From positions 1 through 42,971 of the forward strand of contig JAUIFG010000009.1 in NCBI GenBank assembly GCA_030429445.1: DNA of 42,971 nt, written 5' to 3'. This DNA comes from a bacterium (lineage in GTDB: Bacteria > Patescibacteriota > Saccharimonadia > Saccharimonadales > Saccharimonadaceae). The position numbers and the translations under genes were made by a program. Positions 1 to 42,971 of the stretch are shown here, piece by piece. Position 1 is the first letter of the stretch; each line of letters opens with the position of its first letter. A model generated the notes under the pieces. It saw only the letters and a program-made list of their open reading frames with translations. It ran no database searches and was not told the DNA's origin.

Positions 1-709
1 CTGTAGGACGAGCGCCGAACAAACTATCTGGCAATCGCACATATGAATCTGTTACGTTTTGACGATTCGGCTTGATTACAATCGCATTCTGAGAACTTCG
101 CGCAAAGAATTCTGGACTATATTCAAAAGACATCGTAAAGCTCAGCACCTTATTACCTGATGAATCTTCACCAAAACTCAAATCTGATGTTGAAACATGG
201 TCAGTTAATGGTTCTTTTTGAGTTTCACCATTTTCATCTGTATAGCTGATGTTTGTACCCAAGATTGTCTTTTTCAATACATCCGCTGTAATATAACCGT
301 TTGGCGCCTGACCCTCCAGCGTAATCGTTCCGCTCTCTGCATCAACCACAGTCTGCGCAAAACTAACCTTATTGGGCGATGCAGGATTGATTGCAATTAA
401 CAAATTAAACAGCCTCGAGACAAGATTCTTTTGATTATGGAGCTCATCCAAACGAGTTAACTGGTGCTGAACGGTTAACGTATTGTCGATATCCTCAATG
501 CCTTTTAGTTCATTGCTTTTAGTAGTAATGTCGTTATCAATTAAACCTGATCGAACGGTTTGAACTCCGTATAAATACAGCGCCATCAATACAACGACAC
601 CAATCGAAGCGATACCGACCAAAACAGTTCCGCTGATAACTAGCGCACGGATTCGTTTAGCCCGGATAAACTCCTGCTTTACATCAGGAACAAGGTTAAT
701 CTCTATCAT
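1..709 (-). CDS. pilN: PilN-like type IV pilus inner-membrane assembly protein (partial, C-terminus off the window)
   Basis: Reading the minus strand from ATG at 709 gives an open frame of about 236 codons that runs off the left edge. It begins MIEINLVPDVKQEF, the typical start of PilN (IN-L-P near the N-terminus). A membrane segment lies at about residues 23-46, followed by a coiled-coil-like stretch at about 50-95 and a globular alpha/beta part. PilN proteins bind cytoplasmic PilM through the N-terminal INLxP segment and link the pilus motor to the alignment complex. The start overlaps the pilM stop by 4 bases (ATGA), so translation is probably coupled. The missing C-terminus, and whether PilO follows, cannot be seen here. 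The call rests on N-terminal motif, topology and context. Confidence 0.82.
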   Translation of the reverse strand, partial: MIEINLVPDVKQEFIRAKRIRALVISGTVLVGIASIGVVVLMALYLYGVQTVRSGLIDNDITTKSNELKGIEDIDNTLTVQHQLTRLDELHNQKNLVSRLFNLLIAINPASPNKVSFAQTVVDAESGTITLEGQAPNGYITADVLKKTILGTNISYTDENGETQKEPLTDHVSTSDLSFGEDSSGNKVLSFTMSFEYSPEFFARSSQNAIVIKPNRQNVTDSYVRLPDSLFGARPT

Positions 710-1749
710 GATCGATTTTCCCTCTGGGCTAACCCAACCGCAACAGCAAACTCAGAACGAATCGTTTCAAACTGAGCGTCTTTTGGTGTTGCAACCATTT
801 GCCATGGATTGGCTGCCACTGCTGGAATACCAATCTTGTTAGCGATATATTGATCTAGTTGTGGAATAGTACTTGCGTAGCCAACGAGTAGGATACTGCT
901 TACTTGTAGCGAAGGATACCTGGTTTGAAAGAACTTCACTGACTTTGACAAATCTGACGCAAAGCCATCAAGCGTACTACTCAGAGCAGTTATCACCTGC
1001 CCTTCAAGCTTGTCTGGAGCCAGTCCAAACTTCATAATAAACTGCCTTGCTTGATCCTCTTGGACATTGAGATTCTGCATTGCTGAGTGAACCAGCGTTG
1101 ATAGACCACTTGGTATTGTCCTGACCAATCGCGGCAAATCACCGTAGGTCACCGCTACATTGATTGATTCTTCGCCAATATCAACAATAATCTGGGCATC
1201 CTTGGTTCCCGGAACAGATACTGATCGTATCATTGCTAGAGGATCTGGTTCAGCGGCAATCACTTCAAGACCAAGGCTTTCAATGAGCTCCATTCTTTCC
1301 TCTGCATACTTTACCGGTGTACTCGCAATCAAAACCTCTTGCTGAGCAGGATCATGAAGTGACTGTCCTAGCACAGACCAATCTACCTTTGCTTCATCTA
1401 GGGGTATGGGGATGTATTGATCAAATTGATACTTCAGTGAGCCTTTTTGACCCGTCACGGTCGTAGTTGGCATATCAATAACTGTTATGAACGTCTTGTT
1501 AGAGGGTAAGTTGATTGCAACATTTTTTGTCTTGATACCACTTTGTCCAACAACTGTCATGATAACTTCGCCTAAACGATTACGAGCCTCTGCTGAATCT
1601 GCAGTAGATGTCTTTACATCAAGAGGGGCATATCCATAATTTTTGAGCGACCAGTGACCTTTGCCGCTGGGGGAAAGTTGAACAACGCGCACAGCAGACG
1701 TACCTATATCAAGTCCGAAGAAATCACCCACGCCTTTTATCATTGCCAT
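706..1749 (-). CDS. pilM: PilM, actin-like type IV pilus assembly ATPase
   Basis: This 347-residue protein has the actin/FtsA-like fold of PilM. The first phosphate loop is GLDIGTSAVRVV at residues 12-23. A second phosphate-binding segment (IVDIGEESINVAV, near 190) and a GYAST motif near 295 follow. PilM is a cytoplasmic ATP-binding protein that recruits PilN at the inner membrane. An AGGAG site lies 4 bases before the ATG at 1749 and 10 bases before a second in-frame ATG at 1743, so either start is possible. A perfect -10 box lies just upstream at 1760-1765. It is followed by PilN with a 4-base overlap. Length is normal for the family. Confidence 0.9.
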   Translation of the reverse strand: MAMIKGVGDFFGLDIGTSAVRVVQLSPSGKGHWSLKNYGYAPLDVKTSTADSAEARNRLGEVIMTVVGQSGIKTKNVAINLPSNKTFITVIDMPTTTVTGQKGSLKYQFDQYIPIPLDEAKVDWSVLGQSLHDPAQQEVLIASTPVKYAEERMELIESLGLEVIAAEPDPLAMIRSVSVPGTKDAQIIVDIGEESINVAVTYGDLPRLVRTIPSGLSTLVHSAMQNLNVQEDQARQFIMKFGLAPDKLEGQVITALSSTLDGFASDLSKSVKFFQTRYPSLQVSSILLVGYASTIPQLDQYIANKIGIPAVAANPWQMVATPKDAQFETIRSEFAVAVGLAQRENRS

Positions 1750-1759
1750 AATACTCCTA

Positions 1760-1765
1760 ATTATA
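1760..1765 (-). promoter_or_regulatory. -10 box upstream of pilM
   Basis: The minus strand reads TATAAT, with a weak TTGCCG 16 bases further upstream. It lies in the 46-base gap between the vWA gene and pilM, so pilM-pilN may have their own promoter in addition to read-through. An AGGAG ribosome site follows it. Confidence 0.4.
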
Positions 1766-1795
1766 CATAACCATTATCAATCGGCAAACATTTTC

Positions 1796-4669
1796 CTAAA
1801 AATAAGGCGGAAGTTCTATTGAATAGCTCGTCTGGGCTTTGTAGTCACTAAAGCTCAAGGCTTGAAGCCATAGATATGTAGTTGCTGGTAAATTTATGAT
1901 CTCCGCAGGTGTATCTGTTGGATTGTCCTTATCTGCTCCGAATGTACGGTTCAGTCTAAGGTCTTTTGCCATCACAGGTCCATTGATTCGAAGTTCCTTG
2001 TCGCAAGCCTTCAGAGTTGGAGATTTATCGCATGTAGTTATTACGCCATCACGCCCCGCCCCATCATTGAGCGCCACCAACCATGCATTTACTTTTTCAA
2101 CGCCTTCATTGATGGTGATATTCTTTGCGATAATAACAAGCTGCGGGATGTCTCGAAGGCGACTAATAGAATCGTTTTGGTAGGTAATGTCACCGGTTAT
2201 TGTGACGTTTCCGTTAGGGACATATACGATGAAAGATTGTTCTTTCTTTATTTCACTTTTACCTAGACTAAGATTGCCGCTCAACCTTTGATATAAATGC
2301 AGATGGCCCTTGTTAGCCCCGCCGTTAAGGCTGAGGGAAGCTCCTACGCTTGTCTTGTTTTCGTTCGCAACTCGATCTCGCAAAGCAACTGTTGTATCAG
2401 GAATACTACCAAGAGTACCGAACTTACCAAATCCGCCTCCAGGAACACTTGTATTTGCAAAAGTTAACTTACTCCAGTTGGATTGCGAGGCTGATGATGA
2501 ACCATTTACTAACCCTGAAGCCGAAGCAACGTCCTCTACTGCGCCACGAGCAAAGATTCCATATTCCACCCAACTGCCATACGTTTGATTACTTGAATCT
2601 TGATTGGTGAAGCTTCCTACATACCCTATGCCTATGTAGTCCCCAAACTCTCGACCAACTCGTAGATCACCACCCCAAATTTGAGCATATGGATGAAGCG
2701 CAATGATGGTGACACATTCTGGTTCACTAAATCGGTTCGTTGGACTAGAGTCCTGAGTTGGCTTGGCGATGGTCAATATGTAGCAGATCTGAGAGCCTGG
2801 TTTCCATGAGGATTTCCAGTCGCTTGATTTCAATTTCACCTGTCCAAATTTATGCTCTCCTGGAGAAAATATTCTAGAGCCAACTCCAGGCGTGACGTTC
2901 GGTGCATCACTGCAATCAGACACAAACGAAAACTCTGCGCGCAACTTAGAGCAGCTATAGTTATCCTTATAACCAGTGTAGCTGAGTGACTTTTTCGGAG
3001 GCACTATAACTCGTTTTACCGACCAGCCTGTCTTTTCACTTTTACTTGCATCCTTATTGTCCACCGCGAGGTCAAAGGATGCTGTTCCGTCCTGCGATAC
3101 AGTCCTATCTGCACCAAACGAGAGACTCACCCTTGGTACAAGGTTGTAGGTGGTCGGTGGAGGTAGAGTCAATTTGTCGCACTTGTCACCAATGGCACTC
3201 CGCAATTCTCTTGCCAAGTCTTTGTAGTTCCCGCTGATTCTAAATGTATCAGTGGCATTTGTATAACTACCATTTATCACGTAGTTGAGGCTGGTCTGAT
3301 CAATACGCCCAATAATACCGCCAGCGATAACCCTACCAGCCGCCTTGTGCTTGAGAACTGCGTCGCGTCCCGCTTGACGTGCAATCTGACTGTTATCTAT
3401 AGGAAGAAAAAAGCCAGAGGGGCGATTAGGCACGCCATCGGTCATAAAGACGATAACATCTGTTTTATCAATAATCGCCCTTATGCCACTGTTAGAATTT
3501 AATCGGCCCCCATCATATCCAAATCCCTGTTCGTAATTCGTCTCGCCCCATGAAACGAGTTGATTCAAAGCATTATTAAAGCTAGAGCTAGCTCCTTTGG
3601 AACTTACAAATCCATGATAAGGCGCATCGTAATTTGAAAAGCCATCCCCCGCCGCAAACGACCAAAATGCTAGTTCAATCTTACTGTCGTACACTCCTCC
3701 TGGCTGGAATAATCGCGCAATCTGATCACGCATTGTTATTAGATTCGTCCATCCCACTGAAGCCGAGCGATCTAATACCATCACAGCCCGACAGGTTAAC
3801 GCTGACTTTGGCGGTGCTGGCGGAGGAGGAGTTGGCGCAGGAGGTGGAGGTGAAGGTGCTGGTGCTGGCGGAGGAGGAGTTGGCGCAGGAGGTGGAGGTG
3901 AAGGTGCTGGTGCTGGCGGTATTAGTATCTCGTCACACTCATTACCAATAGCCTCCTTCACTTTCTTTGCAAAATCAGTGAAAGTGACACTGATGTCGAA
4001 AACGTTAGCGCCATTAGAAGAACTGCCATTTATAACGTAGTTGAGGTTAGATTTAGAAGCGTTGCCAACCATAGCAGCAATAACACGCTTTCCGGCCGCC
4101 TTATGTTTCAGGACAGCCTCTCGTGCCGGCTCCTTAGGATGTGGCAAAAACCATCCATTTGGCTGGTTCGGCTGACCATCGGTCATAAAAACAATAACGT
4201 CGGCCTGACTAACGATATTCTTTATACCCCCATGGGAGTTTGGGTTACCCCCGTGATACGCAAAGCCCTGCTCATAATTAGTGTCATTTATAGTAGGGAC
4301 GACCCTCGCTAAGGCATTGTCGAAACTAGTGTTTGCTCCCTTGGAACTCACAAATCCGTGATAAGGTGTATTATAATTTGAAATGCCAAAAATAGTCCCC
4401 GGTACATGTGAGAACGACCAAAATGCTAGTTGAATTCTATCATCGTAAATACCTTGGCTTCCCGGTTCGAATAATCGTTTTGCCTGACTTCGCATCACAC
4501 CTAACTGCCCTGCACTAATCGAATTTGACCGATCAAACACCATCACCGCTCGGCAAATTGATTGACCTTGTGCATCGACACGCTGTGTTATGGCGAGAAC
4601 AAACAAAAAGGTAGTCACACTACCTAGCAGCACTATCCATGCAATTGATTTGAGTGTTACTGGACGCAT
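1796..4669 (-). CDS. Secreted surface protein with two tandem von Willebrand factor A domains (candidate pilus-associated adhesin)
   Basis: A 957-residue protein. The N-terminus has a hydrophobic Sec-type signal (about residues 8-28) ending near VDAQG. vWA domain 1 spans about 39-245, with MIDAS residues DRSNS (46-50), T130 and MTDG (162-165). A proline/alanine linker covers 251-288. vWA domain 2 (about 293-500) has DRSAS (300-304) and MTDG (409-412). The two domains are clearly paralogous: both contain FVSSKGA, NYEQGF, DVIVFMTDG and AVLKHKAAG. The remaining ~450 residues look beta-rich and extracellular and I do not recognise them. vWA domains with intact MIDAS sites bind proteins or matrix through a divalent metal. 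Its place between a TPR-like protein and pilM/pilN suggests a pilus-linked or pilus-exported adhesin; that link is inference. Start ATG 4669 gives a good signal peptide. Confidence 0.8.
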   Translation of the reverse strand: MRPVTLKSIAWIVLLGSVTTFLFVLAITQRVDAQGQSICRAVMVFDRSNSISAGQLGVMRSQAKRLFEPGSQGIYDDRIQLAFWSFSHVPGTIFGISNYNTPYHGFVSSKGANTSFDNALARVVPTINDTNYEQGFAYHGGNPNSHGGIKNIVSQADVIVFMTDGQPNQPNGWFLPHPKEPAREAVLKHKAAGKRVIAAMVGNASKSNLNYVINGSSSNGANVFDISVTFTDFAKKVKEAIGNECDEILIPPAPAPSPPPPAPTPPPPAPAPSPPPPAPTPPPPAPPKSALTCRAVMVLDRSASVGWTNLITMRDQIARLFQPGGVYDSKIELAFWSFAAGDGFSNYDAPYHGFVSSKGASSSFNNALNQLVSWGETNYEQGFGYDGGRLNSNSGIRAIIDKTDVIVFMTDGVPNRPSGFFLPIDNSQIARQAGRDAVLKHKAAGRVIAGGIIGRIDQTSLNYVINGSYTNATDTFRISGNYKDLARELRSAIGDKCDKLTLPPPTTYNLVPRVSLSFGADRTVSQDGTASFDLAVDNKDASKSEKTGWSVKRVIVPPKKSLSYTGYKDNYSCSKLRAEFSFVSDCSDAPNVTPGVGSRIFSPGEHKFGQVKLKSSDWKSSWKPGSQICYILTIAKPTQDSSPTNRFSEPECVTIIALHPYAQIWGGDLRVGREFGDYIGIGYVGSFTNQDSSNQTYGSWVEYGIFARGAVEDVASASGLVNGSSSASQSNWSKLTFANTSVPGGGFGKFGTLGSIPDTTVALRDRVANENKTSVGASLSLNGGANKGHLHLYQRLSGNLSLGKSEIKKEQSFIVYVPNGNVTITGDITYQNDSISRLRDIPQLVIIAKNITINEGVEKVNAWLVALNDGAGRDGVITTCDKSPTLKACDKELRINGPVMAKDLRLNRTFGADKDNPTDTPAEIINLPATTYLWLQALSFSDYKAQTSYSIELPPYF
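3813..3919. repeat. 48-bp tandem repeat encoding the Pro/Ala linker
   Basis: Two perfect copies of a 48-base unit (3813-3860 and 3861-3908) plus an 11-base partial copy. It encodes the linker between the two vWA domains. Because the unit is a multiple of three, copy-number change would alter linker length without breaking the frame. Confidence 0.92.
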
Positions 4670-4670
4670 G

Positions 4671-5252
4671 TTACGTTCCCAACTCCCCTACTCTTGTAGC
4701 CTCAGCATCGTAATAGGCCTTGTCGAGCTTTGCTTCATTGGTCGGACTGTCAGACCATTTTCCTGCTAATTTATAATAGGTGGCAGCGAGTGCATATTGT
4801 TTTTGATCCTCGTATAATCGTGACAGCCAGTCGGCAACCAAAAATTTATCATCACTCAGAGGTTCTGCTTTTTTTGCAACTGCAATTGATTCTTTGGCAT
4901 ATCCAGCATCGTATAGTGAAGCTGATTGATCAATATAAAGTTCTATTTTGCGCACCGTATCAGTCTCGGCCTTAATCTCATTAGCATACACCTCTGCCGC
5001 ACTTGCAGTATTACCTTCCTTGATAGCATCACGAGCAGCATCACGGATTGCACCATCGCGTTCTGATTGCTTAACTCGCTGTTCTGTCTCCTTTTTCTGT
5101 GCATCGGACAGAACACTAGTTCCTTCTTTGTTTGATTGAGCGAACCACAAAATGGCAGTAACCACCACTACAGCAACAATAACGAGACCTCCACCTGCAA
5201 AAAGTGCTAGTTTTTTCTTGCCCGACATATGCTTCTGCTGCTCATTCGTCAT
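4671..5252 (-). CDS. Single-pass membrane protein with TPR-like helical repeats, first gene of the pilus/adhesin operon
   Basis: From ATG 5252 the product has 193 residues: a short basic cytoplasmic tail, one membrane helix (about 14-37) and a soluble helical domain with repeated alanine/tyrosine helix pairs such as AAEVYANEIKAE, SASLYDAGYAKESI and LAATYYKLAGKW, which resemble TPR units. An upstream in-frame ATG at 5267 would add five residues. I prefer 5252 because GGGGG lies 8 bases before it, whereas 5267 has no ribosome site. It ends 1 base before the vWA gene start, so the two are surely co-transcribed. It may act as an assembly scaffold for the pilus or the vWA protein. No precise function is recognised. 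Confidence 0.7.
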   Translation of the reverse strand: MTNEQQKHMSGKKKLALFAGGGLVIVAVVVVTAILWFAQSNKEGTSVLSDAQKKETEQRVKQSERDGAIRDAARDAIKEGNTASAAEVYANEIKAETDTVRKIELYIDQSASLYDAGYAKESIAVAKKAEPLSDDKFLVADWLSRLYEDQKQYALAATYYKLAGKWSDSPTNEAKLDKAYYDAEATRVGELGT

Positions 5253-5289
5253 TTCTATTACCCCCATGTATCAATACTGCTATCGCTTA

Positions 5290-5295
5290 ATTATA
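5290..5295 (-). promoter_or_regulatory. Promoter -10 box for the pilus/adhesin operon
   Basis: Minus strand reads TATAAT, 37 bases before the preferred start at 5252. No clear -35 is seen. It lies in the divergent gap to thymidine kinase and is the best candidate for the operon promoter. Confidence 0.5.
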
Positions 5296-5352
5296 GTGTC
5301 AGTATACCTGCCTGTTAGATTTTGGACAAGGGCGTGAAGTAGTGTCGTTTGA

Positions 5353-5362
5353 ATGATATTAT
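5353..5362 (+). promoter_or_regulatory. Extended -10 promoter for leaderless thymidine kinase
   Basis: TGATATTAT is an extended -10 (TGn plus 5/6 consensus). It ends 7 bases before ATG 5370, which places the transcription start at the start codon. This argues against the upstream in-frame ATGs at 5349 and 5361, which lie in or before the box. Confidence 0.55.
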
Positions 5363-5369
5363 GTATACA

Positions 5370-5909
5370 ATGTTTTCATTAATTTTGGGACCAATGAAGA
5401 GTGGCAAATCACTCGAACTGATTGCTCAGGTCGCGCCCTACGAACACACTGAAAAAAACGTTGTGTACGTGCAACCCGAGGCAAATACCCGCGACAAGGG
5501 CGTTCAATCCCGCTTGGGCGTCAATGCGACAGCGCTCACCATCAAATCTCTGCACGACGTTAACCAACCTTTTGATGTCATTGGCATCGATGAAGTGCAC
5601 ATGTTTCCCGAGACCGACAAAGATATCGTAGAAAAATGGATACACAAAGGTAAAAATATCATCGCCAGCGGACTCGATCTCGATTATCGTGGCAAGATGC
5701 TCCCTATTATTCTCAGACTATACGAACTAAAACCAGACGTGCTCATCACCAAAAATGCTGTATGTGATGTCTGCAAAGAGTACAATGCCCAGTTCACACA
5801 AATCCTCACCAATCAACAGCCTGTTCTGGGTGGACTGGACGCAGTCACCATTGACGATGGTTCATACGATTTCCAAGCCCGCTGCAGAGACTGTTTCCAA
5901 AAAGACTAG
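5370..5909 (+). CDS. tdk: Thymidine kinase (type II, TK1-like)
   Basis: Phosphorylates thymidine to dTMP in the cytoplasm for nucleotide salvage. From ATG 5370 it has 179 residues and starts MFSLILGPMKSGKS, the usual family start with the P-loop at residues 7-14. The Walker B-like motif is IDEVHMF. Two zinc-ribbon half-sites, CDVC and CRDC, are near the C-terminus. The lasso region with GLDAVTIDDGSYDF precedes the second half-site. Two upstream in-frame ATGs would add up to seven residues (MNDIMYT), but a -10 box ends 7 bases before 5370, so I take the shorter form. Salvage fits an organism without a complete nucleotide biosynthesis pathway. Confidence 0.93.
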   Translation: MFSLILGPMKSGKSLELIAQVAPYEHTEKNVVYVQPEANTRDKGVQSRLGVNATALTIKSLHDVNQPFDVIGIDEVHMFPETDKDIVEKWIHKGKNIIASGLDLDYRGKMLPIILRLYELKPDVLITKNAVCDVCKEYNAQFTQILTNQQPVLGGLDAVTIDDGSYDFQARCRDCFQKD

Positions 5910-5962
5910 TTACTTTTCGAATTACAGTTCTGCTCATGCTCGAGATGGTTCGTAATTTGCTC

Positions 5963-5968
5963 TATAAT
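5963..5968 (+). promoter_or_regulatory. -10 box for leaderless FKBP gene
   Basis: Perfect TATAAT ending 6 bases before ATG 5975. No -35 or ribosome site is visible. It shows that the in-frame ATG at 5936 lies upstream of the transcript. Confidence 0.55.
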
Positions 5969-5974
5969 AATCCT

Positions 5975-6349
5975 ATGAATAAATACGAAGGCACTAAACT
6001 ACAAGATTTTTCACCGATGGATTCGGTATCAGAACTACAGATTAACGACATAATTCCTGGCACTGGCGATGAAGTTCCTAGTGGTGCAACAATTACCGCA
6101 CACTACACTGGTGCCCTCGTAAAAAATGGAATTATTTTTCAATCAAGTCATGACATGGGAGATGCAATTACTTTTCCTCTGGACGGTGTTATTGCAGGCT
6201 GGACAAAAGGTGTGCCCGGTATGAAAGTCGGTGGTATGCGACGCTTGATCATCCCCTCCGAAATGGCCTACGGCGCACACAGCCCCGCACCAAACATCCC
6301 TGCAAACAGCGATCTAGTGTTTGATATCGAACTCGTTTCTATTAATTAA
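5975..6349 (+). CDS. FKBP-type peptidyl-prolyl cis-trans isomerase
   Basis: A 124-residue single-domain FKBP that catalyses proline isomerisation in folding proteins. Family signatures are visible: VPSGATITAHYTGAL, the FPLDGVIAGWTKGVPGMKVGG core with the conserved V-I-x-G-W, RRLIIPSEMAYG and LVFDIELVSI at the end. There is no signal peptide, so it is probably cytoplasmic. The start at 5975 is set by a TATAAT box ending 6 bases before it; a longer frame from 5936 would begin upstream of that promoter. The active-site tyrosine (HYTG) and tryptophan (GW) are present, so it should be active. Confidence 0.93.
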   Translation: MNKYEGTKLQDFSPMDSVSELQINDIIPGTGDEVPSGATITAHYTGALVKNGIIFQSSHDMGDAITFPLDGVIAGWTKGVPGMKVGGMRRLIIPSEMAYGAHSPAPNIPANSDLVFDIELVSIN

Positions 6350-6361
6350 CCCTGCTTCTAT

Positions 6362-6390
6362 TTGGGTAAAGTCACTACCTCTGTTAAACT
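6362..6390 (+). promoter_or_regulatory. Promoter for leaderless ychF
   Basis: TTGGGT (-35), 17-base spacer, then TAAACT preceded by TG (extended -10). The box ends 8 bases before ATG 6399. There is no ribosome site between them. Confidence 0.55.
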
Positions 6391-6398
6391 AGTTTGGT

Positions 6399-7478
6399 AT
6401 GAGCTTATCAATCGGTATCGTCGGTCTACCAAATGTCGGCAAGTCAACTCTCTTTAACGCCCTGACGCGAGCGGATATTTTGGCTGCTAACTATCCATTC
6501 GCAACGATCGAACCAAATACTGGCATTGTACCCGTACCAGATACGCGCCTCGAAAAACTCCAAGAGATCTACAAATCAGAAAAGATTATCCCAGCAACGG
6601 TAACTTTCGTTGACATTGCAGGACTCGTAGCTGGCGCGAGCAAAGGTGAAGGGCTCGGTAATAAATTCCTCGATAACATCCGCAAAACCGATGCCATCGT
6701 ACACGTCGTGCGAGCATTTGAAAATGATGATATCTTGCGTCACGACGAAGCGCCTGTCGACCCAAATGTAGACATCGATATTATTAATACCGAGCTCATC
6801 CTGGCTGATATCCAAACAATCGAAAAACACCTACCAAAAATTCAAAAAGAAGCAAAAGCAAATCCGACAAAACGTGAAGTTGCAACGTATCTCGAAAGCC
6901 TGTTGCGACACCTTAACGAGGGTATACCGCTCAGTGCCCTTCCCTCCCTCGACAAAGAAAAACTCAATGACCTGCAATTGCTCACTGCAAAACCGGTGAT
7001 TTATGCATTTAATGTTGATGAAAGCGGTCTGACCGACACGGCAGAGCAACAGCGCCTCGCACAACTAGTTGCACCAGCAGAGTGCTTGTTTGTATGCGCC
7101 AAATTAGAAGAAGAAATCAAAGACCTAACAACCGTTGAAGCTCAAGAATTGCTCGAGAGCTATGGCGTACAAGAAACTGGATTACAACAACTCATCCATA
7201 GCGCATATGCAACACTTGGTCTGCAAAGCTATCTCACTGCCGGGCCGAAGGAAGTCCGAGCATGGACCATACACAAAGGCGACACCGCACCACAGGCAGC
7301 CGGTGTCATCCATACCGATTTCGAACGTGGCTTTATCGCCGCACAAATTGTTGACTATGATGATTTAGTAACCGCTGGTTCAGAATCAGCCGCAAAATCA
7401 GCCGGTAAAGTCCGCACCGAGGGCAAAACATACATCATGGAACCTGGCGATGTTGTTGAATTCCGATTCAATGTCTAG
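6399..7478 (+). CDS. ychF: YchF/OLA1-type ribosome-binding ATPase
   Basis: A 359-residue Obg-family P-loop protein that hydrolyses ATP and associates with ribosomes and stress responses. The G1 motif is GLPNVGKS (residues 9-16), switch II is VDIAGLV, followed by GEGLGNKFL, and the NKxD-like segment is YAFNVDES, the altered G4 that accounts for ATP preference. A helical insert follows, and a TGS domain occupies about 275-358, ending DVVEFRFNV. Length matches the family (about 363). It probably has its own leaderless promoter. It converges on the pilin genes with only 2 bases between stop codons. Confidence 0.97.
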
Positions 7479-7480
7479 CG

Positions 7481-8062
7481 CTAATTGCCACCATAACACC
7501 GCTGATTCCATCCAGTGGACTTATTCAACCAATCGCGATTACCACCAGTGTATGTCTGCATACAGTAACTAGGGCCTTGCCCTACCTCATATGCATTTGA
7601 ATAATACCCGCCATCATTTGCACCGCCATCACCCTCCAATTGCACCATTAATCCATACGTCTGATAACCATCAGCACTCTGACTGGCATATGCGTAATAT
7701 AAGTCTGCTGACGAAGGAACCGATAATTCCGTTGGATCAAACTGTGCATATGGTGCCAATGCATCTGTTAGTATTTTGAGACGATCACAATGACCCCAAT
7801 TATCGGTCTGTGAACCACATGATGTTTCATAGCCAAGGCCATGAATTATCGCAGGATACTGACCATTCGACACATAATAGAGCTCTATTGCCTTTTGTAG
7901 TTGATTCAAGGTTGCAATGCGGCTGGAATCACGAGCCGCCGACTGAATGCCTGTGTAGGCAACCGTAACAATCGCTGCCAAAATGCCAATCACAACAACA
8001 ACTATCAGGAGCTCAACGATCGTGAAGCCTTTAACACTTTTTGATCTATTCCTCTTTAACAC
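7481..8062 (-). CDS. Type IV pilin-like protein (second of pair)
   Basis: A 193-residue prepilin. The leader MLKRNRSKSVKG ends in glycine, then F(+1)TIVE with the conserved Glu+5, and a hydrophobic helix to about residue 40. Prepilin peptidase would cut between G12 and F13. The C-terminal domain has four cysteines (two near residues 80-90, two near the C-terminus), possibly disulfide-bonded. The start is a GTG, supported by an excellent AGGAGG seven bases upstream. It overlaps the previous pilin by 7 bases. The N-terminal ~28 residues of the mature protein are almost identical to the first pilin, but the rest is unrelated. Probably a minor or major pilin of the T4P system encoded at 1-5252. 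Confidence 0.88.
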   Translation of the reverse strand: MLKRNRSKSVKGFTIVELLIVVVVIGILAAIVTVAYTGIQSAARDSSRIATLNQLQKAIELYYVSNGQYPAIIHGLGYETSCGSQTDNWGHCDRLKILTDALAPYAQFDPTELSVPSSADLYYAYASQSADGYQTYGLMVQLEGDGGANDGGYYSNAYEVGQGPSYCMQTYTGGNRDWLNKSTGWNQRCYGGN

Positions 8063-8523
8063 CCTGTCGCCTCCTTCACACTTATATGCAAGATGATGTC
8101 ATCGGTGCCTCCATTCAAGCCATCAGGCCCTATACTCTTCAAATTCGTATTTGAGCCCCCCACCGATCCCGTGTTACAGTCATTGTCGTCATATCCCCAG
8201 CAATTTCCCCATGGGTCCGTTGATTTTAATCCTCTATAACCTGCGCCGTCCAATGCAGACACAACGGCATCAAATCTACTGCAATCTGGTGGGTTTGTAT
8301 TATAATTCCATGAATCACCAACTGGAGGAAGTTCTCCGTTTATGACTTTATAAGCAAGCATCGCCTTCTTGAAACTCGCAAGTTCTGAACTTGCCTGATT
8401 GATCCTTGCTCGCTCCGTAATTCCGTTATACGCCACAGTAACGATAGCAGCTAGTATGCCGATAACGACAACAACAATGAGTAATTCGACAATTGTAAAA
8501 CCTGATTTGCGCGTGATGCCCAT
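8056..8523 (-). CDS. Type IV pilin / pseudopilin-like protein (first of pair)
   Basis: From ATG 8523 the prepilin has 155 residues with an 8-residue leader MGITRKSG, then FTIVELL with Glu+5 and a hydrophobic helix. A C-terminal segment SIGPDGLNGGTDDI resembles the calcium-site loop of GspG-type major pseudopilins. A longer frame from 8547 adds MPICLNGN. I prefer 8523 because a 6-residue -10-like TTAAAT ends 6 bases before it and the leader then has the usual length; this is not decisive. A perfect 10-bp inverted repeat spans both candidate starts. The gene is followed by the second pilin with a 7-base overlap. Confidence 0.8.
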   Translation of the reverse strand: MGITRKSGFTIVELLIVVVVIGILAAIVTVAYNGITERARINQASSELASFKKAMLAYKVINGELPPVGDSWNYNTNPPDCSRFDAVVSALDGAGYRGLKSTDPWGNCWGYDDNDCNTGSVGGSNTNLKSIGPDGLNGGTDDIILHISVKEATGC

Positions 8524-8564
8524 ATTACCATTTAAGCATATGGGCATTAATTAATTAATTAATG
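8516..8564. promoter_or_regulatory. Nested palindromes over the start of the pilin operon
   Basis: ATGCCCATAT (8516-8525) and ATATGGGCAT (8538-8547) form a perfect 10-bp inverted repeat around a 12-base spacer. It abuts a 20-bp AT-only core palindrome of TTAA units at 8545-8564. Together they cover the promoter and start region of the first pilin gene. They could be an operator or an RNA hairpin that hides the start codon. Confidence 0.5.
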
Positions 8565-8588
8565 AAAAGTTGAACCAAATAGTGACTT

Positions 8589-9305
8589 CTACTTCATGGT
8601 CTCGAGTAGATAAAATCGTTCGTGATTACCTTTGCTGCCCGCAACATCGCTGTCTCGTTTATCGACAATAACAAATAGTGATTTTACCCACGTCTCAAAA
8701 TCTCGTAGTATTTGGCGACGGATTGAGTCGTTTTTAATTATTCCCTTGTGCATTTGATCACTATTGGCTTCAAACTGCGGCTTAACCATGGCAATTATCT
8801 GAGCACCTGGTGCGAGTGTGGCAACTGACGGAAAAATCTCGCGTAAGCTGACGAAGCTCACATCGATAACGACAATATCTATCTTTTTCTTGGTTGAAAA
8901 ATAACGAATATCGGTTTTTTCATGTAGCTCAATCCGGTCGTTACTACGCAAACTAGGGTGAAGCTGATTCGTACCAACATCAACAGCAATTACTTTAGAC
9001 GCTCTGTGCTGCAACGCATAATCAGTAAATCCACCAGTACTACTCCCGACATCTAGAACAGTTTTGTATGCAAAATCAACATTCAACAACTGTGCAACAC
9101 TGGAAAGTTTGAGCCCCGCACGACTGACATACCTCTCACGAGTGATAAGTTTGACATTACTCGCGTCAGACACAAATAACTCTGACTTTTTTACGACTCG
9201 CCCATCGACAGAAACCTTCCCTAGACCAATCCAACTCTCAGCCTGTGAGCGTGAAGTCACCAAACCTCGCGTAACCAACAGTTGGTCAAGCCGGACCTTT
9301 GTCAT
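8589..9305 (-). CDS. tlyA: TlyA-family rRNA 2'-O-methyltransferase
   Basis: From ATG 9305 the product has 238 residues. An N-terminal S4 RNA-binding domain (1-60, RLDQLLVTRGL...GKVSVDG) is joined to an FtsJ-like Rossmann methyltransferase with SAM motif LDVGSSTGGF (84-93), AVDVGTNQLH, DVSFVSL and MVKPQFE. Characterised TlyA enzymes methylate ribose of C1409 in 16S and/or C1920 in 23S rRNA; some relatives are annotated as hemolysins. The frame extends upstream to 9362 but that part overlaps efp; ATG 9305 begins 1 base after the efp stop and gives the canonical start MTKVRLDQLL. Probably co-transcribed with efp. Confidence 0.93.
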   Translation of the reverse strand: MTKVRLDQLLVTRGLVTSRSQAESWIGLGKVSVDGRVVKKSELFVSDASNVKLITRERYVSRAGLKLSSVAQLLNVDFAYKTVLDVGSSTGGFTDYALQHRASKVIAVDVGTNQLHPSLRSNDRIELHEKTDIRYFSTKKKIDIVVIDVSFVSLREIFPSVATLAPGAQIIAMVKPQFEANSDQMHKGIIKNDSIRRQILRDFETWVKSLFVIVDKRDSDVAGSKGNHERFYLLETMK

Positions 9306-9306
9306 A

Positions 9307-9867
9307 TTATTTTTTCCGTTCGCGATATTCACCTGTTGCTGTATCAACAGAGATAACATCACCAGTCTTGATAAATGCCGGTACCTTTACAACCAACCCC
9401 GTTTCGACAGTTGCATCCTTTAGGACGTTGCTAGTTGTGTCACCTTTGACGACATCTTCGGTATACGTAACCTCTAGATACAAATTCTTTGGCAATTCAA
9501 CATTAATAACCGTTCCGTCAAAAAACTGCAGATTCAATTCGTCACCCTCTTTGAGGTATTGTGCAGCAGTATCTACCAGTTCAGCATCTAGCTGAAACTG
9601 TTCAAAACTAGATGGATCCATGAAATGAAAATCATTTGCATCTGAATACAAAAATTGCACAGGCTTGCTAGATACTTCGGCGCGCTCAATCTTGTCTTGA
9701 CCCTTAAAAGTCTTTGGTATAACGCTACCATCAATCAAATTCTTTAATCGAACGTTCACGATGCTACCACCACGCCCCATCACCTTTTGACTATATTCAA
9801 TCACACGAAACGGCTTGCCATCAATCTGACAAACAGTGCCTTTTTTTAAATCGGTTGGCTGATACAT
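9307..9867 (-). CDS. efp: Translation elongation factor P
   Basis: A 186-residue three-domain EF-P that relieves ribosome stalling at polyproline. KOW-like domain I is followed by two OB domains, ending DVISVDTATGEYRERKK as in the family. The domain I loop tip reads KVMGRGGS, so the usual modified lysine is replaced by arginine (R32) and the preceding proline by methionine. Known Arg32-type EF-Ps are rhamnosylated by EarP; whether this one is modified cannot be told. AGGAG lies 10 bases before ATG. The window contains polyproline proteins (the vWA protein, the DHH-like protein, the 38459 membrane protein) that would need EF-P. Confidence 0.97.
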   Translation of the reverse strand: MYQPTDLKKGTVCQIDGKPFRVIEYSQKVMGRGGSIVNVRLKNLIDGSVIPKTFKGQDKIERAEVSSKPVQFLYSDANDFHFMDPSSFEQFQLDAELVDTAAQYLKEGDELNLQFFDGTVINVELPKNLYLEVTYTEDVVKGDTTSNVLKDATVETGLVVKVPAFIKTGDVISVDTATGEYRERKK

Positions 9868-9879
9868 TTGAATTAGTCT

Positions 9880-10304
9880 CCTAGTCTACTAGTGATTAGT
9901 CCACTAGTTTTAACGTCGATATAAATTTATTTAACATTTTATGTATTTCCACAGATTCAGTATACAACTGATCATGTCTTGCGTTTGTCATGAGCCCCAG
10001 ATCTTTTGCTATTAGAACCTGCGCCTGCAACTCTGACAATGAGCCCCTAGCTACAACAAGGAAATACTTGAAATCTTTTTTGGTATCCCTGCCGAATCCT
10101 TCGGCAATATTTGAGGGTATGGATACCGCAGCCCTACGCATTTGATCTGCCAATCCGAACTGTTCGGATTGAGGAAATGCCTGGGTCATCCGGTATATCT
10201 CCAGAGTTAATTGATGACTCCTTTGCCAAATAACAAGTTCGTGAAAGTCTTTTGCCATACCTTCGCCAGCCTTACTAAATCCTAGCGCGCTAGGGCACTA
10301 ATCA
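9880..10304. repeat. Short repeats bracketing the S23-type gene
   Basis: CCTAG-N4-CTAG occurs directly at 9880-9892 and 10281-10293; the right copy is a perfect 14-bp palindrome (10281-10294). Beside them TGATTAGT (9893-9900) and ACTAATCA (10297-10304) form an 8-bp inverted pair. The repeats frame the S23-type gene and are unlike anything else nearby. They may mark an insertion or form RNA stems. Confidence 0.5.
9896..10258 (-). CDS. Four-helix-bundle protein of the S23 / 23S rRNA intervening-sequence family
   Basis: A 120-residue protein with the family hallmarks: FHELVIWQRSHQL at the start, LADQMRRAAVSIPSNIAEGFGR in the middle, then KYFLVVARGSLSELQAQ. This family was first found encoded inside intervening sequences of 23S rRNA and also stands alone in many genomes; its biochemical role is not established. 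It forms homopentameric helical bundles in solved structures. Here it sits between rpsR and efp in a translation operon, where bL9 is often found in other bacteria. No strong ribosome site is visible. Short repeats bracket the gene, suggesting a possible insertion. Confidence 0.9.
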   Translation of the reverse strand: MAKDFHELVIWQRSHQLTLEIYRMTQAFPQSEQFGLADQMRRAAVSIPSNIAEGFGRDTKKDFKYFLVVARGSLSELQAQVLIAKDLGLMTNARHDQLYTESVEIHKMLNKFISTLKLVD

Positions 10305-10499
10305 TCCCTGTACAACAAATGGTAGCAATGCAAGGTGTCGTGCGCGTTTAATAGCGACGGCCAATTGACGTTGCTGTTTTGCAGGCAAACCAGTCTTGCT
10401 CATTGGTTCAATTTGACCGTATACATTGATATAACGTAACAATGTCTTTGGGTCTTTGTAATCAAAATAGGCCGGTGCGTCTTTTTTAAATCTTTTCAT
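10302..10499 (-). CDS. rpsR: Ribosomal protein bS18
   Basis: A 65-residue S18, a little shorter than the usual 75-79. Family motifs: [21 protein letters not shown] and the C-terminal [22 protein letters not shown]. Binds 16S rRNA beside bS6. The start at 10499 ([12 protein letters not shown]) is fixed by AAGGAG six bases before it; a longer frame to 10562 has no support. It is in the classic rpsF-ssb-rpsR order, but a 136-base gap separates it from ssb. Confidence 0.96.
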
Positions 10500-10635
10500 A
10501 ATATTCTCCTTAAAATTGCTTAGGGTGCTTTCAGTACGAGGCAGAACTGAGGACTGCAGCAAGCTGTATGATTAAATACTGCGAGCGAAGCCCGGAAGTT
10601 CTAACGAAGTAATGAAGGTGCACTGAGTGATTTTA
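10500..10635 (-). other. Noncoding gap between ssb and rpsR
   Basis: 136 bases with no convincing frame. It holds the rpsR ribosome site (AAGGAG) and short complementary segments (for example CAGT...ACTG around 10523-10550), but no strong promoter or terminator. It could carry a processing or regulatory hairpin for rpsR; nothing firm is visible. Confidence 0.4.
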
Positions 10636-11082
10636 CTAAAATGGAATCTCACTGAGATCTATGGGTTTATCATCAATGTCTTCGATAACGACATCGTCAG
10701 ACTTTTTCTTGTTGTCAGATGGTTTTGACGGAGCAGTAGATGACGAACCACCACCATCACCGTTTGGACCGTCCAAAAACGTCACATCAGTCGCAACAAC
10801 TTCTACTTTGCTACGCTTTTTGCCGGTTTCTTTGTCGTCCCAGCTATCCTGGCGCAATCGTCCTTGTACGAGGCAACGGCGACCCTTGCTGAGATACTGC
10901 GCGACTAGTTCACCGAGTTTTTCCCAAGCTGTAATGTCGAAAAAATCGGCTTGGTCATCTTGTGTTTGGCGATCAACTGCCAAACTAAAGCTAACAACTG
11001 TTTTACCAGTAGAGGTTGAGCGTGTTTCTGGATCACGAGTCAAACGACCCATCAAAATCACTTGGTTTATACTTTTCGCCAT
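10636..11082 (-). CDS. ssb: Single-stranded DNA-binding protein
   Basis: A 148-residue SSB: OB-fold at 1-105 (INQVILMGRLTRDPETRST, FFDITAWEKLGELVAQYLSKG, VQGRLR), a gly/ser/lys-rich linker, and an acidic tip DDKPIDLSEIPF, the docking peptide for replication and repair partners (E. coli ends DDDIPF). It protects single-stranded DNA in replication, repair and recombination. A G-rich AAGGGGG site lies 9 bases before the start, and the gene begins 4 bases after the rpsF stop. Confidence 0.97.
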   Translation of the reverse strand: MAKSINQVILMGRLTRDPETRSTSTGKTVVSFSLAVDRQTQDDQADFFDITAWEKLGELVAQYLSKGRRCLVQGRLRQDSWDDKETGKKRSKVEVVATDVTFLDGPNGDGGGSSSTAPSKPSDNKKKSDDVVIEDIDDKPIDLSEIPF

Positions 11083-11086
11083 CTAC

Positions 11087-11455
11087 CTATTCCCCCTTTG
11101 TTTCTCGACTATCGTCGCCTTCTTCTGACCGATTTGCTCGCTTCTTATCTTCGGCGAGTAGTGCACGACCCTTTTCATCAACTGAAACCAACAAATAACG
11201 CAAAACTTCGTCCGTGATGTTCAACGTGTTATTGATCTTTAACGGTGCGTCAGCTGGTAATTTGACATCAAAGTACACATACACAGCAAAATCTTCTTTG
11301 TTGATGCGATATGCGAGCTTTTTCTTGCCCCAGTTATCTTCGCTAACGATTTCACCGCCAGCGTCCTTGATTATGCCCTTGACCTTGTCGAGGGGTTTAT
11401 CCAAATCTGCTTCCAGATCAGGATGAATCAGAACTGTTAGTTCATATTCTTTCAT
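11087..11455 (-). CDS. rpsF: Ribosomal protein bS6
   Basis: A 122-residue S6. It starts MKEYELTVLIHPD and contains DNWGKKKLAYRINKEDFAVYVYFDV and NITDEVLRYLLV, all typical. A charged C-terminal tail (about 100-122, rich in K, R, E, D) extends beyond the fold. It pairs with bS18 on the small-subunit platform. GGGAGG lies six bases before ATG. It has a consensus promoter and a structured ~70-base leader that may be the S6:S18 autoregulatory site. Confidence 0.97.
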   Translation of the reverse strand: MKEYELTVLIHPDLEADLDKPLDKVKGIIKDAGGEIVSEDNWGKKKLAYRINKEDFAVYVYFDVKLPADAPLKINNTLNITDEVLRYLLVSVDEKGRALLAEDKKRANRSEEGDDSRETKGE

Positions 11456-11467
11456 AGATTTCCTCCC

Positions 11468-11505
11468 TTGGAATCCATATTAATCCGTTATGGATGCCCT
11501 GCCAA
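11468..11505 (-). promoter_or_regulatory. Structured 5' leader of rpsF (candidate S6:S18 autoregulatory element)
   Basis: In the minus-strand leader, TTGG (11502-11505) pairs with CCAA (11468-11471) outside a perfect 7-bp stem, ATCCATA with TATGGAT (11473-11479 and 11489-11495). A 6-base asymmetric bulge (CAGGGC) sits between them and the Shine-Dalgarno follows directly. A known S6:S18 leader motif occurs upstream of rpsF in many bacteria; I have not matched its consensus base for base. Confidence 0.4.
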
Positions 11506-11532
11506 TTGCGGGGCTGAGTTAATAACACTATT

Positions 11533-11561
11533 ATTATAACCTACACCCCTGTAAAAGTCTA
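11533..11561 (-). promoter_or_regulatory. Promoter of the rpsF-ssb-rpsR operon
   Basis: Minus strand: TAGACT (-35), 17-base spacer, TATAAT (-10 at 11533-11538). It predicts a leader of about 70 bases that carries a hairpin and a strong ribosome site. Confidence 0.65.
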
Positions 11562-11568
11562 GTCTGAC

Positions 11569-11597
11569 TTGAGGTGATCAAACAAATTGTGTACAGT
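11569..11597 (+). promoter_or_regulatory. Promoter for leaderless hypothetical gene
   Basis: TTGAGG (-35), 17-base spacer, TACAGT (-10), ending 6 bases before ATG 11604. The frame itself extends back to a GTG at 11574, which overlaps the -35 and cannot be in this transcript. Confidence 0.5.
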
Positions 11598-11603
11598 AAT
11601 CAC

Positions 11604-12047
11604 ATGGCAGTACCTGATCAAGTACCAGAAACAGAAGGTGGACCATCAGCCGAGGCGTTAAAACGCCAATACGCCTATGAACAATTACCGACAGCTCTTT
11701 GGCTTGCTACTGAACGACTCAACGCATTCCTAGAGACTGTTCCGTCAGATAATGTGATCAAGTACATTCATACGGCACGTACAAAAATTACCAATGATGA
11801 CCATACACCCGAAATTACATACTATTCCCTCTGGACCGATTTTGCTGATATGAGACTCACGAGTAACGGTGAGTTACTCTGTAGTGATGATTACGAAGAA
11901 AAGTATAGCGATGCAAAAAATGGGGTCGATAAATCACAAGTCATCTCATTGCAAGAAATTTCTAACGATAAAGAAACCTACAATGTATATCGTATCGATT
12001 CACTTGTGACATCACTATCAAAGTTTCTTGCCTCGAAAAAAATCTAA
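11604..12047 (+). CDS. Hypothetical protein, 147 residues
   Basis: I do not recognise the family. From ATG 11604 the protein starts MAVPDQVPETEGG, followed by a helical stretch (ALKRQYAYEQLPTALWLATERLNAFLETV) and alternating acidic segments such as YSLWTDFADMRLTSNGELLCSDDYEEKY. There is no signal peptide or membrane helix, so it is likely cytoplasmic. The C-terminus ends SLVTSLSKFLASKKI. It is divergent from rpsF and convergent with the dehydrogenase. The start is chosen from the -10 position; no ribosome site is present. Confidence 0.7.
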   Translation: MAVPDQVPETEGGPSAEALKRQYAYEQLPTALWLATERLNAFLETVPSDNVIKYIHTARTKITNDDHTPEITYYSLWTDFADMRLTSNGELLCSDDYEEKYSDAKNGVDKSQVISLQEISNDKETYNVYRIDSLVTSLSKFLASKKI

Positions 12048-12055
12048 TAAAAATA

Positions 12056-12103
12056 GCCCATCGAGAAAGTATTCGGTAAACCGATTCGTCTTTCTCGATG
12101 AGC
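12056..12103 (-). terminator. Intrinsic terminator for the SDR gene
   Basis: A 14-bp stem (CATCGAGAAAG with CTTTCTCGATG at its core) with a 20-base loop. On the minus strand it is followed by TATTTTTATT, a U-rich tract. The outer pair includes a G-U wobble only in the minus-strand RNA, which supports that direction. The loop itself contains TCGGT/ACCGA, a smaller stem. Confidence 0.7.
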
Positions 12104-12125
12104 CTGCCCAAGCTTCGTTCATGTA

Positions 12126-12974
12126 CTACTGGATGTTTTCATAATCCTGACGGGCCATGTCGGCCACTGATTGCACTTTGCGGTGCATCATGCGTGCAAC
12201 CCAACCAACAACTGCCGGAAAATATCGCGCAAACACTGAATAGCGAGGCACGCTGGTATACAAACGTTTGTATTTGACCGCGTGTAACATACCATTGACG
12301 GCATTTTGAGGATCACGTTCCTTGTGCCCATACTTCAGTAGAGGATTCAGCTTCATTAAAAGCCGAGGAAGAATCTTTTTGAAATTATCTTCCATGGGGC
12401 TTGCATGCTCGGATAGCAACAATACTCCGCAACGTGCACCCGTGTTCTTCAGCTCGAGGTTACAAGATTCGGCCAACTTAATAGCGTGTGCTTTGGAAGC
12501 ATTGTACGCCATCATAAGGAACAAGGGTACGATACCCCCGTTTGATGCGTTGACCAAACCAAACTTTCCAGCGTCTTTGATATGAGGCATGCAAGCACGG
12601 ATAGTATTGTACACACCAACTTCATTGACTGCTCGAATTTGTTCATAACGCACAGGATCGTTCTCGAACGTCGTGATGTTTGCCACACCGGCATTGGCAA
12701 TAAAGATGTCTATGCCACCCATCACATGAACGGCCGTCTCTGCAGCTGCTTGCATCTCTACAAGTTTTGTTACATCGGCAACAAAACTAAAAGCATCCAG
12801 TTGTTTAGCAACCTCGCGGACATTTGGTTTTATGTCAACAAGAAACAATACAGCACCTTCAGCGGCCAATGCACTGGCAAATCGTTCACCAAGCGTACGA
12901 TTATCAGGACTGTCGGCCGAACCGGCACCCGTCAAAAAAATCCGCTTACCTTGAAGCGATTGTTTGCGAACCAT
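12126..12974 (-). CDS. Short-chain dehydrogenase/reductase (SDR)
   Basis: A 282-residue SDR with a Rossmann nucleotide-binding start (TGAGSADSPDNRTLG, 15-29, a stretched form of TGxxxGxG), an acidic residue after beta-2 (VDIKP) suggesting NAD preference, DVT (67-69), NAG (94-96), catalytic Ser144, and Tyr157-x-x-x-Lys161 (YNASK). It should reduce or oxidise a carbonyl/alcohol on an unknown substrate. The C-terminal ~60 residues (YTSVPRYSVFARYFPAVVGWVARMM) look amphipathic or membrane-associated, as in some lipid-modifying SDRs. GAGGTG precedes ATG by 5 bases. A terminator follows. Confidence 0.9.
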   Translation of the reverse strand: MVRKQSLQGKRIFLTGAGSADSPDNRTLGERFASALAAEGAVLFLVDIKPNVREVAKQLDAFSFVADVTKLVEMQAAAETAVHVMGGIDIFIANAGVANITTFENDPVRYEQIRAVNEVGVYNTIRACMPHIKDAGKFGLVNASNGGIVPLFLMMAYNASKAHAIKLAESCNLELKNTGARCGVLLLSEHASPMEDNFKKILPRLLMKLNPLLKYGHKERDPQNAVNGMLHAVKYKRLYTSVPRYSVFARYFPAVVGWVARMMHRKVQSVADMARQDYENIQ

Positions 12975-13085
12975 GTCGCACCTCTTTCCGTGTAAGTATC
13001 AACAAACGAAACTCTTAATGAACTCCCAGGAGTCCCACCAGTCTGAGTTACATTTATTACACTCTAAAAATAATGAAAAGTCAAT

Positions 13086-15296
13086 TTATACTTCGTCGTC
13101 TTCAGCTTCACTAGCATCCAGTTGATCCAGACTAGTCACCAAAACATCACGAGGCTTGCTATTACCACTCGCCTGACCGACGATACCCTGCTCTTCCATG
13201 GTATCGATATAACGCGCTGCCTTTGCATAGCCTATTCCCAAACGTCGCTGCAACAAACTAGCGCTTGCCTTGCCGCTATCGACAACAATGCGAAGTGCCT
13301 CCTGGTAGGTTGGATCCCCGCTAGTATCTGTTGCAAAGTCCATCACAACTCCACCCTTGCCATTCAATTGAACTGGCTGGCTAATAATCTCATCGTTGTA
13401 TTGCGGTGCAGACTGGAGGCGTAAATGATTGTTAATCTTTGCAACTTCGTCATCGGTTACCCAAGCACCCTGCAAACGTTGCGGCTTGCTCATGCTCGGG
13501 GTTAATATCAACATCTCACCTTTACCAAGCAATTTTTCTGCCCCAGCTTGGTCTAAAATAGTACGGCTATCAACCTGGCTTGCCACCGTAAATGCTATAC
13601 GCGCAGGAACATTTGCTTTGATTAAACCAGTGATAATATCAACAGATGGACGTTGTGTTGCGAGCACCAGATGAATACCAACGGCACGTGCTTTTTGCGC
13701 CAAACGTACAACGAGTGCCTCGACATCACGAGCGGCAACCATCATCAGGTCGGCCAGCTCATCAATCACAATAACAATATACGGCATCGCTCCCTCTTCG
13801 TGCTGTTGCATGTTGCCCTCATCGTCTTTGATAGAAATCTTGCCCTTGCTGGATTGCATTTTCTTATTATAGCTGCGAATGTCCCGTACTTTTTCGGCAG
13901 CAAGCAATTTATAGCGACGCTCCATTTCATTGACAGACCATTTCAGCGCACTAATTGTTTTTTCTGGTTCCGTAATAACAGGTGTTAACAAATGTGGAAT
14001 ATCTTCGTATGGTGCCATCTCGACTTGCTTTGGATCGACGAGGATCAACTTCATTTCGCTTGGACTGTTGTGATATAGCAAGCTCGTTAAAAGAGTGTTG
14101 ATCATAACTGACTTACCACTACCCGTTTGACCAGCAATCAACAAGTGAGGCATTTCGTTCAGTTCCCCGATGACCGCCTCTCCAGATATGTCACGTCCAA
14201 TTGCAAACGATAGTGGCTGAGTCGCTTTTTCCCATTGATTAGATGTTAGGATACCGTGCAACCGAACATCAGCTGCACGAAGATTTGGCACTTCGATACC
14301 AACGGCTTTTTTACCAGGAATTGGCGCCTCGATACGCAACGACTGTGCCGCCAAATTGAGCGCAATGTTTGTCTCAAGCGCAGTAATACGCGTTAGCTTA
14401 ACGCCACTTGGCGGTTTGAGTGTATACTGCGTAACCTTTGGTCCAATATTTGCACCCTCCATCTCGGCATCAATACTAAACTCACTCAGTGTGTCCTTGA
14501 TGATTTGTGCATTTTGCTGAACATCACCCGCATCAGCTGGCGCTTGCTTTTTTTGCAACAAATCGAGGCTTGGTGCCTTCCAATTTGGATCACTGATCGA
14601 AACAAGGGCTGTCTGCTCTTCCGCTGCCCTGTCTTGTTTCACACTGTTGCGAAGTGTTGAGCGAGCCGATGAGTCATTCGTTGTTTCAACGCCTGCATTC
14701 ATCTTGAATTCCGCCATTTCTTTTTTACCATTACTCTCGGAGGCACGTTTCATTATTTCGACATTACTATCATCAAACTCCTCAGTTTGTACGATATGCC
14801 ATAGTTTTTGTATCAATACTATTGGTGATACACGAACAACAAATAGAACCGTCACAAGAACCAGCAGGATATATACAAACACTGCAATGGGGCTTTCAAC
14901 CAATGCCAAGACTAGCTCGTTTAGATTTTGACCGACCCAACCGCCATTAGTAGCACCAAAGATGAGACCAACAAGTCCGGCAAGCCAAAGCAATAAGAGT
15001 CCCGTTGCAACCTTCATTATCAGTGGCAATTTGTTCTGTTCGGCGCGAAAAATCTCAACAGCAACATACACAAATAGGAACGGTACGACATAGACAGCAT
15101 ACCCGATAGATGCGAGGGTGGCGTCCTGAATCCACTCTAAAACTGGACCGCCGACACCAAACCAGGCAACAATAAGTAAAATCGAGACAGCTATAAGCCC
15201 AAGGGCTATAACCTGCTGCCAAAATCCAGCCGGCAAAACGTGTGACGGATTATTTTGTACGGCCCTCTTTTTTGTTTTTCGTCTGCGCTTAGCCAT
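13086..15296 (-). CDS. ftsK: FtsK/SpoIIIE DNA translocase
   Basis: A 736-residue protein. Four membrane helices lie at about 24-46, 62-83, 95-116 and 130-157. A short charged linker (170-250) precedes the alpha/beta motor, with Walker A GQTGSGKS (389-396) and Walker B VIVIDELADLM (about 505-515). A winged-helix gamma domain is near 665-725 (LLQRRLGIGYAKAARYIDTMEEQGIVG), which reads KOPS-like sites in characterised FtsKs. It moves chromosome ends through the division septum. The linker is far shorter than in E. coli. No Shine-Dalgarno is visible; a TATAAT ends 8 bases before ATG and a second promoter lies further up. Confidence 0.97.
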   Translation of the reverse strand: MAKRRRKTKKRAVQNNPSHVLPAGFWQQVIALGLIAVSILLIVAWFGVGGPVLEWIQDATLASIGYAVYVVPFLFVYVAVEIFRAEQNKLPLIMKVATGLLLLWLAGLVGLIFGATNGGWVGQNLNELVLALVESPIAVFVYILLVLVTVLFVVRVSPIVLIQKLWHIVQTEEFDDSNVEIMKRASESNGKKEMAEFKMNAGVETTNDSSARSTLRNSVKQDRAAEEQTALVSISDPNWKAPSLDLLQKKQAPADAGDVQQNAQIIKDTLSEFSIDAEMEGANIGPKVTQYTLKPPSGVKLTRITALETNIALNLAAQSLRIEAPIPGKKAVGIEVPNLRAADVRLHGILTSNQWEKATQPLSFAIGRDISGEAVIGELNEMPHLLIAGQTGSGKSVMINTLLTSLLYHNSPSEMKLILVDPKQVEMAPYEDIPHLLTPVITEPEKTISALKWSVNEMERRYKLLAAEKVRDIRSYNKKMQSSKGKISIKDDEGNMQQHEEGAMPYIVIVIDELADLMMVAARDVEALVVRLAQKARAVGIHLVLATQRPSVDIITGLIKANVPARIAFTVASQVDSRTILDQAGAEKLLGKGEMLILTPSMSKPQRLQGAWVTDDEVAKINNHLRLQSAPQYNDEIISQPVQLNGKGGVVMDFATDTSGDPTYQEALRIVVDSGKASASLLQRRLGIGYAKAARYIDTMEEQGIVGQASGNSKPRDVLVTSLDQLDASEAEDDEV

Positions 15297-15304
15297 TTGT
15301 TTAT

Positions 15305-15357
15305 ATTATACCCTGCTTTACTTCACTTATTATAGCAAAAATTACTACATTTTGCAA
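15305..15357 (-). promoter_or_regulatory. Tandem promoters of ftsK
   Basis: Minus strand: TTGCAA (15352-15357), 17-base spacer, TATAAT (15329-15334), giving a ~25-base leader without ribosome site. A second TATAAT (15305-15310) ends 8 bases before ATG 15296 and would give a leaderless mRNA. Confidence 0.6.
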
Positions 15358-15368
15358 GTCACTGACCG

Positions 15369-17492
15369 CTAGTATGCTGGCGTATCGGTCTTTGCACGAA
15401 ATGCTGGATCAACTGTGTCTGTGTCAGGAACTTGTCGAGGTGGAAACTTTTTTGGTTGTCCATTTTTAAACGGCCTTGGCTGACCATTCGTAGGTCGTTT
15501 CGAATCGGAACGATTCTGTCCACCACCAATCTCGTTAATAACAGGAATGACGATTGGCGTACGACGTGTCTGATCATACAAAATATGCGTAATCTCGTCT
15601 TTGATTTCTTTTTTGATCTGATCAATGTCAACCTTGTTGCCCGCAAAACTTCGAGCAACTTTTTGTTTCAAATACTGCCGAATCAAGCCCATGAGTTCTT
15701 CACTGTCACGTAGATAAATAAATCCACGACTAATGATGTCCGGACTTGTCAGTAGACGTCCACTACCCTTTTGAACCGTTAGCACTACGACAAACATTCC
15801 TTCGTTTGCGATGTGAATACGATCCTTGAGTACCACTTCACTAACAATCGCACCGCTATCGTCATACATAATGCCACCGACAGGTATGCGACCGTTCTTT
15901 TTTGCACCACTTGGTGTAATTTCAATAACATCACCGCTATCACACACAAAAATATTATCGCGAGGAATCGCACATTCTTTTTCGGCAAGCGTAGCATTAT
16001 GAACTAACATATGAAATTCACCATGAATAGGCATGTAGTACGTAGGATTCAATGCGCTAATTAATTTGACATGATCATCGTAGTAACCGTGACCAGACAA
16101 GTGAATACGTCCGATACCATGCAAGTGTGTCTTGCGGTCTCGAATAACCTCACTACCTTCACGCATCAAGCCGTCGATGGTACGAACAATATACTTCTCG
16201 TTACCGGGAATCGCGCTCGAACTAAAGACAATGATGTCGGATTTTTTAACTTTGAGGTGCTTATGTGCACCACTGGCCATACGATTCAATACTGCGTTAA
16301 ATTCGCCCTGCGATCCGGTACAAAGAACGACAACTTTGCTGTCGGGTAATTTAACAATGTCTTCCATTTTGACAATTGTATCTTTGGGGATCTTGATCGT
16401 ACCCGTACGTAAAGCAACTTCAATATTCTGAATCATGCTATAGCCAGCAATCGCAACCTTACGACCATATTTATGCGCTTCTTCCATAATCATCTGCAAA
16501 CGATGTAATTGGCTGGAGAATGTCGAGATAATAATACGCTCATTCGGATGACGCTCCATAATCTGACCGACACTCTCTTTAATATCGAATTCACCATGTT
16601 GATGCGTACCCTCGTCTTCGCAGTTCGTGCTCTCGTTCATGAGCAGCAAAATACCTTCTTTGGTTGCAATCTCTGTCAATCGTTCAAGGTCAAACTTGAC
16701 CCCATCGACTGGATCCTCTTCGAATCGCCAGTCACCAGTATCTACCAACACTCCTAATGGCGTGCGGACGACAACAGCAGATGCATCGGGAATCGAGTGA
16801 CAAACGCGAACGAGTTCGATGTTGAAATTATCACCAAGTTGAACACGTTCATGCTTTTCAGGATCAACTTCATGATACTCGGGCTTATAGCCATCGGTTG
16901 ATTCTTCCATAGTCCTCTGGAGCATTGCTAGCGTAAACTTACTCGCATATACAGGTGCTCCAAATTTCGACAAAATATGTCGCGCAGCACCAATATGATC
17001 CAAGTGACCGTGAGTAAAGACAACTCCTCGTATTTTGTGTTTATTCTGCTCTAGATATGAAACGTCCGGTGTAATGTAATTGATACCTGGATAGTCAGGG
17101 CCAGGGAATAAAAATCCGCAGTCGATGACAATAATGTCATCTTCATATTCAATCGCCATCATATTCTTGCCAATACCCATTTCACCCAAGCCACCAACAG
17201 GCATCACCTTGAGCAAAGGCCCTCTCGTTGGCTTTTGTTTCTTGGCATCAGCCAAACTAAATTGTCGACCACCATAACCGTTGTAAACTGATTTGTTAAC
17301 GGGAACATTAATCATGTGCTGCGATGCTCGCAAGTTCACATTTTCTGATGTCCGACGTTGTGCGCGAAATACCTCACCCTTCCGCGTATTCGTACCATTA
17401 AGCACAGTGTTATTTGATTTTTGCCTTTGTTGCGACTGGGGTCGCTTACTCTGATCATCTTGAGCAGCGTTAGAGAGTCTACGTTGACCCAT
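15369..17492 (-). CDS. rnj: Ribonuclease J
   Basis: A 707-residue metallo-beta-lactamase/beta-CASP nuclease for mRNA decay and rRNA maturation (endo- and 5'-exonuclease in the family). The zinc motif HGHLDH is at 161-166, with VCHSIPDA, DTGDW and the beta-CASP motifs ISTFSSQLHR and SGHGYYDD downstream, then the C-terminal domain. The first ~90 residues are a basic, Q/R/N-rich disordered extension absent from Bacillus RNase J, and the last ~60 are also basic and disordered; both may bind RNA. AAGGAG lies 8 bases before ATG. An extended -10 (TGTGATAAT, 17591-17599) predicts a leader of about 90 bases. Confidence 0.96.
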   Translation of the reverse strand: MGQRRLSNAAQDDQSKRPQSQQRQKSNNTVLNGTNTRKGEVFRAQRRTSENVNLRASQHMINVPVNKSVYNGYGGRQFSLADAKKQKPTRGPLLKVMPVGGLGEMGIGKNMMAIEYEDDIIVIDCGFLFPGPDYPGINYITPDVSYLEQNKHKIRGVVFTHGHLDHIGAARHILSKFGAPVYASKFTLAMLQRTMEESTDGYKPEYHEVDPEKHERVQLGDNFNIELVRVCHSIPDASAVVVRTPLGVLVDTGDWRFEEDPVDGVKFDLERLTEIATKEGILLLMNESTNCEDEGTHQHGEFDIKESVGQIMERHPNERIIISTFSSQLHRLQMIMEEAHKYGRKVAIAGYSMIQNIEVALRTGTIKIPKDTIVKMEDIVKLPDSKVVVLCTGSQGEFNAVLNRMASGAHKHLKVKKSDIIVFSSSAIPGNEKYIVRTIDGLMREGSEVIRDRKTHLHGIGRIHLSGHGYYDDHVKLISALNPTYYMPIHGEFHMLVHNATLAEKECAIPRDNIFVCDSGDVIEITPSGAKKNGRIPVGGIMYDDSGAIVSEVVLKDRIHIANEGMFVVVLTVQKGSGRLLTSPDIISRGFIYLRDSEELMGLIRQYLKQKVARSFAGNKVDIDQIKKEIKDEITHILYDQTRRTPIVIPVINEIGGGQNRSDSKRPTNGQPRPFKNGQPKKFPPRQVPDTDTVDPAFRAKTDTPAY

Positions 17493-17590
17493 AAATTGTT
17501 ATTCTCCTTATTTTTCTTGTTTTGAAATTTATTTGCTTATACAAGGCTCGGGAAGCTAAATCTGCCAATTTCCCTAAGTAGTAATCTAAT

Positions 17591-17599
17591 ATTATCACA
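17591..17599 (-). promoter_or_regulatory. Extended -10 promoter of the RNase J gene
   Basis: Minus strand TGTGATAAT. It predicts a ~90-base leader with a GGGAA/TTCCC stem before AAGGAG, unlike the leaderless genes around it. RNase J or PNPase genes are often autoregulated through leaders; here that is only a possibility. Confidence 0.45.
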
Positions 17600-17634
17600 C
17601 ATATTGCAAAAAAGCAAACGTTTTTCTGATTATG

Positions 17635-18477
17635 CTATTTCTTTACTTTGTCTTTTGCCTGACGCACAACTCTCTGAGGAAATGGAATTTCAATACCGTT
17701 CTTTTCAAATGCTTTCTTTAGACGAGTGCGATATTCACCTGCAACATTCCATTGTTCAATCGGAATAGTTTTACCTACAGCTTTTAGGTTAACGCTAGAA
17801 TCCCCAAAACTATCCAAGCGTAGATACTCAACGGGTTCAATAATGCGATCTTTCCAATCCGGATCATCCGCCAAATCCTGACCCACTTTATTCATCACAT
17901 CTTTCGCCTTGTCTATGTCCGTATCGTAGCTCACCCCCACATCAATAATTAGTCCTGAGTATTCCAACGTCATATTCTGCACTGTGTTGACTTCACCATT
18001 TGGTATAAAATAGACACTTCCGTCCAAGTCGCGTAGCTTTGTAGTTCGTATCGTAACCTGCTCTACTATACCGGCATGTCCACCAATAGAAACCACATCA
18101 CCTACCCTGTATTGATTCTCGAGAATGATAAAGATTCCACTCAGAAAATCCTTTACGGTACTCTGTGCACCAAAGCCTATAACAATACCGATCAGCCCAG
18201 CTCCGGTAGCGAGCGCGGCTAGATTCACCTCAAACTCATTGAGTATCAATATCGAACCAATGAACCAAATTGCAATTGTGAGCGCAGTTCGAAACAATCC
18301 AGTGAGTGTTTGCTCGCGCTGTCGTTCTTCCTTGGCATTCTTGTATTTTTTGCCTCGAACAGCCTTTTCGACCACTCGCCCGATATAATCTCTAACGACA
18401 AATTGAATAACGCCCAGTACTACCACATAGAGCAGTATTCTAAACCATATTCCACCGTCGGTAATAAGTTCCCACAT
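17635..18477 (-). CDS. Small-conductance mechanosensitive channel (MscS family)
   Basis: From ATG 18477 the protein has 280 residues. Three hydrophobic segments are seen (about 8-28, 60-80 and 85-115); the last is the pore-lining TM3 with Gly/Ala packing (LAALATGAGLIGIVIGFGAQSTVKDF split over it). The beta domain (YRVGDVVSIGGHAGIVEQVTIRTTKLRD, FIPNGEV) and alpha/beta C-terminus follow, ending in a basic tail. It releases solutes during hypo-osmotic shock. The frame reaches back to a TTG at 18513 overlapping udg, but ATG 18477 gives the normal topology. MscL is also encoded in this window. Confidence 0.93.
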   Translation of the reverse strand: MWELITDGGIWFRILLYVVVLGVIQFVVRDYIGRVVEKAVRGKKYKNAKEERQREQTLTGLFRTALTIAIWFIGSILILNEFEVNLAALATGAGLIGIVIGFGAQSTVKDFLSGIFIILENQYRVGDVVSIGGHAGIVEQVTIRTTKLRDLDGSVYFIPNGEVNTVQNMTLEYSGLIIDVGVSYDTDIDKAKDVMNKVGQDLADDPDWKDRIIEPVEYLRLDSFGDSSVNLKAVGKTIPIEQWNVAGEYRTRLKKAFEKNGIEIPFPQRVVRQAKDKVKK

Positions 18478-18502
18478 ACTTCCAGCGTAACATATGTGTT
18501 TG

Positions 18503-19093
18503 TCAGTCCTCAAGTTTGGCGATTATCTTTGGAACACTCAAGAAATCGTCGATCAATGTCTGCCTCATGCCTCCGTTATATAAAGCTGCAGCGGGATGAT
18601 ACAGCGGCACCACAATCAACTTTTCATCACCAAATTTGATACGTTTTGCTTGTCCATGAATCTGGCTAATTTTCATACCTGGCAAAAAATACTCCATGCT
18701 ATGCCTGCCAAGCGTGATAACAACTTTTGGCTGAATAATCTGTAGTTGCTTTAGTAAGTATGGCCAAAATTCCTTTTTCTCTTCCGGCAACGGATCGCGG
18801 TTATTTGGTGGGCGGTATTTTACGATGTTCGTAATGAATACGTCACCCCTATCCATATTAGCTTGTGCCAACATTTCGTTGAGAAACTTACCCGCAGCAC
18901 CAACAAATGGTAAACCCTGCTCATCTTCCTTTTTACCCGGTGCCTCACCGACGAATACTATATCAGCATCACTATTACCAGCACCCATTACAAGATTGGT
19001 TGCTTGTTCTGCTAAATCTCGACAAACGTCATTATCCAGAACGATCTGCCTTAATTTATCTAATTGCACCTGCTTGTCTAGTTTTGTTGCCAT
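18503..19093 (-). CDS. Uracil-DNA glycosylase, family 4-like, lacking most iron-sulfur ligands
   Basis: A 196-residue protein matching family 4 UDG: motif GEAPGKKEDEQGLPFVGAAGKFLNEML, then FITNIVKYRPPNNRDPLPEEKKEF, PKVVITLGRHS and YHPAAALYN. It should remove uracil from DNA to start base-excision repair. Family 4 enzymes carry a 4Fe-4S cluster held by four cysteines; here only C24 remains: the partner upstream is N/D, the VVKC cysteine is Tyr and the last one is aromatic. So the cluster is probably absent. Extended -10 TGATATACT ends 7 bases before ATG (leaderless). The stop lies 25 bases inside the region upstream of mscS. Confidence 0.88.
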   Translation of the reverse strand: MATKLDKQVQLDKLRQIVLDNDVCRDLAEQATNLVMGAGNSDADIVFVGEAPGKKEDEQGLPFVGAAGKFLNEMLAQANMDRGDVFITNIVKYRPPNNRDPLPEEKKEFWPYLLKQLQIIQPKVVITLGRHSMEYFLPGMKISQIHGQAKRIKFGDEKLIVVPLYHPAAALYNGGMRQTLIDDFLSVPKIIAKLED

Positions 19094-19100
19094 AAATAGT

Positions 19101-19109
19101 AGTATATCA
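19101..19109 (-). promoter_or_regulatory. Extended -10 for leaderless UDG gene
   Basis: Minus strand TGATATACT; the box (19101-19106) ends 7 bases before ATG 19093. No ribosome site. Confidence 0.55.
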
Positions 19110-19115
19110 AGTCAA

Positions 19116-19144
19116 TTGCTCTAACAGGGAAAAGCAAGTATAAT
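19116..19144 (+). promoter_or_regulatory. Promoter of the subtilase gene
   Basis: TTGCTC, 17-base spacer, TATAAT (19139-19144), giving a ~24-base leader to ATG 19175. The leader contains a small GCAG/CTGC stem and no clear Shine-Dalgarno. Confidence 0.5.
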
Positions 19145-19174
19145 GGTTATGTACGTTACAGCAGAAAAACTGCA

Positions 19175-20839
19175 ATGACACAAATATCAAAAAACATCAC
19201 CCACGCATCCCTTCATCTCATGCTATTTTTAGGCGCTATACTTTGTGTCGCTCTCGTCAGACAGTTCTTTACGCCAATCGTATCGACTCCCCCGTCACCT
19301 AAAACTGAACCAAAAAATTATTCAATAGCTAGAGCCGAACAAAAACCACCTCAAGCATCAAGTAGCAACAACCAGACAACTCAACCTACTCCTAAAAAAC
19401 AAGCAAGCCTCTCACCTGCACAGGATGCAATCAGACAATCGGTTCAGACTGAGTACGTCTATCATATCTTTGCTACACCCAACGATCCTACCTACGAAAG
19501 CACTAACTGGTCACTGGCGAAAATTAATGCCGAAGCTGCGTGGGATATAACAACTGGCGACGGTTCGACCATTGTTGCTGTTATCGATAGTGGTTTTGCC
19601 CTAAACCATGATGACTTGTCAGACAGATGGCACACGAATACAAGCGAAGTCGGCATGACTCAATTAGGTGATGCTTGCTGGACAGGTTCACCTCAGGATA
19701 AATCAACAAACACTTGCGATGATGATTCAAATGGATACATCGACGATTGGCAAGGATGGAGTTTTGTGATGGGCGACAACAACCCACAAACTGGACGAAC
19801 TAATGAGACTGGTGATGGTGTAAGGCATGGTACTCAAGTGTCAGGTCTTGTTGGCGCATCGGGTAATAACGCTATTGGCATCGCTACAGTAAACTGGGAC
19901 ACTCAAATCATGCCCCTACAAGCACTCGATGATAACGGAACCGGCTACACCAGTGACGTTACTGCTGCAATTTACTACGCCGTTGATAATGGTGCTGATG
20001 TTATCAATATGAGCCTTGGTTCATACAGCGCTGATCCTTCGGTAAAAACAGCCGTTGAATATGCGATTGATAGTGACGTTGTTGTTATTGCTGCTGCTGG
20101 AAACTGCGGAAATGGTACGGGCAATGAGTGTACGGGTGTCCCAATAGGCAAAATCGGCTATCCAGCCGCCTACCCCGATGTTATCGCCGTCGGTGCAGTT
20201 GACTCAAGCGACAATCGCTCTAGCTTTAGTAGCTATGGGCCAGAACTGGATGTTATAGCGCCCGGTTCTGCCGTACCAATTTCGACATCTTGGTCTGCTA
20301 CTGAGCCAACCTCACTTTATACAACAAATCTCTACGGCACATCGTTCTCATCACCCCTTGTTGCCAGCCTCGCAGCACTAATCAAATCAATTCGCCCCTC
20401 TACATCAGTCGCCGATATAACAGCAATTATCAACGGAACTACTTCAAAGCCATCGGGAATGAGTGGGCTATACTACACTCAAAAGTTTGGTCATGGCATC
20501 ATTGACGCCGAACGGGCATTGACAATTGCCATGGCACTCAACGACACATCGGATACCCCAGTATTACTACAGGCAGGCAACCATCGCAAAGAACATGTCA
20601 CAGGAGACACATTCGTGCAAAGTAGCGGATGTGAGACGGCACCAGGTAATCCCTGTACCGTGCAATTCTACCAGCCATCAACTGGCTACACGCACTACCT
20701 CCCCTACCAAATTGCCGACAACAATGGTGCGGGGTGGTCTTGGCTACCCAAGTTTATTGATGTTAGTAGCTGGGAAGTCCGCGCGAGAATTGGCGAAGCC
20801 GTGAACAACACACCCTATATTTTGATTCGCAAAGGTTAA
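19175..20839 (+). CDS. Membrane-anchored or secreted subtilisin-like serine protease (S8)
   Basis: A 554-residue protein. Residues 12-31 are a hydrophobic signal/anchor, and 35-80 are a Pro/Ser/Gln-rich spacer. The S8 catalytic domain has Asp138 (VIDSG), His218 (RHGTQ), Asn310 (AAGN, oxyanion hole) and Ser390 (GTSFSSP), all intact. Cysteines near 168/181 and 311/319 could form disulfides outside the cell. The C-terminal ~100 residues form a separate domain (QSSGCETAPGNPCTVQFY...) of unknown role, perhaps surface or substrate binding. It would digest extracellular proteins, plausibly host or prey proteins for peptide uptake (inference). Its stop overlaps the pnp stop by 4 bases on the opposite strand. 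Confidence 0.93.
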   Translation: MTQISKNITHASLHLMLFLGAILCVALVRQFFTPIVSTPPSPKTEPKNYSIARAEQKPPQASSSNNQTTQPTPKKQASLSPAQDAIRQSVQTEYVYHIFATPNDPTYESTNWSLAKINAEAAWDITTGDGSTIVAVIDSGFALNHDDLSDRWHTNTSEVGMTQLGDACWTGSPQDKSTNTCDDDSNGYIDDWQGWSFVMGDNNPQTGRTNETGDGVRHGTQVSGLVGASGNNAIGIATVNWDTQIMPLQALDDNGTGYTSDVTAAIYYAVDNGADVINMSLGSYSADPSVKTAVEYAIDSDVVVIAAAGNCGNGTGNECTGVPIGKIGYPAAYPDVIAVGAVDSSDNRSSFSSYGPELDVIAPGSAVPISTSWSATEPTSLYTTNLYGTSFSSPLVASLAALIKSIRPSTSVADITAIINGTTSKPSGMSGLYYTQKFGHGIIDAERALTIAMALNDTSDTPVLLQAGNHRKEHVTGDTFVQSSGCETAPGNPCTVQFYQPSTGYTHYLPYQIADNNGAGWSWLPKFIDVSSWEVRARIGEAVNNTPYILIRKG

Positions 20840-22956
20840 CTTTCTTCGACGTCTTTGATACTCAAGCTCAGTCGTCCACGATCATCAATTTCCATCAACT
20901 TTACTTTGACTTCCTGGCCTTCTGTCAAAACATCTTCAACTTTTTCGACTCGATCCTTTGATAACTTGCTAATGTGTACCATGCCATCAGTTCCTGGCAT
21001 GATATTCACGAACGCACCGAAATCTTTGATGGTAACAACTTTACCGGTGTAGATCTTGCCCACTTCTGGCTCTTCAGTCAAGCCACGAATCCATTCCAGT
21101 GCTTTTTCAATACTCTCGCCATTAGTGCCAGCAACAGATATCAAGCCGTCTTCTTTTATGTCAATTTCTGCACCAGTTTCTTTGGTAATCTTGTTTATCA
21201 TCTCCCCACCCTTACCAATAACTGCACCGATCTTTTCGGGATTAATCTTGATCTTTTCAATTCGAGGAGCGTAGGGGCTCATTTTTTCGCGAGGACCAGA
21301 CAGTGTTTCAACCATGTGGCTTAGGATATGTTCACGTCCAGGTTTTGCGGCCTCAATTGCTTGGCGCAATATCTCGACAGGCAAACCATGAACCTTCATG
21401 TCCATTTGCATAGCAGTCACACCGTTTTTGGTACCTGTTACTTTGAAGTCCATATCGCCAGCGAAATCTTCAGCATCGGCAATATCAGACAGGACGTACG
21501 GAGTATCTCCGTCCATCATCAGACCCATAGCGATACCACTCACAGGACTGCTAATAGGGACACCTGCGTCCATTAATGCCAAGCAGCTCGAGCATGTCGC
21601 CGCCATCGATGTAGAACCATTCTGGCTCATGATTTCAGTAACAGAACGAATGGCATACGGAAAGTCTTCTACGCTCGGCAAGACAGGCATCAATGCACGT
21701 TCTGCTAGATACCCATGGCCAATTTCACGTCGGCCAGGACTGCCTAGACGTTTCACCTCACCCACCGTATAACCAGGAGCGTTGTAATGATGCATATACG
21801 TCCGTTCAAAATCTGTCTGTTCCATTGTGTCGACGATTTGCGCATAACTAAGCGGTGCCAACGTTACGATATTCATGCCCTGGGTTACGCCTCGTGTAAA
21901 GATGCTCGAACCATGTGCCCGTGGTAATACACCGACTTCGCTAGATAGTGGTCTAATTTCGTCGAGGGCACGTCCATCTGGGCGCTTTTTTAGTTCAACA
22001 ATACCTTTGCGCACGTCTTCGTGCAGAGCTTTTGTAAATGCCTCATCATATTCATCGCGCAGTTCGGCATATTCTTCCTCGCCAACCTTTTTGGCCATTT
22101 CTTCGTGATAATCCCATCGGAGATTATTTACTAGTTCGTTTCGCTCTGGATATGGCCTGTGGAGTGCTGCACCAAACTTGCCCGCAGTCCATTCATTCGC
22201 AATAGCCTGAATATTCTCATCTGGTAGCACTAATTCGTATTCTTGTTCAACCGGCTTTACCTTTTCGGCCAACTCACGTTGCAATTTGATAGCTGGCTGA
22301 TACTGCTCGAAAGCCCACGCCAAACCATTAGCGATTACATCTTCGGACACCTCATTCGCACCCGCTTCTACCATCGTGATACCACTTTCGATACCAGCAA
22401 CAACTAGATCCAGATCGCTGTTTTCGCGCTCTTCTGGTGATAGGAACGCCTTGAACTCGCCGTTCACTCGACCTACGCGTAGACCAGCAACAGGACCGTC
22501 AAAAGGCGTACCAGTTAGCATCAACGCACTAGAAGCAGCGATCATCGCAATCATATCTGGACGGAAGTTTGGATCCATCGACATAACACTGGCAACCACC
22601 TGAACTTCCTGACGATAGCCCTTTGGAAATAGTGGCCGGATTGGGCGATCGATGATACGACCGATTAGGATAGCCTCGTCACTTGGACGCCCCTCACGTT
22701 TGATAAATCGACTACCACTGATCTTGCCGGCTGCATAAAATTTTTCTTCGTAGTCCACGCTTAGTGGAAAATAATCCAGCACAACTGGTCGCGTGCCAAC
22801 CTGCGCGGTACCTAGTACAACCGTATCACCGTACGTTACCAGTACACTCGCTGTCGAACGAAAACCAACGCGATTTACTTCCAACGTCAGTTCCTTGCCC
22901 GCAAGTTGCGTGCTTACCTTGATAATATCCTTGCCATGAGGATTTATTATAGACAT
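20836..22956 (-). CDS. pnp: Polyribonucleotide nucleotidyltransferase (PNPase)
   Basis: A 706-residue 3'-5' phosphorolytic exoribonuclease. Two RNase PH domains (first with GDTVVLGTAQ, second with SSIFTRGVTQ and NGSTSMAATCSSCLALMDAGVP), a KH domain (IGAVIGKGGEMINKIT) and an S1 domain (GKVVTIKDFGAFVNIMPGTDGMVHISKLS) are in the normal order and length. It degrades mRNA and may form a degradosome with RNase J. AAGGAG lies 5 bases before ATG. It follows rpsO, the classic S15-PNPase order, but has its own -10 and a leader with a perfect AATTCG/CGAATT hairpin. Confidence 0.98.
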   Translation of the reverse strand: MSIINPHGKDIIKVSTQLAGKELTLEVNRVGFRSTASVLVTYGDTVVLGTAQVGTRPVVLDYFPLSVDYEEKFYAAGKISGSRFIKREGRPSDEAILIGRIIDRPIRPLFPKGYRQEVQVVASVMSMDPNFRPDMIAMIAASSALMLTGTPFDGPVAGLRVGRVNGEFKAFLSPEERENSDLDLVVAGIESGITMVEAGANEVSEDVIANGLAWAFEQYQPAIKLQRELAEKVKPVEQEYELVLPDENIQAIANEWTAGKFGAALHRPYPERNELVNNLRWDYHEEMAKKVGEEEYAELRDEYDEAFTKALHEDVRKGIVELKKRPDGRALDEIRPLSSEVGVLPRAHGSSIFTRGVTQGMNIVTLAPLSYAQIVDTMEQTDFERTYMHHYNAPGYTVGEVKRLGSPGRREIGHGYLAERALMPVLPSVEDFPYAIRSVTEIMSQNGSTSMAATCSSCLALMDAGVPISSPVSGIAMGLMMDGDTPYVLSDIADAEDFAGDMDFKVTGTKNGVTAMQMDMKVHGLPVEILRQAIEAAKPGREHILSHMVETLSGPREKMSPYAPRIEKIKINPEKIGAVIGKGGEMINKITKETGAEIDIKEDGLISVAGTNGESIEKALEWIRGLTEEPEVGKIYTGKVVTIKDFGAFVNIMPGTDGMVHISKLSKDRVEKVEDVLTEGQEVKVKLMEIDDRGRLSLSIKDVEES

Positions 22957-23111
22957 GTCTTCTCCTTACTCACTCCAAATATTAGTGCGAATAAGTAACG
23001 GGTACAGGAATTCGCAAACGAATTTCTCTATCCACTACCTATCTCGCCTGAGTGATACTACGCATTATAGCTAAACTGGCGCAATAAATCCACCCAAGGC
23101 CAACACTTGGT
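22957..23111 (-). promoter_or_regulatory. pnp leader and promoter
   Basis: Minus strand TATAAT at 23064-23069 predicts a ~100-base leader. It contains the stem AATTCG-TTTG-CGAATT (near 23013-23028) and AAGGAG. In E. coli, pnp is autoregulated through a leader hairpin; the placement here is similar, but sequence homology is not claimed. Confidence 0.5.
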
Positions 23112-23378
23112 TTATTTACGAAGGCCGAGATGTGAAATGAGGGATTTGTATCCTTCGAAATCTTTTTTCTCGAGGTAGCCAAGCAGCTTTTTGCGTTTGC
23201 CGACCATTTGAATCAAACCACGACGAGCCTTGTGGTCTTGTTTGTGAACATGCAAGTGCTCTGTAATTTCCTTAATTCGTGCAGTCAAAACAGATACTTG
23301 AACCTGAGCGCTACCAACATCTTGCTTGTTCTTTTGCACACCCGAAATAGCCTTTGATTTGTTGTCTTTTGTAATCAT
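23112..23378 (-). CDS. rpsO: Ribosomal protein uS15
   Basis: An 88-residue S15 of standard length: VGSAQVQVSVLTARIKEITEHLHVHKQDHKARRGLIQMVGKRKKLLGYL is the conserved core that binds the 16S central domain. It precedes pnp as in most bacteria. TTGCGC-N17-TACAAT with TG in extended position ends 9 bases before ATG, and there is no Shine-Dalgarno, so the mRNA would have a leader of about 2-3 bases. Confidence 0.97.
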   Translation of the reverse strand: MITKDNKSKAISGVQKNKQDVGSAQVQVSVLTARIKEITEHLHVHKQDHKARRGLIQMVGKRKKLLGYLEKKDFEGYKSLISHLGLRK

Positions 23379-23387
23379 TTGCGTTGT

Positions 23388-23416
23388 ATTGTAGCAGATA
23401 ATCAGAGGTAGCGCAA
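23388..23416 (-). promoter_or_regulatory. Promoter of near-leaderless rpsO
   Basis: Minus strand TTGCGC, 17-base spacer ending in TGC, TACAAT. The box ends 9 bases before ATG 23378. Confidence 0.6.
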
Positions 23417-23441
23417 GTACCCAAACAGATTAAAGGTATAT

Positions 23442-23810
23442 CTATACGCCTTTTTCAATCATACTGCTCATACACGCTAGCAGTTGACTCCTTCGTTTTT
23501 CAAATTCGTCGGCCAGATGTCCATAGCTCGAAAAACGAATTTTGTCTTCACAAATTGCCAATTCGTCAGCTAACCTCTTTACTCCTTCAAGCCTGTCTAT
23601 TGATCCTGTTTCAATAGCTTCAAACAGTAACTCCTGCAACTGATCAGCCGTATCGAGAACGCATCCCGTATCAATTGATTGACTCTCTATTTGCTCTGTA
23701 ACCTCAATAAAAAGGGTATCGAGGGCAACGTTGTATGCCAAAAAAGCTTCGGTTTTTCTATCCTGATCATGATATGCATCAGATGATGTCAGATTTTCTG
23801 TCACTATCAT
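23442..23810 (-). CDS. Hypothetical helical protein, 122 residues
   Basis: I do not recognise this family. From ATG 23810 it starts MIVTENLTSSDAYHDQDRKTEAFLAYN and is predicted mostly alpha-helical, acidic in the middle (ADQLQELLFEAIETGSIDRLEGVKRLADELAICEDKIRF) and basic near the end (FEKRRSQLLACM). There is no membrane segment. The frame extends to a TTG at 23834, but that codon lies inside a perfect inverted repeat that also carries the -10, so I use 23810. It is between truB and rpsO on the same strand. Confidence 0.6.
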   Translation of the reverse strand: MIVTENLTSSDAYHDQDRKTEAFLAYNVALDTLFIEVTEQIESQSIDTGCVLDTADQLQELLFEAIETGSIDRLEGVKRLADELAICEDKIRFSSYGHLADEFEKRRSQLLACMSSMIEKGV

Positions 23811-23819
23811 TGCCTCAAT

Positions 23820-23842
23820 GTTATATTTTCTCAAAATATAAC
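23820..23842. promoter_or_regulatory. Perfect 10-bp inverted repeat over a -10 box
   Basis: GTTATATTTT-CTC-AAAATATAAC. On the minus strand the right part supplies TATAAC, ending 9 bases before ATG 23810. A palindrome over a promoter is typical of an operator, perhaps for autoregulation by the small downstream protein. Confidence 0.5.
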
Positions 23843-23894
23843 ATGACTACCAGTAATTACAAAACTTCTTTTTGTGCTTATCCTATCTGATTTT

Positions 23895-24554
23895 CTACGA
23901 ATCAACACCAAAATCTAACAGCGTTTGTGCATCAGCAACAGTCCAATCAGCAATGGATATGCGACGTAATTGAACGCAGTATGCACCAGTTCCAAGCGCT
24001 TCTCCCATATCCTGCGCCAAACTACGAATATACGTACCGCTACTGACATGTGTACGGATTTTTACATTTGGGTATGTATAGTCAACAAGCTCCAAGCTGT
24101 GAATTGTCACTTTACGCATCGGCATTTCAATCTCTTTGCCTTGTCGAGCTAGATCGTAGGCTCGCTGACCACCAATTTTTAGCGCACTATAAATTGGTGG
24201 TTTTTGCATAATTTCACCCGAAAATTGTTTAAATACACGCTTAACTTCATCTATTGTTGGCTGCGCGTTGCTGGCTGTCGTTATTTCACCCTCCGGATCG
24301 CCCGTACTACTCATTTGCCCCAAGCGAAATGTAGCTTCATACACCTTGTCCAGCTTTGTATAGTGCCCGGCATTCCGACATTCTTTGCCGATGCATAGTA
24401 TCATCAATCCCGTTGCGAATGGGTCAAGAGTGCCCGTGTGCCCCACCTTAACCTTTTTGCCGGCTCTTTCGCTGAGTACCCGCCGAATACGTGCAACAAC
24501 GCCAAAACTTGTCATATCGGCTGGCTTGTCTATCAGAATCGTCCCGTCAGTCAT
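23895..24554 (-). CDS. truB: tRNA pseudouridine(55) synthase
   Basis: A 219-residue TruB, which makes pseudouridine 55 in the T-loop of tRNAs. It starts DGTILIDKPADMTSFGVV and has the catalytic GHTGTLDPFATGLM (Asp), KVYEATFRLG, QKPPIYSALKIGGQRAYDLAR and VSSGTYIRSLAQDMG. The C-terminal PUA-like domain is reduced, as in short bacterial forms. TATACT ends 7 bases before ATG with no Shine-Dalgarno. It is divergent from the PIG-L gene with only 23 bases between start codons. Confidence 0.97.
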   Translation of the reverse strand: MTDGTILIDKPADMTSFGVVARIRRVLSERAGKKVKVGHTGTLDPFATGLMILCIGKECRNAGHYTKLDKVYEATFRLGQMSSTGDPEGEITTASNAQPTIDEVKRVFKQFSGEIMQKPPIYSALKIGGQRAYDLARQGKEIEMPMRKVTIHSLELVDYTYPNVKIRTHVSSGTYIRSLAQDMGEALGTGAYCVQLRRISIADWTVADAQTLLDFGVDS

Positions 24555-24577
24555 AATGGCTAGTATATAATGATTGC
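24555..24577. promoter_or_regulatory. 23-bp divergent leaderless promoter (truB / PIG-L gene)
   Basis: AGTATATAAT (24562-24571) contains TATACT reading left and TATAAT reading right, overlapping by 2 bases. The left box ends 7 bases from truB ATG and the right box 6 bases from ATG 24578. The whole intergenic region is this element. Confidence 0.6.
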
Positions 24578-25354
24578 ATGGGTCGTAGCCATGAATTTCG
24601 TACAGTCATAGAGGGCGACGACGACAAAAATGTCAAAAAACTAACCGAGGAACAACTGCGCCATATGGGAAAAATTATATTTGGAATCTTTGCACACCCC
24701 GATGACGAGGCTTTTTTGACCGCCGCTACTTTGCTACGGGAAGTGAACGATGGGAGCGAATTACACCTCATCTGCCTGACAGATGGTTGCGGTAAGCATA
24801 GTATGAATCCCGACAACGTATCTGACCTCAGCGAAACTCGCTTAGAGGAATGGCATACATCAGGCAAGCTGATCGGTGCTAAACGACAACACTGTTTCAA
24901 ATATGTGGACGGACACCTAAACAATGATGATCATATAGAGATCACAGAGAAAATAGTCGATTTGGTCAAAGAAACCGTCAACAAAGACGCTGCTAAACAA
25001 ATAGAATTCATAACCATGGATACAAACGGTATCACGGGCCACATAGACCACATCGTTGCCGCTCGTAGCACCCTGTTAGCTTATTACAGGTTAAAAATGG
25101 AAGGATTTCCTGTCACGCGCACACGCCTCGCCTGCCTGGCTGAGAATGACTTTTCAGACATAAACACCAGCTGGACATTACGAGAACCGGGTCGACCATC
25201 TGACGAAATTGACGAAACAGTCGACGCGCGTGACCAATATGATCGCGTATGCGAAATCATGCGCGCCCACCATTCACAACGTGCGGATGCTGACGAATGG
25301 ATACGCATATTAGGTGACCGCGTAGCCATCAATCATTTTATTGTTCGAGAATAG
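24578..25354 (+). CDS. PIG-L/LmbE-family N-deacetylase
   Basis: A 258-residue PIG-L fold protein. The zinc motif AHPDDE is at about residues 39-44, LTDG follows, and the third ligand segment is GITGHIDHIVAAR. The family removes acetyl groups from GlcNAc-type sugars (GlcNAc-PI, mycothiol and bacillithiol precursors, antibiotics). The actual substrate here is unknown; no thiol-synthesis partner is nearby. Residues 1-28 form a charged extension before the fold, and a second ATG (MGKIIFGIFAHPDD) would remove it; the -10 position supports the longer form. The stop is 2 bases from that of the convergent DHH-like gene. Confidence 0.9.
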   Translation: MGRSHEFRTVIEGDDDKNVKKLTEEQLRHMGKIIFGIFAHPDDEAFLTAATLLREVNDGSELHLICLTDGCGKHSMNPDNVSDLSETRLEEWHTSGKLIGAKRQHCFKYVDGHLNNDDHIEITEKIVDLVKETVNKDAAKQIEFITMDTNGITGHIDHIVAARSTLLAYYRLKMEGFPVTRTRLACLAENDFSDINTSWTLREPGRPSDEIDETVDARDQYDRVCEIMRAHHSQRADADEWIRILGDRVAINHFIVRE

Positions 25355-25356
25355 CT

Positions 25357-27267
25357 TTAGGCTTGACCAGGTATACGAAACTGTCCTGGCTCTGCAGGAG
25401 CAGATTGAGCTGGTTGCTGTGCGGTAGTAGCATTGTTATCACCAAATATATCCCCTGATACGGGACCCGATGGCATTGGAGGTGCAGTATTTTCTTCGGC
25501 AACACCAACCGGAGGTGGCGGAGGAGGAGGTGGCAACGGCATACTAGATGCATTTGGTGGCATTGGAGGTAATGGTGGCAATACCGGAGCCACCCCAGGT
25601 GTAGCTTGTGGAGTTGATGAAATATCGGATGTACTTTGCGACACGTCAACTTTCGGTACATCTTTACTTGTTGCTTCAGTCGCTGATTCTTCAGCCATAT
25701 TCGATGGTCGTGGATCATCAAATGGATTGATTGGCGCATCCTCACCAGAACCACTTTGAACACCATTAATAGCCGGTGGTGCTGCAGGTGGCATTTTGAT
25801 GGCATCGTGACGCTGAATAATTCGTGGTGATGTTTGCTTTTGTTCAAATGTGGCTACTTGTTGTACTGGCGGAGGGGGCAGCGGAGGCACTAATGGTACA
25901 CTTTGCTGTTGCAAAGAAGCAACTGGGACTGGTTCAGGCTTTTGACCTTCTACTACAGGTGGTGGAGCCGTAGCGGTAGGCACCGATGGCGCAGGGGCTA
26001 TAGGTGGATTAGATTGTGTAACTTCACCTGTTACCTCAAATCCTGGCATACCTGCATCTTTTGAGGCCGTTGGCAATGTAGAATTTGCGACTTGTGCCGA
26101 CTCTACAGATGGAGGTGTTGCTATTGGTGGAGGGGGCGGAGGTGTTACGACCTGCTCCTGCACTGGTGGCATCGCTTGAACTGGTTTTTGTTGCTGTTCT
26201 TCTGCTGCGGGTGGAGGGAGTGTTACTATGGGTGCCGGCGGTGTTGCAGGAGGCGATGACGGAGGCGTTGCACTTTGTAGTTGTTTTTCAATATCAGCCA
26301 TCGTTCCAGACGCACCTACTGACGAACCTGTCATATTTGCAAGATGCTTTTCAAGCTCTGCTTGTGGGTTACTGGCCGTACTATCTGATGGCGGAGTCGT
26401 CTCTTTGACCTGACTAGCCTCTTTTTCAGGCCTTTCAATCGAAAGTTCTGTACTTGAATCAGAACTATCAGCCACTTTGGAATCATTTTTTACGGGTGAT
26501 GATGGAGCGATGTTATGCGCCTCCTCTAGCTTGGCAGCGATTAATTGCTGATTTGCACCAGCGGCCATTAGCTTGGCAGCAATTGTCATGACACCCGCGC
26601 TCGTATGATCATTGCTGAAGCGGTCCGTTGCCGAAACAATCCCCGTCAACAAAGCAGACGAAATCTGGGAATCCAATAACGGTTGATCTGCTTTGATATC
26701 ATCGGCCAAACCAGCAATTACTTCCGATAAGCTACTTGCTTTTTCACTGTGCCAATCAATACTTCCAAGGTTACTTCCCTGATCACCAACTGTCACCGTT
26801 AGTACTGTCGCGTCGTGTAAAATCTTGCCATGCGCCTCGAGTGCCTTGTCTAAGTGACCCTGATCCGTCACGCCAAGTGCAATAACAAGCTCGACATTAT
26901 AATCACCCTGGCTAAATTCTAGATCTGCCTGAGACAATTGCGCTTTGTACGGAGTAATAAATATTTTTACCGCTTCACCCTCAACCTTGTACCTCAGGTG
27001 ATCAGCCTTTTCTTTATCAAGGGCAATAATAAAATCACGCAAACTATCTGCGCTATTTTCAAATGTCTTATCCGGTTCCAAGAAGCTAATAGCCGGTGGA
27101 ATCGCACCGCTAAAAACACAGGTTGCACGCTTGTCTAAAGCGTTAAGCATAACCGTCAAACCAAGAGCAGCCGAAAGTTCATCTACCGACGGGTCCGTAC
27201 TGACAGTTACCAGTATGTTACCGTGACCTTTGATAGTCTCGATAACCTGTTGTTTGACCTTATCCAT
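25357..27267 (-). CDS. Degenerate DHH-phosphoesterase-like protein with a long proline-rich tail
   Basis: A 636-residue protein. Residues 1-260 resemble the NrnA/DHH fold: TVSTDPSVDELSAALGL aligns with the family HxxPDGDAxGS motif, TVGDQGSNLGSIDW...ASSLSEVIAGL with xDHHxxN...ASSxxE, and LLTGIVSATDRF with LxTGIxxDTgxF. The metal-binding residues are mostly replaced (DHH by GDQ, late Asp by Ala), so it is probably not an active nuclease. Residues 270-620 are proline/glutamine/alanine-rich and disordered, with runs of 5-10 prolines. It may be a scaffold or nucleotide sensor. A consensus promoter precedes it. No signal peptide is visible. Confidence 0.72.
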   Translation of the reverse strand: MDKVKQQVIETIKGHGNILVTVSTDPSVDELSAALGLTVMLNALDKRATCVFSGAIPPAISFLEPDKTFENSADSLRDFIIALDKEKADHLRYKVEGEAVKIFITPYKAQLSQADLEFSQGDYNVELVIALGVTDQGHLDKALEAHGKILHDATVLTVTVGDQGSNLGSIDWHSEKASSLSEVIAGLADDIKADQPLLDSQISSALLTGIVSATDRFSNDHTSAGVMTIAAKLMAAGANQQLIAAKLEEAHNIAPSSPVKNDSKVADSSDSSTELSIERPEKEASQVKETTPPSDSTASNPQAELEKHLANMTGSSVGASGTMADIEKQLQSATPPSSPPATPPAPIVTLPPPAAEEQQQKPVQAMPPVQEQVVTPPPPPPIATPPSVESAQVANSTLPTASKDAGMPGFEVTGEVTQSNPPIAPAPSVPTATAPPPVVEGQKPEPVPVASLQQQSVPLVPPLPPPPVQQVATFEQKQTSPRIIQRHDAIKMPPAAPPAINGVQSGSGEDAPINPFDDPRPSNMAEESATEATSKDVPKVDVSQSTSDISSTPQATPGVAPVLPPLPPMPPNASSMPLPPPPPPPPVGVAEENTAPPMPSGPVSGDIFGDNNATTAQQPAQSAPAEPGQFRIPGQA

Positions 27268-27312
27268 ATGGTTTTCCTGTATGTTTATATCAACTAAAAA
27301 TAGTTTGGTTTC

Positions 27313-27341
27313 ACTATACCATGAGCACTTTGCGTGGTCAA
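27313..27341 (-). promoter_or_regulatory. Strong promoter of the DHH-like gene
   Basis: Minus strand TTGACC, 17-base spacer ending TGG, TATAGT (extended -10). It is one of the best -35/-10 pairs in the window and gives a ~39-base leader with an AGGAAA site. Confidence 0.7.
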
Positions 27342-27364
27342 CAAGTTTACCCTTTACTTCACTC

Positions 27365-27393
27365 TTTACAAAATGCTATTTTTCCTCTATAAT
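27365..27393 (+). promoter_or_regulatory. Strong promoter of rpsT
   Basis: TTTACA, 17-base spacer, TATAAT. The predicted leader of ~38 bases carries AAGAGGT before ATG 27438. Confidence 0.75.
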
Positions 27394-27437
27394 CGTCTTT
27401 GATTGAATAACAAACGTGTAAGAGGTAAAATTTTTCT

Positions 27438-27815
27438 ATGCCGATCATCAAAAGCGCTGTAAAACGCATGAAACAAACTATTGTCCGCCGCGAACGAAAC
27501 GTTGGCATTAAAAGAGATATCAAGACTGCAACAAAAGCTTTCATTGCAAAGCCAAGTGCTACTGCACTATCAAAAGCTCAAAGTGAATTGGACAAGGCTG
27601 TAAAAAAGGGTTTGATCAAAAAAGGTACCGCGGCACGTCGCAAGGCAAGCCTATCGCGTGTTGCCAAAGCTGCAAACGTAAAGCTAGCAACCACTACAAA
27701 GAAAACGACCACAAAACCAGTGGCGAAAAAACCTGTCGCAAAGACGCCTGCAAAGAAACCTGCTACCAAAAAAGCTCCAGCGAAAAAACCTGCCACAAAA
27801 AAAGCAGCAAAATAA
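27438..27815 (+). CDS. rpsT: Ribosomal protein bS20 with a histone H1-like C-terminal tail
   Basis: Residues 1-82 are a normal S20 core (MPIIKSAVKRMKQTIVRRERN...KKGLIKKGTAARRKASLSRVAKA), which binds 16S rRNA at the foot of the small subunit. Residues 83-125 are an added tail built of Lys, Ala, Pro and Thr with repeated KKPATKK and AKKP units, like bacterial histone H1-like proteins. S20 is usually about 87 residues. The tail could bind rRNA or DNA. AAGAGGT lies about 9 bases before ATG. A bidirectional terminator follows. Confidence 0.94.
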   Translation: MPIIKSAVKRMKQTIVRRERNVGIKRDIKTATKAFIAKPSATALSKAQSELDKAVKKGLIKKGTAARRKASLSRVAKAANVKLATTTKKTTTKPVAKKPVAKTPAKKPATKKAPAKKPATKKAAK

Positions 27816-27832
27816 CTGTTTGAACTCAGAGC

Positions 27833-27864
27833 AAAAAAACAGCCTCAGAATGAGGCTGTTTTTG
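27833..27864. terminator. Bidirectional intrinsic terminator between rpsT and holA
   Basis: ACAGCCTCA (27839-27847), loop GAA, TGAGGCTGT (27851-27859): a perfect 9-bp stem flanked by seven A on the left and five T on the right, so it works in both directions. It overlaps the last codons and stop of holA. Confidence 0.9.
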
Positions 27865-28753
27865 TAAGGGTCTTTTCAACTAAAAGCCAGGGGTCAATGG
27901 CACTCGATTTCATTTCTCTATCAGTATCAGCGAATAGCTTTGTCATTTTTTGCACATCTTTCTTGCCAAACTTTTTGGCATACGGTGCTAGCTTACCAAG
28001 TGCATAGGGGTGGGTACCGATATCCGTGGCTACCTCGCTCGGTTTTTTGTCCGCCACTACCAATGTCGCTAGCTGTACAACCTGCCCCGAGAGCAAACCA
28101 AACGTCCTATACGGGTCTTCTGTACGTTCAAGTATCTGAATCATTTCGTGAACTTTTTTAACATCACCACGCAATGCACAATCAAAGAGATTAAAAACGT
28201 TTTCAGTTGGATTTGCAATAATAGTGCGCCCTATAACATCGGGAGTTACCTCATCAAGAATGGACAGTTTTTCGAGTGCATGAAAGAGTAACCACTGATC
28301 TAAGCCAACGCGCTCGACCAATAACTGAATACACTTTTTATCAATTGTTATATTCTGTCGTTTCGCCTCGTCAGCAACCCACTTCTCGGCAATAAATGTA
28401 TCCCTATCACCCCAAGCTAAAAATGTTTTTATTTCGGTATTCTTTTGTAAATCCTTATATGTTTTTGTTCGCTTGTCGGGCTTTGTCTCTACTAACACCA
28501 AATGTACATCATCACTCACGCGTGTTATCCAATCAGGCAAAGTCTCCCATATTCTCTGATTCTCAGAGACATCCTTAATAATGACAAGGCGTTCATTCGC
28601 AAACAACGTTCCGCCCTGTAACAAATCGGGTAACTGCGCTACTTCCAAGTTACTTCCCTCAAACTTTTCAGTAACTCCATCAAAACTTCGGGCAATCTGA
28701 TTGATTGCCCGTGTTATTTCAAAACTATTATTTCCCGTCAGTACTGTAATCAT
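27845..28753 (-). CDS. holA: DNA polymerase III subunit delta
   Basis: From ATG 28753 the protein has 302 residues and starts MITVLTGNNSFEI, typical of HolA (fold of a clamp-loader AAA+ subunit lacking ATPase motifs). Recognisable parts: LLQGGTLFANERLVIIKDV, DWITRVSDDVHLVLVE, LVERVGLDQWLLFHALEKL and the C-terminal collar domain with FNLFDCALRGD and FGLLSGQVVQLATL. It opens the sliding clamp in the clamp loader. The frame extends 11 codons into mutM, but that part has no support. TAGAAT ends 7 bases before ATG. The last five codons lie inside a terminator hairpin. Confidence 0.92.
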   Translation of the reverse strand: MITVLTGNNSFEITRAINQIARSFDGVTEKFEGSNLEVAQLPDLLQGGTLFANERLVIIKDVSENQRIWETLPDWITRVSDDVHLVLVETKPDKRTKTYKDLQKNTEIKTFLAWGDRDTFIAEKWVADEAKRQNITIDKKCIQLLVERVGLDQWLLFHALEKLSILDEVTPDVIGRTIIANPTENVFNLFDCALRGDVKKVHEMIQILERTEDPYRTFGLLSGQVVQLATLVVADKKPSEVATDIGTHPYALGKLAPYAKKFGKKDVQKMTKLFADTDREMKSSAIDPWLLVEKTLTKTASF

Positions 28754-28758
28754 TGATA

Positions 28759-29631
28759 CTATTCTAACACCTGACAATGTGGGCAAGTATGCGTTCCTCG
28801 CCCAGCAGCTCGTGTTTTAATAATTGTTGTTCCGCAACGCGAGCAAGGTTGCCCTTCGCGCCGAAATACACGAGCAAAATCAATATAACTTCCCTTTCTA
28901 CCCTCTGCGTTCACATAGTTCCTATCAGTACTTCCACCTTTTTCAATTGCCAGATTCATAACATTACGAAGTTCTGTGTACAATTTTTTAAATTCTTTTT
29001 TTGTCAGTGATTCAACGCGCCGAGAGGGATGTATCTTTGCACCCCATAACGACTCATCGGCATAGATATTACCTACACCAGCAATCACTGTTTGATCCAA
29101 TAGCGCTGCTTTTATCGTTGTTTTTTGCCGACGCAAAAACCGCTCAGCAAACTGATCAGCAGTAAAGTCTGCCTCCAGCGGCTCGGGACCAACGCGACGC
29201 ATGAAATCAATATTTGGCACCTCAACGGTTGGCATTAAACGCACCCAACCAAACTTTCGCTGATCATTAAAGTATAGATGTGAATTATCAGTAAATGTAA
29301 ACGTCACACGAGTTGACTTGTCCGGCAATTTGCCAACTAGTGAATCATTCGGGTGGCCAGCTCCAAATGCAACTGCCTCGGCTCGAAACACCAACTGCCC
29401 CGTCATCTTTAGATGAATAACCAAGGTGTATTGTGTCGACAAGTCAATGAGTAAAACTTTTGCTCGACGACGTACTGTAATTATTTTTGCACCAATGAGA
29501 AACTGACGTATATCACTGTCCTCATTTGGAAAACTCTTTGGATTGTCATGTTTGACACCCCTTACCTTTCGCCCAACAATTAACTCCATCAACCCACGTC
29601 GAACCGTTTCAACCTCTGGCAGTTCAGGCAT
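28759..29631 (-). CDS. mutM: Formamidopyrimidine-DNA glycosylase
   Basis: A 290-residue Fpg that excises 8-oxoguanine and FaPy lesions and nicks abasic sites. N-terminal catalytic PELPEVETVRRGL (Pro1 nucleophile, Glu2 after Met removal), VIHLKMTGQL, the helix-two-turn-helix with AGVGNIYADESLWGAKIHPSR, and a C-terminal zinc finger with CSRC and CPHC are all intact. Its start overlaps the HAD gene stop by 8 bases, so they are coupled. It sits in a DNA repair/replication run with holA, polA and, elsewhere in the window, udg. Confidence 0.97.
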   Translation of the reverse strand: MPELPEVETVRRGLMELIVGRKVRGVKHDNPKSFPNEDSDIRQFLIGAKIITVRRRAKVLLIDLSTQYTLVIHLKMTGQLVFRAEAVAFGAGHPNDSLVGKLPDKSTRVTFTFTDNSHLYFNDQRKFGWVRLMPTVEVPNIDFMRRVGPEPLEADFTADQFAERFLRRQKTTIKAALLDQTVIAGVGNIYADESLWGAKIHPSRRVESLTKKEFKKLYTELRNVMNLAIEKGGSTDRNYVNAEGRKGSYIDFARVFRREGQPCSRCGTTIIKTRAAGRGTHTCPHCQVLE

Positions 29632-30196
29632 CTATTAATTCCTCTATTTTCGTCATTACATTGCGCGTACTATCGAAATGAATGGCATACATACCAACAT
29701 CACGAGCCCCCTGCACATACCTTTCCTGATCATCCACATAGATACACTCGTCTGGTAGCACTCCTAATTTATCTGCAATCGTTTGATACATTATTTTATC
29801 CGGCTTTGTCGAACCAATTTGATAAGACAACACGATTTCATCAAAAAGCTCCACTTGCCACGGTTGAAAAAGCTCATCCAGCCAGTTTGCTCCCGCATTA
29901 CTCAAAATACCGAGCTTATACTTTGGTTTGATCGTGTCCTTGATGTAAGTAAAAATCTTTTCGTTTGTCGTATTACCTTCGATACTCTCTAGGGCTACCT
30001 GACGAGAAACTCCCGCGAGAAGCGCTACCTCGTCTATAAAATTATCATAGCTGATCAAACCAGCATCAACACGCTTGTTACTCGCGATTGCTTTATCGTA
30101 TTCCTCAGACTCTTCGTCAAAATATTTCTCACAAAACGCCAACCAGCCATCTGTCGTCAGAACTCCAAAACAATCAAAAATAACCGCACGTATCAT
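29624..30196 (-). CDS. HAD-superfamily hydrolase-like protein
   Basis: From ATG 30196 the protein has 190 residues. Motif I is VIFDCFGVL, motif II is ILSNAG, and motifs III/IV are KPDKIMYQ and YVDDQERYVQGA. The first Asp of motif I is present, but the second (general acid) position holds Phe, as in the DxFGV branch of the epoxide-hydrolase-like HADs; phosphatase activity may therefore be weak or different. Substrate unknown. A frame from 30205 exists, but its ATG is part of the TATAAT box, which ends 7 bases before 30196. Overlaps mutM by 8 bases. Confidence 0.88.
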   Translation of the reverse strand: MIRAVIFDCFGVLTTDGWLAFCEKYFDEESEEYDKAIASNKRVDAGLISYDNFIDEVALLAGVSRQVALESIEGNTTNEKIFTYIKDTIKPKYKLGILSNAGANWLDELFQPWQVELFDEIVLSYQIGSTKPDKIMYQTIADKLGVLPDECIYVDDQERYVQGARDVGMYAIHFDSTRNVMTKIEELIDA

Positions 30197-30203
30197 TACC
30201 CCC

Positions 30204-30209
30204 ATTATA
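30204..30209 (-). promoter_or_regulatory. -10 box for leaderless HAD gene
   Basis: Minus strand TATAAT ending 7 bases before ATG 30196. The A-A-T followed by G forms a false upstream ATG at 30205. Confidence 0.55.
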
Positions 30210-30226
30210 ACGTGTAGGTAGACGGG

Positions 30227-30826
30227 TTATAAATCAATTTTTCGAAGTATGCTAGTATACTCGGGAATCTGTAGATGGAACAGTTTCACAATGTAGCTAC
30301 GTGTTGCAGTGAACGAACCGCGAATTCCTTTACAAGTGGACGTCCAAAGCTCTTGAACAGACTTGGAACCGTTCAGAACTTCAAATGTATAGATCTGGCC
30401 TGTTGCACACAAGCCACGTACGTCATTGGCATTACCCGTTAGTGGAGTGCCGTCCATATAACCAGCTTGGTCGAGCGCATAGACAAATTGTTCATATGCA
30501 CGCGTGTTATTACCCAAGCGTTTATTGGCAATTGATTTATCGAGATAGCCAACGTATGCCGTCATATCACGCTTGTTGGGGCGGACCGTGATCGAATAGC
30601 TATTGAAGTCTTCGTTGCCAACAATAGACCCACGCACCGTCATACGCACGCCCCTGTCTAGATCTGTTTTTGTAAGTGCATCTCTACTTGTATCAACAAC
30701 TGCCGGCTGCTCTGTTTCACTAAAAAACAATGTCTGTGCCACAGAGAAAAGACCCGCTACTGCCGCAACGATAACAATTACTATCAAAATAACAGGGATA
30801 ATCCTTGAAAGTCCACTTCTTTCCAT
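30227..30826 (-). CDS. Hypothetical membrane-anchored protein, 199 residues
   Basis: A single hydrophobic helix at about residues 9-30 (IIPVILIVIVIVAAVAGLF) follows a short basic start, leaving a 165-residue domain outside the membrane, with two cysteines near 143 and 168 that could pair. Segments include GVRMTVRGSIVGNEDFNSYSITVRPNKRDMTAYVGY and AYEQFVYALDQAGYM. I do not recognise the family. It lies directly downstream of polA with its own promoter. Confidence 0.75.
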   Translation of the reverse strand: MERSGLSRIIPVILIVIVIVAAVAGLFSVAQTLFFSETEQPAVVDTSRDALTKTDLDRGVRMTVRGSIVGNEDFNSYSITVRPNKRDMTAYVGYLDKSIANKRLGNNTRAYEQFVYALDQAGYMDGTPLTGNANDVRGLCATGQIYTFEVLNGSKSVQELWTSTCKGIRGSFTATRSYIVKLFHLQIPEYTSILRKIDL

Positions 30827-30832
30827 AGGACT

Positions 30833-30861
30833 ACTTTATAACTTTTGTGCTAAAAAGTCAA
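30833..30861 (-). promoter_or_regulatory. Promoter for leaderless membrane hypothetical gene
   Basis: Minus strand TTGACT, 17-base spacer, TAAAGT, then 6 bases to ATG 30826. An overlapping TATAAA at 15-base spacing is an alternative -10. Confidence 0.5.
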
Positions 30862-30878
30862 TACTCCGAAACGTTGAC

Positions 30879-33413
30879 CTAGAGTTCGCCCCAGTTTTTG
30901 CCAACTGCGACATCAACCTTTAATTTTACGGGTAGTTCTGGTGCTATCGATTCCATCGTGTCTTTTAGCACTTTACTCACCTTTTCAGCATTCTCTTTTG
31001 GACATTCAACGAGTACGCTGTCGTGAATCTGCAAAATCTGCTTGCCCAAATCACCCAGCTCTTTTTCGAGCCTTATCATGGCCAGCTTCATCAAGTCAGC
31101 TTCGGTGCCCTGAATTGGCATATTAGCTGCTTGACGATTAGCAGATTCACGCACCATGTAATTACTGCTGTTAACATCGGGGGTTGGACGTCTGCGTCCA
31201 TAGTACGTTTCGACAAATCCTTCTTTTTTCGCTCGCTCTAACGTATCATCAATGTACTTTCGGATTGGTGCACGCAACTCAAAATATTGCTCGATAAATT
31301 CCTTTGCCTGTGCAAAACTCATGCCCGTATTTTGTGCCAAGGCATGCGGACCCATGCCATACAAAACGCCAAAATTAATCACTTTCGCGTCACGACGCTG
31401 AGTTTTCGTTACTTCATCCATTGATATTCCATACACTTCAGCTGCGGTCTTGGTGTGGATATCGACATCATTGTTAAAGTCATCAATCAATTCTTTGTCA
31501 TGCGCCAACACTGCAGCAAGTCGTAGCTCGAATTGGCTATAATCCGCACCGATTAATACATTTCCTTTTTCGGGTATAAATGCTTCGCGAATACGACGAC
31601 CAAGATCCGTTCGAACCGGAATATTTTGCAGATTTGGATCAGTGCTCGACAGGCGCCCTGTTGCTGCAACATCTTGATTGAATGTTGTATGCAAACGACT
31701 ACTTTCATCTGTCATATCCGGCAGCGTATCAACGTAGGTATTTTTGAGCTTTGCCAGTTCGCGAGTCTGCTCGATAAGCTCGATAATTGGATGTTGGCCG
31801 CGTAACTTATCAAGTGTTTTTTGATCTGTACTATACGCAGTTTTACCTTTTTTAATTCCCGTTGTTGGTAATTGTAACTTTGTAAATAACACTTCAGACA
31901 ACTGTGCCGGGCTTGCTATGTTAAATTCGTGACCCACCATTGTATACATTTTTTGCTCTAACTTCTTGTGCTCATTACCCAGTTCACGACTCATATCAGC
32001 TAATAGTCTTTTGTTAATTTTGATACCACGATGTTCAACTAGAAATAATGTATGTATCAGGGCAAAATCAAATTTGTCAGCAATTTCTGACACTTTTGGT
32101 GTCTCTTTGAAGCTGTCAGTTTGCCAGTCATACACTTGCCACAATCCAGCAATTCGACCCATTTCACTATCAATTTCACTACCAACCAGCGATTCCAGGC
32201 TCCGATCACGCCTTAGCGGATCAATCAAAAACGCTGCCTGACGAATATCATGAATCTGTCCAAAATTAATATCATCAACACCGCAGGAAGCCATGTCATG
32301 ATACAGCTGTTTAATATCGTACGAGACCACTGTCGCAAGTTCTAATGCCCGCCACGTGCTTTTATCGATCTTGTTTGCTGGCGCATGGTATACAAGACCC
32401 CTGCTAGTAGATAACCACGCCTCGTCATCGACTAAATCGAGAACCACTGGACCATTTATCATTAATTGTTTTGGCCAAGGCTCCTCTACCATGTCGGCCG
32501 TTGAATGTTGGTTCACGGCTAATGCATGGGACGGGTTCTCATCTTGCATGTGTTTTGGCAAACGACGCGTGAGTGAGTGGAACTCGAATTTTTCTAGAAC
32601 TTCGGCCACTTTGTTCAAATCTGTGTTGTGAATATCAGCCTCATTCCAATCCAAATCAATCGGAGCATCAGTGAAAATCCGAGCAACTTCTTTGCTCGCA
32701 AATGCAGCATCTTTGTCTTGAACTATGTTATCTTTTTGAGCACCCTTTAGTTCATCAACGTGCTCATAAATGCCTTCCAATGTGCCGTATTGCATGAGTA
32801 GTTTTACCGCCGCAATTGGACCTATTTTGCGAACGCCTGGAATATTGTCACTGGTATCACCCACCAGTGCCTTGTAGTCAACAAATTGTTCTAGTTTCAC
32901 CTTGTACTTCTCAACAAATGCGTCCTCATCATACCGATTCAAATCGGACCCACCTTTTTTGGTGATATATACTTGCGTGTTTGGTGAAATCATCTGCAAC
33001 ATATCATAATCACCAGATACCAAGCATGTTTGTATACCTTTTTTGTCCGCCTGTCCTGCAAATGTGCCCATGATGTCATCGGCTTCGTAATTTTCAAGTT
33101 CATACAGTGGCCAACCAAATGCTTCCAGCAACTCACGGAGTAGCGGTATTTGAGCATTAAAATCAGGTGGAGCTGGTTTGCGTGTTGCCTTATATTGCGG
33201 CAACACTTTTTTTCGTTTAGCAACACTTGTACCCTTGATATCCCATGCAACAGCCACGTAATCAGGATCGAGTTTTTTAATAATTTCTACAGCGATACTG
33301 GCAAAACCGTACACCGCATTCGTCGGTGTACCGTCCCGCAGGCTAAACGGCGGCATAGCAAAATATGCACGATAAAAAACAGACTTGCCATCGATAACAA
33401 CCAAACGCTTCAT
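30879..33413 (-). CDS. polA: DNA polymerase I
   Basis: An 844-residue family A polymerase. The 5'-nuclease domain (1-290) keeps LVVIDGKSVFYRAYFA, NYEADDIMG, SGDYDMLQ and ALVGDTSDNIPGV. The middle domain (about 315-460) lacks the DxE and other metal residues of a proofreading exonuclease, so proofreading is probably absent. The polymerase domain has GADYSQFELRLAA (motif A), RRDAKVINFGVLYGMG (O-helix) and QIHDSVLVE (motif C, D798), where Ser799 replaces the usual Glu. It processes Okazaki fragments and repair gaps. TATAAT ends 9 bases before ATG inside the end of the sigma gene region. Confidence 0.96.
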   Translation of the reverse strand: MKRLVVIDGKSVFYRAYFAMPPFSLRDGTPTNAVYGFASIAVEIIKKLDPDYVAVAWDIKGTSVAKRKKVLPQYKATRKPAPPDFNAQIPLLRELLEAFGWPLYELENYEADDIMGTFAGQADKKGIQTCLVSGDYDMLQMISPNTQVYITKKGGSDLNRYDEDAFVEKYKVKLEQFVDYKALVGDTSDNIPGVRKIGPIAAVKLLMQYGTLEGIYEHVDELKGAQKDNIVQDKDAAFASKEVARIFTDAPIDLDWNEADIHNTDLNKVAEVLEKFEFHSLTRRLPKHMQDENPSHALAVNQHSTADMVEEPWPKQLMINGPVVLDLVDDEAWLSTSRGLVYHAPANKIDKSTWRALELATVVSYDIKQLYHDMASCGVDDINFGQIHDIRQAAFLIDPLRRDRSLESLVGSEIDSEMGRIAGLWQVYDWQTDSFKETPKVSEIADKFDFALIHTLFLVEHRGIKINKRLLADMSRELGNEHKKLEQKMYTMVGHEFNIASPAQLSEVLFTKLQLPTTGIKKGKTAYSTDQKTLDKLRGQHPIIELIEQTRELAKLKNTYVDTLPDMTDESSRLHTTFNQDVAATGRLSSTDPNLQNIPVRTDLGRRIREAFIPEKGNVLIGADYSQFELRLAAVLAHDKELIDDFNNDVDIHTKTAAEVYGISMDEVTKTQRRDAKVINFGVLYGMGPHALAQNTGMSFAQAKEFIEQYFELRAPIRKYIDDTLERAKKEGFVETYYGRRRPTPDVNSSNYMVRESANRQAANMPIQGTEADLMKLAMIRLEKELGDLGKQILQIHDSVLVECPKENAEKVSKVLKDTMESIAPELPVKLKVDVAVGKNWGEL

Positions 33414-33422
33414 ACTCTACGT

Positions 33423-33428
33423 ATTATA
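33423..33428 (-). promoter_or_regulatory. -10 box upstream of polA
   Basis: Minus strand TATAAT between the sigma-factor stop and polA, ending 9 bases before ATG 33413. No Shine-Dalgarno is seen. Confidence 0.5.
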
Positions 33429-33430
33429 AC

Positions 33431-34768
33431 TTATTGTTGTTCGTACAAGTCTCGAAGCGTATCGTTCTGACTCATCATGTCGACTGCAATATCTCGTGCC
33501 AAGCCTACGGCACCCCTTCCGATGCCAAGTATTTCCGCAGCCTCTGTTATCACTTTTTGTTTACCGTCATCAATGCCATAAAGCACAGTAACAACCTCAT
33601 GCACAGTCTTTTTCTCGCCTTTTCGCTTAAATCCTTCAAGCTTTTTCATCTCATCACGCAAAGATAGACGCAGTGCCTCTTTTGAGTCTTGCACGACCAC
33701 CATATCTTCGATTAAAAGTTCGTCCTTATCAGATAGTAAATCACTCATTGGTGCATTAGAATCTTCATTAACTGTCTGTTCAAGGCTCAACGGATGACGC
33801 GAATGATTGTTGAGCAGGTCGCTAACATGCTTGGCATCCAGACCTGACGCCCGAGCAAGCTCTTCAATCGATGGGTTCTCGTTGCTTTCCCTCTCAAAAT
33901 CAGCCTTTCGAGACAAAACTCTTCGCAAATTTGTATTGTCATGCTTGGTAATGGCAATCGTCCGTGATTGCATGGGTATCGCTGTCTGTATAAATTGCTT
34001 AATCCACCGCGTTGCATACACGCTAAATTTTATACCGAGTGTGTAATCGAATTTTTCGATTGCATGACAGAGACCTAGATTTCCCTCTTGGATAATGTCC
34101 ATCAATGGTAATCCGTGACCTGTGTATTTTCTTGCGATTGATACAACAAGACGAAGATTCGCTTCATAATAGTGATCAAAAGCATCTTTGCCAGCAAGCG
34201 CCAACTCAGCAAAATTACGACGATCTTCTGCAGATAAATCATCACCTTTATTTGCCTTGCCCCCCTCTAATCGATGTCCTGCATAAAGTCCTGCCTCGAT
34301 TGTCTTTGCCAACTCTACTTCCTCTTCAGCAGTTAACAATTTGACCCTACCAATGTGCTGTAGATACATACGTACCGTGTCATCTTCGTCATACGGCAAC
34401 ACATTATTCTTTTTACCATAACGCCATTCGCCCAGACTGACTCGCGCCAATCGACGATCACGTGAAGGTACTTCCCAGTCACGCAAGGTAGCTTGTTCTG
34501 GCTCTACAAACGAGCCATCATTATGAATCGAAAGTTTATATGTATTCAATGCCCAAAGAGCCTTGCGTAGACCCTGATGATGCAATGTTGGCTGCAACTG
34601 TAGTGATTGGGGAGAGACTTCCGATGAAGATTCGTGTAGAGTCATCGCATTTTGTGCAACTAGTTCAGGTTTTGAGAATCCGGCACCCTCAGCAACTGCC
34701 TCTAGCCTTTTGAGTTGCAAAGAGTTTACTTCGTCAGTAAATTGTTGGATTGTTTCACCTTTGTTCAC
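33431..34768 (-). CDS. Divergent sigma-70-family factor with altered region 4.2
   Basis: A 445-residue sigma-70 relative. An N-terminal extension of about 125 residues has no known domain. Region 1.2 is at 129-157 (DDTVRMYLQHIGRVKLL). Region 2 (200-275) keeps NLRLVVSIARKYTGHGLPLMDIIQEGNLGL and FSVYATRWIKQFIQTAI, so core and -10 binding are likely. Region 3 is recognisable (PSIEELARASGL). Region 4.2 is reshaped: the -35 recognition helix reads GIGRGAVGLARDIAV instead of [14 protein letters not shown]. It starts with GTG; GGAG lies 8 bases upstream and an extended -10 precedes it. Housekeeping RpoD is encoded next to it, so this is a second sigma factor. Confidence 0.9.
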   Translation of the reverse strand: MNKGETIQQFTDEVNSLQLKRLEAVAEGAGFSKPELVAQNAMTLHESSSEVSPQSLQLQPTLHHQGLRKALWALNTYKLSIHNDGSFVEPEQATLRDWEVPSRDRRLARVSLGEWRYGKKNNVLPYDEDDTVRMYLQHIGRVKLLTAEEEVELAKTIEAGLYAGHRLEGGKANKGDDLSAEDRRNFAELALAGKDAFDHYYEANLRLVVSIARKYTGHGLPLMDIIQEGNLGLCHAIEKFDYTLGIKFSVYATRWIKQFIQTAIPMQSRTIAITKHDNTNLRRVLSRKADFERESNENPSIEELARASGLDAKHVSDLLNNHSRHPLSLEQTVNEDSNAPMSDLLSDKDELLIEDMVVVQDSKEALRLSLRDEMKKLEGFKRKGEKKTVHEVVTVLYGIDDGKQKVITEAAEILGIGRGAVGLARDIAVDMMSQNDTLRDLYEQQ

Positions 34769-34795
34769 AAATACGTCTCCAATAGTATTTTGACT

Positions 34796-34804
34796 ATTAT
34801 ATCA
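34796..34804 (-). promoter_or_regulatory. Extended -10 promoter of the divergent sigma gene
   Basis: Minus strand TGATATAAT. The leader is about 20 bases and carries GGAG before the GTG start. Confidence 0.55.
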
Positions 34805-34921
34805 TAATATATACCCAAAAGCAAAGTATTTACGATAACTCAATCTATAAACCGGGTAAACAACCAGTATCGCTACTACAATCATCAGCCTTCTGCGAGC
34901 ATAATTATATCGTCCCCCATC

Positions 34922-34930
34922 TGATATAAT
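34922..34930 (+). promoter_or_regulatory. Extended -10 for leaderless kinase gene
   Basis: TGATATAAT ends 7 bases before ATG 34938. The upstream in-frame ATG (34929) is made from the end of this box. Confidence 0.6.
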
Positions 34931-34937
34931 GGAATCT

Positions 34938-35513
34938 ATGTCAGACCAAAATATAAAAATCGTTGCCCTCGTTGGACTAACCGGCAGCGGCAAAAGTACA
35001 GCCGTAAAATACTTGACCGACAAGGGATATCCGAAAGTTTATTTCGGTGGGATTGTACTTGATGAGGTCAAAAAACGTGGCCTAGAATTAACCCAAGAAA
35101 ACGAACAACCTATCCGCGAAGAACTACGCGAAAAAGAAGGTAAGGATTTCATTGCTAATCGTATTATCAAGCAAATTCATGATCTTGTAGGCGCTGGACA
35201 GCATCGTATTGTCGCAGATGGCTTATACACTTGGACGGAATATAAAGTACTCAAAAAAGAGTTTTCCAACGAACTCACCGTCGTTGCTATTGTCTCGCCG
35301 AAACATCTTCGTAAACGTCATATGGCCCAACGACCAGTTCGACCCCTCAATTCGACAGAGGTAGATCAGCGGGATTGGGCGGAAATTGAAAACATCGAAA
35401 AAGGTGGCCCTATCGCTATTGCCGATTACTATATTCACAACGACAGTGATTTAGATCACTTTGACAAGCAAATTGACGCCGTACTAAACGATATTGAGTT
35501 CTATAACAAATAA
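34938..35513 (+). CDS. P-loop NMP-kinase-like protein (dephospho-CoA kinase-like)
   Basis: From ATG 34938 the protein has 191 residues. The P-loop is VGLTGSGKST (about 13-21), then YFGGIVLDEVKKRG, REELREKEGKDFIANRI and VADGLYTWTEYKVLK, a pattern seen in dephospho-CoA kinase and related AAA_17/AAA_18 kinases. A lid segment RKRHMAQRPVRP has the expected arginines. The last step of CoA synthesis is one possible role, but substrate cannot be fixed by sequence reading alone. It lies between two sigma genes on the opposite strand. Confidence 0.82.
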   Translation: MSDQNIKIVALVGLTGSGKSTAVKYLTDKGYPKVYFGGIVLDEVKKRGLELTQENEQPIREELREKEGKDFIANRIIKQIHDLVGAGQHRIVADGLYTWTEYKVLKKEFSNELTVVAIVSPKHLRKRHMAQRPVRPLNSTEVDQRDWAEIENIEKGGPIAIADYYIHNDSDLDHFDKQIDAVLNDIEFYNK

Positions 35514-35519
35514 ATTTAT

Positions 35520-36641
35520 CTAGCCAAGATATTCGTGTAGTTTCTTTGAGTCTTTGTGTTTACGTAATTTTGCCAATGCTTTTGCTTCAATTTGGCGAAT
35601 ACGTTCACGGGTAACTGCAAATTCTTGTCCGACTTCTTCGAGCGTATGAGATTTGCCGTTCTCTAAACCAAAACGCATCTTGATGATTTTTTGCTCGCGA
35701 TCGCTTAGTGTCGAAAGTATTGCCTGAACCTGCTCTTTTAGTAACTGGTTTGCAGCCGATTCCTCTGGCGTTGCTCCATCTTCATCCTCGATGAAATCAC
35801 CCAATACACTATCTTCATCATCACCATCACGGCCAACACCAGCGTCAAGTGACGTAATATCTTGCTTGATCTTGATAACATATTCAACCTTTTGAGGTTC
35901 CATTTCCAACTCTTTGGCAAGCTCTTCTATTGTCGGCTCTCGATTGAGCTCTTGCGTCATACGACGTTGCGTACGAAGTAACTTATTGATCGTTTCAACC
36001 ATGTGAACTGGGATACGGATTGTCCGTGCTTGGTCTGCAATTGCCCGAGTAATTGCCTGACGAATCCACCACGTTGCATAGGTACTGAACTTGAATCCTT
36101 TGTCAGGGTCAAACTTTTCGACAGCACGCAGCAAGCCAGTGTTACCTTCTTGAATCAAGTCGAGAAAATCGAGTCCCCGTCCACTGTATCGCTTTGCAAT
36201 CGATACAACCAAACGCATATTTGCCTCTGCCATCTTATCTTTTGGCTTACTCAATTTTGCTGCTTTTGCTACAAGACCTCTTCGTTCTGTAATTTTTTGC
36301 TTTGTGAGTTTTTCAGAATCCGTATCATCAATTTCTGCAATCTTTGCCTGCATTTCCTCTAGTTCATCTCTATTGGCTACAATTTGCTGAGCTAGAGCTA
36401 ATTCTTCTTCGGAATTAAGCAATGAAATCTTACCGATCTCACGAAGATACAAACGAACACTATCATCACTAATATCATCAAGATATTGATTATTATTCAG
36501 CGTCTCTTCGTCAACTTCTTCTTCTTCGGCAAGTTCATCTAACTCTGGCTCGGCAATATCATTCAAGCTTTTGCTATCACGAGCACTCGCATCTGTTTTT
36601 TGATCATTATCGAGTTGTATGTCATCTTCATTATCAGGCAT
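35520..36641 (-). CDS. rpoD: Housekeeping RNA polymerase sigma factor RpoD (sigma-70)
   Basis: A 373-residue primary sigma. An acidic N-terminus (1-60) replaces region 1.1; region 1.2 has [17 protein letters not shown]; region 2 has [27 protein letters not shown] and [20 protein letters not shown]; region 3 has RTIRIPVHM and [13 protein letters not shown]; region 4.2 has the intact helix-turn-helix [27 protein letters not shown]. It directs recognition of TATAAT and TTGACA-type promoters. Its ATG shares one base with the dnaG stop (TAATG), so the dnaG-rpoD pair is coupled, as in the classic macromolecular synthesis operon (without rpsU). Confidence 0.97.
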
Positions 36642-38383
36642 TATTTTTCCCCTTTTATTAATTGGTTTAGTTGGCGCAAGTACTCATCAGCCTTGGAGTC
36701 GTCGCCCTTTTCTCTTGCTAATGCTTCTTGTTGTAACAATTTTTCTTTGGTATTCGTTTTTTTGAAATTTGCCTGTAGTAAACTCAGTTTGTCAGTGGCC
36801 GAAGCGATACGATTATCACTATTCCATGCCACATTATCCACATCGGGATGCAATAACAACATTGTCACATACTTCTCGTACTGCTGCAAGCTTGAGGGCA
36901 TTATACTCACCTCTTTTCCCGCATGTTCAGTGATATATTTGGCAACTGCCCTACGATCTTCGTTCTGAAAAATTTCGATATCAATGCCCTCGAATAATTT
37001 TTGCACTCTGGTATCAATCAGAGCGATCGCCAATAATGTATCTTGGTTACGATCGTGCGATCTCTCGGCTTTCTCGACAGTTTGTCTGACATTTTTTAGT
37101 TGCTTTTGATCGGATGTCGATTCTGATTGCAGTTTCTTGCTAATTGCGCCGCGCGTTGAATCTACCATCTTTGCAATTATCGACATATAGTGATCTTGTT
37201 CGACAGGATCAGCTAATGACTTGATAACACTCAATGCAGCGGAGGTAAATGCACGCTTACCCGCAGCCGACTCTAAATCTTCACGATGCGCAAACTGTGC
37301 AATAACCCAATCGACAACTGGTTCAGACGAATTAATTGCACGTTCCCACAACTTTGGATCCTGTTGAATTAATTCGTCAGGATCTTTCATATCTTTTGGC
37401 AATGAAATAATCGATAAATCGACGCCGACCGTTTGACCGATAGGAATCGAGCGTTCTGTTGCTGCTAATCCAGCCTTGTCGCCATCAAAAGCTAATCGAA
37501 CATGGTCAGAAAGGCGTGATAAAGCCCGCAAATGATGCTCAGTCATTGCCGTTCCTGCACTCGCAACAACTTGTTTAATACCCGCTTGATGACTACTAAC
37601 AACGTCTAGATTCCCTTCAACAACCACCGCATAGTCAGCCTTTCGAATCGCATCCTTTGCCTGAGATAAACCAAACACATGACGACTCTTGTCATACAGT
37701 AACGTCTGTGGTGTATTCAAATATTTTGGCGCTGAAGGGTCATCAGTAATAATTCGCCCCGTAAAGCCAATCACTTGTCCCGACCCATCCATCAACGGCA
37801 CCATCATGCGACCACGGAATAAATCACCTCCGTATCGATTAATCAAACCAGCGTCCTTTAATTCCTTTTCGGAATAGCCTTTCTTTTTCAAAAATCCCGT
37901 CAATGCATCACCGCTATCAGGCGCATACCCAATTCGAAAATCCTGAACAACAGCTTTGTTCATGCCGCGTTTTTTAAAAATATATTCCTGCGCTCGTGGA
38001 TTACTAAGGAGACTTTTTTGATAATACACAGCCGCTAAATCACTCACCATGAACAACCTCTTTTTGTGGCGAGCAAGCTCCTGCGACCCACTCCCCTGAT
38101 ACATGGACAAATCAACACCACTACGCCGAGCCAAAAGCTCCAAAGCCTGGCGAAAATCCATACCTTCAACTTCCATTACAAAACTAAAAATGTCACCACC
38201 TTTGCCTGAACTAAAGTCATGCCAGATGTGTTTATCAGGACTAACGATGAAACTCGGTGTCTTTTCGCCAGAAAAAGGGCTGAGACCTTTGAAATTACGT
38301 CCGGCACGCTTCAATTGGACATACTCACCAATAACATCCTCGATGTTCAATCTGGCACGTACTTCTTCTTTGGCGTCCTGCAT
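36641..38383 (-). CDS. dnaG: DNA primase DnaG without zinc-finger cysteines
   Basis: A 580-residue primase. The N-terminal CHC2 fold is recognisable ([19 protein letters not shown] and [15 protein letters not shown]), but the four zinc ligands are replaced: S35, S38, D56 and S59 stand where Cys, His, Cys and Cys normally are. The TOPRIM catalytic domain is intact ([10 protein letters not shown], then [10 protein letters not shown]) with the RNA polymerase basic region upstream. A C-terminal helicase-binding-like domain follows. It makes RNA primers for replication. GGAG lies 5 bases before ATG; extended -10 TGATACAAT is at 38409-38417. Confidence 0.95.
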
Positions 38384-38408
38384 TTTTACTCCACTACTAT
38401 CTATCTGT

Positions 38409-38417
38409 ATTGTATCA
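38409..38417 (-). promoter_or_regulatory. Extended -10 promoter of dnaG-rpoD
   Basis: Minus strand TGATACAAT. The leader is about 20 bases with GGAG. It overlaps the divergent promoter region of the 38459 gene. Confidence 0.5.
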
Positions 38418-38420
38418 CTC

Positions 38421-38449
38421 TTTACCTCTGTAAGAGTTTATGCTTAAAT
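38421..38449 (+). promoter_or_regulatory. Promoter of the proline-rich membrane protein gene
   Basis: TTTACC, 17-base spacer ending TGC, TTAAAT (extended -10). It ends 9 bases before ATG 38459. No ribosome site. Confidence 0.5.
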
Positions 38450-38458
38450 AAAACAAAC

Positions 38459-39160
38459 ATGGATCCAAACCAACAACCAGATCAAACTCCGATACCGCCC
38501 CAGCAGCCCGCTCAGGCACCTCCTCCGCCACCTCCTCAACAAGAGCCGCGGTATAGCACTGGTACATCATCATATGATCCAAACTATTTAGACTCTATTG
38601 CAGCTGCACCACCGGCACAGAAGTTTTTCAGTGGTTCATTTGGCAAAATATTCTTTGTCATGATTGGCCTCTTTGTACTCGCCGTCAGCCTCATTGTCGC
38701 TTTTCAAGGCGGCGACAACACCGCAACCCTACAACAAGTTGCGGTACGCCTAGATGACATGTCTCGCACTACAAATACAGTCCAAAAAAACCTCACCAGT
38801 AATAATCTCAAGGAAATCAACACCAAGTTCAAAGTTTGGATAGATAACACCGAACGTGATGCAGAAGGATTGCTAAAACTAGGTGGTGTCAAAAAGACGG
38901 ATTACAGTAAAGATATGATACGGTCCGAAGAGGCTCTCATGAAAGACTTAGACGCCAAATTCGAGGATGCACGCCTAAGCGTTCGCCTCCATCGTGTCTA
39001 TTCAACTACGATGACTCTCGAAATAGAAAAACTCATCAGCCTATTTACAAAACTATCCAAAAATCCATCGAGTAAAATACAAGAATTCGCGACAAATGCC
39101 ACAAAAAACGTTGAACCAATCAAAAAAGAATTCAGTGAATACGTAGACGACGGTAATTAG
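38459..39160 (+). CDS. Hypothetical single-pass membrane protein with proline-rich N-terminus
   Basis: From ATG 38459 it has 233 residues. Residues 1-35 are Pro/Gln-rich, with six prolines in a row. One membrane helix (about 63-84, KIFFVMIGLFVLAVSLIVAF) is followed by a long helical, probably coiled-coil domain (LDDMSRTTNTVQKNLTSNNLKEINTKFKVW...). The cytoplasmic proline tail and external helical part suggest a cell-envelope role, but no family is recognised. The frame extends upstream to 38219 over dnaG; the start is set by composition and the -10. Its stop overlaps the MmcQ gene stop on the other strand by 4 bases. Confidence 0.78.
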   Translation: MDPNQQPDQTPIPPQQPAQAPPPPPPQQEPRYSTGTSSYDPNYLDSIAAAPPAQKFFSGSFGKIFFVMIGLFVLAVSLIVAFQGGDNTATLQQVAVRLDDMSRTTNTVQKNLTSNNLKEINTKFKVWIDNTERDAEGLLKLGGVKKTDYSKDMIRSEEALMKDLDAKFEDARLSVRLHRVYSTTMTLEIEKLISLFTKLSKNPSSKIQEFATNATKNVEPIKKEFSEYVDDGN

Positions 39161-39492
39161 TCACTACCAGCAATGAGCTCATAACTATGTCGAGCTAAGT
39201 CGAATATCTCATCATTGGTCAATTGACCACTGCAAATAATCGTATTCCAGTGTTTTTTGTTCAAGTGATATCCCGGTAAAACCGTTTCGTATTTCTCTCG
39301 TAAATGCTCGGCTAGTTTTGGCTCACACTTTAGACTCACTCGCATTGGGTCGCTCTTTTCGGCAACAATCGCCACTATCTTACCCTCTGGTTTATTACCA
39401 TATTTATATACAGCAGCTTCATCTCCAAATGGATAATCCAACCAAACTTTTGGTAATTGCAACAGAAAGTCTTCGATTTCTTTATGCTGCAT
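39157..39492 (-). CDS. MmcQ/YjbR family protein
   Basis: A 111-residue protein of the YjbR/MmcQ family (CyaY-like DNA-binding fold). Typical parts are FGDEAAVYKYGNKPEGKIVAIV, SLKCEPKLAEHLREKYETVLPGYHLNKKHWNTI and a C-terminal DLARHSYELI helix. The fold suggests DNA binding, though the role of the family is not established. It starts directly after the orn stop (TAAATG), so it is co-transcribed with orn. Confidence 0.9.
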   Translation of the reverse strand: MQHKEIEDFLLQLPKVWLDYPFGDEAAVYKYGNKPEGKIVAIVAEKSDPMRVSLKCEPKLAEHLREKYETVLPGYHLNKKHWNTIICSGQLTNDEIFDLARHSYELIAGSD

Positions 39493-40041
39493 TTATACTC
39501 TCACTTTACCCAAATAGTATTTTAATTCCATGATACTACCGCGAATATCATCGAGAGCACGATGCTCCTCTGGTTTGGCAAATCGTTTGTCGTATTTACC
39601 GTCAAAAACCACCTTCCAGGCACTTACGTCCAACATACGATAGTGTAATCGCTTGCTCAGTCGCGTCCATTCATTATCAATAAACTTTCTGTCTTGATGA
39701 ATCGAATTACCCGCCAATAGCACCGTGTCATCCTCGTCAAAATGCTCATCAATAAATTCCAATAATTCGTTTTCTATTACTCGCCCATTCTTTGCAGCAT
39801 CTGAATTATTTTGTGCGACCAATGCATCTCGGACCGATGGGAATTTATCCCAAAAATCCTTACCCACTTTCATGCGTTTTTCAACTAATTTTGGACCGAC
39901 TTGCTTTGCTGCCTCGTATACCGCAATCTCTTTGAAATCCCAATCGGTTGCGATAACTGCGACTTCTAAAATTCTATCCTCAACTGGATCAAGACCTGTC
40001 ATTTCTAGATCCATCCAGAGTAATTTTGCCTTCTTTGCCAT
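39493..40041 (-). CDS. orn: Oligoribonuclease (DEDDh 3'-5' exonuclease)
   Basis: A 182-residue Orn that degrades 2-5 nt RNAs left by PNPase and RNase J. DEDDh residues are visible: WMDLEMTGLDP (D, E), GNSIHQDRKFID (D), and EEHRALDDIRGSI (H, D). Length and motifs match the proteobacterial and actinobacterial family. TATACT ends 6 bases before ATG with no ribosome site. The next gene on the other strand starts 23 bases away. Confidence 0.97.
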   Translation of the reverse strand: MAKKAKLLWMDLEMTGLDPVEDRILEVAVIATDWDFKEIAVYEAAKQVGPKLVEKRMKVGKDFWDKFPSVRDALVAQNNSDAAKNGRVIENELLEFIDEHFDEDDTVLLAGNSIHQDRKFIDNEWTRLSKRLHYRMLDVSAWKVVFDGKYDKRFAKPEEHRALDDIRGSIMELKYYLGKVRV

Positions 40042-40064
40042 ATAAATAGTATAAACTATTAGCT
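40042..40064. promoter_or_regulatory. 23-bp divergent leaderless promoter (orn / M15 gene)
   Basis: AGTATAAACT (40048-40058 with the overlap) contains TATACT reading left, ending 6 bases from orn ATG, and TAAACT (40053-40058) reading right, ending 6 bases from ATG 40065. TATAAA (40050-40055) is an alternative right box. Same length and core as the truB/PIG-L gap. Confidence 0.55.
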
Positions 40065-40649
40065 ATGAATCATCACGAGCGACCAACAAATAGATATTTT
40101 CATCGAGTTGAGACTAATCCCAACAACCCTTGTCCACCCGAAATTCTAAAACATATCATTGGTATCAGAGTTACCTACTTCACTTTTAGTGGTAATGACC
40201 TCGAGGGAGTAATCGAGGTCCACAAGGATCTCGAACAGGATGTCAAAGATTTCTTTGCCCTCGCATACGACCTAGGCTTTCCTTTGAGCAGAGTATCCCC
40301 CGCGAGCAAAGCAACCACTCCTTTTGATGAAGACAGGATTATTGAACAAAATATTTCATCAGGTTTTAATTACCAGACACCTTCTACTGATGACAAACCA
40401 TCCGCTCATGCTCTTGGTCGAGCAATAGATGTCAATCCAGGAATGAACCCTCGTTACCTCTATGACCCGAGTGGTAACTTCATCGATTCAAAACCAGATG
40501 AATGGCGATATTATACTGGAGCAGCTGGAACACTCAACTCTGACCATGCACTTGTAGCACTAATGCGCTCTCGTAATTGGAGATGGGGTGGCGATCAAAC
40601 ACCAGAGAATGGGTCTGTTGAACTGTGTCACTTTGAAAAACCTGAATAG
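40065..40649 (+). CDS. M15-family peptidase (D-Ala-D-Ala carboxypeptidase / L-Ala-D-Glu endopeptidase-like)
   Basis: A 194-residue protein with the M15 zinc signature: SAHALGRAIDVNP (SxHxxGxAxD) and the C-terminal WRWGGDQ...CHFEK, which supplies the second His. Such enzymes cut peptide bonds in peptidoglycan stems and include CwlK and phage endolysins. There is no signal peptide, so export would need another route, or it acts on recycled muropeptides. The conserved D is present, so it should be active. It ends at the msrB stop with no gap (convergent). Confidence 0.88.
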   Translation: MNHHERPTNRYFHRVETNPNNPCPPEILKHIIGIRVTYFTFSGNDLEGVIEVHKDLEQDVKDFFALAYDLGFPLSRVSPASKATTPFDEDRIIEQNISSGFNYQTPSTDDKPSAHALGRAIDVNPGMNPRYLYDPSGNFIDSKPDEWRYYTGAAGTLNSDHALVALMRSRNWRWGGDQTPENGSVELCHFEKPE

Positions 40650-41042
40650 TTATTTCTTTGGTTCAAACTTCAGGCTAAGAGAATTGATGCAATATCGCTG
40701 ATCAGTCGGTGCATCTAATCCCTCGCCAGAAAATACATGTCCCAGGTGACTTCCGCAGGTTGCGCACGTCACCTCTGTTCGTGACATTCCCAACGAATCG
40801 TCGGCTGACAAAACAACCGTACCGGGAATTGCATCGTAAAAACTCGGCCAGCCACACTGCGCATCGAATTTTGTGTCGCTTTTGAATAATTTCGTATTAC
40901 ACGCTCCGCAACTATAACTACCCGGGTCAAATACACTATCATATTTACCACTAAAAGCCGGCTCCGTCCCCTTTTCGCGCAATACATGATACTGCTCGGG
41001 AGTTAGCTCATCTTGCCACTCGCTTTCGGTTTTATTCATCAT
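40650..41042 (-). CDS. msrB: Peptide-methionine (R)-S-oxide reductase
   Basis: From ATG 41042 the protein has 130 residues. It repairs methionine-R-sulfoxide in proteins. Catalytic Cys lies in RYCINSLSL; GWPSF and the zinc site CGAC...CATC are intact. The frame starts at ATG 41051, but that ATG is built from the TATAAT box; the box ends 7 bases before 41042, so the leaderless start is preferred. Confidence 0.95.
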   Translation of the reverse strand: MMNKTESEWQDELTPEQYHVLREKGTEPAFSGKYDSVFDPGSYSCGACNTKLFKSDTKFDAQCGWPSFYDAIPGTVVLSADDSLGMSRTEVTCATCGSHLGHVFSGEGLDAPTDQRYCINSLSLKFEPKK

Positions 41043-41049
41043 AGATACC

Positions 41050-41055
41050 ATTATA
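41050..41055 (-). promoter_or_regulatory. -10 box for leaderless msrB
   Basis: Minus strand TATAAT ending 7 bases before ATG 41042. The 16 bases from the box to the ATG match those of the kinase gene (34925-34940) at 15 positions. Confidence 0.6.
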
Positions 41056-41080
41056 CTTATCCCTTAATTGGTAAAAAGAA

Positions 41081-41482
41081 CTAACTCTTTTTATCCAAAC
41101 GATCCAACTTGAATATATGCACGACCCAATAAATAGCTAGTATCGTCGCAAAGAGTGTGATAATCGCCGACAATGCTGCTCCCCATGCAAAATCAGCTTG
41201 TCGTCCCCATAGATCAACATGCCATACGTTTGATTCTAATCGTCCCTGTGAACCAACAATGAACCGTACCAAAGGGGTAATAAAACTCTCAACAAGCGTC
41301 TTGACTGTCGCACCAACAGAAGCACCAATCGCCAAACCAACCGCCATACCGACGACGCCGTGGCTACGGATAAAATCAATGAACGCTATCGTTTGATTTT
41401 TTGATATATCCCCTGCTTTGCTTTTTGCTTTTTTTGCCCTTTCCCTAGCTCTTGCTACCCTTGTTGCTTCATCTTCCATCAT
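41081..41482 (-). CDS. mscL: Large-conductance mechanosensitive channel MscL
   Basis: A 133-residue MscL. A charged, basic N-terminus (1-33) is longer than usual; TM1 (VVGMAVGLAIGASVGATVKTLVESFITPL) has the small-residue gate, a periplasmic loop spans 75-98, and TM2 (AALSAIITLFATILAIYWVVHI) is followed by a short basic tail. It acts as an emergency osmotic valve. GGGAG lies upstream, so it is translated from a leader. Two adjacent ATGs are possible starts. Confidence 0.93.
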   Translation of the reverse strand: MMEDEATRVARARERAKKAKSKAGDISKNQTIAFIDFIRSHGVVGMAVGLAIGASVGATVKTLVESFITPLVRFIVGSQGRLESNVWHVDLWGRQADFAWGAALSAIITLFATILAIYWVVHIFKLDRLDKKS

Positions 41483-41527
41483 TATTCTCCCTGTTATCTA
41501 CTATTGTCATTCTACCTGAATTTATAA

Positions 41528-41690
41528 GTGGCTGGAAGGAAGTTAATTTTCCTACCAGCCACTATAGCGAGAGGCCCTGTTCAGGTGTCGCTATACGCAT
41601 ACTCATTGCCAGGATCGCTGTCCAACAGTATGCAGGTACGACCTCCCCAAAAAACAAAATCTCGCCGGTTTGGCGAGTTAGTTTTTTGGT
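41528..41690 (+). ncRNA. Candidate structured small RNA (orientation uncertain)
   Basis: Consecutive stems: GTGGCTGG/CCAGCCAC (41528-41535, 41555-41562) with an inner AGGAA/TTCCT; TATAGCGA/TCGCTATA (41563-41570, 41588-41595); GCATACT/AGTATGC (41597-41603, 41627-41633); AGGT/ACCT with a 3-base loop (41634-41644); then a terminator stem with a T tract. All four main stems are perfect. The order fits a ~160-base RNA on the plus strand ending at the terminator, but the promoter is weak; on the minus strand the same stems would form the mscL leader. I match no known RNA family. Confidence 0.45.
41651..41690. terminator. Bidirectional intrinsic terminator
   Basis: CTCGCC (41661-41666), loop GGTTT, GGCGAG (41672-41677), preceded by an A-rich tract and followed by TTAGTTTTTT. 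It would end argS transcription from one side and the candidate RNA from the other. Confidence 0.85.
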
Positions 41691-41807
41691 TTGGTTGGTT
41701 TTACACAAAAACTTAGCTCGCCGAAGCATCACCAATAATCACGAGAATGAGCCCTCGAGCGTCGATGATTTGGCGTGAAGCTATTGCTTTCATGTACCCC
41801 TAGATTA

Positions 41808-42971
41808 CTACATCTTTTCTGGAGCGACAATCCCCAAAATGCTTAATCCTGCCTTCAAAACATCGGCATACAGCGCTACCAACCCAACACGATGCCGCTC
41901 ATGGTCACTACCAATTACCTGATTCTTTTCATAATAGCGATTGAACTCTTGGGCTAGTTCGAATAAATAAGTGCAGACATGGTGTGGTTCAAGCGACAGC
42001 ATAGCCCGTTCGACTACCTCATGATATTCGCCAAGTTTTCGCACCAACGCCCGATCCTCGTCCCTAACTTCCTTTGGAGACTCGACTGTTCCATCGATTT
42101 TTTCCAATATGCTGCACGCACGCGCATGTGCATACTGCAAATAACTACCGGTGTTACCCGTCAAGCTAACCGCATCATTTACATCAAATATGACATCGCT
42201 ACCAATTTTTACCTTGAGGAATTGATAACGAAGTGCACCCGCTATGATTTCGTCAGTCGGCTTGCCGTTACGCGCCTCTATGGCATCCTTGAATTGATCA
42301 AACAACCAACCAATCTCAACAATGTCACCGTCACGACTGCTCATCTTGCCAGTCGTTAATTTTACAAGTCCAGTTGGAATGTTCACCGTTACGCCCTTTA
42401 ATGCGGGCATGCATAGTTCTGCCGCTGCAATAACTCCCTTAAAGTAGGCTCTTTGTTCGTCACCCGTCACAACATAGCTTTTCTTGGCATGAAAGTGCTC
42501 GTTTTTGAGTACCATCAACCCCAGATCACGCGCGCCATATAGACCATTACCGTTACTAGCAACAAATGCATTATCAAACGAACCATATTCGCTACCTTTG
42601 AACACTAGTGCACCATCCGATTCCTGAAAAACATCCGGTACATGTTCTTTGACAATTGGCACGCCACGCATATCAGCATCACTCTCCAAGAATCGCTTTT
42701 CAACCGGTATATTACCGAGCCGAGCGACAATTTTATCTATTTGTTCAAAGCTCCATGCCTTGCACATATCATATACTTGAGTATAAATATCCGATTCAGG
42801 CTCGAAGGATTGTTTTGCTAATGTATCAATTTCGGCTTTTGCAGCTTCATCTTCCTTGTAGGCTTTTGACCCCTCTATGTACATCTTTGACATAAAAGCA
42901 TTGCGTTCGTCTTTTGGAATCGCTTCAAGCTTGGTAATATCACCGTCAACGTAACGCAACAGGCTATACAT
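41808..42971 (-). CDS. argS: Arginyl-tRNA synthetase (partial, N-terminus off the window)
   Basis: The last 387 residues of a class I synthetase that charges tRNA-Arg. Visible: VKEHVPDVFQESDGALVFKG, a KMSKS-like TTGKMSSRDGDIV, VNDAVSLTGNTGSYLQYAHARACSI, and the C-terminal DALR anticodon-binding domain (LEPHHVCTYLFELAQEFNRYYEKNQV), ending LGIVAPEKM. The N-terminal additional domain and the HIGH motif lie beyond base 42971; the leading Met here is internal. Confidence 0.96.
   Translation of the reverse strand: MYSLLRYVDGDITKLEAIPKDERNAFMSKMYIEGSKAYKEDEAAKAEIDTLAKQSFEPESDIYTQVYDMCKAWSFEQIDKIVARLGNIPVEKRFLESDADMRGVPIVKEHVPDVFQESDGALVFKGSEYGSFDNAFVASNGNGLYGARDLGLMVLKNEHFHAKKSYVVTGDEQRAYFKGVIAAAELCMPALKGVTVNIPTGLVKLTTGKMSSRDGDIVEIGWLFDQFKDAIEARNGKPTDEIIAGALRYQFLKVKIGSDVIFDVNDAVSLTGNTGSYLQYAHARACSILEKIDGTVESPKEVRDEDRALVRKLGEYHEVVERAMLSLEPHHVCTYLFELAQEFNRYYEKNQVIGSDHERHRVGLVALYADVLKAGLSILGIVAPEKM

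Follow-up and report, generated by a model that had tools for sequence, protein, structure and literature searches.

A probable Leu/Ile/Val leader-peptide attenuator between argS and mscL in one family of Saccharibacteria

Anatomy of the argS-mscL element

The minus strand between argS and mscL in a 42,971-nucleotide stretch of a Saccharibacteria genome (contig JAUIFG010000009.1; the whole stretch is called the window here) probably encodes a ribosome-mediated transcription attenuator together with its readthrough RNA. A first-pass annotation had drawn attention to a cluster of hairpins at 41528-41690 and had offered two readings, a plus-strand small RNA of about 160 bases or a minus-strand leader before mscL. 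Our analysis supports the second: read on the minus strand in the order argS to mscL, the hairpins would make up the distal half of a leader-peptide transcription attenuator, and the interval annotated at first omits the key part, namely the leader ORF and the antiterminator at 41713-41793. The window's relatives among named records are without exception Saccharibacteria/TM7. Its argS, mscL and msrB are minus-strand genes, and the intergenic region is read from that strand too. The features, from argS to mscL, are the following.

41802-41830, minus strand: promoter-like site in the end of argS, TTGTCG, 17 nt, TAATCT, then 8 nt to the leader ATG (consensus only)
41793-41713, minus strand: predicted leader peptide ORF, MKAIASRQIIDARGLILVIIGDASAS and stop, 26 codons, probably leaderless
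41734-41751, minus strand: candidate regulatory codons, codons 15-20, L-I-L-V-I-I (CTC ATT CTC GTG ATT ATT)
41717-41722, minus strand: segment A (GGCGAG), antiterminator 5' arm in the last leader codons
41672-41677, minus strand: segment B (CTCGCC), arm common to antiterminator and terminator
41661-41666, minus strand: segment C (GGCGAG), terminator 3' arm
41649-41660, minus strand: T tract ATTTTGTTTTTT, terminator tail
41647-41689: terminator, usable on both strands
41634-41644: fourth 'hairpin', 4 bp only
41597-41633, minus strand: hairpin P2, 7-bp perfect outer stem; position and sequence differ between relatives
41563-41595, minus strand: hairpin P3, 8-bp perfect stem with a 17-nt loop CACCTGAACAGGGCCTC (loop 41571-41587)
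41527-41563, minus strand: long hairpin P4, covarying compound stem with 14 of 15 arm positions paired; adjoins the mscL promoter-like site on its upstream side
41509-41514, minus strand: mscL -10-like hexamer TAGAAT (consensus only)
41081-41482, minus strand: mscL, the nearest downstream gene in the window genome

The region folds well below chance at -76.7 kcal/mol, with a z of -5.7 for the plus strand and of -5.5 for the minus, and none of 200 shuffles folded equally low. Four hairpins had been reported, and they were found at the place given, including the long compound stem; because the fourth consists of 4 bp, the region holds fewer 7-8 bp perfect stems than had been counted. The bidirectional terminator was confirmed, and it is the terminator of the attenuator. 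The stem density had also been taken as unique in the window, which a folding scan of 476 tiles contradicts: tile 41491 and a coding stretch at 28531 both had z -4.7. This second site (28441-28800), where the predicted RNA fold is exceptionally stable (z about -4.7), lies within the minus-strand coding stretch 27845-28786, possibly encoding the DNA polymerase III delta subunit as judged by sequence, and had no significant match in Rfam.

As in the first-pass annotation, no known RNA could be matched. The Rfam scan of the whole window at gathering thresholds returned no T-box, riboswitch or other RNA, and with permissive filters the region had chance-level matches only, none below E 0.05. The Trp_leader model (RF00513) scored 16.7 bits in the region against a cut-off of 41. 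A plasmid search likewise gave no match.

Segments A, B and C as a candidate switch

An intrinsic terminator with the sequence CTCGCC-AAACC-GGCGAG-ATTTTGTTTTTT is present downstream of the leader ORF. Segments A and C are both GGCGAG and would therefore compete for the 5' arm B, so that mutually exclusive A:B and B:C pairings, overlapping the leader ORF, exist as a potential of the sequence. The A:B pairing is present in the local fold of 41661-41730. In the predicted fold of the full leader without a ribosome, A is paired with an upstream segment and the terminator is formed; the default state of the attenuator is therefore uncertain. In the window leader, an upstream segment masking A in the absence of a ribosome would set the untranslated state to OFF, as in trp. 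By eye, such a trp-like region 1 was not found outside the window's genus.

The sequence comparisons show the anatomy, its conservation and its restriction to one locus; from these we infer the following course of events. Transcription would begin at the end of argS, and its first codons would be those of the leader peptide. Ribosomes that pass the Leu/Ile/Val codons and reach the stop codon would cover A, B would then pair with C, and RNA polymerase would halt at 41649. A ribosome that lingers or stalls on the Leu/Ile/Val run would leave A free to pair with B, and the terminator could not form. Readthrough would then continue across P2-P4 in the direction of mscL; in most relatives it would also cross a small gene, here called X. 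Leu/Ile/Val tRNA charging may be the signal, or else inhibition of the ribosome; the mscL locus may respond in this way to starvation or to translation stress, X being the probable regulator in relatives.

The promoter-like site in the end of argS was not listed by a stricter promoter scan. If TTGTCG-17-TAATCT is the promoter, the leader mRNA would be nearly leaderless. A TANNNT hexamer stands 6-8 nt before the ATG in every leader of the window's genus, and in many other genera a hexamer of this type lies 12-26 nt upstream of the leader ATG. The leader ORF is open in all members of the window's genus that carry the element, and comparison of relatives showed that both the ORF and its frame are conserved; examples of the peptides from relatives are MKTITYNQNLIRDILIVMPSAS, MSNACKQHDLILLVMFDASSAG, MGIISRQNSIISGLIIVIIDSSAS and MQRFSEQIMCLVLVMFAVPSA.

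The Leu/Ile/Val codon run

The seven-codon stretch before A was compared in the three frames of the leaders. In frame 0, 75% of the residues are Leu, Ile or Val and there are no stops; in the other two frames the share is 31% and 8%, with stops at 14% and 10%. Codon choice within the stretch is narrow as well (ATT 40/44, CTC 26/42 and GTG 21/29), and this skew differs from the usage of the window's genes with Fisher p values of about 1e-8 or lower, which are optimistic as the sequences are related. The textbook value for the ribosome footprint is about 16 nt counted from the first base of the P-site codon. With this footprint, the last A-site codon that would leave A free in the window leader is codon 20, the end of the L-I-L-V-I-I run; elsewhere the leader's run extends 0 to 3 codons past the corresponding codon. 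The predicted regulatory codons stand at the distance from A that starvation-stalled attenuation requires.

Distribution and locus specificity

The comparison covered the DNA upstream of mscL at 73 loci, almost all of them in one GTDB family (L007 and L081 are one contig). The finder asked for a terminator whose 3' arm recurs upstream, together with an overlapping ORF of 16-32 codons. It was built after the first examples had been seen, so the A:B:C complementarity is partly there by construction, and the off-locus counts serve as the control. There were 22 matches in 55 kb of argS-mscL DNA (22 of the 73 mscL loci), compared with one in 461 kb elsewhere (one in 203 kb of the same strand and none in 258 kb of the other strand); in the 43-kb window it found the attenuator element alone. 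The other loci did not pass the finder; short or rearranged gaps are frequent among the loci, and a few leaders that it missed are readable by eye (for example L003, L033, L042, L048 and L055). In some genera (loci L044, L064, L065 and L080) the argS-mscL gap holds other ORFs of roughly 130-390 codons and no attenuator.

Strict patterns were also run over 198 genomes each, with 14 matches for the CCTCGGC type and six for the GGCGAG type. All 20 occur once per genome and always upstream of mscL, and reversing the patterns as a control yielded no match. In a sample drawn from across the class, no copy of the strict CCTCGGC pattern turned up beyond the family. The letters of A, B and C differ by group (GGCGAG, CCTCGGC or CTCGGCGGT), and the repeat-and-complement relation is kept, a relation that the finder demands.

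Genes downstream of the terminator and the signal

In the window genome the nearest gene downstream is mscL, which seems to have a promoter of its own. In most relatives with the leader (for example L003, L033, L050, L055 and L056), gene X, of about 70-125 codons, lies 3' of the terminator. The X proteins form divergent, fast-evolving families that are alike mainly in a helix-turn-helix-like core. Sampled X proteins had no significant family in Pfam or PHROGs, and the A1 profile had none among PDB sequences. The AlphaFold model of one X was poor, with a mean pLDDT of 52.5; the PDB structures matching it were mostly winged-helix, none of them significantly. No A1-type gene X was found anywhere in the window's genome or in viral contigs. 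In 17 of 25 cases, which exceeds shuffles, the ribosome-binding site of X has a complement of 8-15 nt located 20-115 nt past the X stop, as if translation of X were closed by long-range Shine-Dalgarno pairing.

IlvD is absent from the window genome and 12 relatives and present in 14 of 14 control genomes. The element is therefore not a classical biosynthetic attenuator, and its output would not be biosynthesis. An ilv/leu biosynthesis attenuator was rejected on these grounds, the downstream genes being mscL or X and IlvD being absent in the 13 genomes.

Within the same attenuator architecture, the leader may sense ribosome inhibition (antibiotic arrest or translation stress) in place of branched-chain supply, with X as a stress regulator; we regard this as possible, though the less likely choice. 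Without IlvD, synthesis of branched-chain amino acids is not to be expected in this organism, most element-bearing relatives encode a small winged-helix-like protein downstream, and drug-sensing upstream ORFs are already known (PMC12121999), all of which would suit such a sensor. However, what the leaders have in common is the Leu/Ile/Val run and not one arrest motif, and the run is placed as stalling by starvation would require.

Hairpins P2-P4 in genomes lacking gene X

Four genomes, those of the window and three congeners (G000, G007, G008 and G009), have an argS-mscL interval with P2, P3 and P4 and without gene X. The P3 loop is almost invariant among them, with 17 nt made up of CACCTRAACAGGGYC and two variable bases. 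Four of five counted pairs in the P3 stem are changed on both sides with 100% pairing, and in P4 four pairs are changed on both sides with 100% of cells paired, as counted on the arms alone with the loop substituted by GAAA. Because only four sequences are available, this covariation is suggestive, not conclusive. P2 varies in both sequence and position among relatives. At two variable stem positions in P3/P4 the minus-strand pair is G-U, which the plus strand would turn into an A-C mismatch.

The exact P3 loop occurs in four of the 198 genomes, at the argS-mscL locus only, and in genomes sharing P3 argS is down to 65% and mscL down to 47% identical to that of the window. One-mismatch matches were no commoner than in controls, and P3 as a widespread motif was discarded. 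In the four X-less genomes another small ORF could be picked by eye, with its end in the P3 loop; it was rejected since its starts and sequences disagree. A further member of the genus (L015, G002) has the leader and attenuator, and neither gene X nor the P3 loop; its long hairpin (GTTAGATGAAGTAGCATA...) is a different one.

P2-P4 may be a stand-alone regulatory RNA that is set free by processing, or by termination ahead of mscL, and that replaces the lost X. We put this forward tentatively and consider it compatible with an attenuator upstream. The nearly unchanging loop and the fully paired covarying stem, kept despite such divergence of argS and mscL, and the restriction of the exact loop to this locus point in its direction; against it stand the small number of sequences, a loop without a known function and the absence of a T tract after P4. 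Without this tract, readthrough should enter mscL.

Readings without an attenuator

It is improbable that the terminator simply belongs to argS, with an unrelated structured spacer behind it and the short ORF incidental. Terminators are expected after argS and the one at 41647-41689 could work in both directions, but the leader frame and the Leu/Ile/Val run are conserved across genera, A is repeated inside the ORF, and the element occurs in one copy per genome linked to mscL. A plus-strand or otherwise independent small RNA of about 160 nt, to which the hairpins and the plus-usable terminator might point, is very improbable: it is the minus strand that carries the conserved leader ORF, the antiterminator and the promoter-like site, the promoter scan gave no plus-strand promoter-like site in the region, the G-U pairs of P3/P4 are compatible with the minus strand only, and on the plus strand the terminator would end nothing conserved.

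Discussion

The closest described case to the proposed attenuator is the ilvBNC leader of C. glutamicum, or ilvB-II (PMC10272879, PMC11857589). Both have a short uORF rich in Ile/Leu/Val codons, overlapping antiterminator and terminator stems, and one copy per genome at one locus. In contrast to ilvB-II, the present element has mscL and a winged-helix-like gene downstream and no ilv genes, IlvD is absent, the uORF is probably leaderless, and no Rfam match was obtained. In the trp operon attenuator (RF00513), too, the position of the ribosome chooses between antiterminator and terminator; the element differs from it in lacking a Trp codon run and in its score (16.7 bits against 41).

The uORFs of WhiB7/WblC sense translation stress. 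The same has been described for the topAI uORF of E. coli (PMC12121999). In these systems, as would be the case here, a small regulator or stress gene is under uORF control. However, gene X is not a WhiB protein, given that the sampled X proteins had no significant Pfam family, and it is absent from the window genome.

We found no report of the element in the open-access literature. The logic of attenuation is known from ilv and trp, and the mscL-linked element in Saccharibacteria is apparently undescribed. A wider picture, which we offer as speculation, is that in one Saccharibacteria family a branched-chain-codon attenuator of an auxotrophic episymbiont may serve as a sensor of nutrients or host contact, connected with the mscL locus, not with biosynthesis, and also with a DNA-binding regulator that evolves fast and whose ribosome-binding site would be closed by a distant 3' anti-Shine-Dalgarno stretch; in the window's subclade, a new RNA whose 17-nt loop is conserved may have taken the regulator's place. 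According to a 2024 review, the mechanisms of differentiation in Patescibacteria are unknown and translation control is likely to be key (PMC11665869). If our reading is true, attenuation would be employed here outside biosynthesis, and a compact sensor of ribosome progress over Leu/Ile/Val codons would provide a testable handle on how host-dependent bacteria detect starvation or contact with the host.
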